DNA from: Mesorhizobium plurifarium
GTDB taxonomy: Bacteria > Pseudomonadota > Alphaproteobacteria > Rhizobiales > Rhizobiaceae
DNA: 64,000 nucleotides
Assembly: GCA_000824785.1 (NCBI GenBank)
Contig: CCNB01000006.1
Coordinates: forward strand, 1-64,000
Direction of reading: 5' to 3'
The notes beneath the pieces were generated by a model. It saw only the letters and a program-made list of their open reading frames with translations. It was not told the origin of the DNA and did not search any database. A program made the translations under genes and the position numbers. Positions 1 to 64,000 of this stretch are shown here, piece by piece. Numbering within the stretch: the first letter of the stretch is position 1; each line of letters starts with the position of its first letter.

Positions 1-708
<708 letters not shown>

Positions 709-729
709 GTGTCGGTCGAGAAAAGCTCA

Positions 730-759
730 CGCGGGCCCTGCGCAAACGCAGGGACCGCG
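730..759 (+). terminator. GC-rich hairpin after the collagen-like gene
   Basis: A 7-bp stem (736-742 with 747-753, loop CAAA) is extended by a 1x1 mismatch and 5 more pairs (730-734 with 755-759). It starts 21 bases after the stop codon. No T-run follows, so it may be an attenuator or an mRNA-stabilising structure rather than a complete intrinsic terminator. Confidence 0.35.
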
Positions 760-894
760 TCCTCGCGTCTTGGAAAGAGGGAAAGGCCTCGTGTCGTGGC
801 CTTCGCACTACAATAGAGTTGCCGGGCACCCACGCCGGCGCGGTCGTGGCGGCAGCGTTGTCGAACCCTCGCTTGCAGGTGGCAGAGGAAGCAG

Positions 895-3198
895 ATGGTG
901 AGCGTTCCTCAACATACCTTAGCTCAGCCGGTCCCAATCCGCACGGACATGGAAGCGGACAAGGCCGGGCAAGGTCACATGATCGGAGAGGACCGGGTCC
1001 CTGGCGGCCCCACCGCTTTCGATCGGATCGAGCCGCGGATTAAAGCAATGCTCCAGGTCGCCCGCTATCACGGTGTCGAGCTCGATCCTAACGAATTCAG
1101 GGGAACGAGCGAAGGGTCGTTTCCGACCGCCTCCGATCTCTCGCAGTGGGCCCAGGACGCCGGGATGTGGTCTCGTGCGTTGCGGATCCGCTGGTCGCAT
1201 CTGCTGCGCTTTGAGCATGTGGGGCCAATCGTCCTCCTGTTCAATGATGGCGGAGCCGGTCTCCTCACCGGGGCAAGCGCTGAACACAACCTCGTTTTCC
1301 TCAAGAGCGTCGACGCTTCCGATGACGCGGACGCTCTACCGATCGACGAGCTCCGCCTCGCCCAGGTGTGGTCTGGCGAGGCTGTCCTGTTGCGGGCGGC
1401 GCGGTCCTATGTCGCGGCGGACGCGCCATTCACGTTTGGTTGGCTGATCGATCTGGTGCGGCTTGAGAGCCGCCCGCTGCGTGATATTGGCATCGCCTCG
1501 TTTACGCTCAGCATTCTTACCGTTCTGCCGCCTCTCATCGTAATGACGGTGGTCAACAAGGTGCTGCAGTTCAGCAGCGTTTCGACCCTGGTGCTTCTCT
1601 CGGCCGTGATCGCTGTTGTGTTCGCCTACGAGACGCTGCTCGGCCATGCTCGGCGGCTCATTGTCAATGTTGTCGGCACGCGTCTGGACACGAAGCTCAA
1701 TCTGCATGTTTTCGGCAGGCTGTTGCGCCTGCCGCTCGACTATTTCGAGCGGCATCCTGCTGGCGAGACGATGTATCACCTTGCCCAGGTTTATCGCATT
1801 CGTGAGTTCCTGACCGGCAAGCTCCTCAGCACCTTCCTGGATCTGATCACGTTGTGCGTCTTGATCCCGGTCATCTTCTACATAAATCCCATACTGGCCT
1901 GGATGGTGCTCGCCTGCGCGGTCCTGATCATGGCGACGATCTTCGCCTTCCTTGCGCCGCTGCGTCGGCGCTATCAGCGCGTCGTGGACGCGGAGACCTG
2001 GAAAGCGGCCGCGCTCGGCGAGACCGTCGTCGGCATCAAGACCGTCAAAGCGCTCGGGCTCGAACCGCAGCGCAAGGCGCTGTGGGACGAACGGGTGGCC
2101 GACGCGGGCAAGGCGCGTCTCGCTTTCGGGGAACTGGCCAACTGGCCGCAGACGCTCGTGACGCCGATCGAGCGCGTGATGGTTCTCGGCACAATGCTCA
2201 TCGGCGCCTATCTCGCGATGAACGACCGGTCAGGCTACATGGTCGGCAGCCTGTTCGCTTTCATGATGATCGCACAACGCGTCGCGCAACCACTGGTCGG
2301 ACTGGCACGGCTGGTCGAGGACTATGAGGAGGTCAGCGCCGCGATCGGGGAAGCCGCTTCGGTTCTCAACCGGCCGTTGGAGAGCAGCTCCAATTCTGCC
2401 GGCCTGCGGCCGAGGCTCGTCGGCGAGATCAAGTTCAGCGATCTGACCTTCAGTTACATCAGCACCAAGACACCTGCGCTCGACCGCGTCAGCTTCGATA
2501 TTGCGGCCGGTACTATGTTCGGCATTGTCGGGCGCAGCGGATCGGGCAAATCGACGATCGCGCGCCTGTTGCAGGGAATAAACCGCGACTACAGCGGGTT
2601 CCTCAAGCTCGATGGGGTTGATCTCAAGGAAATCAACCTCCGCCATTTGCGCCAGGGACTGGGCGTCGTCCTTCAGGACAATTTTCTGTTCCGCGGCTCG
2701 ATCAAGGACAACATCATCGCAGGACGTGCCGGGCTGACGCTGGCCGACGCGATGCGTGCCGCTCAACTGGCAGGTGCTGCCGAATTCATCGAACGTATGC
2801 CGAACGGCTACGACACCTACATCGAGGAAGGTTCGCCCAATCTCTCTGGAGGCCAGAAGCAGCGGTTGGCAATCGCTCGCGCGCTCATTCACAATCCGAC
2901 GATCCTGATCCTCGACGAGGCGACGAGCGCGCTCGATCCAGAAAGCGAGGCCGTGGTGAGCGCGAACCTGATGCGCATCGCCAGCGGGCGCACGATGATC
3001 ATCGTTTCGCACCGGCTCGCCTCTTTGACCGAATGCGACCAGATCCTCGTCATGGATCAGGGCAAGGTGCTGGATGTCGCTTCTCACCCGGTGCTTCTGG
3101 AGCGGTGCGGTGTCTATCGCCAGCTCTGGCTCCAGCAGAACCGGCATCTTGACGCCCGCCATGGCCGCCTGGCGGCCGTGCCGTCTCGACCCGAATGA
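895..3198 (+). CDS. Type I secretion ABC transporter (permease and ATPase) with C39-like N-terminal domain
   Basis: This 767-residue protein should be the inner-membrane pump of a type I secretion system. Residues ~35-165 form a peptidase-C39-like domain without a catalytic Cys, so it is a non-cleaving substrate-docking domain as in HlyB and LapB. A six-helix ABC exporter domain follows (~180-480). The ATPase domain has Walker A GRSGSGKST near 545-552, signature LSGGQ near 650, Walker B ILILDEATSALD near 671 and the H-loop SHR. GAGGAA lies about 5 bases before the ATG. The HlyD-type adaptor overlaps its 3' end. No TolC-like outer-membrane gene is in view, so the channel must be encoded elsewhere. 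Confidence 0.92.
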   Translation: MVSVPQHTLAQPVPIRTDMEADKAGQGHMIGEDRVPGGPTAFDRIEPRIKAMLQVARYHGVELDPNEFRGTSEGSFPTASDLSQWAQDAGMWSRALRIRWSHLLRFEHVGPIVLLFNDGGAGLLTGASAEHNLVFLKSVDASDDADALPIDELRLAQVWSGEAVLLRAARSYVAADAPFTFGWLIDLVRLESRPLRDIGIASFTLSILTVLPPLIVMTVVNKVLQFSSVSTLVLLSAVIAVVFAYETLLGHARRLIVNVVGTRLDTKLNLHVFGRLLRLPLDYFERHPAGETMYHLAQVYRIREFLTGKLLSTFLDLITLCVLIPVIFYINPILAWMVLACAVLIMATIFAFLAPLRRRYQRVVDAETWKAAALGETVVGIKTVKALGLEPQRKALWDERVADAGKARLAFGELANWPQTLVTPIERVMVLGTMLIGAYLAMNDRSGYMVGSLFAFMMIAQRVAQPLVGLARLVEDYEEVSAAIGEAASVLNRPLESSSNSAGLRPRLVGEIKFSDLTFSYISTKTPALDRVSFDIAAGTMFGIVGRSGSGKSTIARLLQGINRDYSGFLKLDGVDLKEINLRHLRQGLGVVLQDNFLFRGSIKDNIIAGRAGLTLADAMRAAQLAGAAEFIERMPNGYDTYIEEGSPNLSGGQKQRLAIARALIHNPTILILDEATSALDPESEAVVSANLMRIASGRTMIIVSHRLASLTECDQILVMDQGKVLDVASHPVLLERCGVYRQLWLQQNRHLDARHGRLAAVPSRPE

Positions 3199-4616
3199 GC
3201 TGGCCGGCAATGAGCAGCACCACTTATTCCACTCTTCCAGTTAACCGGCGCCGGCGAGATGCGAGCGATCCTACCGCGCCGGCCATCCTCGAGTTCAAAT
3301 GGCCGTCGACAGCAGTCGCCAATACACCGATTCCTTGGGTGGCACGCAGTATCGTGTGGATCATCTCCAGCATGGTCGCCGCCTTAATTGCGCTCGCCGC
3401 GCTGATCCCCGTCGACCAGGTCGTCACGACACGGGGGCTTGTGGTTTCGCAATCGCCCAACATCATCGTCCAGCCGCTGGAGACTGCGATCGTGCGGTCG
3501 ATCGAGGTGCGCGAAGGACAGCGTGTAAAGGCCGGCCAGTTGCTGGCTCGCCTCGATGCCACGTTCGCTTCAGCGGACCTTACGGCGCTGGCAAGTCAGG
3601 TTACGACCCTCGAAGCCGAAGTAGCGCGCCTCAAGGCAGAGGCCGACGGCAAGCCTTTCAGCTATGATGGACTGGACCCAAGCTGGACACTGCAGGCCGC
3701 GATCTTCGATCGCCGCAAGGCGGTATACGATGCAAAGCTTGAAAGCTTCGACAGGCAGCGTGACGAGTTGAGCTCCGTCATCTCGCGTTCACAATCCGAC
3801 GCAGAGGGCTATCGGCAGCGTCTGGCGGTAGCGGCGTCGATCGAAAAGATGCGGCAGCAGCTCGAGGAGCGGGAGGTTGGGAGCCGTCTCAACACGCTTC
3901 TTGCCGAGGACAACTCGGCCGAGATGTCGCGCTCGCTGAACAACGCCGAGCAGACGACCGAGGCTGCCAAGCGCCAGCAGGCCGCAGCCGCAGCCGAGCG
4001 TGATGCCTACGTGCAGAACTGGCGTGCCGATGTCTCGCAGAGCCTTTCGGAAGCGAATTCACGGATGTCGGACGCGCGTGAGCTTCTAAACAAGGCGAAG
4101 CTGCGCAAGCAGTTGGTGGAGTTGAAGAGCGAAGCCGATGCGACTGTTCAGTCGGTAGCCAAGGTATCGGTGGGTTCGGTCCTGCAGTCCGGCGAGCGCC
4201 TGATCACACTTGTTCCAGCCGACGCGACGCTCGAGGTCGAGACCAACATCGTCGGGCGCAGCAGCGGCTTTGTCCATGTCGGCGACCCTGTGGCCATCAA
4301 GTTCGATACCTTTCCCTATTCGCAATATGGCCTGGCGCATGGCACCGTTCGCGCGGTCAGCCCAGACTCCTTTTCAGCCAGGGAACAAGCGCGCGATCCC
4401 AACAGTTCGCTGGCCATGCTGCCCTCCGATGCAGACCTGTTCTATCGCACCCAAATATCCATTGACGATGTGGCACTACACGGCTTGCCGGCGGACTTCG
4501 CGATCAATCCGGGCATGCCTGTAACTGCTGACGTGAAGGTGGGCCGCCGCACCGTGCTGAAATATCTGTTGGGTGCCATGCTGCCGATCGGACAGGAAGC
4601 GATGCGGGAGCCCTAG
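3195..4616 (+). CDS. HlyD-family periplasmic adaptor of a type I secretion system
   Basis: This 473-residue membrane fusion protein should link the ABC pump at 895-3198 to an outer-membrane channel. It has a short cytoplasmic N-terminus, one membrane span at about residues 50-70, a biotinyl-lipoyl-like half-motif around 85-115, a long Gln/Glu/Ala-rich coiled-coil hairpin (~130-310), and a closing lipoyl and beta-barrel region. The ATG overlaps the pump's stop as ATGA, which implies translational coupling. An in-frame ATG at 3210 is an alternative start. The family identity is clear; the substrate is inferred to be the upstream collagen-like protein. Confidence 0.9.
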   Translation: MSWPAMSSTTYSTLPVNRRRRDASDPTAPAILEFKWPSTAVANTPIPWVARSIVWIISSMVAALIALAALIPVDQVVTTRGLVVSQSPNIIVQPLETAIVRSIEVREGQRVKAGQLLARLDATFASADLTALASQVTTLEAEVARLKAEADGKPFSYDGLDPSWTLQAAIFDRRKAVYDAKLESFDRQRDELSSVISRSQSDAEGYRQRLAVAASIEKMRQQLEEREVGSRLNTLLAEDNSAEMSRSLNNAEQTTEAAKRQQAAAAAERDAYVQNWRADVSQSLSEANSRMSDARELLNKAKLRKQLVELKSEADATVQSVAKVSVGSVLQSGERLITLVPADATLEVETNIVGRSSGFVHVGDPVAIKFDTFPYSQYGLAHGTVRAVSPDSFSAREQARDPNSSLAMLPSDADLFYRTQISIDDVALHGLPADFAINPGMPVTADVKVGRRTVLKYLLGAMLPIGQEAMREP

Positions 4617-6332
4617 ATGGCGATCCTCGACCGCCTGACTGCACGTGTTCATCCCGCGCTGGCGCTTCGCCGGGCAGTCCAACTCTCTGTCAGTGGCAAG
4701 CCTGCGGAATCTTTTGCGCTGATGGCCATCGCAGCGCGCGGCGGCGTTGTGCAAGCGCAATATCAGGTCGGCCGTTGCTACCTGGAAGGCATGGGCGTGC
4801 CGCCAAGCCATTCGGAGGGCGCGCGTTGGTTGCGGCGGGCAGCCGATCGCGGGAGCCCCGAAGCGCAGGCCCTCCTTGCTGCGCTGTGTGTAGCCGGGCT
4901 GGCGCCACAAGAAATCGAGGCTGGTTCGGAAGCCTTGTTTGAACGAAATTCCTCGGGAGAAGTTGACTTCGCGGCAGCGTTCGACTTCGCGCAGAAAGCC
5001 GCCGAAGCCGGATCCGCTACCGGCCAGGCCCTGCTCGGCTATATACTGAGCAAGGGTCCGAAGGCGATGCGCGATCTCGATGCCGCGCATGGCTGGTACG
5101 AAAAATCAGCTGCGGCCGGTTGCCCGGAAGGATGCCTTGGGCTGGCCCTTTCTCTAATCCGGTTGAGGCAGCCGGAGCAGGGAACCAGAATCGCCACAGA
5201 GCTTCGTCGGGCCGCGGATGCCGGTCTGCCGACGGCGATCTATCTGCTTGCCGTCCTCGCCGAGCACGGGATTGGAGTGCCTGCCGATCTGGATGCGGCT
5301 CAGAGGCTTTACAGGGATGCGGCGGAGAGGGGGCTCGCATTCGCTCAATTCCGGCTCGGGCTGGCGCTCATCGAGGGTAGCCTGGTGGATCGAGATCCTG
5401 TCGCCGGTGAAGCGTGGTTGCGCCGCGCCGCGTTGGCTGGAAATGTCGATGCCGCTTATCGCTTGGGCGAACTGTATGCGAGCCGGCCTCGGCGGGATTT
5501 TGCCGAGGCAGCGACCTGGTACCGCCGGGCTGCCGATGGAGGTCACCAGCCGGCCTCACATGCATTGGCCTCGCTCTACCTCTCGGGCAATGGTGTGGCT
5601 CGGGACGCTGAGGAAGGAACTCGCTTGCTGCGCTCCGCAGCAGCCAGTGGCGATCGCCAAGCCCAAGTTGATCTGGCAAACCTCGTTCTCGAAGGCGCGG
5701 GCGAACCAGATGACGCTGTCGGTGTTGCCGGATGGTTTGGCGCAACCGCGTCATCAGGCGATCTGGTTGCGGCGTTCAATCTCGGTCTCTGCTTTGCCGA
5801 AGGGATTGGTGTCGGCCAGGACCACGAGCGTGCGGCGCGTTGGATGGGGCGAGCGGCCGAAGGCGTTGCCGAGGCGCAATATATGTATGCTCGCATGCTT
5901 CAGGAAGGACGAGGCATGGCTGCCGATCAGAGGCAGGCTCGCGTCTGGTTTGAGCGGGCGGCAAAGGCCGGCATCGTGGACGCGCAGGTTGCCCTTGCCG
6001 AAATGCTTTACAACGGTCGTGGCGGAGAACGCTCCGTCGTCGCAGCGGCCCATCTTTTCAAGCGAGCTGCCGCTGCTGGACATGCCGGGGCGATGTTTGC
6101 GATCGGAGTATTGTACGAGACCGGACAAGGCCTGTCGATCAATCATAAGGCAGCTCAGGAATGGTTTGCAGCGGCCGCTGAAAGGGGCCACGGGCATGCG
6201 CAGCTCATGCTCGGCCGCTATCTCTCGAAAGGCATTGCCGGCGATCATGACTCGGCTGCCGCCCGCATCTGGCTCGAGCGGGCGGCTGCGCACGGTCTCC
6301 AGGAAGCCTCTGATGAACTCGCCGAGATATAG
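4617..6332 (+). CDS. Sel1-like (TPR-type) repeat protein
   Basis: The 571-residue product is made almost entirely of Sel1-like repeats, with recurring motifs of the type A...LG..Y..G.GV..D...A..W...AA..G...A. At least ten units are visible. Such solenoids act as protein-protein scaffolds; some rhizobial members regulate exopolysaccharide, and others assist secretion or adhesion. There is no obvious signal peptide. The ATG directly follows the TAG of the HlyD gene, so it belongs to the secretion operon and may be an accessory factor for export or for the collagen-like substrate. Its function is inferred only from this position. Confidence 0.85.
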   Translation: MAILDRLTARVHPALALRRAVQLSVSGKPAESFALMAIAARGGVVQAQYQVGRCYLEGMGVPPSHSEGARWLRRAADRGSPEAQALLAALCVAGLAPQEIEAGSEALFERNSSGEVDFAAAFDFAQKAAEAGSATGQALLGYILSKGPKAMRDLDAAHGWYEKSAAAGCPEGCLGLALSLIRLRQPEQGTRIATELRRAADAGLPTAIYLLAVLAEHGIGVPADLDAAQRLYRDAAERGLAFAQFRLGLALIEGSLVDRDPVAGEAWLRRAALAGNVDAAYRLGELYASRPRRDFAEAATWYRRAADGGHQPASHALASLYLSGNGVARDAEEGTRLLRSAAASGDRQAQVDLANLVLEGAGEPDDAVGVAGWFGATASSGDLVAAFNLGLCFAEGIGVGQDHERAARWMGRAAEGVAEAQYMYARMLQEGRGMAADQRQARVWFERAAKAGIVDAQVALAEMLYNGRGGERSVVAAAHLFKRAAAAGHAGAMFAIGVLYETGQGLSINHKAAQEWFAAAAERGHGHAQLMLGRYLSKGIAGDHDSAAARIWLERAAAHGLQEASDELAEI

Positions 6333-6349
6333 CGGCGGGGTGTTGAGGC

Positions 6350-6499
6350 TCAGCTTCGTTCGCCCGAGTCTCGCATTTCCTCGATTTCTTCCGGCTCCTT
6401 GTCGTCCATCTCGGCGATCTCGTTGCGAGCCTTCTCGTTCGACTTGATCGGCTCATCGAGTTTCGCCTGCAGGGCTTGGGTGTCGCGATGCTCGGCCCT
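6350..6499 (-). pseudogene. Remnant of the C-terminus of a low-affinity iron permease family protein
   Basis: On the minus strand about 49 codons ending in TGA (6350-6352) encode an Asp/Glu/Lys-rich peptide with QALQAKLDE and EPEEIEEMRDS, which resembles the cytoplasmic tail of the rhizobial low-affinity iron permease family. The reading frame is closed by a stop at 6500-6502, and the membrane-spanning part is absent. It looks like a decayed gene end left by a deletion or rearrangement next to the secretion operon. The assignment rests on recalled family tails and not on a search. Confidence 0.45.
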
Positions 6500-6563
6500 T
6501 CAATGATAGCCGATATCCGCGTTCACCTTGTTATGACAAAACGGTTTGCGGGTCCCGGGAACC

Positions 6564-6604
6564 AGATACAAAAGAGCCCGCCTCGCGCGGGCTCTTTTGT
6601 ATCT
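6564..6604. terminator. Perfect 18-bp bidirectional terminator-type hairpin
   Basis: Bases 6564-6581 pair without mismatch with 6587-6604 around a 5-base loop. The stem carries AAAAG on one side and CTTTT on the other beside a GC-rich core, so it can work as an intrinsic terminator for transcripts from either side. It is ~230 bases past the Sel1-repeat gene and may be its terminator or that of a now-deleted gene. Confidence 0.7.
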
Positions 6605-6770
6605 TGCTGCGAAGGCCGGCAATCTAAACCCGCATCAGGGCCCCGCAAGAAGGCGAAGCCGACGCCGCGGGACAAAAAAGCTAAATCCTGTCCCCGCAAC
6701 CAACCTACTTGCGATGCTATATGCTCTGCGTCGTGATGCGGCCGACGTCTTAATCCAAGTGCCTAAAATG

Positions 6771-6985
6771 AGGTTCGCCGGACCACACAAAATCATACGA
6801 AGGACATGAATTGGCGAACCACGCCGCAAGCTATTGATTTTCTGTGGTAAAGGCCGTCCCTCAGCGACTATCACAATCGTTATTTGTCAATGGGTTGCGA
6901 AGCGGTTCGCCGAAGGTGATTCATGAAGCTAATCCAGCCACTCGCTGATCGCATTTATATTCTACCGAATGGCAGCTTCGCGCCC
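6771..6985 (+). repeat. Diverged intergenic direct repeat, copy A
   Basis: This non-coding stretch aligns over nearly its whole length with 17262-17460 in the same orientation. Shared blocks include TTGGCGAACCAC/CTGGCGAACCAC, TATTGATTT, CCCTCAG, TCGTTATT, AGCGGTTC and GGCAGCTT-GCGCC. Copy A has an extra ~18 bases near 6950. In one minus frame both copies read as related but unlikely-looking peptides. The two copies bracket the complete catabolic cluster. Confidence 0.65.
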
Positions 6986-7067
6986 GATGTTGGCCGTTGA
7001 GGCCCGATGCGCCAGTTCTCGAAACCGGACATCATCAACGGCGCCACAAGAGATGCTGCGCAAGCCA

Positions 7068-7649
7068 TTACATGGCGGCTTCCTGTTCCATCTCCTTCAT
7101 GTCCTGAAAACGGTCCGCGATCCGCGGGTGGAGGCGGCCGCCATCCGCCGCGCCGATGGCCACGACGATCTCGTCGGCGGCCGGGCCGTCGGCGATCTGG
7201 AAGTTGGCGGTGATGAAATGCGAGCGGCGGCCGTTCTCGCTCTTGTGCATCATCGGCAACGACAGCAGCGCGCCCGGCGCGTTGCGGGTGTTGCAGAATT
7301 CGAGATAGGTCGTGCCGCCGACGGCATCGCGAAACACATTGCCGAAGCGCAGCGTGTGGATCATGGCCGAGGCATGCTCGATCTCGCCAGCGACGCCGAC
7401 CGCCGCGGCTTTGCCGTAGCTCTCGATGCGCTCCGCGGGCATGAGCTCGAGCAGGCGGCGCGTCAGCTCATGACCCAGCCGGGGCGCGATGGCCACGATC
7501 TCGGGCCGCAGGTTATCGACGAAGCCCCGCCCCGCCCATGGATTGCGCAAAACGCCCGCGACGACGATCGACGTGATCGGCCTTGCGCCCGCTTTGCCGC
7601 CCTCGATATGCACTTCCTCGATGAAGGTGCTGACTTTGCGCAATTCCAT
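7068..7649 (-). CDS. PF06684 'amino acid synthesis' family protein
   Basis: The 193-residue product matches the PF06684 (DUF1185) family in length and in its segments, for example an N-terminal RKVSTFIEEVHIEGG, a central GxVRNPWAG-like stretch and a HASAMIHTLRFGN segment. The family name is historical; the biochemical activity is not established to my knowledge. It is transcribed divergently from the PucR-type regulator and faces a catabolic cluster, so a role in metabolising the same substrate, for example on an N-containing intermediate, is an inference. The protein is soluble, with no signal peptide. Confidence 0.8.
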   Translation of the reverse strand: MELRKVSTFIEEVHIEGGKAGARPITSIVVAGVLRNPWAGRGFVDNLRPEIVAIAPRLGHELTRRLLELMPAERIESYGKAAAVGVAGEIEHASAMIHTLRFGNVFRDAVGGTTYLEFCNTRNAPGALLSLPMMHKSENGRRSHFITANFQIADGPAADEIVVAIGAADGGRLHPRIADRFQDMKEMEQEAAM

Positions 7650-7811
7650 GATTCTAGATCCTGTTGGTGAGAGACCAGCCTAGTGAGGCCCGCCAGCCAG
7701 GTATTCCTCGGGTTCGTAGGAAGAATCGGCGTGCACCCCGCTTGGAAGCGGTGTAGCGTTGGTATATCCGCGACGGCTTAAATTGGCCCTTCGCGAGGCA
7801 GAAGACCGGGC

Positions 7812-9611
7812 GTGGACCACGAGTCGCAAATTCTCTCTTTGCGGGACGCCGCCAGCCTCATCAATTCGGGTGGCGATCTCCAGTCTGTGCTGCGCGACCT
7901 CGTGCTGGCAGCCTGCCGCCATGCCAAATGGACCCTGGGCTCGATCATGAGCATCGATGCGCCGCACGGCCACGCCTATGTCATTGTGCGCCATGACCCG
8001 ACGCTCATCCAGCGCACCTTGCCGGACCGTTGGGAACTCGCCACCAGTCCTTCGATCGTCGCGCTCAACCGCAACGAGCCGGTCTATATCAGGGACGCGC
8101 GGGTGTCGGAGGAGTTTCCCGGCTATCGCCGCGAGGCGTTCGAGCGCGACTACCGCAGCGTCCTCGTCATGCCGATGAACTGCGTCGACGAGGACGGCCG
8201 GCCGATGGTGCTGACCGTGGTCTCGCGTGAGATCACCGAGGTGAGCGCCGAGGACATCGCCTTCATCGGCATGATCGTGCATCTGGGCGAGATCGCCGTG
8301 GAGAAGCAGCATCGCCTTCGCCAGGAGAAGCAGGCCGGCGAACGCCTGCAGCGCGCCTTGGCTGCGCACACCTCGCTGCTGCAGCAGGCCCTGTCGGAAG
8401 GATCGGTGGCCGCGCTCGCCGACAAGGTCGGCGCGTTGCTGCCCAATCCGGTCGTGGTCATCGATTTCCATGCCAATTTGGTCTTGGCGGGCCGCTCGCC
8501 GGGCGAAGCGCATTTCGATGCCGCGGCGTGGCAACAGGCCGTGGCCGGTCCGCTCAACCGGCAGATCGTCAAGGTCGCGCGCGGCGCCTCGGAGGCGCGC
8601 CAGAACGAGACACTGTTCGTCGATGACGGCAAGCGCCGGCTGAAGCTGTCGGTGCGCATCGAGCCGCTGACCATCGACGACGAAGTGGTTGGCGCGCTGA
8701 TAATTTTTCCGACGCCGCAGCAATCCGGGCAGCTCGATGAGATGCTGCTCGACAGCGCCAAATTCGCGCTCAGCGTGCAGATGATGCGCAGCTTCGTGCG
8801 CTTCCGCTTCGAGACCAGATCGCTGACCGAACTCTTCCTGGAAGTCGCCGAGCGCCGCTGGCGCGACGAGGCCGATATCGTCAATCGCGCCCGTCGGCTG
8901 GGGGTCAATCTGACGACGCCGCAAAAACTGATCGTCGTCGACTATGCCGACGAGGCCAAGGATGGCGGCGGCGGTGTTGCCGATCCCCATCATGCTCTTG
9001 TCCGGCTGCTGGAGCAGGCCGGCGTGGCGGGCACTGTCATCGCCGTCGAAGGCGGCCTTGTCTGTCTCGTCGCGGACGATGCCGGGCAGGGCAGCGTCCG
9101 CTTGGGGAAATTGCCGAACAAGATCGCCGCCGAGCTTAGCCGCTATTTCGAGCGTGAGCCGGCGGTGCTGGTTTCCGAGACCTGCGCCGTGCTGGCCGAT
9201 TATCCGACCGCGTGGGAACGCTGCCGCCGCATGATCCGCATCGGCCGCTCCTTCGGGCGCACCGGCGTCTTCGCCGGCCAGGATTTTGGCCCGCTGCCGA
9301 TGCTGGTCGCCGCCGCCGACGTGCCCGACGTGCGCAACTTCGTCGACAAAAGCGTCGGCGCGCTGATCGCGCATGATCGCGAGCACGGCACGCCCTATCT
9401 GGATACGCTGTTTGCCTATCTGCGCGAAGGCTGCCGCAGCCAAGCCTGCGCCGATGCCATCGGGCTGCATGTCACCACCTTGCGCTACCGCTTGTCGCGC
9501 ATGGAGGAATTGTTCGGCATCAAGCTCGACACGCCCGAACAGCGCTTCGCGGTCGAACTGGCGATCCGCCTCAGCGGCATCATCGACAGCCGCGTGCCGG
9601 CCGTCCGCTAG
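7812..9611 (+). CDS. PucR/CdaR-type transcriptional regulator with N-terminal GAF domain
   Basis: This 599-residue protein starts at a GTG. Residues ~15-170 form a GAF-type sensory domain, followed by a short coiled stretch and a middle GGDEF-like CdaR region. The end (~540-592) is the PucR C-terminal helix-turn-helix, with TPYLDTLFAYLREG and HVTTLRYRLSRMEELFG. PucR-family proteins commonly regulate purine, amino-acid or aromatic catabolism in response to the substrate. It lies between the divergent PF06684 gene and the co-oriented flavin reductase operon and is the obvious local activator. No upstream ATG in this frame offers a better start. Confidence 0.88.
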   Translation: MDHESQILSLRDAASLINSGGDLQSVLRDLVLAACRHAKWTLGSIMSIDAPHGHAYVIVRHDPTLIQRTLPDRWELATSPSIVALNRNEPVYIRDARVSEEFPGYRREAFERDYRSVLVMPMNCVDEDGRPMVLTVVSREITEVSAEDIAFIGMIVHLGEIAVEKQHRLRQEKQAGERLQRALAAHTSLLQQALSEGSVAALADKVGALLPNPVVVIDFHANLVLAGRSPGEAHFDAAAWQQAVAGPLNRQIVKVARGASEARQNETLFVDDGKRRLKLSVRIEPLTIDDEVVGALIIFPTPQQSGQLDEMLLDSAKFALSVQMMRSFVRFRFETRSLTELFLEVAERRWRDEADIVNRARRLGVNLTTPQKLIVVDYADEAKDGGGGVADPHHALVRLLEQAGVAGTVIAVEGGLVCLVADDAGQGSVRLGKLPNKIAAELSRYFEREPAVLVSETCAVLADYPTAWERCRRMIRIGRSFGRTGVFAGQDFGPLPMLVAAADVPDVRNFVDKSVGALIAHDREHGTPYLDTLFAYLREGCRSQACADAIGLHVTTLRYRLSRMEELFGIKLDTPEQRFAVELAIRLSGIIDSRVPAVR

Positions 9612-9644
9612 AACCACTCCACCCCAACACTGCTTCCGTCATAT

Positions 9645-9669
9645 CGCGCCCGCGCCAGGCACGGGCGCG
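9645..9669 (+). terminator. GC-rich hairpin downstream of the PucR-type gene
   Basis: CGCGCCCG at 9645-9652 pairs perfectly with CGGGCGCG at 9662-9669 across a 9-base loop, 33 bases after the regulator's stop. No T-run follows. It probably separates the regulator transcript from the catabolic operon that starts at 9787. Confidence 0.35.
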
Positions 9670-9786
9670 TCGCGCTTCCGCTTGCTCGGGTTGGCAGCAC
9701 CCTGTCGCGAACTCTTTCCTACAGATCGAAGGAAGAACGGGCGCCGGCTCCTGCCTAGCTTCCATCCAACGATGTGGAGGAAGACA

Positions 9787-10764
9787 ATGGCGGACGCGAT
9801 GACTCAAAGGACGATCGACCCGATCGCCTTGCGTCGTGCCTTCGGCACTTTCGTCACCGGGGTCACCGTCATCACCACGCGCGACGCCGACGGCAATCCG
9901 CGCGGCATGACCGCCAATTCCTTCACGTCCGTCTCGCTCGATCCGCCGCTGCTTCTGGTCTGCGTCGGCAAGTCGGCGGCGAGCTTTCCGGCCTTCAACG
10001 AGACGCAGTCCTTCGCAGTCAATTTCCTGCATGAGGGGCAGGCCGATGTCTCGTCGGTGTTCGCCTCGAAGGCGGCGGACAAGTTCCAGTCGGTGAACCA
10101 TGACCGCGCCCACACCGGCGCGCCGGTCCTCACCGACAGCCTGACCTGGTTCGACTGCACCGTTCACAACCGCGTCGAGGCCGGCGACCACATCATCCTG
10201 ATCGGTCAGGTGCAGGCCTTCGGCACCAGCCCGTCGGCGCCGCTCGGATTCTGCCGCGGCCGCTACGCCAGTGTGAAGGATCCGCTGCCGGCCGGCTGGC
10301 TGGCCTCGCAGGATATGATCATCGGCTATCTGGTCGAAGCGGGGAACCGCATCCTGCTGCGCAGCGACGGCAAGGGCGGCTTCGTGCTGCCGACGGCGCG
10401 GCGCCGCAAGGCGGACAGCAGGCTGGTGTTGGATGGCGGCGAGGCGCTGAGCCTCGTTCCCGAAAACACCTTCCTCTATTCGGTGTTCGACGTCGCCGAC
10501 AGCGACCCAGGCTATCTGATCTACCGCGCCGAGCTCAGCCGCGAGGGCACGCAAGCCGCGCTGCCGGACGGCCATGCCTTTTTTGCCGTCGACGCGCTGC
10601 CCTATGAGCGGATCGCCACGTACGAGTTGCGCGCCATGCTGCGCCGCTATGCGCGCGAGCGCCAGGACAAGCGCTTCGGCATCTACATGGACACCGGCGA
10701 TGGCGGCCGCGTCGCCATGATCGATGGCCAGTCGCAATCGTGGACGCAGGCCGCCTCCGAATGA
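9787..10764 (+). CDS. Flavin reductase (HpaC-like) with an extra C-terminal domain
   Basis: Residues ~15-170 of this 325-residue protein are a flavin reductase-like split-barrel, with FGTFVTGVTVITT, MTANSFTSVSLDPPL and the terminal GRYASV. It should supply reduced FMN or FAD to a partner oxygenase. An additional ~150-residue domain follows, starting near YLVEAGNRILLRSDGKGGFVLP, which resembles a Nudix-like fold but lacks a convincing Nudix box. The ATG at 9787 was chosen over the longer open frame because GGAGGAAG lies just upstream. It is the first gene of a run with an aldehyde dehydrogenase and a luciferase-like monooxygenase, the expected two-component partner. Confidence 0.88.
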   Translation: MADAMTQRTIDPIALRRAFGTFVTGVTVITTRDADGNPRGMTANSFTSVSLDPPLLLVCVGKSAASFPAFNETQSFAVNFLHEGQADVSSVFASKAADKFQSVNHDRAHTGAPVLTDSLTWFDCTVHNRVEAGDHIILIGQVQAFGTSPSAPLGFCRGRYASVKDPLPAGWLASQDMIIGYLVEAGNRILLRSDGKGGFVLPTARRRKADSRLVLDGGEALSLVPENTFLYSVFDVADSDPGYLIYRAELSREGTQAALPDGHAFFAVDALPYERIATYELRAMLRRYARERQDKRFGIYMDTGDGGRVAMIDGQSQSWTQAASE

Positions 10765-10786
10765 TGTTTTACGCAGGACAGACAGC

Positions 10787-12298
10787 ATGAAAACGACGGT
10801 CGCATCGCTCGAAGGGTCGCGCCAGAACCTGTTCATCAACGGCGCGTTCGTGGCGCCGAAGGGCGGGCAATATATCGACAGTTACGACCCGACCACCGGT
10901 AAGCCCTGGTACCAGTTCGCCGAAGCCAGCGAGGAGGATGTTGGCGCGGCTGTCGCGGCGGCGCGCGCTGCATTTGCCGATCCGGCCTGGCGGCGCATGA
11001 CGCAGACCGACCGCGGCAGGCTGGTGCGCCGGCTTGCGGAACTGGTGCTGGAGCGTGCCGACGAACTGGCGCTGATCGAGACGCGCGACAATGGCAAGCT
11101 GCTCAAGGAGATGCGGGCGCAGATGCGCGCCATGCCCGACAGCTACACCTATTTCGCCGGCATGGCCGACAAGCTGCTCGGCGACACCATTCCGGTCAAC
11201 AAGCTCGACATGCTGAACTTCAACCTGCGCGAGCCGATCGGCGTCGTCGGCATGATCACGCCGTGGAACTCGCCGCTGATGCTGCTCACCGGCACGCTGG
11301 CGCCATGCCTGGCGCTCGGCAACACGGTGGTCGTCAAGCCGTCGGAGCATGCTTCGGCCTCGACGCTTGCTCTGGCCGAGCTGATCATGGAAGCGGGCTT
11401 TCCCGCCGGCGTTGTCAATGTGGTGACCGGCACGGGCGCTGTCGCGGGCGACGTGCTGACCCGGCAACCGGGCATCGCCAAACTCGTCTTCACCGGCTCG
11501 ACCGGAACCGGGCGGCGGATCGCCGCCAATGCCGCGCAGAACCTCATTCCCTGCTCGATGGAGCTTGGCGGCAAGTCACCGCATGTCGTCTTCGGCGACG
11601 TCGACATCGAGCATGCCGTGAACGGCGTGGTGTCGGGCGTCTTCGCGGCCGCCGGGCAGAGCTGCGTCGCCGGCTCGCGCTGCTTCGTCGAGGCGAGCGC
11701 CTATGAGTCTTTCGTCGAGGCGCTGGTCGAACGCACAAGGCGGGTGCGGGTCGGCCTGCCGATGCTGGAGGACACCGATATCGGCCCGCTGGCGCTGTCG
11801 GCGCAGCTCACCAAGGTCGAGACCTATGTCGCTTCCGGCGTGCGCCAGGGCGCGCGGATCGCGGCCGGCGGCAAGCGGCCGCAGGCGGATGAGCTCGCCG
11901 GCGGCTGGTATTTCGAGCCGACCGTGATGACCGATGCCCACAACGGCATGGAGTTCATGCAGGAGGAGCTGTTCGGCCCCGTCGTCGGCGTCATCCCGTT
12001 CTCGTCGGAAGATGAGATGATCCGGCTCGCCAACGACACGCGCTACGGGCTCGCCTCCGGCATCTGGACGCGTGACATCAACCGCGCGCTGCGCTTCGCC
12101 AGGAATGTCGAGGCCGGCACGGTCTGGATCAACACCTATCGCGCCTCTTCCTTCATGTCCGCCAATGGCGGCTTCAAGGAGAGCGGCTACGGGCGGCGCG
12201 GCGGCTTCGACGCCATGGAGGAGTTCTCGCGCCTGAAGAACGTCGTCATCGACTATTCGGGCGCCATGCAGGACCCGTTCGTCATCCGCCTTCGCTGA
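10787..12298 (+). CDS. NAD(P)-dependent aldehyde dehydrogenase
   Basis: This 503-residue ALDH oxidises an aldehyde to its acid. Visible motifs are the Asn-containing MITPWNSP segment, VVKPSE, FTGSTGTG, the general base in MELGGKSPH and the catalytic Cys in AAGQSCVAGSR. The length is typical. It follows the flavin reductase by 22 bases and precedes the monooxygenase by 33, so the three are probably cotranscribed. In this context it would oxidise the aldehyde released by ring opening or C-N/C-S cleavage; the actual substrate cannot be read from the sequence. Confidence 0.93.
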   Translation: MKTTVASLEGSRQNLFINGAFVAPKGGQYIDSYDPTTGKPWYQFAEASEEDVGAAVAAARAAFADPAWRRMTQTDRGRLVRRLAELVLERADELALIETRDNGKLLKEMRAQMRAMPDSYTYFAGMADKLLGDTIPVNKLDMLNFNLREPIGVVGMITPWNSPLMLLTGTLAPCLALGNTVVVKPSEHASASTLALAELIMEAGFPAGVVNVVTGTGAVAGDVLTRQPGIAKLVFTGSTGTGRRIAANAAQNLIPCSMELGGKSPHVVFGDVDIEHAVNGVVSGVFAAAGQSCVAGSRCFVEASAYESFVEALVERTRRVRVGLPMLEDTDIGPLALSAQLTKVETYVASGVRQGARIAAGGKRPQADELAGGWYFEPTVMTDAHNGMEFMQEELFGPVVGVIPFSSEDEMIRLANDTRYGLASGIWTRDINRALRFARNVEAGTVWINTYRASSFMSANGGFKESGYGRRGGFDAMEEFSRLKNVVIDYSGAMQDPFVIRLR

Positions 12299-12331
12299 CC
12301 AAGAACCCGACGCAACGACCGGGAGACCGAC

Positions 12332-13408
12332 ATGAAATTCGCCGTATCGCTGACCATGGAACGCTTCTCGCCCGACAGTCCGATGGCAAGGGTGAAGAGC
12401 AATCTGCTCGAGCTTGCGCGTATGGCCGACGAGGGCGGCTTCGAGACGCTGTGGACGGCGGAGCACCACACGATCGAATGCACGATCTCGCCCAACCCGC
12501 TGATGACGCTGACCTGGCTAGCGCAGCACACCGAGCAGATAAGGCTCGGCACCTCGACACTGGTCGCGCCCTACTGGAGTCCGATCCGGCTGGCGGGGGA
12601 GGCGGCGCTTTGCGACCACCTGACCGGCGGGCGACTGGAATTCGGCATCGCGCGCGGCTCCTACCAGTACGAGTTCGACCGGATGGCCGGCGGCATGCGC
12701 CAGCAGGAAGGCGTCGCTTATCTGAAGGAACTGGTGCCGGCCGTGAAGCGACTGTGGGCCGAGGATTATGCCCATGAGGGGCACTACTGGAGGTTTCCTT
12801 TGGCCGCCGGCGTGCCGAAGCCGCTGCAGAGACCGCATCCCCCGATCTGGGTCGCCGCACGCGACCCGGGCACGTTCGACTGGGCGGTCGGCATCGGCGC
12901 CTCGATCCTGTCGACGCCCTTGTCGGCGCCGCCGGCCGAAGTGGCGGTCCTTGGCGAGAAATTCCGCAAGGCCGTCGCCGATCACCCGGAAGTGCCGCGG
13001 CCGCGCCTGATGATGCAGCGGCGAACCTGCGTCTACGAAAGAGAGCAGGACTGGGAGGTCGCAGTCGGCCATGCCATCGATTACGGCCGCGCCTTTGAGA
13101 ACCTGTTCCAGAATATCGGCACGGTGCGAAACGGTTTTCCGGAAGCAGTGCCTTATGAGAGCGTCAAGGGCAAGGAGAACTACAATCCCGAAAACATCCG
13201 CCGCAACCTGATGTTCGGCACGCCGGACGAGGTGATCGAGAAGCTGCTCGACTATGAGGCCGCGGGCGTCGACCAGTACTGCCTCGGCCTGACCTTCAAC
13301 CTGCCGTTCGAGCTGCAGAAGAAGACAATCAAACTCTGGGTCGACGAGGTGATGCCGGTCTTTGCAGCGCGCGAGCGCGACAGGGCGCGCCAGGCGGCGA
13401 GGGCGTGA
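12332..13408 (+). CDS. LLM-class (luciferase-like) flavin-dependent monooxygenase
   Basis: This 358-residue protein has the bacterial luciferase-like TIM-barrel pattern: MADEGGFETLWTAEHH near residue 30, TSTLVAPYWSPIRLAGEAA, the GRLEFGIARGSY phosphate-binding segment and a C-terminal FGTPDEVIEKLLDYEAAGVDQ. Such enzymes use FMNH2 from a separate reductase, which is encoded two genes upstream. The closest functional analogy I can offer is ring-opening or C-N/C-S-cleaving two-component systems such as actinobacterial pyridine degradation. The gene overlaps the following hydrolase by 4 bases. Confidence 0.9.
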   Translation: MKFAVSLTMERFSPDSPMARVKSNLLELARMADEGGFETLWTAEHHTIECTISPNPLMTLTWLAQHTEQIRLGTSTLVAPYWSPIRLAGEAALCDHLTGGRLEFGIARGSYQYEFDRMAGGMRQQEGVAYLKELVPAVKRLWAEDYAHEGHYWRFPLAAGVPKPLQRPHPPIWVAARDPGTFDWAVGIGASILSTPLSAPPAEVAVLGEKFRKAVADHPEVPRPRLMMQRRTCVYEREQDWEVAVGHAIDYGRAFENLFQNIGTVRNGFPEAVPYESVKGKENYNPENIRRNLMFGTPDEVIEKLLDYEAAGVDQYCLGLTFNLPFELQKKTIKLWVDEVMPVFAARERDRARQAARA

Positions 13409-14238
13409 GGATGGCGCGCTCCGGCCAGCTCGATGTCGAAGGCGTGCTGCTCAACTGGCACCTGGAGGGCGAAGGCGGGGAGCCGCTCGTCTGCATCCAT
13501 GGCGTCGGCTCCTATCTCGAAGCCTGGAACGGCGTGGCCGGGCGGCTGAAGGAGCGCTTCGCTATTCTGACCTTCGACCTGCGGGGCCACGGCCGTTCCA
13601 GCCGGGTCAAGGGCCGCTACGAGATCGACGATTTCGTCGGCGAGACGCTGGCGCTGGCCAACCATCTGGGGTTTTCGACCTTTCATCTGGCCGGATTTTC
13701 CCTAGGCGGTCTGATCGCACAGCGCCTTGCGCTGACGCATGCCGAGCGGCTGCGGAAACTGGTGCTGCTGTCGACGGTTGCCGGCCGCACGCCCGAGGAG
13801 CGAAACGCCGTGCGCGGCCGGCTGGCGGCGCTGATGGCGAGCGATGCCTCGGCGCATCACGCCGCCTCGCTGTCGCGCTGGCTGACGGAGGATTTTCAGG
13901 ACAACAATCCCGGGATCATCGCGGAGCTGCGGCGGCGCGACGCCGAGAACGACCGCGACTGCTACGCCGCCGCCTACCGGGTTCTCGCCGAAACCGATTT
14001 CGGCGGCATCCTCGATCGCATCACCTGTCCGACGCTGATCGTGACCGGCGAGGACGACCAGGGCTCCAGCCCGCGCATGGCTCGGCTGATGCACGAACAG
14101 GTGCAGGGTTCCGAGCTCGCCATCCTGCCCGGGCTTCGCCACTCGATCCTGATCGAGGCGCCGGCGCTTGTCGCTGAAACGATGGCCGGCTTCCTGCTGG
14201 GCGTCGGTCGCACAAGGGGAGCCGTCGCGCATGGATAG
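13405..14238 (+). CDS. Alpha/beta hydrolase of the catabolic operon
   Basis: The 277-residue protein has the alpha/beta-hydrolase pattern: an oxyanion HGVG motif near residue 33, DLRGHGRS, the nucleophile elbow GFSLGG, an acid in VTGEDDQG and a late His in LRHSIL. A GTG at 13405 overlaps the monooxygenase stop (GTGA); an ATG two codons later is equally possible. It probably cleaves an ester, amide or C-C bond in the product of the preceding enzymes. The family is clear; the substrate is unknown. Confidence 0.88.
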   Translation: MRMARSGQLDVEGVLLNWHLEGEGGEPLVCIHGVGSYLEAWNGVAGRLKERFAILTFDLRGHGRSSRVKGRYEIDDFVGETLALANHLGFSTFHLAGFSLGGLIAQRLALTHAERLRKLVLLSTVAGRTPEERNAVRGRLAALMASDASAHHAASLSRWLTEDFQDNNPGIIAELRRRDAENDRDCYAAAYRVLAETDFGGILDRITCPTLIVTGEDDQGSSPRMARLMHEQVQGSELAILPGLRHSILIEAPALVAETMAGFLLGVGRTRGAVAHG

Positions 14239-14495
14239 TGGTCTTTGCGGAGCAGGAATGGCGGGCTTGCTCGAGGCGACGGGCTGCAACTGGCCGAAAG
14301 CAAGCCGGAGCTTTCCCCATGAGCGAGGGAATGACGGCGGCAAACATCCTCCGCGGCAGCGGAAGACCGGACCGGCCCGGGCGTTGCTAAATCCGCGAGC
14401 CGTCCGGAGGACGTTGCCAAGGGAATGCGAGATCATGACCGGCTGAACGGCCATGACCGCATGGGACTGAACAAACAACAAGGGAACATACGAAA

Positions 14496-15329
14496 ATGAC
14501 ATTCTGGAACAGACGACAGCTGACGATGGCAGCCCTCGCATTTGCGCTCGGCGCCTATCCGGCCCATGCCGGCGCGGTGCTCGACCGTGTGACCGCCGCG
14601 GGCACGCTCAAGGTGGCGACCGACGCCAACTGGGCCCCGCAGTCCTTCATGAACGCCAGCAATGAGCTCGACGGCTTCGACGTCGACGTCGCCAAGGCGA
14701 TCGGCAAGCATTTCGGCGTCAAGGTCGAGTTCGTCACGCCTGGCTGGGACATCATCACCGCCGGCAACTGGGCGGGCCGCTGGGACATGCATGTCGGCTC
14801 GATGACGCCGACCAAGAAGCGCGCCGAGATATTCGATTTCCCGGCGGTGTACTATTACACGCCGGCGGCGGTCGCCGTGCACAAGGACAGCAAGGCAAAG
14901 ACTTTGGCCGATCTCGACGGCAAGGTGGTCGGGGCCACCAGCACCTCCACCTTCGAAGCCTATGCCAAGAAGGATCTGACGCTCGACGCTGCCGGGGCGC
15001 CGGCCTTCGAGTACAAGCTCAATCCCAAGGAAGTCCACTCCTACGAGAATTCGACCACCGCTTTCGACGACCTTCGCCTCGGCGACGGCGTTCGCCTGGA
15101 CGCCGTGGTGTCGTCGCTGCCGTCGATCCTCGATGCGGTGAAGGCCGGCTATCCGATCAAGCAGGTGGGCGAGCCGGTGTTCTACGAGCCGCTGGCGATC
15201 GCCATTGAGCATGGCGATCCGGAACTGTCGGCCAAGATCGCCGAAGCTGTGAAGGCGATGAAGGCCGACGGCACGCTGAGCAAGCTCTCGGAAAAATGGT
15301 ACGGGCAGGATTACTCGAAGACGAACTGA
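14496..15329 (+). CDS. Polar-amino-acid-type ABC transporter substrate-binding protein
   Basis: This 277-residue periplasmic binding protein (SBP_bac_3 family) has a signal peptide ending near AYPAHAGA and then the usual LKVATDANWAPQSF...GFDVDVAKAIGKHFGVKVEFV start. It captures the transported solute for the permease and ATPase encoded next. It begins 257 bases after the hydrolase, with GGGAAC upstream of the ATG, so it may have its own promoter. It contains a WDMHVGSMTPTKKRAEIFDF segment typical of the family. The solute is probably the substrate of the catabolic genes. Confidence 0.9.
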   Translation: MTFWNRRQLTMAALAFALGAYPAHAGAVLDRVTAAGTLKVATDANWAPQSFMNASNELDGFDVDVAKAIGKHFGVKVEFVTPGWDIITAGNWAGRWDMHVGSMTPTKKRAEIFDFPAVYYYTPAAVAVHKDSKAKTLADLDGKVVGATSTSTFEAYAKKDLTLDAAGAPAFEYKLNPKEVHSYENSTTAFDDLRLGDGVRLDAVVSSLPSILDAVKAGYPIKQVGEPVFYEPLAIAIEHGDPELSAKIAEAVKAMKADGTLSKLSEKWYGQDYSKTN

Positions 15330-15383
15330 TCTTTCCAAAGGCGGCCTACCACCGACAGGCCGCCGAACCGCCGGTGCTCAAAG

Positions 15384-16358
15384 ATGCTCTATCCGGATAC
15401 CGTCGAGGCTGAAGTCCTCGTGCACAAGCCTTGGTTCGTGGCGACGCTGTTCGGCATCGTCCTGCTGGTCTTCATGGCGTTCAACATGTCCGGCACCGGC
15501 TTCGCCGAGCTCATGCGTCCGGTGATCGGCGAGCCGTCGACGAGCGGACTCTACGGGCGCTTCGCCATCGGCTTCGCCATTGCGGTGATCTTCACGCTCA
15601 ACGTCGTGCTGATCGGCTTCGCGCCGCTCAAGCTGCAGATCGGCATCGTCTGGCTGGAACTGCTGCTGCTCTTCATCGCCTTCTTCGAGACGTTCCACCT
15701 CAGCCTGCCATTCATCCGCGAGAAGCTGCCGTTCCTGATCAGCCAGGGCGTCGTCACCACGCTCTACGTCTCTGCGATTTCCATCGTCATCGCCTCGGTC
15801 ATCGCGGTGGCGGGCGCGGTCGCCAAGCTCTCCAACAATGGCTTCGCCTATGCCATCGCCAGCTTCTACACCTCCTTCTTCCGCGGCCTACCGCTGTTGA
15901 TGCAGGTCTACCTGATCTATCTCGGGCTGCCGCAGCTCGGCTTCGTCATCAACGCGGTGCCCGCCGGCATCCTGGCGCTGTCGCTATGCTACGGCGCCTA
16001 TATGACCGAGATCTTCCGCTCCGGCATCCAGAGTATCGATCGCGGTCAGTGGGAGGCCTCGCGCTCGATGGGCTTCGGCTTCGCCCTGACCATGCGCCGC
16101 ATCATCCTGCCGCAGGCATTGCCGGTCATCATTCCGCCGACCGGCAACCAGTTCATCTCGATGCTGAAGGATTCCTCGTTGGTCTCCGTCATCGGCGTCT
16201 GGGAACTGATGTTCCTGGCGCGCACCCTCGGCCAAAAGACCTTCCAGCATATGGAAATGCTGATCTCGGCTGCCATGATCTACTGGGTGCTGTCGATCTG
16301 CCTCGAGCTGATCCAGTCCCGCATCGAACGGCACTATGCCAGGAGCAAGGTGCGATGA
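15384..16358 (+). CDS. Amino-acid-type ABC transporter permease
   Basis: The 324-residue membrane protein is a HisM/GlnP-type permease. An N-terminal extension with three or four membrane spans (residues ~17-110) precedes the classical BPD_transp_1 domain, which carries [20 protein letters not shown] and the EAA loop [26 protein letters not shown]. The extension makes it longer than the ~220-240 residues of simple members. Its stop overlaps the ATPase start as ATGA. Confidence 0.9.
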
Positions 16359-17098
16359 GCGCTGAGGTTATCATTGAAGCCAGGGCCGTCTCCAAATGGT
16401 ACGGCCAGTTCCATGCGCTGAAGGACATCAACCTGACCGTCCACAAGGGCGAACGCATCGTTATCTGCGGGCCGTCCGGCTCGGGCAAGTCGACGCTGAT
16501 CCGCTGCTTCAACCGCCTCGAAGCGCATCAGGAGGGCGAGATCGTCGTCAACGGCGTTGCCCTGCATGGCAGGATGAGCAACGTCGCCGCCGTGCGCTCC
16601 AATGTCGGCATGGTGTTCCAGCACTTCAACCTGTTCCCGCACATGACGGTGCTGATGAACTGCATGGCGGGACCGATGTGGGTTAAAGGCGTTCCGGCCG
16701 CGGAGGCGCGTCAGACGGCCCTGCAGTTCCTAGAGCGGGTCCGCATTCCCGAGCAGGCGAACAAGTTCCCGGTCCAGCTTTCGGGTGGCCAACAGCAGCG
16801 TGTCGCTATCGCCCGCAGCCTGTGCATGAAGCCCGATGTCATGCTGTTCGACGAACCGACATCCGCCCTCGACCCTGAAATGGTGTCGGAGGTGCTGGAC
16901 ACGATGACGGGACTGGCCCGCGACGGCATGACCATGGTGTGCGTGACGCATGAGATGGGCTTTGCCCGGGCGGTGGCCGACCGCGTCATTTTCATGGACG
17001 CCGGACAGATCGTCGAGGAGGGGACGCCCGACGCGTTCTTCCGCAACCCGCGTCACGATCGGACGAAGGTATTCCTCAGCCAGATTCTGAAGCATTAA
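16355..17098 (+). CDS. Polar-amino-acid-type ABC transporter ATPase
   Basis: The 247-residue ATPase is GlnQ-like, with Walker [10 protein letters not shown] near residue 42, the Q-loop [13 protein letters not shown], the signature LSGGQQQR, Walker [15 protein letters not shown] and the switch His in VTHEMGFA. The ATG overlaps the permease stop. It completes the importer (binding protein, one permease type that presumably dimerises, ATPase) and closes the catabolic cluster. Confidence 0.93.
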
Positions 17099-17261
17099 CG
17101 TTCCAGGCAAGACTGCTTTGTCGCCTACGCTTTCAAAAATCGGACGGTCCGCTGCCGGCCCCATTTCGGCCATTCACTAGTCTAGGAGGAAGTTCCTGGC
17201 GACCCGCAGCCACAGCGTCGATATCTCGAAGCTAGGTAGTTAATCACGTTTGTCGTCCTTC

Positions 17262-17460
17262 AGGTTCGCAAGGCCATACGAGAGAATACGAAGGAAACGG
17301 GCTGGCGAACCACCCGCTAACGTATTGATTTCGTGTCGAAAACGACGACCCTCAGTGCCTAGCATAGTCGTTATTCGCCAAAGGGTTACAGAGCGGTTCA
17401 CCAAGTTCGATTCAAAACGCTGATGCAGCGACTCATCTGGAACGGCAGCTTTGCGCCTCA
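17262..17460 (+). repeat. Diverged intergenic direct repeat, copy B
   Basis: This stretch is the partner of 6771-6985 in the same orientation, and weak similarity continues to about 17478. The rest of the 17.1-17.66 kb gap shows no convincing gene. The two copies flank the complete 10-kb catabolic cluster, which fits either chance placement of a dispersed intergenic repeat family or recombination between copies. Confidence 0.65.
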
Positions 17461-17666
17461 TTGCGGACATTGCGTTGCCGTACGCCAAACCTGCAAGTGG
17501 ACATCCATGTTGTGCCCAGGTTCACAAACGGAAAGCACTGGATTTCTTTGGATCAGAGCCAAGCGCAGCTTTTCGCTCCTCGACCAATCGAGCAGGAAAA
17601 CGGAAGCTAGTAAGGTCCGCCAGCCCCCTCGGCGAGCAAGGCTGAACGTCAAGATATGCGTCTTTG

Positions 17667-18053
17667 CTATTTCTTGGAATAATTCCGTGCGCCGCTTTCG
17701 AGAGTTACAATCGCGCCAACCACCTTCCCAGGGTCTACCGGCTTTTGCAGGCAGGGAACGTCCCTGAACTCGGCCGGAACGATGTCGCGGTCATAGCCGG
17801 TAAGGAAGACAAACGGTATTCCCCGCGCCTGAAGGGCGGAGGCCAGCCCGAAGCTCGGACCAGCGCCGAGGTTAACGTCCACCACGGCGCAGTCCGGCCG
17901 CCGGATTTCCAGCAGCGAAAGAGCCTCCTCGGCTGCACTGACAGGCCCCAGAACCTCGGCCCCGGCATCTTCGAGAAACTGTCGAGTGTCGTCGGCAAGG
18001 TAAAAATCGTCCTCGACAACCAACACTGCCCGGCCGTGCAGGTCGAAGCCCAT
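17667..18053 (-). CDS. Single-domain response regulator
   Basis: The 128-residue product is a lone receiver domain: VLVVEDDFYLADD with the acidic pocket, the phospho-acceptor Asp in CAVVDVNLG, the conserved Thr in VFLTGY and the Lys in CLQKPVDP. It has no output domain. The ATG at 18053 was chosen because AGGAGG lies just upstream; the longer open frame starts inside the kinase gene. It lies 23 bases downstream of the HWE kinase, which is its likely phosphodonor. Such receivers usually act as diffusible relays or as negative regulators of the kinase. Confidence 0.87.
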   Translation of the reverse strand: MGFDLHGRAVLVVEDDFYLADDTRQFLEDAGAEVLGPVSAAEEALSLLEIRRPDCAVVDVNLGAGPSFGLASALQARGIPFVFLTGYDRDIVPAEFRDVPCLQKPVDPGKVVGAIVTLESGARNYSKK

Positions 18054-18076
18054 GAACTCCTCCTGTTCTCCTGGCC

Positions 18077-19504
18077 TCACTCTGCGGGCACACCGGTTTG
18101 GAGCACGCTTTCGCTCGGCTGTAGGGGAAAAGAGATGCGGCACAGAAGGCCGGTTCCGGTAAGCTGCATCTCGCCGGAACCCTTGAGCTCGAATGGCACG
18201 CGGCGGGTGATCAGCTCAGTTCCGAATCCTTTGCGCATCTGATGACCCGGTAAAATTTCGACGCCGCTCTCTTGCCAGGTGAGTTCCAGCCAATCCTGAC
18301 CCTGGCGCGGCTCCCGTTCCCATTGGATGGTGACTCTGCCCTGCGGCGCGCCAATGGCGCCGTACTTGGCAGCGTTGGTCGTCAATTCGTGAATTGCCAG
18401 TGTCAGGACCTCAGCTGCCTTCGGCATCAGTATGATGAAAGGCCCTTCGACTGAAACCCGGGAAGGATCGGCGGCCTGAGCCAGGAGCTCATCGCGCACG
18501 ATGCCCTCCAGCTCCACCCCTTCTGCGGCTCCGCGCGTCAGCAGAGTTTGGGTGCGTGCCATGGCCGCAATTCGACCGCTAAGCCTTTCGCGAAATTCCT
18601 GGGTCGTGCCTGTCGCATCTCCCCTTTTTACGAGCGATGCCACAGTCGCGAGAACGTTGCGAACCCGATGTTGTAATTCAGCCGTGAGGACCGCCTGGCG
18701 CTCTTCGTTGCGCTTGCGCTCGGTGATGTCCTTGCCGATCTTCATGAAGCCGCGAATTGTTCCGTCATCGTTGCGAAGTGTCACGGTCTGGCCGTCAAGA
18801 AAAACCCGACGCCCGTCCTTCGTCTCGTGCCAACGGACATTTGGAGCGACGCCCTCAGCGCGCGCCCGGCTGAGTTCCTGCCTGGGTACACCTTGTGCCT
18901 GATCTTCAGGTGTGAAGATCGAGGAGGTCGGCTTTCCGAGCATTTCGTCCGCGCTCCAGCCAAAAACGGCGGCGGCGCCGGGTAGCCAGTCGATGATGGT
19001 ATCGTTAGGGTCACTTAGAATGATTGCATAGTCTCTGGCATTTTCGACAATCAGGCGGAAGCGCTCATTTCCGTGCTCCAGCTCGCTTAATAATCCTCGG
19101 AGCTCGTATTGGCGCTGACGGGCGCGCAGCGCTGCCTGCGTCGAGCTGGTAAGCGTGATGGACTCGACCGGCCGCTCCAGCAGCGTGACGTTTCCCAGCG
19201 ACGAGATCAGTTCGGCTCGCCATGCCGTTGCCCTTTGATGGGGCAGGTGGCTTGTGAGAATGATGAAAGGAAGGTCCGACCAGACCGGCTGATCCTTGGT
19301 CCAGCGGATCAAGTCGCCGAGATCGCGTCCGTAGAGACCCTCCTCGGCGGCAATGACGGCAAGGCGTTGCGGGCCAAGCCGCTCGACCAATGCGCCATAG
19401 TCAGCACAAACGATCCCGGAGATACCAATTCGTGCCAAAATTTCGACCGCCGCTGGCCCATCTCGTCCGATTGGGGCAAGGACAAGAACCGCGCCGCTGT
19501 CCAT
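18077..19504 (-). CDS. PAS-domain HWE-family sensor histidine kinase with degenerate N-terminal receiver-like domain
   Basis: The 475-residue kinase begins one base after the KaiC-like stop. Residues ~1-125 resemble a receiver fold without a clear phospho-Asp. A PAS/PAC module follows (~140-260), with ERFRLIVENARDYAI and FMKIGKDITERK. The kinase core is of the HWE class: H-box LQHRVRN near residue 278, N-box HELTTNAAKYGA near 370 and GFGTELI near the end. HWE kinases are typical of Rhizobiales and often sense light or redox through PAS. There are no membrane segments, so it is cytosolic. It lies between the KaiC-like gene and the response regulator in one operon. Confidence 0.88.
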   Translation of the reverse strand: MDSGAVLVLAPIGRDGPAAVEILARIGISGIVCADYGALVERLGPQRLAVIAAEEGLYGRDLGDLIRWTKDQPVWSDLPFIILTSHLPHQRATAWRAELISSLGNVTLLERPVESITLTSSTQAALRARQRQYELRGLLSELEHGNERFRLIVENARDYAIILSDPNDTIIDWLPGAAAVFGWSADEMLGKPTSSIFTPEDQAQGVPRQELSRARAEGVAPNVRWHETKDGRRVFLDGQTVTLRNDDGTIRGFMKIGKDITERKRNEERQAVLTAELQHRVRNVLATVASLVKRGDATGTTQEFRERLSGRIAAMARTQTLLTRGAAEGVELEGIVRDELLAQAADPSRVSVEGPFIILMPKAAEVLTLAIHELTTNAAKYGAIGAPQGRVTIQWEREPRQGQDWLELTWQESGVEILPGHQMRKGFGTELITRRVPFELKGSGEMQLTGTGLLCRISFPLQPSESVLQTGVPAE

Positions 19505-19505
19505 T

Positions 19506-21056
19506 TCAGGCCTGATCGCTGGCACCGTGCACCATCGGCAGTTCTTTGTCGCTGGTATAAGTCGGCGTGCCTGAGAAGACTCCGGAGAATTGCGTGAGAG
19601 GCGGGCCCAGCGCGACACCCTTTGGCGTCAGTTGGAATTCCCGGATCGTATGCTCGTGATTGCCGCTGCGTTTCTTCACCACCGAAAGCGCCCGCCGGAC
19701 CGTGCCCGCGAACTCAAAGTAGCGCAGCATCAGCACGGCGTCGCTCAGGTAGCTGATGTCGATAGGCGTATCCATCGGGCCCACGAGACCATGCTGCGCG
19801 AGAATGAGAATGGTGGTGACGCCCTGCTGCCCGAGATAGCTGAGCAACTCATGCATCTGGAGGATCAAGAACCGCTCGTCAGGCATGGCGTTCAGATAGC
19901 CGTTGAGGCTGTCGATAACGACAACTCTGGCCTTGTCCTGCTCGACACTGGCGCGCACCCCGGCGGCGAATTCTCCAGGCGAAAGCTCGGCCGGATCGAT
20001 CTGCTGGAGTCTTATGGTTCCGTCGTTGAGCGCCTGATCAAGCGGCATTCCCAACGTCTTTGCCCGTGCCTCGATCGTGCCGCGGCCCTCGTCGAACGCG
20101 AAGTACACGGCGTGCTCGCCCCGTTGAGCCGCGGCCAGGGCAAAGGTCAAGGCGAGCGAAGATTTGCCGACGCCGGCCGCACCGATGAACAAAGCGTTGG
20201 TACCGCGCTCGATGCCGCCGCCGAGCAGCTTGTCGAGATCGGCATTTCCGCTTGGCGCCGCTTCGACCAAAAACTCCTTGTGGTGCTCGGCAGCGATCAG
20301 CCGAGGGAAGATTTTCAAGCCGCCCTTTACGATCGTGAAATCATGATAGCCGCCTCGAAACCGAATCCCTCGCATTTTGACCACCCGGATGCGACGCCGT
20401 TCCGCCCCATAGTCCAGCGCGAGTTGCTCGAGATTGATCACGCCATGGCATATGGAGTGCAATTGCAGATCGGTATCCGACGACGAAAGGTCATCCAGCA
20501 AAATGACCGTGCAGCGACGTGCTGTGAAAAAATGCTTCAAGGCGAGAACCTGTCGCCGGTAGCGCAGCGAGTTCTGAGCCAGCAATCGCAGCTCCGACAA
20601 GCTGTCGAACACCACGCGTGTGGGATCAAGGGCGGCAAACTTGTCAAACACTAACTTTGTCGTTTCGCTCAGTTCGATTTCGGCAGGGTGCAGGATCGTC
20701 AGTTCACGATCGGGGTCGAGTGAGGTTTCGGGGGGCACCAGTTCGAAGACGTCAATCCCGTCGAGGGTCCAACCGTGCCGCTTGGCTACCAGGGCAAGCT
20801 CGCGTTGGCTTTCCGAAAGCGTTATGTAGAGCACGCGTTCGCCAAGCCGCACGCCCTCAAGCAGGAATTGAAGCGCTATCGTCGTCTTGCCGGTGCCGGG
20901 GCGGCCCTCGTAGAGATACATTCGGTCGGGGTCAAAACCTCCGCCTAAAATATCGTCCAGCCCTTCGCTGCCCGTCGATATGCGCTTTTCTCCCAAATCT
21001 TCAATGTGACTGTGGCCGCTTGCGGTTCGAGCGCGTCCCTCTTGATCGTCAGCCAC
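19506..21056 (-). CDS. KaiC-like double-domain RecA-type ATPase
   Basis: The 516-residue protein has two KaiC/RadA-like ATPase domains. Walker A motifs are GRPGTGKTT near residues 51-58 and GAAGVGKSS near 285-293, and the end RRALSVVKKRSGNHEHTI is typical of KaiC proteins. The GTG at 21056 follows GAGGGG; the longer frame upstream is compositionally odd. At the cyanobacterial Ser-Thr autophosphorylation site the aligned residues read Asp-Thr-Pro, and the catalytic Glu pairs read Ser-Glu and Asp-Glu. No kaiA or kaiB is in the window. The operon with an HWE kinase and a receiver suggests a signalling role, not necessarily timekeeping. Confidence 0.88.
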   Translation of the reverse strand: MADDQEGRARTASGHSHIEDLGEKRISTGSEGLDDILGGGFDPDRMYLYEGRPGTGKTTIALQFLLEGVRLGERVLYITLSESQRELALVAKRHGWTLDGIDVFELVPPETSLDPDRELTILHPAEIELSETTKLVFDKFAALDPTRVVFDSLSELRLLAQNSLRYRRQVLALKHFFTARRCTVILLDDLSSSDTDLQLHSICHGVINLEQLALDYGAERRRIRVVKMRGIRFRGGYHDFTIVKGGLKIFPRLIAAEHHKEFLVEAAPSGNADLDKLLGGGIERGTNALFIGAAGVGKSSLALTFALAAAQRGEHAVYFAFDEGRGTIEARAKTLGMPLDQALNDGTIRLQQIDPAELSPGEFAAGVRASVEQDKARVVVIDSLNGYLNAMPDERFLILQMHELLSYLGQQGVTTILILAQHGLVGPMDTPIDISYLSDAVLMLRYFEFAGTVRRALSVVKKRSGNHEHTIREFQLTPKGVALGPPLTQFSGVFSGTPTYTSDKELPMVHGASDQA

Positions 21057-21364
21057 GTTTGGTTCCCCTCGTTGAAAATACGACGCCGGGCAGCTTCGGC
21101 GGCCTTGCGACCCGAAATAACGCCAGAAGTAAACGCCGGTTCCTTGTGCCGCTCTATTCCCTTGCTGCGCTGAATGTCCACTAAACGCCTTAGGGGCTTC
21201 CCATGTCACTTGGTGGAAATCCGAACCTACACGTGCAGCCTCAAAACCAGGTTTGCATCCCGAGTATCCCGTCGCCGCATCATGTTGGGCGCGGCGCTCG
21301 GCTGCATTCAAATTTGAGCAATCGTAGGGAAGCAGGCCGAATGTCGCCCCGCGTGAGCCGTCGG

Positions 21365-21520
21365 CTATCCCGCCTGAGATCGGTTCTCCGGCTCACGCAG
21401 CGCCAGGAAAGCAGCCGAGAGCAGCACCGTCATGCCTGTGATTTCGACGGCCCGATCTCCTCGCCACGGGCCGAGCAGCACCGCAATGACCGGCGAAACA
21501 AACGCGAAAGCGCCGGCGCG
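21365..21520 (-). pseudogene. C-terminal remnant of an EamA/DMT transporter
   Basis: The last ~50 codons of a minus-strand frame read AFAFVSPVIAVLLG...GMTVLLSAAFLALRE, which is the final two helices of an EamA-type drug/metabolite transporter. The upstream part does not continue in frame as a transporter and no intact gene exists in the 21.06-21.79 kb gap. The rest of this gap shows no convincing gene. It appears to be a decayed gene end. Confidence 0.5.
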
Positions 21521-21788
21521 GGAGGCGCCGGTATCACGTGAAGCGTCGAAAGGCTGCGCGCTCGAAAACCAGCGAGCCCAGAATAAGCAACAAGCGCCGG
21601 AAGGCATAGTGGAACCGTCGCTCGCGCTTGCAACCATCCGGTAGCTGGACACTCCAGAACAAAACAAGAAATTATTCCTACACATTCTCAGGAGGTCTCA
21701 TGCAGAGACCTCGACGTAGACGGACGCTTCAACCGATTGCGTCTTTCACTCGGCGGGATTTAGCCCAGCGAATCGTGAGGGGTCGCTA

Positions 21789-23948
21789 TCACGCCAACCG
21801 GGGACCAGTCGCGCAGCTTCGCGCGGCCACAATCGCCGGGTCGCCGCCGGTAACGCTCCAGCAGGTTTTCTCCTCCTCGCGCCAGAACTGGATATCCAGC
21901 CGCTTCCTGCCGACGCGCACGTCCTTCAACTCCAATTCCGGCATCCAATCCGGCAGTTTGGGATCGAGGTAGAGTTTTCCAATTGGAGCGGCGGGCTGGA
22001 AGCCGATGATGGCTTGTAGCAACGCAAAGCAGGACCCGGCTGCCCAAGCTTGAGGCACATTGGCTCTCTTGTATTGCACGGGGAAGGCGGTGGGCGTGCG
22101 GGGGGACCCGGCATAGAGTTCGGGCATTCTATGCTGCATGAAATAGCTTGCTGCGCCGCTGACGTCGCCAGCTAGGCGAGCAGCCTCCTCAAAGAACCCA
22201 TAGCGCCTGAATCCTAGTGCAATCAGGCCGTTGTCGTGCGGCCAGACAGAGCCGTTCTGATAGGAGTTCGGGTTGTAGGCGGGGTGATCGGCCGACAAGG
22301 TCCGGATGCCCCAGCCGCTCCACATATCCGGCCTCATCAGCCGTTGGACCACCTTTGCCGCGCGTTCCTGCGGAACAATGCCCGACCAGAGACAATGACC
22401 GGGATTGGAGGCTATGCTCAGAACAGGCCTCTTGTGTCCGTCCAGGGCGAAAGCATAAAATCCGGAAGCCTCATCCCAAAACACATCATTGAATCGCTCG
22501 AACAGCGTTCTGGCCTTGCCCCTAAGCTGCTCGGCGCGAGGCTTGTTGCCTCTGGCGTCATAGATCTCTGCCATGCGCTGCCAGGCGTCATAGACATAGC
22601 CTTGCAACTCGCAAAGCGCCTTCGGGCCCATTACCGCTGAGCCATCAGGGTAAACGACTGCGTCAGACGCATCTTTCCAACTCTGGTTCTCGTAACCGAG
22701 CCTCGAACGGGTTTCATATTCCTGGAAGCCATCGCCGTCTCGATCGCCGTATTGATCGATCCAGTCCAGGCATCTCTCAGCCCTCTCGATGTGTCGATCG
22801 ATTAATCGGTCGTCGCCTGTAGATCGCCAGGCATTGTGGAGGACAATGAGATAGAGAGGTGTTGCATCGGCAGTCCCATAATAGGGCGTGTGCGGAATAA
22901 GGTGGAAATGAGCGAGTTCCCCGGTACGGAGCTCGTGCATGATCTTTCCTGGCTCGGCATCCCGGAAGTCGTTCCGCGAGGTAGCCTGAAACCGACCGAG
23001 CACATCTAGGGCACCGCGGGCGAAGTCGGGATAGACCAAGGCGTTCTGAAGGGCAACGATCAAGCTGTCACGGCCAAACAGCCCTATGAACCAGGGCAAC
23101 CCCGCAGCGGGAACATACTCCCTCTCGTCAGTGCCTTCGATAGGAAGCCGAAGCGCTGCCATGTCTTCAATCGCCTGATCGTAGAGATCGCGGAATTGAT
23201 CGTTCGATGTGATCAACTTGCTCCCGGTGCGACGCCAGCCAGCTACTCGCTTCGCCGTACTCGAGTTGAGGCATTTGTCAACACAGGAGCGTGGGGCGCG
23301 ACCGGTGATATGATCCTGGCCAAAATCATAGAGCAGGCAGGTGTGCCAGGTGGTGCCAGGCTCAAGCTTGATATCGAAGCTGATCCGCCCATTGGCGTAG
23401 ACAGGTCGGGTCAGAGTTCGACGGGCTGTGATTGTGATAGAACGGCGAAAATCCCTATTGGAATAGCTGGTCCTGAGACGCGAGCTTCTTTGGTCCCAAT
23501 CGGTTATAATGCGACCACGGCGGATGATGTCGCCAGCCTTGACCTCAAACAGATCGGCAAAATCGCTGCGGATTCCGACTTCGAGATTGAACTGGATCGC
23601 GTCACGACCGTGGTTCACCAGATCCAAGTCCTCATGCAGCCCTCCCTGATCCAAGGCCCTTCCGATCAGCAACCCTAAGTCGCCAGGTCTCACTGGACCG
23701 GCCTCGGTGAGGAAAGCACGGTTCACCAGATAGATCTTCGCCGCGAAATGCGCGATGTTGCCCGAGCTGAGAAGGTCCCAAGGCTCTCCGTTCGCGTATA
23801 TCTGCCAACTGGAGACGAGGCGGGTATCCGAAGCGTAAAGGCCCTGATGCGTCGGCCAGTTGATCTGGCCATCTTGCTCCGTCACTAGAAAGCTGAGGCC
23901 CTGATTGATCGCCAAGCGCGGCGGGCCGATTGCAATTTCCAGGGCCAT
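21789..23948 (-). CDS. Amylo-alpha-1,6-glucosidase / glycogen-debranching-type enzyme
   Basis: The 719-residue protein has an N-terminal GDE_N_bis-type domain (~15-220, with FLVTEQDGQINWP and GLYASDTRLVSSW) and a six-hairpin (alpha/alpha) catalytic domain like GH15/GH63-type debranching enzymes (~265-690, with GLPWFIGLFGRDSL, TPLYLIVLHNAWR and NPNSYQNGSVWPHDNGLI). Related proteins are annotated as glycogen debranching enzymes, but this subgroup may act on other alpha-glucosides. There is no signal peptide. It lies alone between debris-rich gaps and has no glycogen genes beside it. Confidence 0.85.
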   Translation of the reverse strand: MALEIAIGPPRLAINQGLSFLVTEQDGQINWPTHQGLYASDTRLVSSWQIYANGEPWDLLSSGNIAHFAAKIYLVNRAFLTEAGPVRPGDLGLLIGRALDQGGLHEDLDLVNHGRDAIQFNLEVGIRSDFADLFEVKAGDIIRRGRIITDWDQRSSRLRTSYSNRDFRRSITITARRTLTRPVYANGRISFDIKLEPGTTWHTCLLYDFGQDHITGRAPRSCVDKCLNSSTAKRVAGWRRTGSKLITSNDQFRDLYDQAIEDMAALRLPIEGTDEREYVPAAGLPWFIGLFGRDSLIVALQNALVYPDFARGALDVLGRFQATSRNDFRDAEPGKIMHELRTGELAHFHLIPHTPYYGTADATPLYLIVLHNAWRSTGDDRLIDRHIERAERCLDWIDQYGDRDGDGFQEYETRSRLGYENQSWKDASDAVVYPDGSAVMGPKALCELQGYVYDAWQRMAEIYDARGNKPRAEQLRGKARTLFERFNDVFWDEASGFYAFALDGHKRPVLSIASNPGHCLWSGIVPQERAAKVVQRLMRPDMWSGWGIRTLSADHPAYNPNSYQNGSVWPHDNGLIALGFRRYGFFEEAARLAGDVSGAASYFMQHRMPELYAGSPRTPTAFPVQYKRANVPQAWAAGSCFALLQAIIGFQPAAPIGKLYLDPKLPDWMPELELKDVRVGRKRLDIQFWREEEKTCWSVTGGDPAIVAARSCATGPRLA

Positions 23949-24170
23949 GGGATGTAGCTCACGACGAGATCGCTAGCTATCTGGTGCGTCGACAACCAGG
24001 GGCAAGCAGTGGCTCGCCAATGGGTTGGTCGACCGTCGTGATTGCGAACGTCCGGTAGATATTGACCAGAAGAGCTACCAGACGTCTAACCGCCGGAGTA
24101 CTTTTTTGAATCGCCACCGTCCGCAGCTTGTGCTGGTTCTCCTCGCCACGTGTTCGCCGTGCGCGTATCG

Positions 24171-24284
24171 ATGTATTATCACATCGGCGGCGCACCCACA
24201 CTGATTGCATTCGGCTTTCTATTGGGTGCCGTTGGGCGTGCCATCCAGTTCCGGTCACGGAAGCCACGACGAGGCCGTGCCTAG
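24171..24284 (+). CDS. Possible 37-residue membrane peptide
   Basis: A short frame starting at ATG 24171 encodes a peptide with a hydrophobic core (LIAFGFLLGAV) followed by a strongly basic tail, the usual shape of a single-pass small membrane protein. No clear ribosome-binding site precedes it, and it lies in a 750-base gap of gene debris beside the integrase. It may equally be a fragment of a larger lost gene. I see no other gene in 23949-24704. Confidence 0.25.
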   Translation: MYYHIGGAPTLIAFGFLLGAVGRAIQFRSRKPRRGRA

Positions 24285-24704
24285 TTCGCATCCGCCTTGG
24301 GAGTCGAGCGACTGGTTTTCCCAGCAATGGTAAGTTCTGCAGCCGCTTAGGAGCCCGAACGAGGAACTCTGTTTTGTCGTTAGTCACATTCCGACATGAG
24401 AATTATGGTGGCCCGGAATCGGCGACGGGCTTTTTCTCCCCCCGGCGATGAGACTCGCGAATAGGGTATATAGTCGGTCCGGCCGGAACGGTGGTCGGAT
24501 TGACCCGCTTCCCGACGCAGCGTCAGCTACCTAGTCCAGTCCGAACGCAAGGAGTGCGCCGTCAGCAGTGGTTTGGCCGAGCGGATCTTGGCGGCTCAAC
24601 TATGGCCGCTTCCGCCTAACCAGAATCGCGTGGCCTTTGCCGCAGTGAAAACCCCCGTCCGGTCGTCGAGCGAGGCCACCTCGGCCCGCCTCCGCTGCCC
24701 TGAA

Positions 24705-25766
24705 CTATGCAGCCTTCTCCGCATAGATAACGTGAAGCGTCTCCGGCCTCAGATGTGTGTAGCGGCGCAGCATTTTCCAATCTTTGTGCCCAGTGACCAA
24801 CGCTACCTGTTCAATTGTGAATCCAGCTTCAAACAGGCGGCTCGTGCCTTCGTGCCGCAAGTCGTGAAAATGAAGGTCGCGGATGTTGAGTTCACCGCAA
24901 CCTCGACGGAAGGCGGTACCGACCGACCTGTGATTAAATGGGAAAATTCGATCATCGTCATTGCTTCGCCTTGCGCGCTGCTCCTCGACGATGGCCCATG
25001 CATCGTATCCAGTTGCCGCGAACAGCGGGATACGCTGATTGTTGCCTTGCTTGTTGCGAGGGTCTTTCCGGTCGCGGATGAGAAGCATCCGCGTGCGATT
25101 CTCCAAGTCGGACCAACGAGCCTTGCAAATTTCCTCTTGGCGCATCGCGGTTGCGACCGCGAAGCGAATAATCTGGCCAATCGGCGCTATCTGGAGAGGA
25201 TTTGAATCGAAGTGAGCGATTAGCCTGTCGAGTTCATCCTGGGTGGGGCGCCTGTCACGCTCACAGCCCTTGCCGACAAGGCCAAGGCGCTTAAGTGCGA
25301 TGCGCGCGAGATCGACGGGTTCCACTTTGACCGGTAGACCGTGGACGGCCGCGGCATGAGACAGGACAAGTTTTATAAAGCCGATGTCGATGCCGAGCGT
25401 CATCGGTCCGGCACCTTGGGCGGCCCGCTCACGACCAAAACGGATGAGCCGTTCGCGATCGAGAGCCGCAATGTTGCACTTTCCCAGGTGTCGTCGCAGC
25501 AGATCGAGGGCGGCGGCCTTGGAGCGGCGAGGAGACTTGCCTACATCGCACATGTCGTCGATATGGAGGTCGATGAGTTCGCCGAATGTTTTAAGGCGCG
25601 CTACACGAGACTTGGTCGGCGTTTCACCCCGATCGACTTGGCGCTCGGTGTCGGTCGCCCATCGCCGCGCGTCGTCTCGGCGCAAGAAGGTCTCGCTGAC
25701 GTAGCGACCTTTGCGACGAACCTGGACGCGCCAGGAACCGGATGAGAGCTTCGTGTAGGTGGCCAT
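24705..25766 (-). CDS. Tyrosine-family site-specific integrase next to dusA
   Basis: This 353-residue recombinase has an N-terminal arm-binding region (~1-50), a SAM-like core-binding domain (~58-150) and a catalytic domain with the conserved set Arg209, His301, Arg304, His327 and Tyr336 (HDLRHEG and GHKDWKMLRRYTHL). All catalytic residues are present, so it may be active. The ATG at 25766 was chosen; the longer open frame upstream is antisense to dusA. It is divergent from dusA with 114 bases between the starts, the arrangement reported for integrases of elements inserted at the 5' end of dusA. It probably marks one end of an island reaching left, but no second attachment copy was found by eye. 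Confidence 0.88.
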   Translation of the reverse strand: MATYTKLSSGSWRVQVRRKGRYVSETFLRRDDARRWATDTERQVDRGETPTKSRVARLKTFGELIDLHIDDMCDVGKSPRRSKAAALDLLRRHLGKCNIAALDRERLIRFGRERAAQGAGPMTLGIDIGFIKLVLSHAAAVHGLPVKVEPVDLARIALKRLGLVGKGCERDRRPTQDELDRLIAHFDSNPLQIAPIGQIIRFAVATAMRQEEICKARWSDLENRTRMLLIRDRKDPRNKQGNNQRIPLFAATGYDAWAIVEEQRARRSNDDDRIFPFNHRSVGTAFRRGCGELNIRDLHFHDLRHEGTSRLFEAGFTIEQVALVTGHKDWKMLRRYTHLRPETLHVIYAEKAA

Positions 25767-25770
25767 TTTT

Positions 25771-25846
25771 CGTGTGCGCTCCGTGTGCACTGAGAGATCG
25801 AAACGTGGCGAAAAGGGTCGTATTCTGGCGTAAATTCGTGTGCACT
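25771..25846. repeat. Three CGTGTGC(A/G)CT repeats between integrase and dusA
   Basis: CGTGTGCGCT (25771-25780) and CGTGTGCACT (25782-25791 and 25837-25846) are direct repeats in the integrase-dusA spacer. They may be arm-type binding sites of the integrase or sites for its own regulator. The attachment core itself would be expected between here and the first codons of dusA. Confidence 0.45.
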
Positions 25847-25880
25847 CGGCAGGTTCTAAGAATTTGATGTTACAGGAAAA

Positions 25881-26879
25881 ATGTTGGAAAATCAAGATCA
25901 TAGAGTGGCCGTGGCACCCATGATGGATTGGACGGACCGGCATTGCCGGTTCTTCCACCGCCAGTTGACGCGCCGGGCTCTGCTCTACACCGAGATGGTG
26001 GTGGCGGACGCGGTCATCCACGGCGCGCGCGAGCGACTGCTCGGTTTCGACGATGTCGAGCACCCGGTTGCGTTGCAGCTTGGCGGATCGGATCCGGCAA
26101 AACTTGCCGAGGCGGCGCGGATCGGCGAGGCCTTCGGTTACGACGAGATCAACCTCAATGTCGGCTGCCCGTCCGACCGCGTCCAGTCGGGGACGTTCGG
26201 CGCCTGCCTGATGAAGACGCCGGCCCTGGTTGCCGACTGCGTCGCAGCCATGAAGGCGTCGGTGAAAATCCCCGTCACCGTCAAATGCCGCATCGGCGTC
26301 GACGATCAGGACCCGGAGCCCGCTCTCGACACGCTCGCCGACGGCGTGCTCGCCTCCGGCGCCGATGCGCTCTGGGTGCATGCCCGCAAGGCCTGGCTGG
26401 AGGGGCTGAGCCCCAAGGAGAATCGCGACATCCCGCCGCTCGACTATCCGCGCGTCTACCGGCTGAAGGCCAGGACGCCGAACGAATTCATCGGCATCAA
26501 CGGTGGCATTCAATCGCTTGCCGAAGCGTCGGCGCATCTTTCCCATGTTGACGGCGTGATGCTCGGCCGCGCCGCCTACCATACGCCGGGAATCCTCACC
26601 GGCATCGATGCTGCTTTCTACGGCGAGGCGCCTGCCGCCTTCGACTACGCAGCGCTGATCGACGCCATGGCCGGCTACGCCGCGCGCCACATCGAGCGGG
26701 GCGGCCGGCTTGGCCACATCACCCGCCATATGGTCGGACTGTTCCACGGCTTGCCCGGCGCGCGCCGCTTCCGGCAAATCCTGTCGACGGATGCGAACAA
26801 GCCAGGCGCGGGGGCGGAGGTGCTGAAGACCGCATTCGTCGCGGTTGATCTCACTGCCGCGGAAGCCGAGGCAGCCTGA
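25881..26879 (+). CDS. dusA: tRNA-dihydrouridine(20/20a) synthase
   Basis: The 332-residue flavoenzyme reduces uridines 20/20a in the D-loop of tRNAs. It shows the DusA signatures VAPMMDWTDRHCR at the N-terminus, the catalytic Cys in NVGCPSDRVQSGTFGACLM and the GIQSLAEA / DGVMLGRAAY phosphate-binding region. The start at 25881 follows AGGAAAA. The gene is intact, as expected when an integrating element restores its 5' end after insertion. Confidence 0.93.
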   Translation: MLENQDHRVAVAPMMDWTDRHCRFFHRQLTRRALLYTEMVVADAVIHGARERLLGFDDVEHPVALQLGGSDPAKLAEAARIGEAFGYDEINLNVGCPSDRVQSGTFGACLMKTPALVADCVAAMKASVKIPVTVKCRIGVDDQDPEPALDTLADGVLASGADALWVHARKAWLEGLSPKENRDIPPLDYPRVYRLKARTPNEFIGINGGIQSLAEASAHLSHVDGVMLGRAAYHTPGILTGIDAAFYGEAPAAFDYAALIDAMAGYAARHIERGGRLGHITRHMVGLFHGLPGARRFRQILSTDANKPGAGAEVLKTAFVAVDLTAAEAEAA

Positions 26880-26885
26880 TCTTCA

Positions 26886-26963
26886 GTTAAAGCGCGTTGC
26901 GCTTTAACCTTCTTTCCTATGCATATCGTTGTCCCAGAACCGCTAAGCGCTTCTGGGCTACAT
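26886..26963. repeat. Rhizobial intergenic palindrome, type 1, copy 1
   Basis: A perfect 10-bp stem with a 3-base loop (26886-26908) is followed by a second, longer imperfect hairpin (~26921-26963) with the inner stem CCCAGAA/TTCTGGG. A diverged copy lies at 43048-43130. It lies between the convergent ends of dusA and the retropepsin gene and can act as a bidirectional terminator. Confidence 0.6.
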
Positions 26964-26966
26964 GCA

Positions 26967-27671
26967 TCAGTCCCGCAGGATCATGCGGTCGCCGCGCATA
27001 TCGAAACCCGACAACGAGCCGATGAAGTTCATGCCGAGCAGGCTCTGCTCCAGCATGCCGGGCGCGGCGACCATCACCGTCATGTCCTTGCGCACGATGC
27101 CGCCGATCGCGACCTCGTCGGTTCTGACCGTCGCCGCGCGCGCCATGCCGTTGGCGGTGGAGACATCCACGCTGTAGCTGAGCGCCGCCGGGTTGAAACC
27201 CGCCGCTTGAGCATCTTCGGACGTCAGCACCGTGCTGGTCGCGCCGGTGTCGACCACTGCGCGCACCGGCGTGCCGTTGACCAGGATGCGCGCTTCGAAA
27301 TGGCCGTTGCCGGCCTTGTCGAGCGTGACGGTCGGGCGGCCATTCTCCACGCCCAAGGCCAGCGGACTGCCTGGGACAAGGCCGGCGGTCACGCGGCTTG
27401 CGACGTCCTGCAACTCGTAGCGATACTGGTAGCCGGCGATCAGCACGAGGATCAGCGCGGCCCAGACGCCGATATTGCGCGCCATGTCGCCCAGCGGCCG
27501 GCCCGAGCGGAGCAGGCTCGCGCCGATCACCATCACCAGCACGCCGACCCAGATCAGCCGGCCGAAATCGTTGTTGTCCATGCCGAAAGTGCGGCCGGCC
27601 GAATTGTTGAGCATGAGCAGCACGACCCCGGCGCCGATCACCGCCATGACGATCCAGAACAGCCGATTCAT
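26967..27671 (-). CDS. Membrane-anchored retropepsin-like aspartic protease (TIGR02281 type)
   Basis: The 234-residue protein has three N-terminal membrane spans (~3-22, 36-54, 65-82) and a C-terminal retropepsin-like domain with the catalytic motif VVDTGATST near residue 140. Such clan AA proteases act as dimers on the periplasmic side; their substrates are unknown in most rhizobia. It lies 10 bases downstream of the DUF1289 gene on the same strand. Confidence 0.87.
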   Translation of the reverse strand: MNRLFWIVMAVIGAGVVLLMLNNSAGRTFGMDNNDFGRLIWVGVLVMVIGASLLRSGRPLGDMARNIGVWAALILVLIAGYQYRYELQDVASRVTAGLVPGSPLALGVENGRPTVTLDKAGNGHFEARILVNGTPVRAVVDTGATSTVLTSEDAQAAGFNPAALSYSVDVSTANGMARAATVRTDEVAIGGIVRKDMTVMVAAPGMLEQSLLGMNFIGSLSGFDMRGDRMILRD

Positions 27672-27681
27672 CGGTTTCTTC

Positions 27682-27912
27682 TCACAAAAGGCCGCGCTCG
27701 CGCGCCATGCGGGTACGCCTTGTCTCGCGGCGCGGTCGCCGCTCGACCGTTTCGAGCCGCGCCGGCAGTTCGGCCATCACCGCCCGGCGCGTTTCGGGGG
27801 TCATCGTCAGCCAGCCGGAAATCTCGTCGCGCGTGCGGCCGCAACCGAAGCAGAAACCGGTTTTCATATCGATCGAACAGACCAGGATGCAGGGGGATTC
27901 GATGGCGGTCAT
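27682..27912 (-). CDS. DUF1289-domain small Cys-rich protein
   Basis: The 76-residue product has the DUF1289 pattern [10 protein letters not shown]...[12 protein letters not shown], with four Cys residues that could bind a metal or Fe-S cluster, then W and a basic tail. Its function is unknown. It is divergent from cobT, a pairing I recall from other Rhizobiales, and forms a pair with the downstream protease. Confidence 0.82.
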
Positions 27913-27938
27913 GCTGCTCTCTTGCCTTTATTCCACAT

Positions 27939-28019
27939 GGTGCAACCGCCGGAGCAATGCAAGCCCTCCGCGATGCGTCGCAAGGCGACGCGTTCGCGGC
28001 ATCGTCAGGCGGTTGTGCC
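27939..28019. promoter_or_regulatory. Structured intergenic sequence between DUF1289 and cobT
   Basis: An outer pair (27939-27950 with 28008-28019, 10 of 12 complementary) encloses a strong hairpin (27968-27980 with 27986-27999, one bulge). The whole can fold as a long stem. It lacks the B12-box features I would expect of a cobalamin riboswitch. It could be an RNA leader of cobT or an intergenic palindrome. Confidence 0.35.
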
Positions 28020-28077
28020 GGCGGGAGAAGGCGGCTATGCCGCTTGCGATTTTCGCAACCAACCGCGACCGACATAA

Positions 28078-29073
28078 ATGCCTGCTCAGCCTTTCGACGA
28101 TTTCCGAAGCCTCCTGGCGGCCCTGCCGCCGGCCGATGACGCGGCGGGCGGCCGCGTCCGGGCACTGTTCGCCAAGGCCGACAAGCCGAAAGAATCACTG
28201 GGCAGGATCGAAGACATCGCGGCCTGGATTGCCACCTGGAGCGGGCGCGCGCCGCCGGCGATCAACCGGCCGCTGATGGCGGTCTTCGCCGGCAATCACG
28301 GCGCGGTCAGGCACGGCATCTCGCCGCGGCCGGTGGCGGCGACCGCCAATGAGGTCGAGCTCTGCGCCGCCGGCGGGGCTGCGATCAACCAGGTCTGCAT
28401 CGCCAACGATCTCGGCCTGAAGGTCTTCGACCTCGCGCTGGATATTCCCACGGGCGACATCGCCGAGGAGGATGCGCTCGATGAACGCGGCTGCGCCGCG
28501 ACCATGGCCTTCGGCATGGAGGCGGTCGCGGGCGGCGCCGATCTTCTGTGCCTGGGCGATCTCGGCGTCGGCAATTCGACGATCGCCGCCGCGCTTTGCG
28601 CCGCGCTGTTCGGCGGCGAGGGGGCCGACTGGGTCGGCCCCGGGGCGGGCGCCGATGCAATGATGATCGCGCGCAAGGCCGAGGTCGTCGATCGGGCGCT
28701 GGCATTCCATGGCCCGGGTCTGAGCGATCCGCTCGAGGCCTTGCGCCGGGTCGGCGGACGCGAGTTCGCGGCGATCTGCGGCGCCATTCTCGCCGCACGC
28801 ATGGAAAAGATTCCCGTGCTGCTCGACGGATTCGTGGCGACGGCGGCCGCCGCTGCCCTGCACGCGGCCAACCCCGGCACGCTCGATCACTGCCTGCTCG
28901 CCAGCCTGTCGCCCGAGCCCGGCCATGCCAAGGTGGCCGAACAGCTCGGATTGCGGCCGCTGCTCGATTTCGGCATCGGCCATGGCGAAGGGGTAGGGGC
29001 CGCTCTGGCCGCCGGTATCGTCAAGGCCGCGGCGTTGACAAGTTCGGGCATGGCGGTGGCGATCCGCCGTTAA
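28078..29073 (+). CDS. cobT: Nicotinate-nucleotide-dimethylbenzimidazole phosphoribosyltransferase
   Basis: This 331-residue enzyme makes alpha-ribazole phosphate for the lower ligand of cobalamin. It shows the CobT landmarks AGNHGAVRHGIS near residue 70, LGDLGVGNSTIAAAL near 160, and GIGHGEGVGAALA near the end, which contains the catalytic Glu. The length is as usual for the family. No cobS or other cobalamin gene is adjacent in the window. Confidence 0.93.
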   Translation: MPAQPFDDFRSLLAALPPADDAAGGRVRALFAKADKPKESLGRIEDIAAWIATWSGRAPPAINRPLMAVFAGNHGAVRHGISPRPVAATANEVELCAAGGAAINQVCIANDLGLKVFDLALDIPTGDIAEEDALDERGCAATMAFGMEAVAGGADLLCLGDLGVGNSTIAAALCAALFGGEGADWVGPGAGADAMMIARKAEVVDRALAFHGPGLSDPLEALRRVGGREFAAICGAILAARMEKIPVLLDGFVATAAAAALHAANPGTLDHCLLASLSPEPGHAKVAEQLGLRPLLDFGIGHGEGVGAALAAGIVKAAALTSSGMAVAIRR

Positions 29074-29108
29074 AGGTTCCAAGAGCCGCACTATCTCTTT
29101 GTTTTTAC

Positions 29109-29150
29109 GCAATTCCGGACGGAAACCGCTCACACTTCTCCTGGAATTGC
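29109..29150. repeat. Rhizobial intergenic palindrome, type 2, copy 1
   Basis: The ends GCAATTCCGGA and TCCTGGAATTGC form the arms of a 42-base palindrome. A second copy with a different, longer loop lies at 50620-50689. It lies between the convergent cobT and histidine kinase genes, just after the kinase stop. Confidence 0.65.
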
Positions 29151-29151
29151 T

Positions 29152-30678
29152 CTACCGGCGTCCACGTGTCGCCGCGACAGCCTTGGTCGGCAAGGCCGGC
29201 AATTCCTCCATCACCCGGCTCAGCGGGAAGATGGCGATCGCCTCGGTGCCTTCGCGCAGCTTGGAATGAAGCTCGAACGTGCCGCCATGCATGGCGAGCA
29301 GCCCCTGCACGATCGGCAGACCGAGGCCGGTGCCCTGTTCGGCGCTCTTGATGGCGATCGAACCCTGGCCGAAAGCGGAGAGCACCACCGGGATTTCCTC
29401 TTCCGGTATGCCCGGGCCGTTGTCCTTGACCGAAATGTACTGGCCGCCGCCGGCGGTCCAGCCCACGCGCACGCGCACTTCGCCGCCGGACGGGGTGAAC
29501 TTGATCGAGTTGGACAGGAGGTTGAGCGTGATCTGCCTGACGGCGCGTTCGTCGGCGAAGAGGCGCGGCAAGGTCTCCTCGAACTCCTGGATGATGCGGA
29601 TGTCCTTGTTGCGGGCGCGCAGCTCCATCATGTGGCAGCAGTCCTCGACGATGGTCACCAGCACGACCGGCTCCTCGTTGAGCTGATAGCGGCCGGCCTC
29701 GATGCGCGACAGGTCGAGGATCTCGTTGATCAGGTCGAGCAGGTGCTGTCCGGACTCGTGCACGTCATGGGCATAATCGCGATAGGTCGGATTGTTCATC
29801 GGACCCAGCACTTCATTGGCCATCACTTCGGAGAAGCCGAGGATGGCGTTGAGCGGCGTCCTGAGCTCATGGCTCATGGAGGCGAGGAAACGCGATTTCG
29901 CGAGGTTGGCGTCCTCGGCGCGCCGCCTTGCCTCGTCCGACATCGATTTCGCCGTCTCGACTTCGGCGATCAGCGCGTCCTTCTCCGAACGGAAGGACAG
30001 CACCATCAGCGACGCCTGGTTGAGGTGGCGCGCGACGTAACCGAAGAACGGAAGTGCGGCGATGAGCAGTGCCGCCATCGTGGCTTCGATCGGCGTCCAC
30101 AGACGCATGATGGTGTAGACATAAACGGCAACGGGAATGGCGAAAGTCGCGAACAGGGCGCCGCCAAGCGAGGAGGCCAAGACAGCCGTCATCGCCATCG
30201 CGACCAGGATCACCATGGCCTTGGCCACATGGAACTGGTCGATCTGGCATGTGTCGCAACCGATCCAGGCGAACCACGCCCAGCCAAGGCCGCATAGGAA
30301 ATGGCCGATCAGGAAGTCGCGGCGCGTCTGCACCGGGTCGAGCTCGGCCGCTTCGGTCCGCTCCACGCGACGCGCCATGAAAGCGACGATCGTGTAGCAA
30401 AGCAGCGTCGACAAGGCCCAGATGGTGATTGGGCCGTCCATGCCCGCCAGCCGGCCTGTCACCGCCACCGCGAGCACGAGCAGGGGAATCGCGATCGCGC
30501 TGACCACCATGGTGCGCGCATGCAGCTTCAGCAGTTCACGGTCGAAGTCGAGGCTGCCCGCCTGCTGCGAAAGGCGGTCGCGCGTCTTGCGCACCGCGCG
30601 CGCCACATCGCTGTTGCGGTGCGGTTTACGGCGGTCCACAATAAATTTATCCGCTGTGTTCGAGCGTTGCAAAGGCAT
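29152..30678 (-). CDS. Membrane sensor histidine kinase (DivJ/PleC-like core)
   Basis: The 508-residue kinase has about six membrane segments in residues ~55-215, a coiled region, and a HisKA/HATPase core. The core has H-box ASMSHELRTPLNAILGFSEVM near residue 270, N-box LNLLSNSIKFTPSGG, and the G1 and G2 motifs VKDNGPGI and GTGLGLPI. The H-box wording is that of the alphaproteobacterial PleC/DivJ/PdhS cell-cycle group, but many rhizobial kinases share it, so the assignment is tentative. No response regulator gene is adjacent. The odd Cys pair in CDTCQ lies between helices and could be redox-sensitive. Confidence 0.85.
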   Translation of the reverse strand: MPLQRSNTADKFIVDRRKPHRNSDVARAVRKTRDRLSQQAGSLDFDRELLKLHARTMVVSAIAIPLLVLAVAVTGRLAGMDGPITIWALSTLLCYTIVAFMARRVERTEAAELDPVQTRRDFLIGHFLCGLGWAWFAWIGCDTCQIDQFHVAKAMVILVAMAMTAVLASSLGGALFATFAIPVAVYVYTIMRLWTPIEATMAALLIAALPFFGYVARHLNQASLMVLSFRSEKDALIAEVETAKSMSDEARRRAEDANLAKSRFLASMSHELRTPLNAILGFSEVMANEVLGPMNNPTYRDYAHDVHESGQHLLDLINEILDLSRIEAGRYQLNEEPVVLVTIVEDCCHMMELRARNKDIRIIQEFEETLPRLFADERAVRQITLNLLSNSIKFTPSGGEVRVRVGWTAGGGQYISVKDNGPGIPEEEIPVVLSAFGQGSIAIKSAEQGTGLGLPIVQGLLAMHGGTFELHSKLREGTEAIAIFPLSRVMEELPALPTKAVAATRGRR

Positions 30679-30754
30679 ACAGACTTCAATTTCTGCGCGC
30701 AGCGACTATCAGTTCGTTAAGCTACGTTCGAATGATTAAGAGACTGTTTGCCAT

Positions 30755-31378
30755 ATGAGCCGTTTCGGGCCGCGAGGACCGCGCCGACGCTACGCGGCGA
30801 GCCCGCCGCGCAGCCTCGGGCGCAAGCTGCTGGACTATGGGCTGGCCTTCCTCTTGCTCGGGTTGCTCATCCTGGTGGCGGCGCGGCTCGATCGCTTCGA
30901 GACGCGCAAGGAGCAAGGCACGGCAATCGTCAATGACGGTGATTCGATCACGCTCGGGAGCGAACGCATCCGCATGCGCGGCATCGACGCTCCGGAATAT
31001 CAGCAGACCTGCCAGAAGGCCGGCGCCGACTATCCCTGCGGCAAGCTGGCGCGGCAATCGCTGGTGCGGCTGATCGCCGGCAGGCCGGTTTCCTGCAGCG
31101 GCTGGCAGCGCGACCGCTACGGCCGCCTGCTCGGAGATTGCAGGGCGGGCGACACTGACCTGAACAAGGCCCAGGTGCAGGCCGGATGGGCGGTTGCCTT
31201 CGGCGGCTTCGAAACCGAGGAAGCGGTGGCGAGAGCGGCCAAGGCCGGCATCTGGGCAGGCACTTTCGAGGAGCCGCAGCAATGGCGCGACAGCCATCAT
31301 GACGCGCCGGTCGAGAGAAAGCATGGCATGCTGGCCTCGTTCGGCGATGCGTTGCGCGAATTTGTTCGCTTCTGGTGA
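30755..31378 (+). CDS. Thermonuclease-family (SNase-like) protein with membrane anchor
   Basis: The 207-residue product has an N-terminal membrane span (~27-45) and a staphylococcal-nuclease-like OB-fold domain: VNDGDSITLGSERIRMRGIDAPE, then RDRYGRLLGDC and NKAQVQAGWAVAF. The key Asp, Arg and Glu positions of the family are recognisable. It is probably periplasmic. The GST gene follows directly. Confidence 0.87.
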   Translation: MSRFGPRGPRRRYAASPPRSLGRKLLDYGLAFLLLGLLILVAARLDRFETRKEQGTAIVNDGDSITLGSERIRMRGIDAPEYQQTCQKAGADYPCGKLARQSLVRLIAGRPVSCSGWQRDRYGRLLGDCRAGDTDLNKAQVQAGWAVAFGGFETEEAVARAAKAGIWAGTFEEPQQWRDSHHDAPVERKHGMLASFGDALREFVRFW

Positions 31379-31425
31379 TGGGCGGACCCGCGCCTTATGA
31401 TCCGGTGGAGAAGCTGGAGGATGGA

Positions 31426-32037
31426 ATGAAGCTGTTCGACGGTGGCCGCGCGCCCAATCCCCGACGCGTGCGCGTCTTCCTTGCCGAGAAGGGGCTGACG
31501 GTGCCGCTGGTGCCCGTCGACATGGGCGCGCTGGAACATCGCGGCGAAGAGGTGGCTGGGCGCAATCCGCTGCGGCGCCTGCCGGTGCTCGAGCTCGACG
31601 ACGGCACCATCATCACCGAATCGATCGCCATTTGCCGCTATTTCGAGGAGCTCCATCCCGAGCCCGCGCTGTTCGGCACGGGCGCGCTCGGCAAGGCAAA
31701 AGTCGAGATGTGGCAAAGGCGCATGGAACTGAACCTGATGGCCAGCGTCGCCGCGGCGTTCCGGCATATCCATCCGGCGATGAAGGAATGGGAGGTGCCG
31801 CAAATTCCGGAATGGGGCGAGGCCAACAAGCCGAAAGCGATCGAATTCCTGCACCTGCTCGACCATGAACTGGCGGAGCGCGAATTCGCCGCCGGCGATG
31901 CCTATTCGGTCGCCGACATCACCGGCATGATCGCCATCGATTTCATGAAACCGGCCCGCATCAAGGTGCCGGAGGAATGCACGAACGTGCTGCGCTGGTA
32001 CGCGGCGCTTACAAGCCGGCCGAGCGCGACGGCCTGA
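31426..32037 (+). CDS. Glutathione S-transferase family protein
   Basis: The 203-residue protein has the thioredoxin-like N-domain (MKLFDGGRAPNPRRVRVFLAEKG, NPLRRLPVLELDDGTIITESIAICRYFEE) and an all-alpha C-domain. The ATG at 31426, five bases after GGAGG, gives the normal GST length; a GTG at 31375 overlapping the nuclease stop would add 17 residues and is less likely. The substrate is unknown. Confidence 0.87.
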   Translation: MKLFDGGRAPNPRRVRVFLAEKGLTVPLVPVDMGALEHRGEEVAGRNPLRRLPVLELDDGTIITESIAICRYFEELHPEPALFGTGALGKAKVEMWQRRMELNLMASVAAAFRHIHPAMKEWEVPQIPEWGEANKPKAIEFLHLLDHELAEREFAAGDAYSVADITGMIAIDFMKPARIKVPEECTNVLRWYAALTSRPSATA

Positions 32038-32065
32038 GCGACCGAAATTGGATAATCCGCCCGAT

Positions 32066-32683
32066 ATGAGCCAAGCGCTGGAGCGCCTTACCGAAAGGGT
32101 GCGGGCCTGTCGTATTTGCATCGATGAGCCCCGTGGCCAGCCTTTGCCGCATGAGCCGCGGCCGGTGCTGCAGCCGTCCTCGACGGCGCGGATACTGCTT
32201 GCCGGCCAGGCGCCGGGCACCAAGGTGCATCTGTCGGGCATGCCGTTCACCGACGCCTCGGGGGACCGGCTGAGAAACTGGCTCGGCGTCAGCGCGCAGG
32301 AATTCTACGACACGGAAAAGTTCGCCATCGTGCCGATGGGCTTTTGCTTTCCCGGCCAGGACGCCAAGGGCGGCGACCTGCCGCCGCGCCGCGAATGCGC
32401 GCCCGCCTGGCGCTCGGACCTGATGGCGCTGATGCCCCAGATCGACCTGGTGCTGACCATCGGTGGTTATGCGCAGGCATGGCATATGGGCACGACACGC
32501 CTGCCGTCGCTGACCGAGACGGTCAGGAACTGGCGCGCCATATGGGATGGACCATCCATTCCGAAAGTGCTGCCGCTGCCGCATCCGTCCTGGCGAAACA
32601 CCGGCTGGCTGAAGAAGAATCCCTGGTTTGAAATGGATTTGCTGCCCTTCCTGAGATCGGAAATCCGCTATCGCATCGATTAG
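32066..32683 (+). CDS. Uracil-DNA glycosylase-like family protein
   Basis: The 205-residue protein belongs to the UDG-like superfamily (PF03167): RACRICIDEPRG with two Cys at the start, ILLAGQAPGTKVHLSGMPFTDASGDRL as the catalytic-loop region, and LPLPHPSWRN at the end. It is the small 'uracil-DNA glycosylase family' variant whose DNA repair activity is often untested. ATG 32066 was preferred over a TTG six codons upstream. Confidence 0.83.
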   Translation: MSQALERLTERVRACRICIDEPRGQPLPHEPRPVLQPSSTARILLAGQAPGTKVHLSGMPFTDASGDRLRNWLGVSAQEFYDTEKFAIVPMGFCFPGQDAKGGDLPPRRECAPAWRSDLMALMPQIDLVLTIGGYAQAWHMGTTRLPSLTETVRNWRAIWDGPSIPKVLPLPHPSWRNTGWLKKNPWFEMDLLPFLRSEIRYRID

Positions 32684-32790
32684 GCATTCTGCAAGATATC
32701 ACTCGCTTTTCGTGCCTTTGGCAGAATTTCTTTCTTGTTAAAGGCCTCGATAAAAGGGATTATGGCGAAACTATTCCCCTGGAGCTTCCC

Positions 32791-33282
32791 ATGGATCGCC
32801 TCGACAGAAAAATTCTCCGCCTCCTGCAGGAGGACGCGACGCTCGCGGTCGCCGATGTCGCCAAGAAAGTCGGCTTGTCGACCACGCCGTGCTGGCGGCG
32901 CATCCAGAAGCTTGAGGAGGAGGGGGTCATCAGGCGGCGCGTCGCCATCCTCGACCATGAGAAGGTCAATGTGCGCGTCACCGTCTTCGTGTCGATCCGC
33001 ACCAATTCGCACAGCCATGAATGGCTGCGGCGCTTCTCCGAGGTGATCCAGGAATTCCCTGAGGTGGTCGAGTTCTACCGCATGAGCGGCGACGTCGATT
33101 ACCTGCTGCGCGTGGTGGTTCCCGACATCGCGGCTTACGACGCATTCTACAAGCGGCTGATCGCCAAGATCGAGATCCGCGACGTCTCGTCGTCCTTCGC
33201 CATGGAGCAGATCAAGTACACGACGGAAATCCCGCTCGACTACATGGTGCTGGACAAGGAATCGGGCGCGAACGCGGCATGA
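32791..33282 (+). CDS. Lrp/AsnC-family transcriptional regulator
   Basis: The 163-residue regulator has the N-terminal AsnC-type helix-turn-helix (LDRKILRLLQEDATLAVADVAKKVGLSTTPCWRRIQKLEEEGVI) and a C-terminal RAM ligand-binding domain (VVEFYRMSGDVDYLLRVVVPDI). It probably senses an amino acid. No divergent target gene is adjacent, so it may be autoregulated from the AT-richer stretch at 32700-32780. Confidence 0.9.
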   Translation: MDRLDRKILRLLQEDATLAVADVAKKVGLSTTPCWRRIQKLEEEGVIRRRVAILDHEKVNVRVTVFVSIRTNSHSHEWLRRFSEVIQEFPEVVEFYRMSGDVDYLLRVVVPDIAAYDAFYKRLIAKIEIRDVSSSFAMEQIKYTTEIPLDYMVLDKESGANAA

Positions 33283-33303
33283 CACTGGTTGCGCCGATCG
33301 ACC

Positions 33304-33876
33304 TTAATTCTTCTTTTTGTTGAGGAAATTCCACGGCGAGTTGACCGGCAGCGTGACCGTGTCCGGCACGCTGTCGACGCTCGTCACCTCGGCCTTGCGC
33401 ACGGTGTAGCCGGATTGGACGATCGAGACGCCGTCGAGGATGAAGAGCTGGCTTTTCTCCATGCCGGGCTTCAGCACGCCGGTGACCGCGACCGGCTCGT
33501 AGGCCTCTGTCATCTTGTAGGGATGTGCCGGCGTCACCAGCACGATCTGGTTCGGCGGCGGCGTCGGCATGTGGCTGCAGGCGCCGGTCCACGGCACCAG
33601 CAGGAATTGGTAGACGAGGTCACCCTCGCGGTCGACCGGCAGTGCATAGCCGGCTAGTTGTATCGTCTTGCCCCGCAGATCGAACGACAAGGTCTCGCCG
33701 TGGTCGGGCAGTTTTGCCGCGATCATCGGCAGGTTCGCGTCCTCGGCTATCGCTTGCGTCGCCGGACGGAGATCCTTCCAGAAGATATGCGCGACATCGG
33801 CCGAGGCATGGGCTCCCGAGGCAACGAGCAGGAGCACCGCCGCCAACGTCGCGCATGATCTGAAACGCTTGTTCAT
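33304..33876 (-). CDS. DUF3299 domain exported protein
   Basis: The 190-residue protein has a signal peptide ending near GAHASA and a DUF3299 core: LRGKTIQLAGYALPVDREGDLVYQFLLVPWTGACSHMPTPPPNQIV. The Cys-His cluster in GACSHMPTPPPNQ suggests metal or haem binding. The ATG at 33876 follows a GGAG-type site. It converges with the Lrp gene, leaving only 21 bases between the stops. Function unknown. Confidence 0.83.
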   Translation of the reverse strand: MNKRFRSCATLAAVLLLVASGAHASADVAHIFWKDLRPATQAIAEDANLPMIAAKLPDHGETLSFDLRGKTIQLAGYALPVDREGDLVYQFLLVPWTGACSHMPTPPPNQIVLVTPAHPYKMTEAYEPVAVTGVLKPGMEKSQLFILDGVSIVQSGYTVRKAEVTSVDSVPDTVTLPVNSPWNFLNKKKN

Positions 33877-33940
33877 GATCGCTCCATCCTCCGCGAGTGG
33901 ATTTGCGGAATCGAGTAAAAGCATCGTGACCGGTCAGGGC

Positions 33941-34519
33941 TCAACGGTTCAGCCGCATGACATGCCGGCGCGTGCCGGCGGTTCCGGTCTCTTGGAAGCC
34001 TCGCGCGGCGAACATGTCGCGAAAGCCCATGAAGCGATAGCTGGGTGCTGCTTCGTCGACAGGATAGGCCTCGATGATAAGCGCACCTTTGGAGAAGGCG
34101 TGGTCGATCGCGGCGTCGAGCAGGGCGGAAGCCAGCCCGCCGCCACGCAAAGCCCTCGGCACATAGAAGCAGACGATCGACCATATGCCGGTCTCGGAGT
34201 CGTCCTGCTGCTTTGAAAGTCTTCGGTAGGTTTCGCGCGGCGCGACCGAGCACCAGCCGACCGGTCCGCCGTCCAACTCGGCGAGGATGCCGACCGGGGT
34301 ACCGGCATCGATCAGCGCCATCATCATGCGCTTCTTCTCGTCGTTCTGGACATGCTCGCGGCTGGAATGGCGCCAGGCCATGCACCAGCAATATTTCGGC
34401 GCGCCCGGCTGCTCGAACAGCGATTCGAAACGGCCACGCGTTTCCCGCGTCACCTCGATGAAGCGGATGGAAGCGGGGTCAAGTTTTTCTGGCGGCGAGT
34501 CGTTCGAGTTGCTTGGCAT
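33941..34519 (-). CDS. GNAT-family N-acetyltransferase
   Basis: The 192-residue protein shows the acetyl-CoA-binding GNAT pattern (IVCFYVPRALRGGGLASALLDAAIDHAFSKGALIIEAYPVD) and the C-terminal GFRDMFAARGFQE region. The acceptor is unknown. Its first 14 codons overlap the end of the AlkD-like gene by 41 bases, so translation is probably coupled or the true start is slightly downstream. Confidence 0.85.
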   Translation of the reverse strand: MPSNSNDSPPEKLDPASIRFIEVTRETRGRFESLFEQPGAPKYCWCMAWRHSSREHVQNDEKKRMMMALIDAGTPVGILAELDGGPVGWCSVAPRETYRRLSKQQDDSETGIWSIVCFYVPRALRGGGLASALLDAAIDHAFSKGALIIEAYPVDEAAPSYRFMGFRDMFAARGFQETGTAGTRRHVMRLNR

Positions 34520-35183
34520 CCGTCAGTTCCTTCACCGCGTCCTTGCCGATCCAGCGTGCCGTCTTGTCCGGCGATGCCGCCAGTTTCTCCGCCAGGGCAA
34601 GGGCAGGGGCGTGCAGGCTCATGGAGCGCTTGCCGATCTGCCGCAGCGCCCAATTCACCGCTTTCTTCACGAAATTGCGCGGGTCGCCGGCATGTTTCTC
34701 GATCAGCGGCAGATAGGCAAGGAAGGTCGCGTCCGGTTCCTTCTTGAGATGCACCGCGCTCCAGGCCAGCATGGCAAAGGCGGTGCGGCGGACGAATTCG
34801 CGTTCGTCTTCGGCGAACCCGTCGATCAGATCGCGCCAGAACGGCGTTTCGGCGAACAGGTCGGCGACGGTATCGACGATCTCCCAGCTGTCGAAATCGG
34901 CGGCCCAGCGCCGGCATTGACCGATGTCGAGCTTCTTCGGCTCGCCCGTGAAGGCGGCCATCAGCCGCGCCTCGCGAATGCCGCTCTTCCACAGCAGCAG
35001 CGCGCGTTCATGGTTCTTCCTGACCTTGCGCGCCAGCGGCCGCAATTCGGAATTGCCGATACCAAGCGCGGTCGCGGTGTTGATGCCGAAGCGCGCCATG
35101 CCGGTCAGGTTTTCCGCCACACCGATCGAGCGCAGATGAGCGACGATGTCGTCGGCGCTCCAGCTCGGATCAGGCAGGGGCAT
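34479..35183 (-). CDS. DNA alkylation repair protein (AlkD-like HEAT-repeat glycosylase)
   Basis: The 234-residue protein is all-helical with the AlkD family markers GIGNSELRPLARKVRKNHE, FDSWEIVDTVAD and RNFVKKAVNWALRQIGKRS. AlkD-type enzymes excise bulky or cationic alkylated bases without base flipping. It overlaps the GNAT gene downstream and follows the dehydrogenase by 8 bases on the same strand. Confidence 0.87.
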   Translation of the reverse strand: MPLPDPSWSADDIVAHLRSIGVAENLTGMARFGINTATALGIGNSELRPLARKVRKNHERALLLWKSGIREARLMAAFTGEPKKLDIGQCRRWAADFDSWEIVDTVADLFAETPFWRDLIDGFAEDEREFVRRTAFAMLAWSAVHLKKEPDATFLAYLPLIEKHAGDPRNFVKKAVNWALRQIGKRSMSLHAPALALAEKLAASPDKTARWIGKDAVKELTDAKQLERLAARKT

Positions 35184-35191
35184 TGCGACGC

Positions 35192-36061
35192 CTAGCGCTC
35201 CAGGCGCGCCAGCAGCGAGGACGTGTCCCAGCGCTTGCCGCCCATGTCCTGCACATCCTTGTAGAACTGGTCGACAAGCGCGGTCACCGGCAGCTTGGCG
35301 CCGTTGCGGTTGGCCTCCGCCAGGCAGATGCCGAGGTCCTTGCGCATCCAGTCGACGGCGAAGCCGAAATCATATTTGCCGGCATTCATCGTCTTGTGGC
35401 GGTTTTCCATCTGCCAGGAACCGGCTGCCCCCTTCGAGATCACCTCGACCACCTTCTCGATATCGAGGCCTGCCTTCTTGCCGAAATGAATGCCCTCGGC
35501 CAGTCCCTGGACGAGGCCGGCAATGGCGATCTGGTTGATCATCTTCGTCAGCTGGCCGGCGCCGGCCGAGCCCATCAGGCCGATCATGCGGGCGTAGGCG
35601 TCAATGACGGGCCGCGCCTTGTCGAAGGCGGCCTCATCGCCGCCGACCATGACGGTCAGCACGCCGTTCTCGGCGCCGGCCTGGCCGCCGGACACCGGCG
35701 CGTCGAGGAAGGAGAAGCCCGCCTGGCGCGCCGCTTCGTCGAGCTCGCGCGCGACCTCGGCCGAGGCGGTGGTGTTGTCGATGAAGACGGAACCCTTCTT
35801 CATGGCCGCGAAGGCGCCGTTCGGGCCGGTCGTCACTGAACGCAGATCATCGTCATTGCCGACGCAGGAGAAGACGAAGTCCTTGCCCTCGGCAGCCTCT
35901 GCCGGCGTCAGCGCCAGTTTGCCGCCATGCTGGGCCACCCACTGCTCGGCCTTTGCCTTGGTGCGGTTATAGACGGTGACGTCATGCTCGCCCTTGTTCC
36001 TGAGGTGCCCGGCCATCGGATAGCCCATGACGCCAAGACCGAGAAATGCAACCGATGCCAT
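35192..36061 (-). CDS. 3-hydroxyisobutyrate dehydrogenase-family NAD(P)-dependent reductase
   Basis: The 289-residue enzyme is a beta-hydroxyacid dehydrogenase: the Rossmann motif FLGLGVMGYPMAGHL at the N-terminus, the substrate loop DAPVSGGQAGAENG near 120, and GSAGAGQLTKMINQIA near 165 with the catalytic Lys. It could be a 3-hydroxyisobutyrate dehydrogenase, tartronate-semialdehyde reductase or related enzyme; the sequence does not decide. The ATG at 36061 gives the standard length; the longer frame runs into the intergenic region. Confidence 0.88.
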   Translation of the reverse strand: MASVAFLGLGVMGYPMAGHLRNKGEHDVTVYNRTKAKAEQWVAQHGGKLALTPAEAAEGKDFVFSCVGNDDDLRSVTTGPNGAFAAMKKGSVFIDNTTASAEVARELDEAARQAGFSFLDAPVSGGQAGAENGVLTVMVGGDEAAFDKARPVIDAYARMIGLMGSAGAGQLTKMINQIAIAGLVQGLAEGIHFGKKAGLDIEKVVEVISKGAAGSWQMENRHKTMNAGKYDFGFAVDWMRKDLGICLAEANRNGAKLPVTALVDQFYKDVQDMGGKRWDTSSLLARLER

Positions 36062-36174
36062 AAGCCTGCCTTCCAACAAAACACGGTTTCCAGTGGCCGA
36101 AGGTCTAGGCCATGCGAAAAATTCGTCAAGGCACGCAGCGCCGCATCGACTGGTGCAGGCCTGAACGGTTTGAT

Positions 36175-36999
36175 CTAGCGATGCAAATGGACGGTGATCC
36201 GACGCTCGATCCATTCGACGCCGTGGCGCAGGATCTCGACCATCACCAGATAGACGATCGCCACCCAGATATAGGCCTGGATGTCGAAGGATTTCGCGTA
36301 GGCGAGCTTGGCGTTGCCCATCAGATCGTAGACGGTGATGATGGCGACGATCGCCGAGGCCTTGATCATTAGGATGAGCTCGTTGCCGTAGGGCCTGAGC
36401 GCGACGATGATCGCCTGCGGCAGCACCACCTTGCGCAACGTCTGCAATTTGTGCAGGCCGAGCGAAGCGGCACCTTCCCATTGGCCGCGCGGCACGCTTT
36501 CGATGGCGCCGCGCAGGATTTCCGCCTGGTAGGCGGCGGTGTTGAGCGAAAAGGCAAAGACGCCGCAGTAGAAGGCTTCGCGGAAGAACCACCACAGCCC
36601 GACCGTCTCAAGCTCTGGCCGGAACGAGCCGATGCCGTAATAGACCAGGTAGGTCTGCACGAGCAGCGGCGTGCCGCGGAAGAAATAGACGTAGCAATAG
36701 GCAAGCCCGGACAGGATCGGGTCCTTCGACATGCGGCCATAGGCGACCGGAAGCGACAGGATGGCGCCGAGGACCATGGAGATCGCCACCAGCGACAGGG
36801 TGGTTCCCAAGCCTTGAAGATAGGCCGGCGCGTATCTGGCGAAGAACTCGGGATTCCAGGCGTAGACCAGGTAGGCCACGATGCCGGCGCCGAACAGAAT
36901 CCAGATGCCGACCAGCGCGTAGCCGAGGATGCGGGCTCGCGGCCAGCCGCGCGCTTGCGGCGGCGGCTTGTCGATGGCGATAGCCTGGCTGACGCTCAT
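36175..36999 (-). CDS. Basic-amino-acid-type ABC transporter permease (HisM-like)
   Basis: The 274-residue permease has an N-terminal membrane span (~25-50) and a BPD_transp_1 domain with FFRGTPLLVQTYLVYYG and the EAA loop QWEGAASLGLHKLQTLRKVVLPQA. Its ATG overlaps the stop of the preceding permease as ATGA. With that protein it forms a heteromeric channel of the histidine/lysine/arginine/octopine type. Confidence 0.88.
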   Translation of the reverse strand: MSVSQAIAIDKPPPQARGWPRARILGYALVGIWILFGAGIVAYLVYAWNPEFFARYAPAYLQGLGTTLSLVAISMVLGAILSLPVAYGRMSKDPILSGLAYCYVYFFRGTPLLVQTYLVYYGIGSFRPELETVGLWWFFREAFYCGVFAFSLNTAAYQAEILRGAIESVPRGQWEGAASLGLHKLQTLRKVVLPQAIIVALRPYGNELILMIKASAIVAIITVYDLMGNAKLAYAKSFDIQAYIWVAIVYLVMVEILRHGVEWIERRITVHLHR

Positions 37000-37712
37000 C
37001 GCGCTTCCCTCCGCCCGAGATAGCGCAGGATGTAGCTCGTGGCGATCGACGACAGGACAGCCAGCGCCAGGAAGATCAGCGCCGCGACGCTGTAGAACAG
37101 GAAGGAATGCTTGGTGACGCGCGCCGCGACGCCGGACTGGCGCAAGGTCTCGGCGAGGTTGACCACCGAGACCAGCGAGGTGTCCTTGAGCAGGCTCAGC
37201 CAGCAATTCTCGAGACCCGGAAAAGCGATGCGTATCAACTGCGGCAGGATCACCAGCCGCATCGTCTGCCATTTCGACAGGCCAATGGCGTAGCCTCCCT
37301 CATATTGGCCTTTCGGAATGGCGCGGAACGCGGAGAGGAAGACCTCGCTGGCGTAGGAGGAGAAGATCAGCGCCAGCACGATCATGCCGGCGACGAAGCT
37401 ATTGACGTCGATGGTGGCATCCGGATTGAACAGCCGCACGACATATTGCAACAGAAGCGGCATGCCGAAGAAGAACAGGAACAGCGTCACCAGTTCGGGC
37501 AGGCCGCGAAAGACCGTGGTGTAGATGTTGCCGGCGAGCCTGAGCGACGGCTCTTCGTGCTGCTTGGCGAAAGCGACGAAGAACCCGATCACCAGGCCGA
37601 TCGGCAATGTGGCGAGCGCCAATGCAATGGTGACCAGAACGCCAGACGCAATGTCGTCACTCCAGCCGTCCGGTCCCCAGCTGAGAAGTGTCCAAATGCT
37701 TTGGGCCGGCAT
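36996..37712 (-). CDS. Basic-amino-acid-type ABC transporter permease (HisQ-like)
   Basis: The 238-residue permease has five predicted helices, VFRGLPELVTLFLFFFG and the EAA loop QYEGGYAIGLSKWQTMRLVILPQL. It lies 73 bases after the binding-protein gene and overlaps the second permease. No ATPase gene follows, so this importer must use an ATPase encoded elsewhere. Confidence 0.88.
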   Translation of the reverse strand: MPAQSIWTLLSWGPDGWSDDIASGVLVTIALALATLPIGLVIGFFVAFAKQHEEPSLRLAGNIYTTVFRGLPELVTLFLFFFGMPLLLQYVVRLFNPDATIDVNSFVAGMIVLALIFSSYASEVFLSAFRAIPKGQYEGGYAIGLSKWQTMRLVILPQLIRIAFPGLENCWLSLLKDTSLVSVVNLAETLRQSGVAARVTKHSFLFYSVAALIFLALAVLSSIATSYILRYLGRREAR

Positions 37713-37785
37713 TGACGGGTCGTGTCTCCGTGGCGATCCTGGGAGAAGAGAAGGGCGGCGAGGGGTACCTCACCGCCCTGGCTTA

Positions 37786-38571
37786 TCAGGATTCGGCGCC
37801 GTAGACGTCGAACTTGAAGTACTTGTCGTTGATTTCCTTGTATTTTCCGTTCTTGCGGATGGCGTCGATCGCGTTGTTCAGCTGGTTGACGAGATCGGTC
37901 TCGCCCTTGCGCACGGCAATGCCGGCGCCCGGTCCGAAGATTTCGACCGGCTGCGGCGAGGGCTGGCCGAGGATCTTGCAGCAGGCGCCGTCCGGCGAAT
38001 CCAGCCATTGCTGCAGCACGACGATGTCGTCCTCGATGGCATCGAGACGGCCATTGGCGAGGTCGGCTTGCTCCTCTGGGCTGCTCGGATAGCCCTTGAT
38101 GGTGCTGTCCGTGTAGGTCTTGGAAGCGTAGTTGTAGTGCGTGGTCGTGGTGGCGACGCCGATGTTCTTGCCGGCGAGGTCTTCCTTGGTCACGCCCTTG
38201 AGCGGCGAATCCTTCGGCACGGCGATGGCCGAGGGGGTGTTGTAATATTTGTGGGTGAAGTCGACCTTTTCCTGGCGCTCGGGCGTGATCGACATCGAGG
38301 CGACGATGGCGTCGAACTTGCCGGCCTGGAGCGCCGGGATGATGCCGTCCCAGTCCTGCGCGACAAAGGTGCACTTCACCTTCATCTCGTCGCAGAGAGC
38401 CTTGGCGATATCGATGTCGAAGCCCACCAGCTGGCCGTCCGAGGTCAGGTTGTTGAAGGGCGGGTACGCGCCTTCGGTGCCGATCCTCAGGGTCTTTTCC
38501 TGAGCCTGGGCGACGCCAAGTGTCAGCAGCGCGGCCGAAGCGGCAAGCGCGATACGCAGTGCAATACGCAT
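37786..38571 (-). CDS. Basic-amino-acid-type periplasmic binding protein (HisJ/ArgT-like)
   Basis: The 261-residue protein has a signal peptide ending at AQAQE and the SBP_bac_3 pattern TLRIGTEGAYPPFNNLTSDGQLVGFDIDIAKALCDEM, followed by DWDGIIPALQAGKFDAIVASMSITPER. The wording is that of lysine/arginine/ornithine- or opine-binding proteins. It is the first gene of the three-gene importer operon. Confidence 0.9.
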   Translation of the reverse strand: MRIALRIALAASAALLTLGVAQAQEKTLRIGTEGAYPPFNNLTSDGQLVGFDIDIAKALCDEMKVKCTFVAQDWDGIIPALQAGKFDAIVASMSITPERQEKVDFTHKYYNTPSAIAVPKDSPLKGVTKEDLAGKNIGVATTTTHYNYASKTYTDSTIKGYPSSPEEQADLANGRLDAIEDDIVVLQQWLDSPDGACCKILGQPSPQPVEIFGPGAGIAVRKGETDLVNQLNNAIDAIRKNGKYKEINDKYFKFDVYGAES

Positions 38572-38722
38572 GATAATCCTCTCATATTGTCATGGCCGCT
38601 GTCCCGTGCGGCTCTTGTGGGCGGAGCTTCTTTACCGCCCGCTGGGGCGGATACTCCCACTCTTTCCAAGAAAAAAGCAACTGCAAATCAACGGCAAACG
38701 ACAATCAGGATGCGCCGTTGCG

Positions 38723-39238
38723 TTACTTGGTTCGAGCAACGAGACCTGTGCTGCGCTCGACAAAGTCGGCTATCGATTTGGTGTCGTCGAGGTCGAAAAC
38801 CGGCAGGTCTTCGCCTTCGACTGTAAAGTCGGCGGCGACCGCGACGATGTTGGGATCGTTGGCCGACAGCGGCGTCCGATCCTTGGCTTCGAGCCGCCTT
38901 GCCTCGATCTTCTTGTGCGCTTCGCGCTTGTAGCCTTCGACCAGCACGATGTCCGAAGGCGACAGCCGCGCAAGGATGTCGTCCAGCGTCGGTTCGTCCT
39001 CGCTCCGCAATTCGTGCATCAGCGCCCAGCGCCGGCCGGAAACGATGGCAACTTCCGTGGCGCCCGCCTGCCGATGGCGGAAAGAGTCGGCGCCCGGCTT
39101 GTCGATGTCGAAGTCATGGTGGGCGTGCTTGACCGTCGAAACCGTCCAGCCGCGCGCCACCAGCTCGGTGACGAGCTTTTCCGTCAGGGTCGTCTTGCCG
39201 GAGTTCTTCCAGCCGGTGATGCCGAATACGCGTCTCAT
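38723..39238 (-). CDS. mobB: Molybdopterin-guanine dinucleotide biosynthesis adaptor protein MobB
   Basis: The 171-residue P-loop protein begins MRRVFGITGWKNSGKTTL and contains TVKHAHHDFDIDKPGADSFRHRQAGA and DIVLVEGYKREAH, all typical of MobB, which assists MobA in attaching GMP to molybdopterin. Its ATG overlaps the mobA stop by 4 bases. The longer frame upstream is antisense-like coding inside mobA. Confidence 0.92.
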   Translation of the reverse strand: MRRVFGITGWKNSGKTTLTEKLVTELVARGWTVSTVKHAHHDFDIDKPGADSFRHRQAGATEVAIVSGRRWALMHELRSEDEPTLDDILARLSPSDIVLVEGYKREAHKKIEARRLEAKDRTPLSANDPNIVAVAADFTVEGEDLPVFDLDDTKSIADFVERSTGLVARTK

Positions 39239-39867
39239 AGCCTGAGGATTTGCAACAGACGTTCCGCCGCCGCAAGGTCGTCCGGTGTGTTGACGTTGAA
39301 GAACGGGTCGATCTTCTGGTTGCCGGCCGCGATCATGGGGAACTCCACCTCGACATGGCCCCGGCTCTCCATGAAGGCCGAAACCCGCCGGTTGTCCTGG
39401 TCGACCAGGAAATGACGCAAGGCGTCGCGCAGGCCGAGCGGCCAGAGCGCGAAGGTCGGATGCCATCTGCCGTCCGAACTGGCGACGGCGATCGCGCCAG
39501 GCCGATCGCGGGCTGCGGCTGCGAGGCGCTCGACGAGGTCGTCGGGGAAGAACGGCGTGTCGCCGGCGGCGCTCATCAGCCAAAGACAGCCTGGTTGCTT
39601 CGCCGCCCATTCGAGGCCGGCGAGGACGCCTGCCAGTGGTCCGGCATGGCCGGGGACCGTGTCTTCGATCACCGGCAGGCCCATGGCGGCAAATCGCGCC
39701 GGATCGCCGTTCGCATTGAGCGCCACGGTCGCGATCTGTGGCTTCAATCGCGCCGCGACATGATCGATCAGCCTGGCTTTGCCCAATGGAAGCAATGGCT
39801 TGTCGCCGCCGCCCATCCGGCGCGACTGGCCTCCCGCCAGAATGATCCCCGCGACATTTCGGTCCAT
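39235..39867 (-). CDS. mobA: Molybdenum cofactor guanylyltransferase
   Basis: The 210-residue nucleotidyltransferase shows AGIILAGGQSRRMGGGDKPLLPLG at the start, then a LSAAGDTPFFP-like metal site (MSAAGDTPFFPDDLV) and a terminal FFNVNTPDDLAAAE. It transfers GMP to molybdopterin. The ATG at 39867 begins the conserved region; an upstream in-frame ATG would add 30 unconserved residues overlapping the transporter gene. Confidence 0.92.
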   Translation of the reverse strand: MDRNVAGIILAGGQSRRMGGGDKPLLPLGKARLIDHVAARLKPQIATVALNANGDPARFAAMGLPVIEDTVPGHAGPLAGVLAGLEWAAKQPGCLWLMSAAGDTPFFPDDLVERLAAAARDRPGAIAVASSDGRWHPTFALWPLGLRDALRHFLVDQDNRRVSAFMESRGHVEVEFPMIAAGNQKIDPFFNVNTPDDLAAAERLLQILRL

Positions 39868-39871
39868 CGGC

Positions 39872-40792
39872 CTATATGCCGTCCGGCGCCATGCCGGGTC
39901 CAGCGCTTTCAGCGGCAGGTTGCTGTCTGCCGACGACGCGCTCGCGGTAGAGCGCATAGAGGCCCGAGCCGATGATGATGGCGGCGCCGGCGATCATGGG
40001 CGGGTCGGGGACGTCGCCGAAAATGACCAGGCCGAGCAGGATCGACCAGAGCAGGGCGGTGTAGCGGAAAGGCGCGATGAAGGAGATGTCGCCCGAGCGC
40101 ATCGCCATGATGATGAACTGATAGCCGATGAGCACCAGCACCGCCGCGAGCGCCAGAAGCGCGGTCGCCCGGCCGCTCATCGGCGTCCAACCGCCCATCG
40201 GCGACAAGAGCAGCGCGCCCAGCACGGTCATGGCGAGCGCGGTCGCCGTCGACACCAGAAGCGTCGGGATCGATTCCGGAATGCGCTTGGTGGAGAGGTC
40301 GCGCACCGCGCAGCAGGCGACGCTGGCCAGTGCAACCAGTGAATAGACGCTGAACCCTTCGAACCCCGGCCGTACGATGATCAGCACGCCGACGAAGCCG
40401 GCGGCAATCGCGGTCCAGCGTCGCCAGCCGACTCCTTCGCCGAACACCAAGGCCGCGCCCATGGTCACAGCAAGGGGCAGCGCCTGCATGACGGCGGAGA
40501 CATTGCCGATCGGCAGATGTGCAAGCGCGATCAGGAACGACACCGTGGCGCCGGCCTCGCCGGCGACACGCATGGCCACCATCGGCTGCAGCATCGCGGC
40601 CGGATTGGCAAGCGCGCCGCGCCGCCAGGCGAGCAGGCCGACGAAGAGGGTCGCAAAGACGCCGCGCACCAGCATGACCTGCGCCATGTTCATCGACTCG
40701 GAGGAGAATTTGGTGATCGCGTCGTTCAAGGTGAAGCCGACCATGGCCACGATCATGAACAGCGCGCCGCGCAGATTTGGCGAGAGGGGCAA
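39872..40792 (-). CDS. DMT-superfamily EamA-type transporter
   Basis: The 306-residue protein has ten membrane helices in two EamA halves (NLRGALFMIVAMVGFTLNDAITKF at the start; YTALLWSILLGLVIFGDVPDPPMIAGAAIIIGSGLYALYRER at the end). The substrate is unknown. It is 4 bases upstream of mobA on the same strand, so all three genes may be cotranscribed. Confidence 0.87.
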   Translation of the reverse strand: MPLSPNLRGALFMIVAMVGFTLNDAITKFSSESMNMAQVMLVRGVFATLFVGLLAWRRGALANPAAMLQPMVAMRVAGEAGATVSFLIALAHLPIGNVSAVMQALPLAVTMGAALVFGEGVGWRRWTAIAAGFVGVLIIVRPGFEGFSVYSLVALASVACCAVRDLSTKRIPESIPTLLVSTATALAMTVLGALLLSPMGGWTPMSGRATALLALAAVLVLIGYQFIIMAMRSGDISFIAPFRYTALLWSILLGLVIFGDVPDPPMIAGAAIIIGSGLYALYRERVVGRQQPAAESAGPGMAPDGI

Positions 40793-40916
40793 AGGCGTTT
40801 CCGGATTCTATTTTGGATCGAACCTGTAGCAGGTCGACGGAAACAGCAACGCCTAAAGAAATGGGCCACGAATTTCTGCGCGGCCCATGAGATCGATTTG
40901 CCGAAGCCCCGAAGAC

Positions 40917-41273
40917 TTACTTCGGCGTCAGCACTTCGGTGCCGTTGCCGTTCTGGCCGGCGATGGTCCATAGCCCGTGCAGGGAGCCGTCCTTCTCGAT
41001 CTTGTAGACGACGAGGCCGACTTCCTTGCCCATCGCGTAGCCGGCGGAAAACGCATTGTCGTTACGCATGCAGATGCCGTCCGAGGTCGAGCCGCCGGTC
41101 TCCCAGTGGATCGTGCAGGTCGTGTCGCTGGTCAGCGTGATCGTTGCCTCGCCGCCATATTTGGAGCCGTCGAAATTGGTGCCGGCGACGGTGTAGGTGC
41201 CGCCGATCGACTGAGCAGCGGCCGGCATGGAGGCGAGACCAAGCATAGCAAGTGAAAGCATGAATGTGCGCAT
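40917..41273 (-). CDS. Small exported protein of unknown function
   Basis: The 118-residue product has a signal peptide with cleavage near PAAAQS and a mature domain that looks like a small beta-barrel: GGTYTVAGTNFDGSKYGGEATITL, one Cys pair (TCTIHW and GICMRN), and a GLWTIAGQNGNGTEVLTPK end. I do not recognise a named family. It lies next to another small exported protein on the same strand, 88 bases downstream of it. Confidence 0.75.
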   Translation of the reverse strand: MRTFMLSLAMLGLASMPAAAQSIGGTYTVAGTNFDGSKYGGEATITLTSDTTCTIHWETGGSTSDGICMRNDNAFSAGYAMGKEVGLVVYKIEKDGSLHGLWTIAGQNGNGTEVLTPK

Positions 41274-41361
41274 GTGCACTCCCCCTAGAGCGAAAATCGC
41301 GCTTCGAAGGCTAGGCCGGAAAAGGCCGGCGGTAAATCGGGCGGCGGATGGCTTGCAGGGT

Positions 41362-41868
41362 TTATTTCGAGTGTGGCCCGGTCGCCTCGTGCAGGCTTGC
41401 GGCAATGGCGCCGACCAGCGGGTCGTATTTCGCCTTGAGCGCCGCGGGATACTCGATGAAGACGGTGTGGACGACATCCTCCTTTCCGAACACGGATCGC
41501 CGATAGAAGATGTTGTCGTCCTGCGTGCCCGACAGCACCGCCCAGTTCTTGCCGGTCTTGCTGTAGGTGACTTTTTCTCCCGGCTCCGGGCTGGCTTTTT
41601 CGTTCTGAACGAGACTGTCGGGCGTGTCGTCGAGTGCATTGTAGCTACCGTAACAGGCCACGCTGGCGCCGTCGGCGCTTTGCCACTCCAGGCCATCGCC
41701 GTTTTCGGGCTCGGGCATGCGGTTGCTGAAAATCTGGTCGGGGAAGGTGCACACGGTGCCGAAGCGCGCGTTGACATAGGTGAACGGCTTGGCCAGCGCC
41801 GTTGTCGTCAAGTTCATCAACAAGAACAGAAGCGCGGAATACAAGCCGATGCGACGAAGATGCTGCAT
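41362..41868 (-). CDS. Small exported protein of unknown function
   Basis: The 168-residue product has a signal peptide (residues 1-26, ending ALAK) and a mature part with two Cys, FGTVCTFPDQIF and ASVACYGSYNA. It recalls generic 'conserved exported' proteins of Rhizobiales with an YxNxRFGxxxxFP core. No enzymatic motif is visible. It lies between the moaA stop and the gene at 40917. Confidence 0.72.
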   Translation of the reverse strand: MQHLRRIGLYSALLFLLMNLTTTALAKPFTYVNARFGTVCTFPDQIFSNRMPEPENGDGLEWQSADGASVACYGSYNALDDTPDSLVQNEKASPEPGEKVTYSKTGKNWAVLSGTQDDNIFYRRSVFGKEDVVHTVFIEYPAALKAKYDPLVGAIAASLHEATGPHSK

Positions 41869-41921
41869 GACACCCCCCGGTCGATGACCAAAGGCGATCC
41901 TGCACCAAATCGCAGAAAAAA

Positions 41922-42917
41922 TCAGCCGCCGGTGACGCTCATATGCCGCGACACCGAAGGACGGCTGGTGCGGCGGTCGATGACGAAATCATGGCCCTTG
42001 GGCTTGCGGCCGATGGCCTCGTCGATGGCCGCGTCGAGCAGCTCGTTGCCTTCGGAGGCGCGCAGCGGCGCCCTCAGGTCGGCGGCGTCCTCCTGGCCAA
42101 GGCACATGTAGAGCGTACCGGTGCAGGTCAGCCGCACGCGGTTGCAGCTCTCGCAGAAATTATGCGTCATCGGCGTGATGAAGCCGAGCCTGCCGCCGGT
42201 CTCGGCGACATGGACATAACGGGCAGGACCGCCGGTCTTGTAAGGTATGTCGGTGAGCGTGAACTGGCGCTCCAGCGAGGCGCGCAGCAGCGACAGCGGC
42301 AGATACTGGTCGGTGCGGTCGGCATCGATCTCGCCCATCGGCATCGTCTCGATGAGGGTGAGGTCCATGCCGCGGCCATGTGCCCAGCGCATCAGCTCAG
42401 GGATTTCGGCATCGTTGAAGTCTCGCAGCGCGACCGTATTGAGCTTGATCTTCAGCCCGGCCTTCTGCGCGGCGTCGATACCTTCCATCACCTTGCCGAG
42501 ATTGCCCCAGCGCGTGATCTGGTGGAATTTCGCGGCATCCAGCGTGTCGAGCGAGACGTTGATGCGCTTGACGCCGCAATCGGCGAGCTCGGCGGCGAAG
42601 CGTGACAGCTGCGAGCCGTTGGTTGTGAGCGTCAGCTCTTCCAGGGCACCCGTCTCCAGATGCCGCGACAGTTGACGCACCAGATGCATGATGTTCTTGC
42701 GCACCAGCGGCTCGCCGCCGGTCAGCCGCAGCTTCTTCACGCCCTTTTCGATGAAAACGGTGCAGAGCCGGTCAAGCTCTTCCAATGAAAGCAGATCCTT
42801 CTTCGGCAGGAAGGTCATGTCCTCGGCCATGCAATAGGTGCAGCGGAAATCGCAGCGGTCGGTGACCGACACGCGCAGATAGCTGATCGTGCGACCGAAG
42901 GGGTCGATCATGTCCAT
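41922..42917 (-). CDS. moaA: GTP 3',8-cyclase (radical SAM), molybdenum cofactor biosynthesis
   Basis: The 331-residue radical-SAM enzyme carries out the first step of molybdopterin synthesis. It has the N-terminal cluster [20 protein letters not shown], and the C-terminal second cluster [18 protein letters not shown]. It ends in a Gly-Gly dipeptide, which MoaA requires. mobA/mobB lie 2 kb away on the same strand, a loose molybdenum-cofactor neighbourhood. Confidence 0.94.
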
Positions 42918-43047
42918 TGCAAGCGCTTCCCGTGGCCTGAGTGGCGTCGTTATATACGGCTATGTGATACGATCCAACGCCGCATTCAAGATAGAAGGTC
43001 TTGATCTTTGGTAACATTCCCCGACCGACATCGCGTGTCGGCTGCCC

Positions 43048-43130
43048 AAAGCGCGTTACGAGCTTTAGGTCTTGTCGCGTTGCATGTCCCGGAACCGCTG
43101 CGCACTTCTGTGCGACCTGCATTGGCATGA
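43048..43130. repeat. Rhizobial intergenic palindrome, type 1, copy 2
   Basis: This is a diverged relative of 26886-26963, with an AAAGCGCG...GCTTT hairpin followed by GCATGTCCCGGAACCGCTGCGC-type sequence and an inverted TGCA end. It lies in the divergent gap between moaA and the DUF971 gene and may contribute promoter or structural sequence. Confidence 0.55.
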
Positions 43131-43187
43131 TCTTTCCGGATCGTGCGAAGCGGCGTAGGGAAGGGCGCAACCCAGACAGGACCAGCC

Positions 43188-43541
43188 ATGACCGCGCCAA
43201 AGGAACTCAGGGTCTCGAAGGACCGCAAGCTGCTGACCGTAACCTTTCCCGGTCATCAACCGTTCGAATTGCCGGCGGAGTTTTTGCGCGTGGCCTCGCC
43301 ATCGGCGGAAGTGCAAGGCCATTCGCCGGAACAGCGCGTGACCGTGCCCGGCAAACGCAATGTCGCGATCCTCAAGATCGAGCCGGTCGGCAATTATGCA
43401 GTGCGCATCACCTTCGACGATTTCCACGACACCGGCATCTTCACCTGGAACTATCTGCATACGCTCGGCCACGAAAAGGATGAGCGCTGGAACGCCTATC
43501 TTGCCGAGCTGGCCGAGAAGGGGCTGAGTCGGGATCGCTAG
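43188..43541 (+). CDS. DUF971 / gamma-butyrobetaine hydroxylase-like N-terminal domain protein
   Basis: The 117-residue product is a single PF06155 domain: LRVSKDRKLLTVTFPGHQPFELPAEFLRV, NYAVRITFDDFHDTGIFTWNYLHTLG. Stand-alone members are often linked to Fe-S or molybdenum cofactor genes; here moaA is divergent next door. The ATG at 43188 was chosen because the upstream in-frame start lies in repeat-derived sequence. Confidence 0.85.
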   Translation: MTAPKELRVSKDRKLLTVTFPGHQPFELPAEFLRVASPSAEVQGHSPEQRVTVPGKRNVAILKIEPVGNYAVRITFDDFHDTGIFTWNYLHTLGHEKDERWNAYLAELAEKGLSRDR

Positions 43542-43626
43542 CCCGGGGCTGGCAATCCAATGTCAACTGTCGTCAAGGCGTCATGGACATGGCGTAGCGC
43601 CGGCAAAAGGTCAGGAGGCGAAGAAG

Positions 43627-44238
43627 ATGTCGCGCATCACATCCGTCGAACAGCTCGAGGCCCTCTACGGGCTGCCGGGCGAAGCTTCGGTCGTCAAGGA
43701 ACTCGACCATGTGATTCCCGAATATGCCGCCTTCATCGAGGCCTCGCCCTTCCTGGCGCTGGCGACAAGCGGGCCCGAGGGGCTCGACTGCTCGCCGCGC
43801 GGCGATCTCGCCGGCTTCGTGCGTATCGTCGACGACAAGACGCTGATGATGCCTGACAGGCGCGGCAACAACCGCGCCGATTCGCTGAAGAACATCATTC
43901 GCGATCCGCGCGTCGGGCTGCTCTTCCTGGTGCCGGGCTCCGGCACCACGCTGCGCATCAACGGCCGCGCGCATATCACGACCGATGCCGGGCTTTGCGT
44001 GTCCTTCATGGTCGACGGCAAGCCGGCCCGCTCGGTCACTGTCATCGATGTCGACACGGTCTATTTCCAGTGCGCCCGCGCCATCGTGCGCTCGGACCTC
44101 TGGAACCCGGCCAGGCATGTCGACCCGAAGTCGCTGCCGACGCCCGGCCAGATCCTCGAGGTCACCAGCCGCAAGAATATCGACGGCCAGAAGTACGACC
44201 AGGAATGGCCGGAGAGAGCAAAGAAAACGATGTGGTGA
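43627..44238 (+). CDS. Pyridoxamine 5'-phosphate oxidase-family FMN-binding protein
   Basis: The 203-residue protein is a split-barrel of the MSMEG_1061-like subgroup: FIEASPFLALATSGPEGLDCSPRGD, RRGNNRADSLKNIIRDPRVGLLFLVPG and TLRINGRAHIT. Such proteins bind FMN or F420 and reduce unknown small molecules. AGGAGGCG lies upstream of the ATG. It probably stands alone. Confidence 0.87.
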   Translation: MSRITSVEQLEALYGLPGEASVVKELDHVIPEYAAFIEASPFLALATSGPEGLDCSPRGDLAGFVRIVDDKTLMMPDRRGNNRADSLKNIIRDPRVGLLFLVPGSGTTLRINGRAHITTDAGLCVSFMVDGKPARSVTVIDVDTVYFQCARAIVRSDLWNPARHVDPKSLPTPGQILEVTSRKNIDGQKYDQEWPERAKKTMW

Positions 44239-44240
44239 CA

Positions 44241-44407
44241 GGTGCGCCGATATTTCGGTGAGGCCGGCCTGCAAATGGCGGGTTCCTGCGCTTCCGGTGC
44301 TCACGTACCTTGAGTACGCTCCGCTCCGGTTCTCGGAGCCCACCCAGTTTGGTCGCTTCGCGCCCGTCTTCGACTCCGACTCGGCCTGACCGAAATCTCA
44401 GCGCACC
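44241..44407. mobile_element. MITE-like element with ~27-bp terminal inverted repeats
   Basis: The first 27 bases (44241-44267) and the last 27 (44381-44407) are imperfect inverted repeats (about 22 of 27 match), both starting GGTGCGC from the outside. The 113-base interior contains a second hairpin around GGTGCTCACGTAC/GTACGCTCCGCTCC (about 44299-44328). There is no coding capacity. It starts two bases after the preceding stop codon and reaches to within 30 bases of the marR 3' end. I recall similar short intergenic elements in rhizobial genomes but cannot check copy number. Confidence 0.55.
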
Positions 44408-44433
44408 TGAGCCAAGTCTTGGCAAACCTGTGC

Positions 44434-44886
44434 TCAGGCTTCCTTCAGCACGTCGGCGATCTTGCGCATCTGCTCGCCGATCATGTCGCATTGTTCCGGC
44501 GTCGACTGGCTCATCGCCTTCTCGATCAGCGCCATGTGAACCTTCAGCGCCTTCATCAGCAGGGCCTCGCCCGCCTCGGTGAGGTTGAGCCGCAGCACCC
44601 GCTTGTCCTTCTCGTCGCCCTCGCGCCGTACCAGCCCGCGCGTCTCGAGCTGCGGCAACAGCATGGTGACGTTGGAGCGGCCGACCAGGAGCTTGCGGGC
44701 GAGGTCGTGCTGCGACATGCCGGGGTGGCGGTAGAGGTTCATCAGCACGTCGAGCTGCGCCGGCTTGAGGTCGAGCGGGGCGAGCTTCACCGCCAGCGTG
44801 CGCTCCAGCACATGGCAGGCGCGCGCCACCGCAACCCAGTTGCGAAAGCGAGGATTGTCCCAGGGTAGCTCTTGCTTAATGTTCAT
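44434..44886 (-). CDS. MarR-family transcriptional regulator
   Basis: The 150-residue regulator has the winged-helix MarR pattern: LDLKPAQLDVLMNLYRHPGMSQHDLARKLLVGRSNVTMLLPQLETRGLVRREGDEKDKRVLRLNLTEAG. It probably represses itself and the divergent hydrolase through the twin palindromes at 44881-44914, one of which covers its start codon. The start used (44886) lacks a Shine-Dalgarno sequence, so the mRNA may be leaderless; an ATG at 44943 would add 19 unlikely residues. Confidence 0.87.
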   Translation of the reverse strand: MNIKQELPWDNPRFRNWVAVARACHVLERTLAVKLAPLDLKPAQLDVLMNLYRHPGMSQHDLARKLLVGRSNVTMLLPQLETRGLVRREGDEKDKRVLRLNLTEAGEALLMKALKVHMALIEKAMSQSTPEQCDMIGEQMRKIADVLKEA

Positions 44887-44914
44887 GTTTGAACTATTAT
44901 GTTCATGCTTGAAC
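44881..44914. promoter_or_regulatory. Twin palindromic operator between marR-type gene and hydrolase
   Basis: GTTCATGTTTGAAC (44881-44894) and GTTCATGCTTGAAC (44901-44914) are each GTTCA-N4-TGAAC palindromes with 20 bases between centres, two helical turns. This geometry fits two MarR dimers on the same face of the DNA, controlling both divergent genes. Confidence 0.65.
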
Positions 44915-44933
44915 GAATGGATGGACTGCCAAT

Positions 44934-45842
44934 ATGGCATCATTTGGAATGAAGGTCATCCGGGGCGTTTTCGGCGCGGCCGAGCATGTTGCGCCGCGTC
45001 TTAGCGGCCGCGCCGCGTTCGAATTGTTTTGCCGCACACCCAGCGTCAAGGCCTTGAGCGACGGCGAACGGCGGGCTGTCGAGCGCGCTTCAGCCTTTAT
45101 GGCCGAGGCGCGCCATCACCGACTGAAGACCAGGACGGACTGCGTCGCCGTGCACGAATTCCGCCCGGAGCCGGGCAGGGAGGCGCGCGGCACCGTGCTC
45201 GTCATCCATGGCTGGCGCTCGCGCACCGAATACATGCGTGCCTTGATCGAAGGGTTTCGCGGCGCCGGCTACAAGGTCGTCTCGCTCGACCTGCCCGGAC
45301 ATGGCCACTCGCGCGGCCGCCACCTCAACATGGTGAACGCGGTGGACGCCGCGCGCGTCGCAGGCGAATGGTTCGGTCCCTTTGCGGCGATAGTCGGCCA
45401 CTCCTTCGGCGGCGCGATCGCCGCCAATGCGGTCGCGGCGTCGGTCAAGGGCATGCCGCCGCTCAAGGCGCAGAAGCTTGTGCTGATTGCCGCACCGAGC
45501 TCCCTGCCTGCGATCTTCGACGATTTCAGCGACATGATGAATGTCGGGCCGCGTTCCCGCGTCGCCATGGCGGACAGGGTGAAGCACCTTTCCGGGCGGC
45601 CGCTCAGCGAGTTCACCGGCGATCGCCAGCTTGCGGAGGCGCCGGTGCCGACGCTGATCATCCACGCGCCGGACGATCGCGAAGTTCATGCCGACCATGC
45701 GAAGCGTTACGCGGGCGCCGGCAAGCATGTCCACCTGCACTGGGCCGACGGGCTTGGCCACCGCCGCATCCTCGCCGACAGGGATGTTGTCGCGCGCGCG
45801 GTGGGGTTCGTGGCGGGGCAGCAGGAAGCGACCTTGCACTAG
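44934..45842 (+). CDS. Alpha/beta hydrolase under a MarR-type regulator
   Basis: The 302-residue protein has VLVIHGWRSRTEYMRALIEGF, SLDLPGHGHSRG, the nucleophile elbow VGHSFGGAIAANA, the acid in IIHAPDDREV and the His in GLGHRRI. It is soluble, without a signal peptide. It is probably an esterase or lipase induced by a lipophilic or phenolic ligand of the divergent MarR. Its end overlaps the convergent plsY stop by 4 bases. Confidence 0.87.
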   Translation: MASFGMKVIRGVFGAAEHVAPRLSGRAAFELFCRTPSVKALSDGERRAVERASAFMAEARHHRLKTRTDCVAVHEFRPEPGREARGTVLVIHGWRSRTEYMRALIEGFRGAGYKVVSLDLPGHGHSRGRHLNMVNAVDAARVAGEWFGPFAAIVGHSFGGAIAANAVAASVKGMPPLKAQKLVLIAAPSSLPAIFDDFSDMMNVGPRSRVAMADRVKHLSGRPLSEFTGDRQLAEAPVPTLIIHAPDDREVHADHAKRYAGAGKHVHLHWADGLGHRRILADRDVVARAVGFVAGQQEATLH

Positions 45843-46522
45843 GGCCGTGCCGCGCCCTGTCCCGGGCTGCCATGTCCTAGGCGGGGCTCCGTTCCGACCA
45901 GCAGCCGCTGGATGTTGGCGCGATGGCGCAGGATCACATAGAGGCTGCCCGCGATCACCAGCAAGCGATAGGGCAATGGCTGCTCCAGCCCGCAGACCAG
46001 CGCGACAGCCGTCAGTGCCGCCAGCATCGAGCTGAGGGAAACGATCCGGAAAAGAGCGAGCGAGGCCACAAATGTAGCCGCAGCGCCCAGTCCTACAGGC
46101 CAGGACATTGCCAGCAGCACGCCAAGCCCCGTCGCCGCGGATTTTCCGCCCGTGAAATTCAGCCAGATCGACCGGCCATGCCCCAGCAATACGGCAAGTC
46201 CGGCCAGGCATACAGCCCAAGGCACCCAGACTTGCAGTTCAAGCGCCGTCGGCGGCGTGGCGGACGATATCGCGTAAAACCAGGGATAAAACCAGCGAAC
46301 AAAGACGATCGCCGCCGCGCCTTTCAGCACATCGACCAGCAGCACCGTCAGCGCAGGCCATTTGCCCAAGGTTCTGAGCACATTGGTCGCGCCGGTCGAT
46401 CTGGAGCCGTGCTCGCGTATGTCGATGCCCTTGAGCAGTCTGCCGGCCAGATAGCCGGAGGGCGTCGAACCGAGGAGATAGGCGACCGCCAATCCAACCG
46501 CGCTCGCTATCCAGAAAACCAT
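45839..46522 (-). CDS. plsY: Glycerol-3-phosphate acyltransferase PlsY
   Basis: The 227-residue integral membrane enzyme acylates glycerol-3-phosphate with acyl-phosphate in phospholipid synthesis. It shows the three PlsY motifs: GSTPSGYLAGRLLKGIDIREHGSRSTGATNVLRT, GHGRSIWLNFTGGKSAATGLG, and ILRHRANIQRLLVGTE near the end. Five or more membrane spans are visible. It is not beside the usual lipid or pyrC genes, so it may be a second copy. Confidence 0.88.
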   Translation of the reverse strand: MVFWIASAVGLAVAYLLGSTPSGYLAGRLLKGIDIREHGSRSTGATNVLRTLGKWPALTVLLVDVLKGAAAIVFVRWFYPWFYAISSATPPTALELQVWVPWAVCLAGLAVLLGHGRSIWLNFTGGKSAATGLGVLLAMSWPVGLGAAATFVASLALFRIVSLSSMLAALTAVALVCGLEQPLPYRLLVIAGSLYVILRHRANIQRLLVGTEPRLGHGSPGQGAARP

Positions 46523-46555
46523 CGGGTCGATTCCAAGTGTTGCGGAAGACTGTAA

Positions 46556-46957
46556 TCAGTCGGCCTTCTTTTTCTGCCCCGGCTCCACGGGCAGGCCGGC
46601 CGCCTTCCAGGCGGTGTAACCGCCGAGAATGTGCTTGACCGGCGTCAGGCCCATGTCCTGCGCCGTCTTGGTGGCTAAAGCCGAGCGCCAGCCGCCGGCG
46701 CAGAAGAAGACGAAGGTCTTACCGCTGGCGAAGAACGGCTTGTGATAGGGGCTTTCAGGATCGATCCAGAATTCCAGCATGCCGCGCGTCACATGCTTGG
46801 CACCGGGAATCTTGCCGTCGCGCTCGACCTCGCGCGGATCTCGCAGATCGACGAAGATCGTCGCATCATCCTCCAGCAGCCCCGCGGCCTCCTCCGGCGA
46901 CACGACCTCGATCTCGGCATTCGCCTCGTCGAGAAGCTGGCGATACCCTTTCTTCAC
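46556..46957 (-). CDS. Rhodanese-like domain protein
   Basis: The 133-residue protein is a single rhodanese fold: FVDLRDPREVERDGKIPGAKHVTRGMLEFW, the active-site Cys in FFCAGGWRSALAT, and a GGYTAWKAAGLPV end. It probably transfers sulfane sulfur to an acceptor such as cyanide or a thiol. It lies 33 bases upstream of plsY on the same strand. Confidence 0.9.
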   Translation of the reverse strand: MKKGYRQLLDEANAEIEVVSPEEAAGLLEDDATIFVDLRDPREVERDGKIPGAKHVTRGMLEFWIDPESPYHKPFFASGKTFVFFCAGGWRSALATKTAQDMGLTPVKHILGGYTAWKAAGLPVEPGQKKKAD

Positions 46958-47029
46958 GGCAAATCCTCCCGGCCGCGCTTGCGGCGGCCGCCGAAATTTC
47001 GATCACAAAGCCTGGCGTTTGTCACGGGG

Positions 47030-47641
47030 TCAGGTGTTGGCCCCGGCCATCGTCGTCCACGCCGCCATGGCTCCGGCAACGGTCGCCATGAGGGCGGCAT
47101 GGGTTCCGCCGTCTCGCGCCTGGATCGACATACCATGCTGTACAGTGGCGAAGAAGGTGGCCGCGGCCTGGCAGTCGAAGTCGGCAGGCAGCTCGCCTTC
47201 AGCCGCTGCCCGCTCCAGACGCGCTTGAAGCGCCGTCTGATTTTCGGCCCGGCGGCGGCGCAGATCCTGGCAGATCAGCCCTTGCGTCGAATCCTGATGC
47301 AGGGCTCCGAGCGCGATGAGGCAACCTTGCGGTCGGTCGGTCTGTGAATAGGCCCGGGCGGTCTGGGTTAAGAAACCCTCGATCGCGAGCCGCGCGGTCG
47401 GGGCTTCTTCCAGCGTCGACCAGATATCGGTGCCTTCGCTGCGCGTGTAGAGATCGGTCGCCTCGAGGAAAAGCGCTTCCTTGCTGCCGAAGGCGGCGTA
47501 CAGGCTGGGCGAATTGATCCCCATCGCCGCGGTCAGGTCGCTGAGCGATGCGCCCTCATAGCCCTTGGCCCAGAAAACCTCCATGGCCCGACGCAAGGCG
47601 GACGCTCGATCAAAGCTGCGCGGGCGGCCTCTTTCCGACAT
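47030..47641 (-). CDS. TetR-family transcriptional regulator
   Basis: The 203-residue regulator has the TetR helix-turn-helix (RASALRRAMEVFWAKGYEGASLSDLTAAMGINSPSLYAAFGSKEALFLEA) and a ligand-binding domain of the AcrR/TetR_C_16-like type. The ATG at 47641 begins the conserved region. It is divergent from an SDR reductase and probably represses both genes through the repeat sequences at 47672-47743. Confidence 0.9.
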   Translation of the reverse strand: MSERGRPRSFDRASALRRAMEVFWAKGYEGASLSDLTAAMGINSPSLYAAFGSKEALFLEATDLYTRSEGTDIWSTLEEAPTARLAIEGFLTQTARAYSQTDRPQGCLIALGALHQDSTQGLICQDLRRRRAENQTALQARLERAAAEGELPADFDCQAAATFFATVQHGMSIQARDGGTHAALMATVAGAMAAWTTMAGANT

Positions 47642-47671
47642 GGTGTCCTTCTGTTGGATTCTTTTCTGTGT

Positions 47672-47743
47672 TGATCGATACATAATTCGCTTGACGGCAT
47701 CCGGCAAGCTTGGCAGCTATTTATGTATCGATCATTACATAAA
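47672..47743. promoter_or_regulatory. Inverted operator elements between tetR-type gene and SDR
   Basis: TGATCGATACATA (47672-47684) is the exact reverse complement of TATGTATCGATCA (47722-47734). The second copy is also part of a quasi-palindrome, TTTATGTA-N8-TACATAAA (47720-47743), just before the ribosome-binding site AAGGAGAAA of the SDR. A TTGACG box at 47691-47696 lies between them. The arrangement fits a TetR-type operator pair. Confidence 0.6.
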
Positions 47744-47753
47744 GGAGAAATCG

Positions 47754-48500
47754 ATGCCTTCAAACCAGTTGCGCGGCAAGGCCGCATTGGTAACGGGCGG
47801 CAGCCGAGGCATCGGCGCGGCCATCGCGAAAAGACTCGCACGTGACGGCGCGAGCGTCGCTTTGACCTATGTGAACGGCGAGCCGCAGGCGCGCATCGTG
47901 GTCGACGAGATCGAGGCGGCCGGTGGGCGCGCTATCGCCATCAAGGCCGACGGGCGCGATGCCCAGGCGATCGAAAGCGCCGTCGATCGGGCGATGGATG
48001 CGTTCGGGCGGCTCGACATCCTGGTCAACAGCGCCGGCATCTGGCGCGCCGCGCCGATCGACGTCTTGTCGCTCGCCGATTTCGACGAGAGCATGGAGGT
48101 CAATCTGAGAGCGCCTTTCGTCGCCTCCAAGGCCGCCGCGCGGCATATGGCGGATGGCGGCAGGATCATCTCGATCGGCAGCAATCTGGCCGAGCGCGTG
48201 ACGGATCCGGGCCTCAGCGCCTATTCGGCCAGCAAGGCGGCGCTGATCGGACTGACGAAGGCTTTGGCGCGCGACCTCGGTTCGCGCGGCATCACCGCAA
48301 ACATTGTTCATCCGGGCTCCACCGACACCGACATGAATCCCGCCAACGGGCCACATGCGGAGCACCAGCGCCGGAAGATGGCGACGCCGCGCTTCGGCGA
48401 AGCCGAGGAGATCGCGGGAATGGTGGCGTGGTTGGCGAGCCCTGAAGGACGCTTCGTCACGGGGGCATCGTTGACCATCGATGGCGGCGCCAACGCCTGA
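47754..48500 (+). CDS. Short-chain dehydrogenase/reductase
   Basis: The 248-residue SDR has the cofactor motif TGGSRGIGAAIAKRL, NSAG near 90, the catalytic Ser in ISIGSNLAE and YSASKAA (Tyr, Lys), and the C-terminal FVTGASLTIDGGANA. AAGGAG precedes the ATG at 47754. It resembles 3-oxoacyl-ACP-reductase-like SDRs controlled by adjacent TetR regulators; the substrate is unknown. Confidence 0.92.
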   Translation: MPSNQLRGKAALVTGGSRGIGAAIAKRLARDGASVALTYVNGEPQARIVVDEIEAAGGRAIAIKADGRDAQAIESAVDRAMDAFGRLDILVNSAGIWRAAPIDVLSLADFDESMEVNLRAPFVASKAAARHMADGGRIISIGSNLAERVTDPGLSAYSASKAALIGLTKALARDLGSRGITANIVHPGSTDTDMNPANGPHAEHQRRKMATPRFGEAEEIAGMVAWLASPEGRFVTGASLTIDGGANA

Positions 48501-48719
48501 TTGTTTTCGACAGCTTTGCGAACACGTGGGGCCTGGAGCAATCGCCGCTCTGGGTCTCACGATGATGTGAAACCGTTCTGCAACACGGTTCCGGAAATTT
48601 ATGGAAGCTTAACGAAATCAGTATGAATCGGTATAGTCGCGTCATACATCCGCCATGCGGAGGGCGGGACCGTCTAGCGGCGCGGAACGGGAACCGGTTT
48701 CAACCGGTGCGGGTGAAGC

Positions 48720-50606
48720 ATGAAAATCCTCGGGAACAAAAAAGCCGTCCTGCCGATCGCGGTCGCGGCGACGCTTGCCCTCGGGCAGCAGCCGGCAAGT
48801 GCGCAAGGGCTGTTCGACATGCTGTTCGGCGGCGGCATCCGGCACAACCCGCAAGGCGAATTTCCGCCGCCGCCGAAGCCACGCAAGATACGGCCGGCAG
48901 CGCCCGCCGGAGAGGGCGGTGGCGGCGTCAGAATCAGCAGCCCGAGCTATAACACCTACCGGGCCGACAAGCTCGTGCGGGTCGATTTCAAATCGCTGCT
49001 GCCGGCGCCGCAACCGGCGACCGCGCAGGACGCCGCCTTTGTCCCTTCGGTGACGAGCAACAGCTTCCGTGATGCCGTCGCAGGCTTGAGCGACTACGAG
49101 CTGTTTGCGGAGCCGGATATCGCCAAGGCGCTGGTCGCTTATTATTCGGCCAATCCGGATTTCATCTGGGTGAGCGACAATGCCCCTAACAGCCGGGCGC
49201 AGGATGCGGTGCGGGTCCTGGGCGAGGCGGCAAGCTACGGCCTGACGCCGGCCGACTATTCGGTCGACGTTCCAGCGACCGCGACTTCCGCCCCACCGGA
49301 AGAGCGGACCAAGGAACTGGTACGCTTCGAGATGGCGCTGTCGGCGCGTGTGCTGCGCTATGCGCAAGACGCCCAGAGCGGCCGCGTCGATCCCAACCGG
49401 ATGACCGGTTACTACGATTTCCCGGCCAAGTCCTTCGATCTGGAAGGCGCGCTGAAGACGCTGGCGCATACTCAGGAAGTCCGCACCTATCTGGAATCGC
49501 GGCATCCGCAGAATGCCGAATACCAGGCGCTGCGAGTCGAGTTGGAGACGCTCGAGGCCAGCGAGGAAAACGAGATTGTCGTCGATCCGAAGTTGGTGCT
49601 CAAGCCTGGCGAGAGCAGCCCCGAATTGCCGAAGTTGTTGACGTTGATTTCGCGCAATCTCGACGATGAGATGGGTGGCAATTACGGCGAGGTGCTCGCC
49701 AGGCTAGGCAAGAGCGAGTTCTACGATCCCGAGCTGGCGCCGGTGATCAAGGCCGTGCAGCAGCGCGCCGGCATGAAGGGCGATGGCGTCATCGGCCCGC
49801 GCACGGTGGCTTCGCTGGCCGGCACGTCGAAGGCCGACAAGATCGAGAAGGTCAAGGTGGCGCTCGAGGAACTGCGCTGGATGCCGTCGGATCTCGGCAG
49901 CCCGCGCGTCTTCATCAACCAGCCCGCCTTCACCGCCAGCTATATCGACAATGGCGAGGAGAAGCTGAAGACCCGCGCGGTCATCGGCCGGGTCACCAAC
50001 CAGACCGCCTTCTTCTACAACCAGATCAAGCAGGTCGACTTCCATCCCTATTGGGGCGTGCCGCAGTCGATCATCGTCAACGAGATGCTGCCAAGGCTGC
50101 GCAGCGATCCGGGCTATCTCGATCGCGCCGGCTATGAGGTGACGGATTCGCGCGGCAAGCGCATCCCGTCGGCGGCGGTCGATTGGGGTGCCTATGGCGC
50201 TAACATTCCGTTCAGCGTGCGTCAGCAGCCGAGCGAGGCCAATGCCTTGGGCGAATTGAAGATTCTCTTCCCCAACAAGCATGCCATCTACATGCACGAC
50301 ACGCCGCAGAAGTCGTTCTTCGCGCGCGACATGCGCGCGCTCAGCCATGGCTGCGTCCGGTTGCAGGATCCGCGCGGCATGGCCGCCGCTGTGCTCGGCA
50401 CCACGGTCGACGACATCGCCGAGAAGCTGAAGCATGGCCATTCGACCGAGAATGTCACCCGCGTTATTCCGGTCTATGTCGCCTATTTCACCGCATGGCC
50501 GGACATGTCGGGCAAGGTCGAGTATTTCGACGATGTCTATGACCGCGATTCCAAGCTGATGCAGGCGCTGGACGCGACCGAAGCGGTGCGTACGCCGTCA
50601 AGCTGA
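48720..50606 (+). CDS. YcbB-type murein L,D-transpeptidase
   Basis: The 628-residue exported protein has a signal peptide ending near PASAQG, a Pro-rich linker, an N-terminal scaffold domain (~125-260), a peptidoglycan-binding domain (LAPVIKAVQQRAGMKGDGVIGPRTVASL, ~340-365) and the YkuD catalytic domain with SHGCVR near residue 542, which contains the active-site Cys. It forms 3-3 cross-links in peptidoglycan, which are abundant in Rhizobiales. It stands alone after a 219-base gap. Confidence 0.92.
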   Translation: MKILGNKKAVLPIAVAATLALGQQPASAQGLFDMLFGGGIRHNPQGEFPPPPKPRKIRPAAPAGEGGGGVRISSPSYNTYRADKLVRVDFKSLLPAPQPATAQDAAFVPSVTSNSFRDAVAGLSDYELFAEPDIAKALVAYYSANPDFIWVSDNAPNSRAQDAVRVLGEAASYGLTPADYSVDVPATATSAPPEERTKELVRFEMALSARVLRYAQDAQSGRVDPNRMTGYYDFPAKSFDLEGALKTLAHTQEVRTYLESRHPQNAEYQALRVELETLEASEENEIVVDPKLVLKPGESSPELPKLLTLISRNLDDEMGGNYGEVLARLGKSEFYDPELAPVIKAVQQRAGMKGDGVIGPRTVASLAGTSKADKIEKVKVALEELRWMPSDLGSPRVFINQPAFTASYIDNGEEKLKTRAVIGRVTNQTAFFYNQIKQVDFHPYWGVPQSIIVNEMLPRLRSDPGYLDRAGYEVTDSRGKRIPSAAVDWGAYGANIPFSVRQQPSEANALGELKILFPNKHAIYMHDTPQKSFFARDMRALSHGCVRLQDPRGMAAAVLGTTVDDIAEKLKHGHSTENVTRVIPVYVAYFTAWPDMSGKVEYFDDVYDRDSKLMQALDATEAVRTPSS

Positions 50607-50619
50607 GCTTTTACTCTCA

Positions 50620-50689
50620 AGCAATTCCGGACGGACGGCCACGGCGAAGACGCCGAGCCTGACCGCTTCACACTTTTCCTGGAATTGCT
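50620..50689. repeat. Rhizobial intergenic palindrome, type 2, copy 2
   Basis: The arms match those of 29109-29150, but the loop carries ~28 extra bases with their own hairpin (CGGCG/CGCCG around 50643-50654). The right arm supplies the last codons and stop of the convergent membrane-protein gene at 50668. Confidence 0.65.
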
Positions 50690-51147
50690 TTGATCAACGG
50701 CCGGCGGAAGCCGGCGTCGCGCCCGGCGATCAGCCAGTAGATCAGGCCGGCCACCAGGCCGGCGCCGGCGACGATGCCCATGTCGGCCCAGCGTTCCGGG
50801 TCATCGGCGGCATCGGGCCAGATCAGCATGAAACCGGCAGCCGCGGCGGCGGCGCCGAAGACCATATGCAGCCAGAAACTTCGCAGCGAGAAGAACTCGG
50901 CGATCAAGGCAAAGACCAGCGTCTGCATACCCGTCAGGATGATCGTCAGGAAATAGACGAACATACCGAGGGGCGGCACCACCAGCACGGCGACCGGCGT
51001 GAGTTCCATAAGCCCGAAATAAGCTGGCGCGTTGGGTAGCGAACTCAGTATCGCGTAGATCACCACCACGGCGATCAATCCGACGAGCACAGCGACCAGA
51101 TAGCCGACAAGCACCATCAGGATGCGTTTCAGGACGTAGCCGATCAT
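50668..51147 (-). CDS. Small membrane protein of unknown function
   Basis: The 159-residue protein has four predicted membrane helices (~5-30, 45-75, 83-105, 118-140) and no recognised family. The ATG at 51147 was preferred over a start eight codons upstream. Its last seven codons, KAIPGKV and the stop, lie in the intergenic palindrome at 50620-50689, so the natural C-terminus seems to have been replaced when the repeat inserted. Confidence 0.7.
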   Translation of the reverse strand: MIGYVLKRILMVLVGYLVAVLVGLIAVVVIYAILSSLPNAPAYFGLMELTPVAVLVVPPLGMFVYFLTIILTGMQTLVFALIAEFFSLRSFWLHMVFGAAAAAAGFMLIWPDAADDPERWADMGIVAGAGLVAGLIYWLIAGRDAGFRRPLIKAIPGKV

Positions 51148-51333
51148 TGCTATGCACCCCCGCGCCCGCAATCACGGCGGGCAGTCAGCCACCAAAGTTT
51201 TATCGATGCAAGTGTGGTCCGTCGCGCCGGGTTTTCGTGCGGCAAAGGAGTGTTAAGCGCCAAGGCACAGAGGTGGGACACCGGCGGGCAGCGGCTTAAA
51301 TGCTTTGGCAGGCTTGGCGGACGGCGAGGCAGC

Positions 51334-51603
51334 CTATTTAGGTTCGCCGGTCACGGGATCGTAGGTGATTTGGACCTTGGCCTTGTCCGTGGTGTAGTAG
51401 GTGATGGTGTAGCCGTCGCTATCCCAATCGACCTCCTTCACATAGCGGAAGTCGGTGCGGCGCTCGACCTTGGCGACGATCTCCGAGAGTTTCTTGGCAT
51501 TCTGTGGGGGTAGTGCCTTGTCGTCCGCCGCGAAGGCCGGTCCGCCGGCCAGGAGGACCGCGATACCGGTCGCCAAAACAACAGCGCGCATGAGAGCCCT
51601 CAA
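51334..51603 (-). CDS. PepSY-domain-like exported protein
   Basis: The 89-residue product has a signal peptide ending at PAFAAD and a PepSY-like domain: LSEIVAKVERRTDFRYVKEVDWDSDGYTITYYTTDKAKVQITYDPVTGEP. Such small domains inhibit peptidases or bind other exported proteins. An internal ATG at 51591 is an alternative start that still leaves a usable signal peptide. Confidence 0.8.
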   Translation of the reverse strand: MRALMRAVVLATGIAVLLAGGPAFAADDKALPPQNAKKLSEIVAKVERRTDFRYVKEVDWDSDGYTITYYTTDKAKVQITYDPVTGEPK

Positions 51604-52010
51604 ATCTCGTGTTGGCAGATGCGGTCAGAAACTCGCACCTGGGCAGGTTGGTTCCGCAACGTAAGAACAACGCTTCCCGAAGCGTTTACCTCGAGGCGGC
51701 CAATCCATGTCCGCCGGTAATCAGTTCAGCGACCGCTTGGCGCGAAAGGCCGTTTAATTTCAAAGGGTAGAGGCGTTGTCTGCAGATATCGCTCGACGTA
51801 ACGAACGACTAACCATGCGCCGGATGGGAAGTTTGTCATATTAGCTGTTCGTAGTAGAGCTTTCGGCAAGACCCTGATAGAGTTCTGGTCATAACAGGGT
51901 GGCAATGGCGCGCCGGACCTGCCGGGGGATATCCATCGGCGGACGGCGACGCGTTTCTTTTGAGCGCAGGTCGCCTGTTCTGGATTGAAAGCGGGACTGG
52001 GGGCTCGATC
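51604..52010. other. Intergenic region before the adenylate cyclase gene
   Basis: About 400 bases hold no convincing gene. A small hairpin (51669-51675 with 51680-51686) is the only clear structure. I see no TGTGA-N6-TCACA site here, unlike in the two intergenic regions that follow, so the cyclase gene itself is probably not under the same Crp control. Confidence 0.5.
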
Positions 52011-53792
52011 ATGGCTGAACGGAATTATACCCGTCAGCTTGCGACAATCATTTCGATCGACGCCGTAGGATTCTCGCGACTGATGGGCATCGACGACGAG
52101 CTCGCCGTCGCCGCCTTCGAGGAGAGGCGAGACATCATTGCCGACAGTTGCGGCGCCTTTGGCGGGCGCACGTTCGGCGATGCCGGCGACAGCATTATGG
52201 CCGAATTCGGCACCCCGATCGAAGCCCTGCGGGCGGCCTTCGATTTCCAGGGCCGGATCGTGGCGCTGAATGCGGCGGTCGCCGAGGACATGCGCATGCC
52301 GTTTCGCGCCGGGATCAACACCGGCGACGTCATCGTCCGGGAAGGCCGGCTCTACGGCGACGACGTGAACATCGCAGCCCGGCTCCAGGAATTCGCGCCG
52401 CATGATGGCGTCGCCATCTCGGCGACGACATGGCACCACGTGAAGGACAAGACGTCGGCCGTCTTCACCGATCTCGGCGAATTCAGCCTGAAGAACATCG
52501 CCCTGCCGGTGCAGGTCCTGATCGCCGGCCGCGGCGGCAACGGCCCCGCCGCGGCGGCTTCCTTCGCTTCCATCCCCGCCACGCCTGGCCATTACAGGCC
52601 GATCGCCAAGGGTCCGCCTGCAATCGCCGTGCTGCCGTTCCATGGCAACGGGGGCGAACCCGACGTCGGCTATATGGCCGACGGCATCGCCGAGGACATC
52701 ATATACGGGCTTTCCAACACGCGTTGGCTTTCGGTCATCGCCAAGGGCTCCAGCTTCCAGTTTCGCGACGACAGCCTGGGCACGAGGCTCATCGGCAATG
52801 CGCTCGGCGCGCGCTACATCGTCAGCGGCACGCTGGCGCGCTCCGACAGGCAGATCCGCCTCAATACGTCGCTCACCGACACCTCGAACGGACGCCTGGT
52901 CTGGTCGCAACGCTTCGACCGCGATCTCGTCGACATCTTCAGCCTGCGCGATCAGATCGGCAGTGAGATCGTTTCCATCCTCGACAAGGAGGTCGATCGC
53001 GCCGAGCAGGCGCGCACGTTCCAGGTGCCGTGGGAAAGCCTCGAAACCTGGCAACTGGTCAGGCGCGGCCGCTGGCACATGAACAGGCGCACCCGCCGCG
53101 ACACCGACATCGCCCTCGACTTCTTCGACAGAGCCTACCGGGACGATCCGAATTCGAGCGCCGTGCTGAACGAGCTCGCATGGTGGTATTTCTGGCGGGC
53201 ATGGCTGCGTTTCGGCGACAGCGACGATCTCGAGAAGGTCGAGGCGCTCGCGCGCAAGGCGCTGCTGATGGACAGCCTCGATGCGCGCCCGCATGCCTAT
53301 CTCGGGGCAGCCGACATCATGCGCGGCCTGCCGGCATTGGCGGCCGAGCACCTTGCAGAGGCGATCCACATCAATCCGAGCTTTGCCTTCGCCCGCTCGG
53401 CCATGGGCAGCGCGCACCTTTTGCTTGGCGATGCAACCGGCGCGATTCCCTTCTTCCTCGATACCGAGCGGTTGAGCCCGTTCGACCTCTATCGCTTCCA
53501 CAATCTGGGAGAACTGGCCGCGGCCTATTGCTTCGTCGAGGACTGGCCGGCCGCGATCGCCACCGCCGAGCGCTCGCTCAACCTGTCGCCAGGTTACTTC
53601 TACGCCAGGTTCCTGAAGATAGGCGCGCTGATGAGAAGCGGCCGGTGCGACGAGGCGGCGCGCGAGCTTGCGATTTTCATGACCAGGCACCCGGATTTTT
53701 CCGAGCAGAGAATACGCTGGATACCGTTCGTGGACCCGGCCAAGAACAATTTCCTGATCGGCAATTTCGATCTGGCCAAGTCCGCCGCATAA
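52011..53792 (+). CDS. Class III adenylate/guanylate cyclase with TolB-like and TPR regions
   Basis: The 593-residue protein has an N-terminal class III cyclase domain (~8-175) in which both metal-binding Asp residues (Asp17 and Asp60) and the transition-state pair Asn120/Arg124 (VNIAARL) are present, so it is probably active. A region starting IAVLPFHGNGG (~204-330) and a helical TPR-like array (~340-590) follow, an arrangement common in rhizobial cyclases and likely a sensor. It has no membrane span. The product is presumed to be cAMP. It directly precedes a Crp site and the P450-DyP gene. ATG 52011 was chosen over a TTG 17 codons upstream. Confidence 0.88.
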   Translation: MAERNYTRQLATIISIDAVGFSRLMGIDDELAVAAFEERRDIIADSCGAFGGRTFGDAGDSIMAEFGTPIEALRAAFDFQGRIVALNAAVAEDMRMPFRAGINTGDVIVREGRLYGDDVNIAARLQEFAPHDGVAISATTWHHVKDKTSAVFTDLGEFSLKNIALPVQVLIAGRGGNGPAAAASFASIPATPGHYRPIAKGPPAIAVLPFHGNGGEPDVGYMADGIAEDIIYGLSNTRWLSVIAKGSSFQFRDDSLGTRLIGNALGARYIVSGTLARSDRQIRLNTSLTDTSNGRLVWSQRFDRDLVDIFSLRDQIGSEIVSILDKEVDRAEQARTFQVPWESLETWQLVRRGRWHMNRRTRRDTDIALDFFDRAYRDDPNSSAVLNELAWWYFWRAWLRFGDSDDLEKVEALARKALLMDSLDARPHAYLGAADIMRGLPALAAEHLAEAIHINPSFAFARSAMGSAHLLLGDATGAIPFFLDTERLSPFDLYRFHNLGELAAAYCFVEDWPAAIATAERSLNLSPGYFYARFLKIGALMRSGRCDEAARELAIFMTRHPDFSEQRIRWIPFVDPAKNNFLIGNFDLAKSAA

Positions 53793-53816
53793 TCGCCGGG
53801 GCCGACAAGAAATGAC

Positions 53817-53832
53817 TGTGAGCGAATTCACA
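53817..53832. promoter_or_regulatory. Perfect Crp-type site upstream of the P450-DyP gene
   Basis: TGTGAGCGAATTCACA is a full TGTGA-N6-TCACA palindrome, 25 bases after the cyclase stop and 78 bases before the ATG at 53911. It fits a Crp-cAMP activation site. The Crp-like protein encoded at 58262-58945 keeps the Arg-Glu of the recognition helix. Confidence 0.7.
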
Positions 53833-53910
53833 TACGCCGGGCCGATGCAAACCTAGGCCAGAACAATGCCGGCATCGCATTGACGTGGACAGCCGGGGGG
53901 CTTGAACGCG

Positions 53911-56900
53911 ATGATCACTTTGAAATACTTCGCCGCCGTCCGCGCCGCTCAGAAGAGCCAGCGTCCGGTCGTCGAGATGCCGCCCTTCGACATCAACCGC
54001 CTGCGTTCCAAGGACGGCATTGCTTCCCGTATTGCCGGCTTTCTTCTGGGCGATCCGCGCTGGCTGCTGTCGCTGCTGCGCCGTTTCTGGCCCAATCTCG
54101 GCTTCGGCAATTTCCTGCTCGTCACCAAGGGCGCGGACGTGCGCGACATATTGGAGCGGGGCGATGAGTTCGAGACGCCCTACGGACCGGAAATGGCCGA
54201 GCTGGCGCGGGGCTCGAATTTCATTCTCGGCATGCAGGACGGCGCCGCGTACCGGCAGATGAAATCGGCGGTGCTGAGCGCGTTCCCGCCAGCGGAAGTC
54301 GAAGCCGCCGTCAGGCCGATCGCCGAGCGCCATTCGCGCGACATCATGACCCGCGCCAGCCCCGGCTTCGACGCCATCGCCGGGTTGATGAAGATCGTGC
54401 CGGTGCGCATCTGCCGCGATTATTTCGGCCTTGAGATCGACGATGAAACCGAATTCGCCGACTGGTCGATCGCGCTCAGCGCGCTGTTCTTCTCCGACCC
54501 GACGGCAAACCCCACCACGCGCCAGCTTGCGGTGGTCGGCGGCGATCGCCTGATCAAGGTCATAGATCGCTCGATCGCCGCGATCAGGGAAAGGGCGGGC
54601 AAGGACGACCGGCCGCTGGCCCGCCTCGTCGCGTTGATGGACCAGGGGCGCCTGTCGCTGCCCGACATCCATTCCATCATGCTCGGCATGGTCGCTGGCT
54701 TCGTGCCGACCAACGTGCTTGCCGGCAGCAATTGCCTGGACGTGATCCTGTCGCGGACCGATGCGCGGCAAGCCGTCGATCAGGCTGTCGCGGCCAGCGA
54801 TACCGGCAAGCTCGACCGGGCGGTCATGGAGGCCATGCGCTTCAAACCGATCTGGATCGGGCCATGGCGCTACACCAGGCGTGACGCGGTCATCGGCAAG
54901 GGCACGCGCCGCGAGCGCCTGGTCAAGGCCGGAACGGTGGTGATGCCGGCGACGCTGTCAGCCATGTTCGATCCGGAGATCGTCCAGCGGCCGAACGAGT
55001 TCGATACGTCGCGCCCGCATCGCGACTACATGGTGTTCGGCTACGGCATCCATCTGTGCATCGGCGCCGAGATCGCCCGCATCCAGATCGGCGAATGCAT
55101 CCGCGCCCTGTTCAGCAAACCGAAGCTGACCCGCGCGCGGGGCAGGGCCGGCAAGATGGTCAATGTCGGTGCCTATCCGGCAAGCCTCAAGGTCGATTTC
55201 GAGCGCTCGCCGCTTTGCCGCACCGCCGATCAGTCGATGGTGACGGTGGTCTGCCCGTTCACCCGACCGATCCCGCTCGATGCGGTGCGCGACAAGGTTG
55301 CGGATCTCGGCAATCCGGCGATCGGCGAGCTTAGCGCCGCGCTCGACAAGGTCGGCACCGTTCATTTCACCAGCCTGGCCGTTGTTCCGACCGGCAAGGA
55401 CGAGAAATCGGGGACCGAGACCGGCGCGCTGATGCTCGAAATCTCGGGCGATGGCAGCACCGACGAGGTCATCGCCGCCGTCGCGCAATCGATCGGCCAC
55501 CGGTTGCGGCCGATCTTCAGGGATGTCTGCGGCCTTCCGGACGGCGGGCCGCTGGAGGACTTCCTGAAGAGGAACCATATCGACATATCGCCCTCCTTCG
55601 GCAGCACCGCCGGGCTGGTTTTCTCAGGCACGCCAGGGCATTCCGTGCGGCGGATCCTGGCCGAGGCCAGGCTCGCCGACAGCGTGCGCGAGATCGTCGA
55701 GAAGCCGCGCGCGGGCAACGGCAATGCGATGGATGTACTTGCCGAGGCGCGCCGGCATGTCCGCTGCCTGGGGCAATTCGGCTGGGCGTTCGAGCCCGCC
55801 GAAAGCCTGCTGGAAAGGCCGCCGGGCCACTGGGCGCGCGCGTTGACGACGACATTGCTCACCCCGGCGATGTTCGCCACGGTGGCGATCGTCGTTCTTG
55901 CCTTTTGGCGCATGACCTATGTGCTGGTGTTCGGCAATCCGCATGGCGTCACCTTCGCCAACATCGCGATCGCCGGCGCCGCGCTTCTGCTTTCGGTGCT
56001 CGGTCTGATCGCCATCCTGCTCCTGTTCGTGGTCCTCTGTTTCCTGGCGCTGCGGCGGCTCGAGGACAAGGACCGGCCGGCGAACACCCCGGTCGATATA
56101 GGCGCGCTCGAAAAGATCCTTGCCAGGGAGGATCACACCGCGCAGAACAACCTGACGGCGATCTCGACGATGAAGCCGGGGATCTTGCGGCGGCTGGCGC
56201 TGCGGCTCTCCTTCTACCTGATCTCGATATCGGCGCAGAAAGTATTCCGTCCGGGCTTCCTCGCCACCATCAACACCATTCATTTCGCCCGCTGGGTTCT
56301 GTTGCCCGGCACCGACAGGCTGGTATTCTTCTCCAACTTCGGCGGCAGCTGGGAAAGCTATCTTGAGGATTTCATCGCGAAGGCCTCGGCCGGTCTGACC
56401 GGCGTGTGGAGCAACACCGAGGGCTATCCGCGCACGCGCTGGCTGTTCCTCGACGGCGCGCGCGACGGCGACCGCTTCAAGCGCTGGGCACGGCGCCAGC
56501 AGGTGCCGACGCTGTTCTGGTACAGCGCCTATCCGCATCTCAACACCGCGCGCATCCGCATCAACTCCAGGATTAGGCGCGGCATCGCTTCGGCCACCGG
56601 TAACGAAGCGCGCGACTGGCTGAGCCTGTTCGGCTCCCTGCCGCGTCCGCAAGCGCGCCCGGCGGATGCGACCAGCCTGGCCGAACCGGCGACCGCGCCG
56701 CTCGAAGAGTTGGAATCCGGGGAGATCCAGTCGATCTTCTTCGGGCCGTTCGGCGCGCTCGGTCATGCGCATATGCTTGCGATCGAGGTGCCGGACGGTT
56801 TGCCGGCAACCAAGCGCAAGGCGTGGCTCGATTTCGTCGTCGACAAGACCAGCTTCGGCGACGGCGTGCCCGCCGGCCGCGCCATGACGGTGGCGTTTGG

Positions 56901-58137
56901 CCCGAACGGCCTATGCCGGCTCGGGCTTCACGGCGGCGTCGACGACGAGCCGTTGGACACGTTCCCCGTCGCCTTCCGCCAAGGCATGGGAACGCCTGAG
57001 CGCAGCCGCATCCTCAACGATACCGGTCCCGACGCTCCCGACAAATGGCAATGGGGCTCGCCTAAGAATCCTGTCGACCTCGTCATCGTCTGCTACGCCG
57101 AAACGCCAGCCACGTTGAAAGCCGAGATCGCGGCCATGAAGCGACAGACGACGGGCGCCGGCATGTCCGTGACCGCCGAACTGCCGCTGCTGGTGAAGCG
57201 CGACGGCAAGCGGGCGGTCGAGCATTTCGGTTTCGTCGACGGCGTCTCGCAGCCGATCGTTCGGGGCACGGCGCGCGCCGCCAAGGGAGCCGCGCCCATG
57301 CATCTGGTCGCGCCCGGCGAGTTCCTGTTCGGCTACCGCGACGAGCATGGCTTCTATCCGGCTTCGCCATCCGTCGAGGCGGCGCTGGATCGCACCGGTA
57401 TCCTGTCGCAGGTGCGGCGCAACCGCCAGATTCCGGGGCAGCCACCGCCGCCGCGCGATTTCGGCCGCAACGGCACCTTCCTCGTCGTGCGCCAGTTCCA
57501 GCAGCATGTCGAATTGTTCGACGATTATTGCCGGCAGGCCGCCGTTCAGGCCGCCGGCGAGACCGGTGATGCGGCCATCACGCCGCGCTGGGTGGCGGCA
57601 AAGATGCTCGGCCGCTGGCAGGACGGCAGCTCGCTGGTGCGCAATCCGAACGGGCGTCCGGGCCGTGGCATCGACAATGATTTCGCGCTCGGCGCCGAAG
57701 ACCCGCAAGGGCACGCCTGTCCGCTCGGCTCTCACATACGCCGTTCCAACCCCCGCGATTCGCTCGGCGAGGACCGCGACACGCAGATCAGGATCGGCAA
57801 GCGCCACCGCATCCTGCGCGTCGGCCGCACCTATGAGAAGAAGGGCAGGGGCGGAAAGACAGAGAAGGGCCTGCTCTTCATGTGCCTCAACGCCGATATC
57901 GAACGCCAATACGAGTTCATCCAGCAGACATGGGTGTCCTCGAACTCGTTCCAGGGCCTTGTGGGCGAAACGGATCCGACGATTGGCGCGCGAGGCGGCG
58001 GCGGCCGGTTCTCGATCCCTTCCTGGGAGAAGGTCACTGTGCTCAAGGATGTGCCGCAGTTCGTCACCACCAAGGGCGGCGGCTATTTCTTCATGCCCAG
58101 CCGCTCGGCGCTGCGCTATCTGATCTCGCGGCTTTGA
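53911..58137 (+). CDS. Cytochrome P450 - duplicated module/membrane hairpin - DyP-type peroxidase fusion
   Basis: The 1408-residue protein joins two haem enzymes. Residues ~1-430 are a cytochrome P450 with the E307xxR310 motif and haem-ligand Cys383 in FGYGIHLCIGAEIARIQ; its I-helix (GMVAGFVPTN) lacks the usual Ala-Gly-x-Asp/Glu-Thr. A ~110-residue module then occurs twice (~481-594 and ~788-893) around two membrane helices (~645-716). Residues ~905-1408 are a DyP-type peroxidase with GFVDG at 1107-1111, proximal His1275 in GSHIRRSNPRD, and GLLFMCLNADIERQYEF. There is no signal peptide. The ATG at 53911, 10 bases after a G-run, was preferred over TTG 53902. Its role is unknown; a coupled peroxide or lipid oxidation is possible. 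Confidence 0.88.
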   Translation: MITLKYFAAVRAAQKSQRPVVEMPPFDINRLRSKDGIASRIAGFLLGDPRWLLSLLRRFWPNLGFGNFLLVTKGADVRDILERGDEFETPYGPEMAELARGSNFILGMQDGAAYRQMKSAVLSAFPPAEVEAAVRPIAERHSRDIMTRASPGFDAIAGLMKIVPVRICRDYFGLEIDDETEFADWSIALSALFFSDPTANPTTRQLAVVGGDRLIKVIDRSIAAIRERAGKDDRPLARLVALMDQGRLSLPDIHSIMLGMVAGFVPTNVLAGSNCLDVILSRTDARQAVDQAVAASDTGKLDRAVMEAMRFKPIWIGPWRYTRRDAVIGKGTRRERLVKAGTVVMPATLSAMFDPEIVQRPNEFDTSRPHRDYMVFGYGIHLCIGAEIARIQIGECIRALFSKPKLTRARGRAGKMVNVGAYPASLKVDFERSPLCRTADQSMVTVVCPFTRPIPLDAVRDKVADLGNPAIGELSAALDKVGTVHFTSLAVVPTGKDEKSGTETGALMLEISGDGSTDEVIAAVAQSIGHRLRPIFRDVCGLPDGGPLEDFLKRNHIDISPSFGSTAGLVFSGTPGHSVRRILAEARLADSVREIVEKPRAGNGNAMDVLAEARRHVRCLGQFGWAFEPAESLLERPPGHWARALTTTLLTPAMFATVAIVVLAFWRMTYVLVFGNPHGVTFANIAIAGAALLLSVLGLIAILLLFVVLCFLALRRLEDKDRPANTPVDIGALEKILAREDHTAQNNLTAISTMKPGILRRLALRLSFYLISISAQKVFRPGFLATINTIHFARWVLLPGTDRLVFFSNFGGSWESYLEDFIAKASAGLTGVWSNTEGYPRTRWLFLDGARDGDRFKRWARRQQVPTLFWYSAYPHLNTARIRINSRIRRGIASATGNEARDWLSLFGSLPRPQARPADATSLAEPATAPLEELESGEIQSIFFGPFGALGHAHMLAIEVPDGLPATKRKAWLDFVVDKTSFGDGVPAGRAMTVAFGPNGLCRLGLHGGVDDEPLDTFPVAFRQGMGTPERSRILNDTGPDAPDKWQWGSPKNPVDLVIVCYAETPATLKAEIAAMKRQTTGAGMSVTAELPLLVKRDGKRAVEHFGFVDGVSQPIVRGTARAAKGAAPMHLVAPGEFLFGYRDEHGFYPASPSVEAALDRTGILSQVRRNRQIPGQPPPPRDFGRNGTFLVVRQFQQHVELFDDYCRQAAVQAAGETGDAAITPRWVAAKMLGRWQDGSSLVRNPNGRPGRGIDNDFALGAEDPQGHACPLGSHIRRSNPRDSLGEDRDTQIRIGKRHRILRVGRTYEKKGRGGKTEKGLLFMCLNADIERQYEFIQQTWVSSNSFQGLVGETDPTIGARGGGGRFSIPSWEKVTVLKDVPQFVTTKGGGYFFMPSRSALRYLISRL

Positions 58138-58261
58138 CCGGGCGCTGAAGCTGTTCGATGCTTCTTGGATGTGGCGAACCGATCGAGCTGGGGCGAAGCA
58201 ACTGGGCCAGCTGCGGCGAAACCGCCAAGCCAGTCACGGCGAAACCGCCGCGCTCGATCGC

Positions 58262-58945
58262 TCAGTCGTCGTCCTGCGATTCGGCGATCTGGTTCAGCGC
58301 GGCGAGGTTGGTGATGCGCAACCCGCCGCGTTTGATGGCGATCATCTGCCGGTTGCGCCAGTCGTTCAGCGTCTTGTTGACGGATTCGCGCGTCGCGCCG
58401 AGGAACTCGCCGAGCTCCGACTGCGAAATCGGAATCCAGCCGGCGCTGTCGGCCATGACGCCGCTCAGGAACACCAGCCGTTTTGCCAGCCTGGCTTCGA
58501 TGCCGAAAAAGGCCTGGTCGCCCAGCTCGCCGCTGACCCAGCGCAGTCTTGCGCACAGCAACTCGATCATCGCGCGTGCAAGAGGCGGGTTTTTCTCAAT
58601 ACGGTCAAAGAGTTGTGTCCGGCTCAGCGAAACCAGCTCGCAGGCGGTGAGGCAGATGGCGGTCGCCGTGCGCGGGCGCCCGTCGAGCGCTCCGATCTCC
58701 CCGACGAGGCTGCGCGACAGCTCGATATTGGCCACCAGCTTCTGCCCGCCCGGCGAATAGATCGAAATCTCGACGGTGCCGCTCATCACGCCGTAGATGC
58801 GGTCGGACGCATCCTCCTGGACGAACAAATGCTGGCCGGCGGCATAGCGCTCCAGCTTGCAGCCCGCGAACAGCAGGTCGAACTGGCGCGGGTCGATGCG
58901 CGCCAGGCGCGGCAGGTTCCTGTCGTCCGCGCCGTTTGTAGCCAT
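58262..58945 (-). CDS. Crp/Fnr-family regulator with cAMP-binding-type pocket
   Basis: The 227-residue regulator has a cyclic-nucleotide-binding domain with SLVGEIGALDGRPRTATA, which matches the phosphate-binding cassette GE...R(S/T)A of true Crp proteins; in the C-helix the Thr/Ser pair reads Val-Ser. There are no Fnr-type Cys residues. The helix-turn-helix ISQSELGEFLGATRESVNKTLNDW keeps the Arg-Glu of the Crp recognition helix, with Lys where E. coli has the second Arg. It converges with the P450-DyP gene and diverges from the double-protease gene, and both have perfect Crp palindromes upstream. Confidence 0.9.
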   Translation of the reverse strand: MATNGADDRNLPRLARIDPRQFDLLFAGCKLERYAAGQHLFVQEDASDRIYGVMSGTVEISIYSPGGQKLVANIELSRSLVGEIGALDGRPRTATAICLTACELVSLSRTQLFDRIEKNPPLARAMIELLCARLRWVSGELGDQAFFGIEARLAKRLVFLSGVMADSAGWIPISQSELGEFLGATRESVNKTLNDWRNRQMIAIKRGGLRITNLAALNQIAESQDDD

Positions 58946-59273
58946 GATACGATTCCGCCTCTCGTTAAGCGGAAATTGTAGGATAAGTGCGTGCTCGATC
59001 AAAGCGTCGTCTCCTTCTATGGTGGCTGACCGAATTCGGCAGGCGACGGACAGAAGGTCCGATGTCACGCCCGACACGCCGAAATCGGACAAGCCGGCAA
59101 ACTGTAAGGAGACCGGGCGCACTGGCGGTTGCGGGCCGATCCTTCGAAACGCCGTCCGCGCGCTTGGGTGGGAGGTGCCCAGCGCGCAGACAGCAAATCT
59201 GAAAATGGCTAAGTGATCGAAATTTCTTCTCGAGAACCCGGTGCAATATCTGGGCGCAATCCTGTTCGACGTA

Positions 59274-59289
59274 TGTGAAGGCGCTCACA
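59274..59289. promoter_or_regulatory. Perfect Crp-type site upstream of the double-protease gene
   Basis: TGTGAAGGCGCTCACA is a full TGTGA-N6-TCACA palindrome in the 532-base divergent gap, 188 bases before the protease ATG and 328 bases before the crp ATG. It may serve one or both promoters. The remaining part of the gap shows no gene. Confidence 0.7.
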
Positions 59290-59477
59290 GATATGCATGT
59301 CCGCCGGAGCGACTGTCGCGCCTGAAATATGTGGGTTCATGTTTCGGTCGGCTTTGCTTTGGAAGACAGGCCGCATGATTGCCTAGTCGGCAAAGAGCTC
59401 AATCGAAGCATGGCGGGAACCTTGGCTTGACCGGAGCGGACGGTCGGCGCCATGGTTGGCTTGGGGAGGGGCATGCC

Positions 59478-62400
59478 ATGGCCGCCGTGAAGGGACTCCT
59501 TGTCAAGGTTCATGGCGACGGCGCGGGGCTCGCGGCGCAAGGCGGGCCGCCCCGGATTGGCGGGATCAAAGCCGAACCGATCCTTGCTCTCCCGCCCAGT
59601 GTCGGTGGCGCAGGTCCGGCTGCGGCCGGGGATCGCGGCGCCACCTGGTTGCGGCTGGCAACGGATGCCGTCGATACGGACAATCCCTGGGACCACGTCC
59701 ACGATCTTGTCGCCCGAACTCCGGCGCTTGCCGCCGCGGGCGCAGAGGTGCTCGCGGTCGAGCCCGATATCGCGCAGCAATGGGATTACAGGAGCGGCGC
59801 CGGCGACCGCGGCATGGCGGCAAGCGCCAGTCCCGTCTGCGCTTTCGACGATCAGGATCCGCAGGGCGGACAGGCGGTGGTCGCGGGGCGCATCGCCTGG
59901 AACGCCGCGCCTGACTTCAGCCAGTTCGCGGCGGCGCGCAACAGGGTGGGCGCCAAGCAGGCCAACATCACGATCGCCCATCTCGATACCGGTTTCGACC
60001 CGAACCACGAGACCCTGCCGGCCGGGCTTCTTACAGCCCAGCAACGCAACTTCGTCGACGACGGAACCGGTCCGAACAACGCGACCGACCACGCTCCAGC
60101 CGGCACGCTCACCAGCAATCGCGGCCATGGCACCGGCACGCTCAGCCTGCTTGCCGGCAACAAGCTCGACGGCACTTCGCCGCATTGGCCGGGCTTCACC
60201 GATTTCGTCGGCGGCGCGCCATTGGCGAAAATCCTGCCGGTTCGCATCGCCGACTGGGTGGTGCGGCTGACCACGGGCACCATGGTGCAAGGCATCGACT
60301 ATGCGCGCCAGCAGGGCGCGCAGGTGCTGTCGATGAGCATGGGCGGCCTCACCTCGCAGGCCCTGGTCGACGCCGTCAACCTTGCCTACGACCACGGCCT
60401 GGTGATGGTCACCGCGGCGGGTAACAATTTCACCTTCACGCCAAGCAGCATCGTCTATCCTGCGCGCTACAACCGGGTGCTTGCGGCCTGCGGCGTGATG
60501 GGCGACGGACGCGCCTATGCCGGCCTTGCTCTCGGCACCATGCAAGGCAATTACGGGCCGCCTTCCAAGATGAACACGGCGCTCGGCGCCTACACGCCGA
60601 ACGTGCCCTGGGCGGAAATCGACTGCCGCAAGGTGGTCGACATGGACGGCAACGGCACCTCGGCCGCCACCCCGCAAGTCGCCGCCGCGGCCGCTCTGTG
60701 GCTCGCCGAGCATTGGGACGTGGTGAAGAACTATCCTCAGCCTTGGATGCGGATCGAGGCTGTACGCAAGGCGTTGTTCGCGAAGGCTTTGAAATCGACG
60801 GCCAAGATGAATGCGGCGGAGACGAAGCAGAAGATCGGGCAGGGCGTGTTGCGGGCTCTCGATGCGCTGGACTTCCCGCCGCCAGCGGCGGAGAGCCTCA
60901 CGAAGCTCACTCCCGCCACCTATACATGGAGCTGGCTTGAGCTCTTGACCGGCGGCAACTCGTTGGCGGCGCCGACCCCCGTGACATCGCGGCAGCGCAT
61001 GATGTTTGCGCTGGAACTGACGCAGATGGCGCAAAGAACAGTGGCAATCGAGCAGACGATCGCCGACCCGGACGGCGATCCGGATCAGGTTTCGGCGGCG
61101 GCACGCAACCGCTTCCTCGAAGCGGCGCTCGACCAGGGCAATCCGTCAAAGCCGCTCAAGGCGTTCCTGGAAGGTCTGCTCGGCCGTCCAGGCGCGAGCG
61201 TAGCCGTTCCTGCACCCGTTACAGGCCCTGAGCCGGCCATCAAGCGCAAGCCGCGGCCGCTGCCGCCGCCGCAACGGCGCCTGCGCATCTACGCCCTCGA
61301 TCCTTCGGTGGCCAAGCGGCTGGATTCCGTTTCGGTCTACCAGGCGACGCTTTCGGTGCCGTGGGACGACGAGCCGGCGACGGACAAGCCGCTGCTGCCC
61401 GGTCCGATCGGCGAATATCTCGAAGTGGTCGATGTCGACCCCGCGTCCGATCGCATTTACGATCCGGTCGATCTCAACGACAAGGTTCTTCTGGCGCAGG
61501 ACGGACTGCCGCCTTCGGAAGGCAATCCGAAATTCCACCAGCAGATGGTCTACGCCGTCGCCATGACCACGATCGGCCATTTCGAGCGCGCGCTTGGCCG
61601 GCGGGCATTGTGGGCGCCGCATTATGCCGAGGCTCCCGGCCGCACCGGCGACATGACGGTGAAGGCCCATTACGTGCCGCGCCTGCGCATCTATCCGCAT
61701 GCGTTGCGCGCCGAGAATGCCTATTACAGCCCGGAAAAGAAGGCGCTGCTGTTCGGCTATTTCCCGGCGACCAGCAATGAGGGCGACGTCACCACGCCCG
61801 GAACGACGGTGTTCTCGTGCCTGTCCAGCGATATCGTCGCGCATGAGATGTCGCATGCGCTGCTCGACGGGCTGCATCGCCGATTCCAGGAAGCGTCCAA
61901 TCCGGACGTGCCGGCCTTCCACGAGGCCTTCGCCGATATCGTCGCGCTGTTCCAGCATTTCACCCTGAAGGAGCTGGTCAGCTTCGAAATCGGCAAGGCG
62001 AGGGGCGAACTGTCGGCCGCCTCGCTGCTTTCGGGCATCGCCAAGCAGTTCGGCGAAGGCAGCGGCAGGGCCGGACCGTTGCGCGAATATGGCGGCGCCG
62101 GCATGGCCGATCTCGACTACGACAAGACCTTCGAGGCGCATGACCGCGGCTCGATCCTGGTTTTCGCCGTCTACCAGGCCTTCCTGGCCATCGCCGACCG
62201 GCGGACCGACGACCTGATCCAGCTTGCCACCGGCGGCTCCGGCATCCTGCCGGCGGGAACCTTGCATCCGAGCTTGGTCGAGCGCCTGACCGACGAGGTC
62301 GCCAAGACCGCCAGGCAGATGCTGACCATGTGCATCCGCGCGCTCGACTATTGCCCTTCCGTCGACATCAGCTTCGGTGAATATCTGCGCGCGCTGATCA

Positions 62401-63155
62401 CCGCCGACCGCGATGCCTATCCGGACGATCCGCTGCACTATCGCCTCGCCTTCCTGGAATCGTTCCGCAAATGGAAGCTGTTGCCGCGCGACGTCCGCAC
62501 CATCTCGGAAGAGACGCTGGCCTGGAGCGCGCCGGAGGACCCGTCGCCTTCCTGGCTGAAGGGCCTGCTGAGCAAGATCGATCTCGGCTGGAACCAGAAA
62601 TTGAAGCGGGCCGAAATCTTCGCGCTCAACGACAAGAACCGCTATGCGCTGTGGAAGGCGATGCACAAGGCCTTCGTCTCCGATCCGGACCTCTACAAGC
62701 AGTTCGGCCTGCTGCCCGATCTGCCGCGCTACAATGAGGACGGCACGGTCATGCATGCGCCGAAGAAAGGCGAGACGACCTTCGACATCTACAGCGTGCG
62801 CCCGACGCGCCGCGTCGAGCCGGACGGCTCGTTCCGCATCGAGGTGGTGGCCGTGATCCAGCAGCGCATTCCGGTTGCGCCGGACGGCACGGCGATGCCG
62901 CAAGGCACGGCCAAGGGCGACAGCTTCTTCTGGTTCCGCGGCGGCGCCACGATCATCATCGACCCGCGCGAAGGGTTCGAAGAGATCCGCTACTCGATCA
63001 TCAAGAACACCGGCAGCGCGGACCGGCAGAAGCGTCAGGCCGGCACGATGGCGGCCAATTACCTATCGCCGCTGCGGGCGCTCTATTTCGGCGGCGAGGT
63101 GTCGGAGCCCTTTGCCTTGCTGCATGCCAGCGACGGAGACGACGATCATGTCTAG
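59478..63155 (+). CDS. Fusion of subtilisin-family (S8) and M4-like gluzincin peptidase domains
   Basis: The 1225-residue protein carries two complete proteolytic sites. The S8 domain (~155-460) has Asp170 (HLDTGFD), His217 (RGHGTGT), oxyanion Asn316 (AAGNN) and Ser395 (GNGTSAATP). A spacer with a Pro/Lys-rich linker (~580-600) leads to a thermolysin-like zinc site, H789-E-M-S-H793, with Glu816 in the EAFAD motif as third ligand. A ~250-residue C-terminal region of unknown fold follows. There is no signal peptide, so it may act inside the cell. GGAGG precedes the ATG at 59478; an upstream ATG at 59379 is less likely. The MBL gene overlaps its end by 8 bases. Confidence 0.87.
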   Translation: MAAVKGLLVKVHGDGAGLAAQGGPPRIGGIKAEPILALPPSVGGAGPAAAGDRGATWLRLATDAVDTDNPWDHVHDLVARTPALAAAGAEVLAVEPDIAQQWDYRSGAGDRGMAASASPVCAFDDQDPQGGQAVVAGRIAWNAAPDFSQFAAARNRVGAKQANITIAHLDTGFDPNHETLPAGLLTAQQRNFVDDGTGPNNATDHAPAGTLTSNRGHGTGTLSLLAGNKLDGTSPHWPGFTDFVGGAPLAKILPVRIADWVVRLTTGTMVQGIDYARQQGAQVLSMSMGGLTSQALVDAVNLAYDHGLVMVTAAGNNFTFTPSSIVYPARYNRVLAACGVMGDGRAYAGLALGTMQGNYGPPSKMNTALGAYTPNVPWAEIDCRKVVDMDGNGTSAATPQVAAAAALWLAEHWDVVKNYPQPWMRIEAVRKALFAKALKSTAKMNAAETKQKIGQGVLRALDALDFPPPAAESLTKLTPATYTWSWLELLTGGNSLAAPTPVTSRQRMMFALELTQMAQRTVAIEQTIADPDGDPDQVSAAARNRFLEAALDQGNPSKPLKAFLEGLLGRPGASVAVPAPVTGPEPAIKRKPRPLPPPQRRLRIYALDPSVAKRLDSVSVYQATLSVPWDDEPATDKPLLPGPIGEYLEVVDVDPASDRIYDPVDLNDKVLLAQDGLPPSEGNPKFHQQMVYAVAMTTIGHFERALGRRALWAPHYAEAPGRTGDMTVKAHYVPRLRIYPHALRAENAYYSPEKKALLFGYFPATSNEGDVTTPGTTVFSCLSSDIVAHEMSHALLDGLHRRFQEASNPDVPAFHEAFADIVALFQHFTLKELVSFEIGKARGELSAASLLSGIAKQFGEGSGRAGPLREYGGAGMADLDYDKTFEAHDRGSILVFAVYQAFLAIADRRTDDLIQLATGGSGILPAGTLHPSLVERLTDEVAKTARQMLTMCIRALDYCPSVDISFGEYLRALITADRDAYPDDPLHYRLAFLESFRKWKLLPRDVRTISEETLAWSAPEDPSPSWLKGLLSKIDLGWNQKLKRAEIFALNDKNRYALWKAMHKAFVSDPDLYKQFGLLPDLPRYNEDGTVMHAPKKGETTFDIYSVRPTRRVEPDGSFRIEVVAVIQQRIPVAPDGTAMPQGTAKGDSFFWFRGGATIIIDPREGFEEIRYSIIKNTGSADRQKRQAGTMAANYLSPLRALYFGGEVSEPFALLHASDGDDDHV

Positions 63156-64000
63156 GAAGCCGGCGACGAGGACAAGGCCGGCAAAAACGGCCGCAGCGGT
63201 GGCGCCGGCGGCGGGCGTCACCGTGCGGCATTATTGCCAGGGCATCGGCGATTGCCATCTGCTTACCTTCAGACATGCGGATGGAAAGCCTTTCCGCATG
63301 CTCATCGACTGCGGCATCCATGTTTCGATCGCGGGTGGCCCGGCGCTGGTCGCCGACATCGTCGCCGACCTCAGACAAGAGACCGGCGGCAAGATCGACA
63401 TCCTCGTCGTCACGCACGAACACTGGGACCATGTCTCCGGCTTCCTGACCGCGAAGGACCTTTTCAAGGACTTTGTTGTCGGCGACGTCTGGATGGCCTG
63501 GACGGAGAATCCGGCGGATGCCGAGGCCGCGGAGCTCGACAAGTTCAAGGGCCAGGCGATCGCCGCGCTGCAGGGCGTGGGTCAGAAGCTCGACGCGATG
63601 CGTGGGCTGAGCTCCTACATGGCCGGTATCCGCGATGGTCTGCAATCCGTGCTCGGCTTCCAGTTCGGCGCGGCCGGCGAGCGGGTGCGCTCGGCCCGCG
63701 ACGCGGCTGCCAGGCTCTCGCAAAAATCGTCACCGACCTATTTCGAGCCCGGCGGACCGCCGGTGACGATCGACGCATTGCTGAACCTTCGCGTCTATGT
63801 GCTCGGTCCGCCGCGCGACAAGGCAGCGCTGCGGCTGGAAGAGAAGGCGAGCGAGATGTTCCCGCTGGCCAGCGGCGGCCCGTTCGCGCGGGCGCTGGCA
63901 AGCGGCCTCAAGATGAACGAGGCGGCCGACACTGGTTACGTCGACGAGCTCAGCCCGTTCGAACGCAATGTCGGCACGCCGCTTTCCGCGGCGCTGAAAG
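63148..64000 (+). CDS. MBL-fold metallo-hydrolase, 3'-truncated by the window edge
   Basis: The open frame from ATG 63148 runs to the window end (284 codons). After a basic, Ala-rich start, VRHYCQGIGDCHLLTF and FRMLIDCG lead to the metal-binding motif H90-E-H92-W-D94-H95 (VVTHEHWDHVSGF), typical of the metallo-beta-lactamase fold of the ComEC/RNase Z-like group. A long insertion follows, rich in Ala and Asp. The 8-base overlap with the protease gene implies coupled translation and a joint function. The substrate is unknown: nuclease, phosphoesterase or other hydrolase are all possible. Confidence 0.85.
   Translation, partial: MSRKPATRTRPAKTAAAVAPAAGVTVRHYCQGIGDCHLLTFRHADGKPFRMLIDCGIHVSIAGGPALVADIVADLRQETGGKIDILVVTHEHWDHVSGFLTAKDLFKDFVVGDVWMAWTENPADAEAAELDKFKGQAIAALQGVGQKLDAMRGLSSYMAGIRDGLQSVLGFQFGAAGERVRSARDAAARLSQKSSPTYFEPGGPPVTIDALLNLRVYVLGPPRDKAALRLEEKASEMFPLASGGPFARALASGLKMNEAADTGYVDELSPFERNVGTPLSAALK

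What the first reader, a model, noticed from the sequence alone, without database searches (positions are those of the whole stretch)
52011..64000. Candidate cAMP-controlled oxidase-protease system
An active-looking class III cyclase, a Crp-type regulator with a cAMP-type pocket, a P450-DyP fusion, an S8+M4 double protease and a coupled MBL-fold hydrolase lie together. Perfect Crp palindromes precede both effector operons and the regulator sits between them. The large enzymes lack signal peptides, so the system seems to work inside the cell or at the inner membrane. The signal-to-regulator-to-effector layout resembles a self-contained response module (stress, defence or specialised oxidation), and I did not recognise it as a described system. 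Its purpose is inference; further partners may lie past the window edge.
Basis: partly seen in the sequence, partly recalled or inferred. Interest (0 to 1): 0.88.

Follow-up and report, generated by a model that had tools for sequence, protein, structure and literature searches.

The report
Crp-controlled oxidase with swappable protease cassette
In Mesorhizobium and related soil bacteria, a cyclase and a Crp-type switch sit in a conserved unit with a giant two-heme enzyme, and beside the switch lies an exchangeable set of protein- and DNA-cutting enzymes of the kind bacteria are thought to use against invaders, so this looks like an undescribed signal-controlled conflict system.

Summary
In detail: five intact genes and two perfect TGTGA-N6-TCACA sites, of seven in the 7.1-Mb genome. 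The locus has two layers. Layer 1, cyclase/P450-DyP/convergent crp, is conserved: of 13 other Rhizobiaceae genomes (13 genera) found with the fusion, 12 have crp beside it, 10 also the cyclase. A Crp site precedes P450-DyP in 48 of 48 crp-bearing loci scored and 0 of 18 without. In four relatives a SARP-like DNA-binding domain replaces the cyclase domain; crp and site are absent there. Layer 2, S8-metalloprotease plus MBL, is a cassette: in 33 of 146 genus genomes it lies about 3 kb past P450-DyP. Seven carry trypsin-NucA genes in that slot instead or as well; two carry both in one row behind one Crp site. Trypsin-NucA is a predicted conflict system (Kaur 2020, 'System 3'). P450-less relatives of the oxidase on rhizobial plasmids sit near trypsin-NucA in 6 of 8 records and near S8 peptidases in the other two. 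The metalloprotease-MBL pair recurs across phyla, often near defence genes and lipases. Best reading: a cyclic-nucleotide/Crp-controlled oxidative and proteolytic conflict module. Regulation is supported by comparison only; messenger, trigger and function are inferred.

The parts
52011..53792 (+). cyclase: class III nucleotide cyclase domain (about 1-165) + TolB-like and TPR part (about 204-575)
   Evidence: Pfam PF00211 and TPRs; metal Asp, Asn and Arg residues kept in 19 of 19 orthologues aligned (roles of the residues recalled)
53817..53832 (.). Crp palindrome 1, TGTGAGCGAATTCACA, upstream of P450-DyP
   Evidence: 9-10/10 in 48 of 48 crp-bearing loci scored, 0 of 18 without a crp orthologue
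53902..58137 (+). P450-middle-DyP fusion with internal TM-like stretches; ATG at 53911
   Evidence: P450 about 54118-55119, TM-like 55840-56067, DyP about 57034-58110
58262..58945 (-). Crp-type regulator (longest ORF to 59122; relatives point to a start at 58945)
   Evidence: Pfam cNMP_binding and HTH_Crp_2; GE...R[TS] pocket and TRES[VI]N recognition helix in 20 of 20 (roles recalled)
59274..59289 (.). Crp palindrome 2, TGTGAAGGCGCTCACA, between crp and the protease cassette
   Evidence: 10/10 in 21 of 21 Mesorhizobium loci with the S8 cassette
59478..63155 (+). S8 subtilase (about 59964-60788) fused to M36/M4-like gluzincin (about 61275-62516); longest ORF from 59379
   Evidence: HExxH and third-ligand Glu invariant in 22 of 22; VIA-align Z 24 to M36 fungalysins
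63148..64000 (+). MBL-fold hydrolase; gene runs on to 64671 outside the window (L043)
   Evidence: Lactamase_B; next to the metalloprotease in 35 of 35 outside loci examined (L030)

Best explanation
A cyclic-nucleotide/Crp-controlled conflict module made of a fixed control-and-oxidase unit and an exchangeable effector cassette. The cyclase, through its TolB-like/TPR part, responds to an unknown signal and makes a cyclic nucleotide (inferred). Crp binds it and then the palindromes (inferred from residues and site conservation), switching on the membrane-anchored P450-DyP, which probably uses peroxide or lipid hydroperoxide at both hemes, and, through site 2, the cassette: here a cytosolic S8+M36-like double protease with an MBL hydrolase, in sister genomes a trypsin-NucA protease-nuclease system or both in one row. 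The likely outcome is an intracellular oxidative/proteolytic attack on an invader or on the cell's own machinery. Shown here: gene content, conservation, site-crp linkage, domain swap, cassette exchange. Inferred: messenger identity, activation rather than repression, control of the cassette by site 2, substrates, the conflict role.
For: Trio conserved in other genera at about 49-81% identity. Site upstream of P450-DyP: 13 of 13 loci of other genera and 35 of 35 Mesorhizobium loci scored 9-10/10; 4 of 4 fused and 14 of 14 split or DyP-only loci without a crp orthologue scored at most 7; dinucleotide shuffles of the crp-bearing regions reached 9 in 37 of 9600. Four relatives carry a SARP/EmbR/AfsR-like N-terminus on the same TolB/TPR part, with no crp match in the stretch fetched and no site. 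Cassette: S8-metalloprotease copies at 80% identity or more in 33 of 146 genus genomes, 33 of 33 with P450-DyP; trypsin-NucA at 88% or more in 7 of 146, 7 of 7 in the crp slot, 2 of them with S8-metalloprotease, MBL, TrypNucA, EAD1-trypsin, u461 and NucA collinear behind one perfect site. P450-less DyP relatives on plasmids: 6 of 8 records have trypsin-NucA (two of these broken) within 6 kb; the other two have S8-metalloprotease+MBL or an S8 peptidase within 7 kb. M36-MBL pairs near CBASS, Hachiman-type, McrC, SIR2/TIR genes on plasmids.
Against: No experiment. The cyclase has no Lys where classical adenylyl cyclases have one (canonical residue recalled), so the nucleotide may not be cAMP. Site 2 is perfect in 11 of 11 cassette-less loci L136-L146 and in L173 and L177, which fits crp autoregulation. 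Other slot contents are not conflict-like: a GCV_T gene (L108), xanthine-dehydrogenase-type genes (L174), an RTX-repeat gene (L162; homologues in L163, L165, L166). In 11 of 12 other Rhizobiaceae genera there is no perfect second site, and I did not annotate most of their slot genes. PADLOC gives only weak domain-level hits. Sites of 9/10 or better also occur elsewhere in the crp-bearing stretches (44 in 795 kb and 11 in 256 kb, site 2 included).
Confidence: 0.56

Rival explanations
1. A Crp-regulated oxidative metabolism or stress unit (for example lipid-hydroperoxide or aromatic oxidation by P450+DyP); the protease/nuclease genes are unrelated passengers of an insertion-prone slot.
For: Split P450 and DyP genes occur with a catalase-family gene, ferredoxin and FAD oxidoreductase in Methylorubrum; the slot also receives metabolic genes; most other genera have the trio without a cassette that I recognised.
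Against: Homologous trypsin-NucA proteins sit beside DyP relatives both in the chromosomal slot and on plasmids; S8-metalloprotease and trypsin-NucA lie collinear behind one Crp site; the P450 I-helix acid is lost in 23 of 23 fused forms, unlike ordinary monooxygenases (role recalled).
Confidence: 0.26
2. Site 2 regulates only the divergent crp (autoregulation); the S8-metalloprotease-MBL genes are not under Crp.
For: Site 2 perfect in 11 of 11 cassette-less genus-mates L136-L146 and in L173, L177; it lies about 330 bp from the likely crp start.
Against: The best site there is 6-7/10 in 10 of 13 loci of other genera and at most 9/10 in the cassette-less L147-L153, so autoregulation is not general; it is perfect in 21 of 21 S8-cassette loci and in front of all seven slots with trypsin-NucA.
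Confidence: 0.3
3. A plant-interaction or symbiosis factor: the enzymes act on the host or in the nodule.
For: The hosts of the trio are largely rhizobia; in L162 the slot holds an RTX-repeat gene, usually a secreted protein.
Against: No TM-like stretch at the N-terminus of the window's large enzymes in a hydropathy scan (not a signal-peptide predictor); the M36-MBL pair also occurs in Bacteroidota, Deinococcus, Verrucomicrobia and Acidobacteria; 74 of 146 genus genomes have P450-DyP.
Confidence: 0.1

Closest known systems
NucA-trypsin conflict system ('System 3', Kaur et al. 2020, PMC7159879; section 32 read whole, other passages by term search)
   Same: Proteolytic cascade theme, mostly alphaproteobacterial, S8 sometimes present, EAD1-trypsin; a system of this make-up fills the same crp slot in genus-mates
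   Different: The window's own cassette has no NucA or trypsin; the terms P450, peroxidase and lactamase do not occur in the paper's main text; Crp control is not in the section read
Pycsar (class III cyclase + cyclic-nucleotide-gated effector; recalled)
   Same: Class III-type cyclase and a cNMP-binding receptor in one locus; the Crp protein weakly hits PADLOC PycTIR
   Different: The receptor is a DNA-binding Crp, not a direct effector; control is transcriptional
cAMP-Crp regulons (E. coli CRP, recalled; S. meliloti Clr, PMC5498481, start of abstract seen; CRP control of cas3 in E. coli, PMC7019758, start of abstract seen)
   Same: Same palindrome as E. coli CRP; Crp control of an immune gene is already reported for E. 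coli cas3
   Different: A local regulator next to its own cyclase, with only seven perfect sites in the genome
Dye-decolorizing peroxidases and bacterial cytochrome P450s (best solved P450 match CYP113A1)
   Same: DyP catalytic Asp and heme His, P450 Cys motif
   Different: Fused through a middle part with TM-like stretches and no Pfam match; P450 I-helix lacks the acid
MBL proteins of defence systems (Lamassu LmuA, Avs1a, 6A-MBL)
   Same: The MBL N-terminal part matches weakly
   Different: Far below curated cut-offs; the partner is an M36-like protease

Membership tests
NucA-trypsin conflict system (Kaur System 3) | NucA-type (Endonuclease_NS) endonuclease in the cassette | tested here: not met
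   No such domain in the window's five proteins; Pfam-confirmed in the same slot of L154, L168, L179, by tblastn in L180, L188, L189, L190
NucA-trypsin conflict system (Kaur System 3) | Trypsin-like peptidase | tested here: not met
   The window carries S8 and M36-like peptidases instead; no trypsin-NucA match in G000 at E 1e-60
Crp-family regulator binding a cyclic nucleotide | cNMP-binding domain with GE...R[TS] pocket and Crp HTH | tested here: met
   (20 of 20)
Crp-family regulator binding a cyclic nucleotide | Binds cAMP | not testable with these tools
   At the C-helix position of E. coli CRP Thr127 (recalled) the family has V, I or L
Class III adenylyl cyclase | Metal Asp pair and transition-state Asn/Arg | tested here: met
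   19 of 19 orthologues; roles recalled
Class III adenylyl cyclase | Substrate-selecting Lys | tested here: not met
   No Lys in the stretch around GDS in 19 of 19; canonical motif recalled
Pycsar | Cyclic-nucleotide-gated effector (TIR, TM) with cNMP domain | tested here: not met
   The cNMP protein is a Crp with HTH
DyP peroxidase | GxxDG Asp and proximal His | tested here: met
   TIGR01413 at 101.5 against cut-off 100.5; Asp and His in 32 of 32 aligned
Cytochrome P450 monooxygenase | Cys ligand motif | tested here: met
Cytochrome P450 monooxygenase | I-helix acid-alcohol pair | tested here: not met
   GFxPT-type motif; acid absent in 27 of 29 aligned, 23 of 23 fused forms
M4/M36 gluzincin | HExxH plus downstream Glu and thermolysin-like fold | tested here: met
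   22 of 22; Z 24.1, rmsd 4.1, 322 aligned to 7z6t, and Z 19.0 to thermolysin; plain Foldseek gave no match at E 0.001; Pfam Peptidase_M4 only E 0.2
6A-MBL anti-phage system | MBL protein above NCBIfam cut-off | tested here: not met
   23.6 bits against cut-off 220

The most novel reading that the evidence does not exclude
A cyclic-nucleotide immune circuit in which a dedicated cyclase signals through a dedicated Crp to transcribe a membrane-bound two-heme oxidase together with an interchangeable protease/nuclease execution cassette, a transcriptional counterpart of Pycsar/CBASS signalling with modular effectors.
Probability: 0.3. Interest if true: 0.85.

Novelty: new variant of a known kind. 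Interest (0 to 1): 0.64.

Why it matters
It joins three things that are usually studied apart: cyclic-nucleotide signalling through Crp, fused heme oxidases, and peptidase-driven conflict systems. The tight site-crp linkage and the natural swap of cyclase+crp for a DNA-binding domain make the signalling chain directly testable in a non-pathogenic soil bacterium. It also gives the predicted NucA-trypsin systems a candidate regulator and a recurrent oxidase partner, and it flags the M36-MBL(-lipase) gene set as a candidate defence system.

Tried and rejected
Fold of the P450-DyP middle and DyP parts: the model was unusable (mean pLDDT 39.8, 17 close sequences) and I drew nothing from it. Foldseek on the metalloprotease model gave no match at E 0.001; the VIA-align second look did. 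Profile search of the metalloprotease against solved-structure sequences gave only hits at E 0.4 and above. Pfam found nothing in the P450-DyP middle or in the L117 and L155 slot proteins scanned. Phage origin: no relative of the metalloprotease confirmed in viral contigs and two weak records in phages. Rfam and tRNA scans of the window were empty. The other five perfect palindromes in the genome lie beside genes that look unrelated by my reading of the translations, among them an alanine-dehydrogenase-like, an epimerase-like and an ABC-transporter gene; I saw no regulon pattern. Idea that the S8 cassette and trypsin-NucA exclude each other: rejected, two genomes have both. Idea that site 2 is explained by the cassette alone: not supported. 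Literature: searched the held open-access full texts (most subscription papers are missing); no listed title or abstract start describes this combination. Of PMC7159879 I read section 32 and passages found by term; of PMC8195603 passages found by term; of all others I saw only listings. No supplementary tables were read.

Limits of the counts: one search scored 66 loci, not all that I held. L188 was not scored there; its stretch shows no perfect site before P450-DyP. L189 starts inside P450-DyP. Mesorhizobium loci are closely related, and some named loci look like the same genomes as G handles (for instance L042/L136, L018/L171, L026/L172), so counts over them are not independent. The Pararhizobium plasmid L117 may belong to a genus already sampled. 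Among the 'no crp' loci, L120 has a Crp-family gene of 25% identity about 7 kb away. Genome G032, source of L161 (SARP type), also holds a separate crp-type copy of the fusion (L102). L115 was not interpretable with my gene caller. The gene caller was trained on this window's genes and is rough. Searches sampled 121 and 385 genomes out of larger groups.
Full report
What is there. The window lies in a 7.14-Mb Mesorhizobium-like genome (genus judged from the relatives). Between a left flank with an L,D-transpeptidase (YkuD) and a right flank that reads as gph, rpiA and gor (my reading of the translations) lie cyclase, P450-DyP, convergent crp, S8-metalloprotease and MBL. The MBL gene ends at 64671, outside the window. 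The catalytic signatures I checked are intact except two: the P450 I-helix lacks the usual acid (GFVPT-like; 23 of 23 fused forms, 27 of 29 P450s aligned), and the cyclase has no Lys where adenylyl cyclases choose ATP (canonical residue recalled). The DyP Asp and His are kept in 32 of 32, the metalloprotease HExxH and Glu in 22 of 22.

The control layer. Two perfect TGTGA-N6-TCACA palindromes lie in the locus and only seven in the genome, against one for the reversed control pattern. Site 1 starts 85 bp before the TTG of the longest P450-DyP frame. I scored the best site in the 350 bp before P450-DyP (or before the first of the split genes) in 66 loci. With crp: Mesorhizobium 35 of 35 (31 at 10/10, 4 at 9/10), other genera 13 of 13 (5 at 10/10, 8 at 9/10; 12 genomes of different genera plus a Pararhizobium plasmid). 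Without a crp orthologue: fused forms 0 of 4, split or DyP-only forms 0 of 14, best 7/10. Shuffles reach 9 in 37 of 9600 for the crp-bearing regions and 25 of 3600 for the others. The six middle bases vary, so it is the palindrome that is kept. In the family sample 13 other genomes, each of another genus, hold the full or near-full fusion; 12 have crp beside it and 10 of these the cyclase too; L102 and L104 lack the cyclase but keep crp and a 9/10 site.

A natural swap. In four loci with the full fusion (L109 and L161 from Rhizobiaceae genomes, Novosphingobium pNL2 L118, Sulfitobacter L119) the gene in the cyclase position has the same TolB/TPR part but a different N-terminus. That N-terminus aligns among the four, matches EmbR and, weakly, AfsR by profile (E 1.5e-4 and 0.014-0.04), and is annotated SARP in pNL2; Pfam gave no DNA-binding family at E 0.01 for the three scanned. 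No crp match lies in the stretches fetched, and no site. The genome of L161 also has a crp-type copy elsewhere (L102). A one-protein DNA-binding regulator thus stands where cyclase, messenger and Crp stand in the others. This is comparative evidence that cyclase and Crp form one chain acting on P450-DyP.

The oxidase. Fusions of P450, a middle part with TM-like stretches and DyP occur in 14 of 121 family genomes, the window's included (full or near-full hits, plus one fragment in G043). In several other alphaproteobacteria P450, middle part and DyP are separate neighbouring genes, so the fusion joins proteins that already lie side by side. The loss of the P450 acid, together with a peroxide-using DyP, suggests peroxide-driven chemistry at the membrane; this is inference.

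The cassette. In the genus, 74 of 146 genomes have P450-DyP (E 1e-100). S8-metalloprotease copies with 80% identity or more occur in 33 of 146, all 33 with P450-DyP; in 32 the metalloprotease lies about 3 kb from P450-DyP on the same contig, and in G551 the contig ends inside the gene. More distant metalloproteases occur elsewhere in further genomes (46 of 146 with any match at E 1e-40). I looked at 20 genus-mates without the close copy (L136-L155). In 11 of them (L136-L146) the crp end of the trio still faces gph; four of these 11 keep remnants of the cassette (L136, L141, L145, L146), and in most of the others the sequence runs from just past site 2 into the region after the MBL stop, which can be loss or an empty state. 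Seven genomes carry a trypsin-NucA gene at 88% or more, all seven in the slot beside crp; two more distant copies lie elsewhere. In G506 and G507 S8-metalloprotease, MBL, trypsin-NucA, EAD1-trypsin, an unknown and a second NucA gene lie in one row behind one perfect Crp site. Trypsin-NucA with EAD1-trypsin is the 'System 3' of Kaur et al. 2020 (PMC7159879, section 32), predicted there to be a conflict system run by a proteolytic cascade.

A second setting. Plasmids hold close relatives of the middle-DyP part without P450 (eight records besides Pararhizobium). Six of these eight have trypsin-NucA within 6 kb (18 of 72,556 plasmid records hold one at E 1e-60). In two of the six it is split by a transposase (CP018236) or truncated (CP104150), and two (CP016290, CP018229) look like the same locus. 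The other two have S8-metalloprotease+MBL about 7 kb away (R. ruizarguesonis) and an S8 peptidase with a phospholipase-D-like gene (Rhizobium TH2). No crp match appeared in the seven of these eight stretches that I fetched. So oxidase and peptidase systems meet in two different settings, with and without crp.

The metalloprotease-MBL pair on its own. Outside the Mesorhizobium slot I examined 35 loci; in 34 the MBL match starts within 1 kb of the metalloprotease match, and in L030 the other copy has it. Hosts span several phyla. Among 16 annotated plasmid loci (H1, H2, H3, H5, H7, H10, H16, H18, H19, H67, H73, H80, H82, H85, H87, H92; H4 had no annotation) nine have a patatin or DUF2235 lipase-type gene in the stretch, and neighbours include a CBASS cyclase, DUF1837 genes with helicases (Hachiman type, recalled), McrC, SIR2 and TIR genes; others, such as H2 and H19, show nothing of the kind. 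There was no matched control for these neighbours. PADLOC matches of the MBL proteins are weak (LmuA 1e-9 to 2e-15).

Against the reading. Site 2 is perfect in 21 of 21 S8-cassette loci, but also in 11 of 11 of L136-L146 and in L173 and L177, so it may regulate crp. It is 9/10 in L147, L148, L153, 7-8/10 in L149-L152, and no site of 9/10 or better lies near crp in L175 and L176. In loci of other genera it is 6-7/10 in 10 of 13, 9/10 in one, 10/10 in two. The slot also holds an unknown operon (L117, L155), an RTX-repeat gene and its neighbours (L162, L163, L165, L166) and metabolic genes (L108, L174). So the slot is an insertion-prone place, and some of the association may come from that alone. 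The trigger, messenger and phenotype are unknown.

Verdict. The effector pair is an exchangeable cassette, not a fixed part. The most likely role is a cyclic-nucleotide/Crp-controlled conflict response; a metabolic oxidation unit with passenger genes is the main rival.

Noticed in passing
L132:5794-10449, L182:4794-9431, L184:6049-10774, L187:4625-9629: Patatin-like phospholipase, M36-like metalloprotease and MBL hydrolase form a recurrent gene set on rhizobial plasmids, in L132 and L182 next to defence-type genes: a candidate three-gene defence system (patatin and metalloprotease of L132 and L182 have no PADLOC-DB 2.0.0 match).
   Followed up: partly
L117:15376-24227 and L155:8352-19901: An operon of four or more large proteins, without Pfam match where scanned, lies beside crp behind a Crp-like site (10/10 and 9/10) in Pararhizobium and a distant genus-mate.
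   Followed up: partly
window 59274-59289 and 64673-64690 against L137-L140, L142, L143: In these cassette-less genomes the sequence runs from just after Crp site 2 nearly straight into the region after the MBL stop codon, a nearly exact loss (or empty) junction.
   Followed up: yes
L019:16257-17912: Mesorhizobium sp. NFR06 has a second, 32%-identical cyclase-TPR gene between the MBL gene and gph.
   Followed up: no
L122:12263-14385, L156:9796-11638, L158:9231-11380, L159:9152-11400: The plasmid DyP relatives are followed by an endonuclease/exonuclease/phosphatase-type gene and a polysaccharide-lyase gene, a conserved small operon.
   Followed up: partly
L046:1-1530: A peroxidase-family gene lies about 8 kb from S8-metalloprotease+MBL on a Phyllobacterium plasmid.
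   Followed up: no
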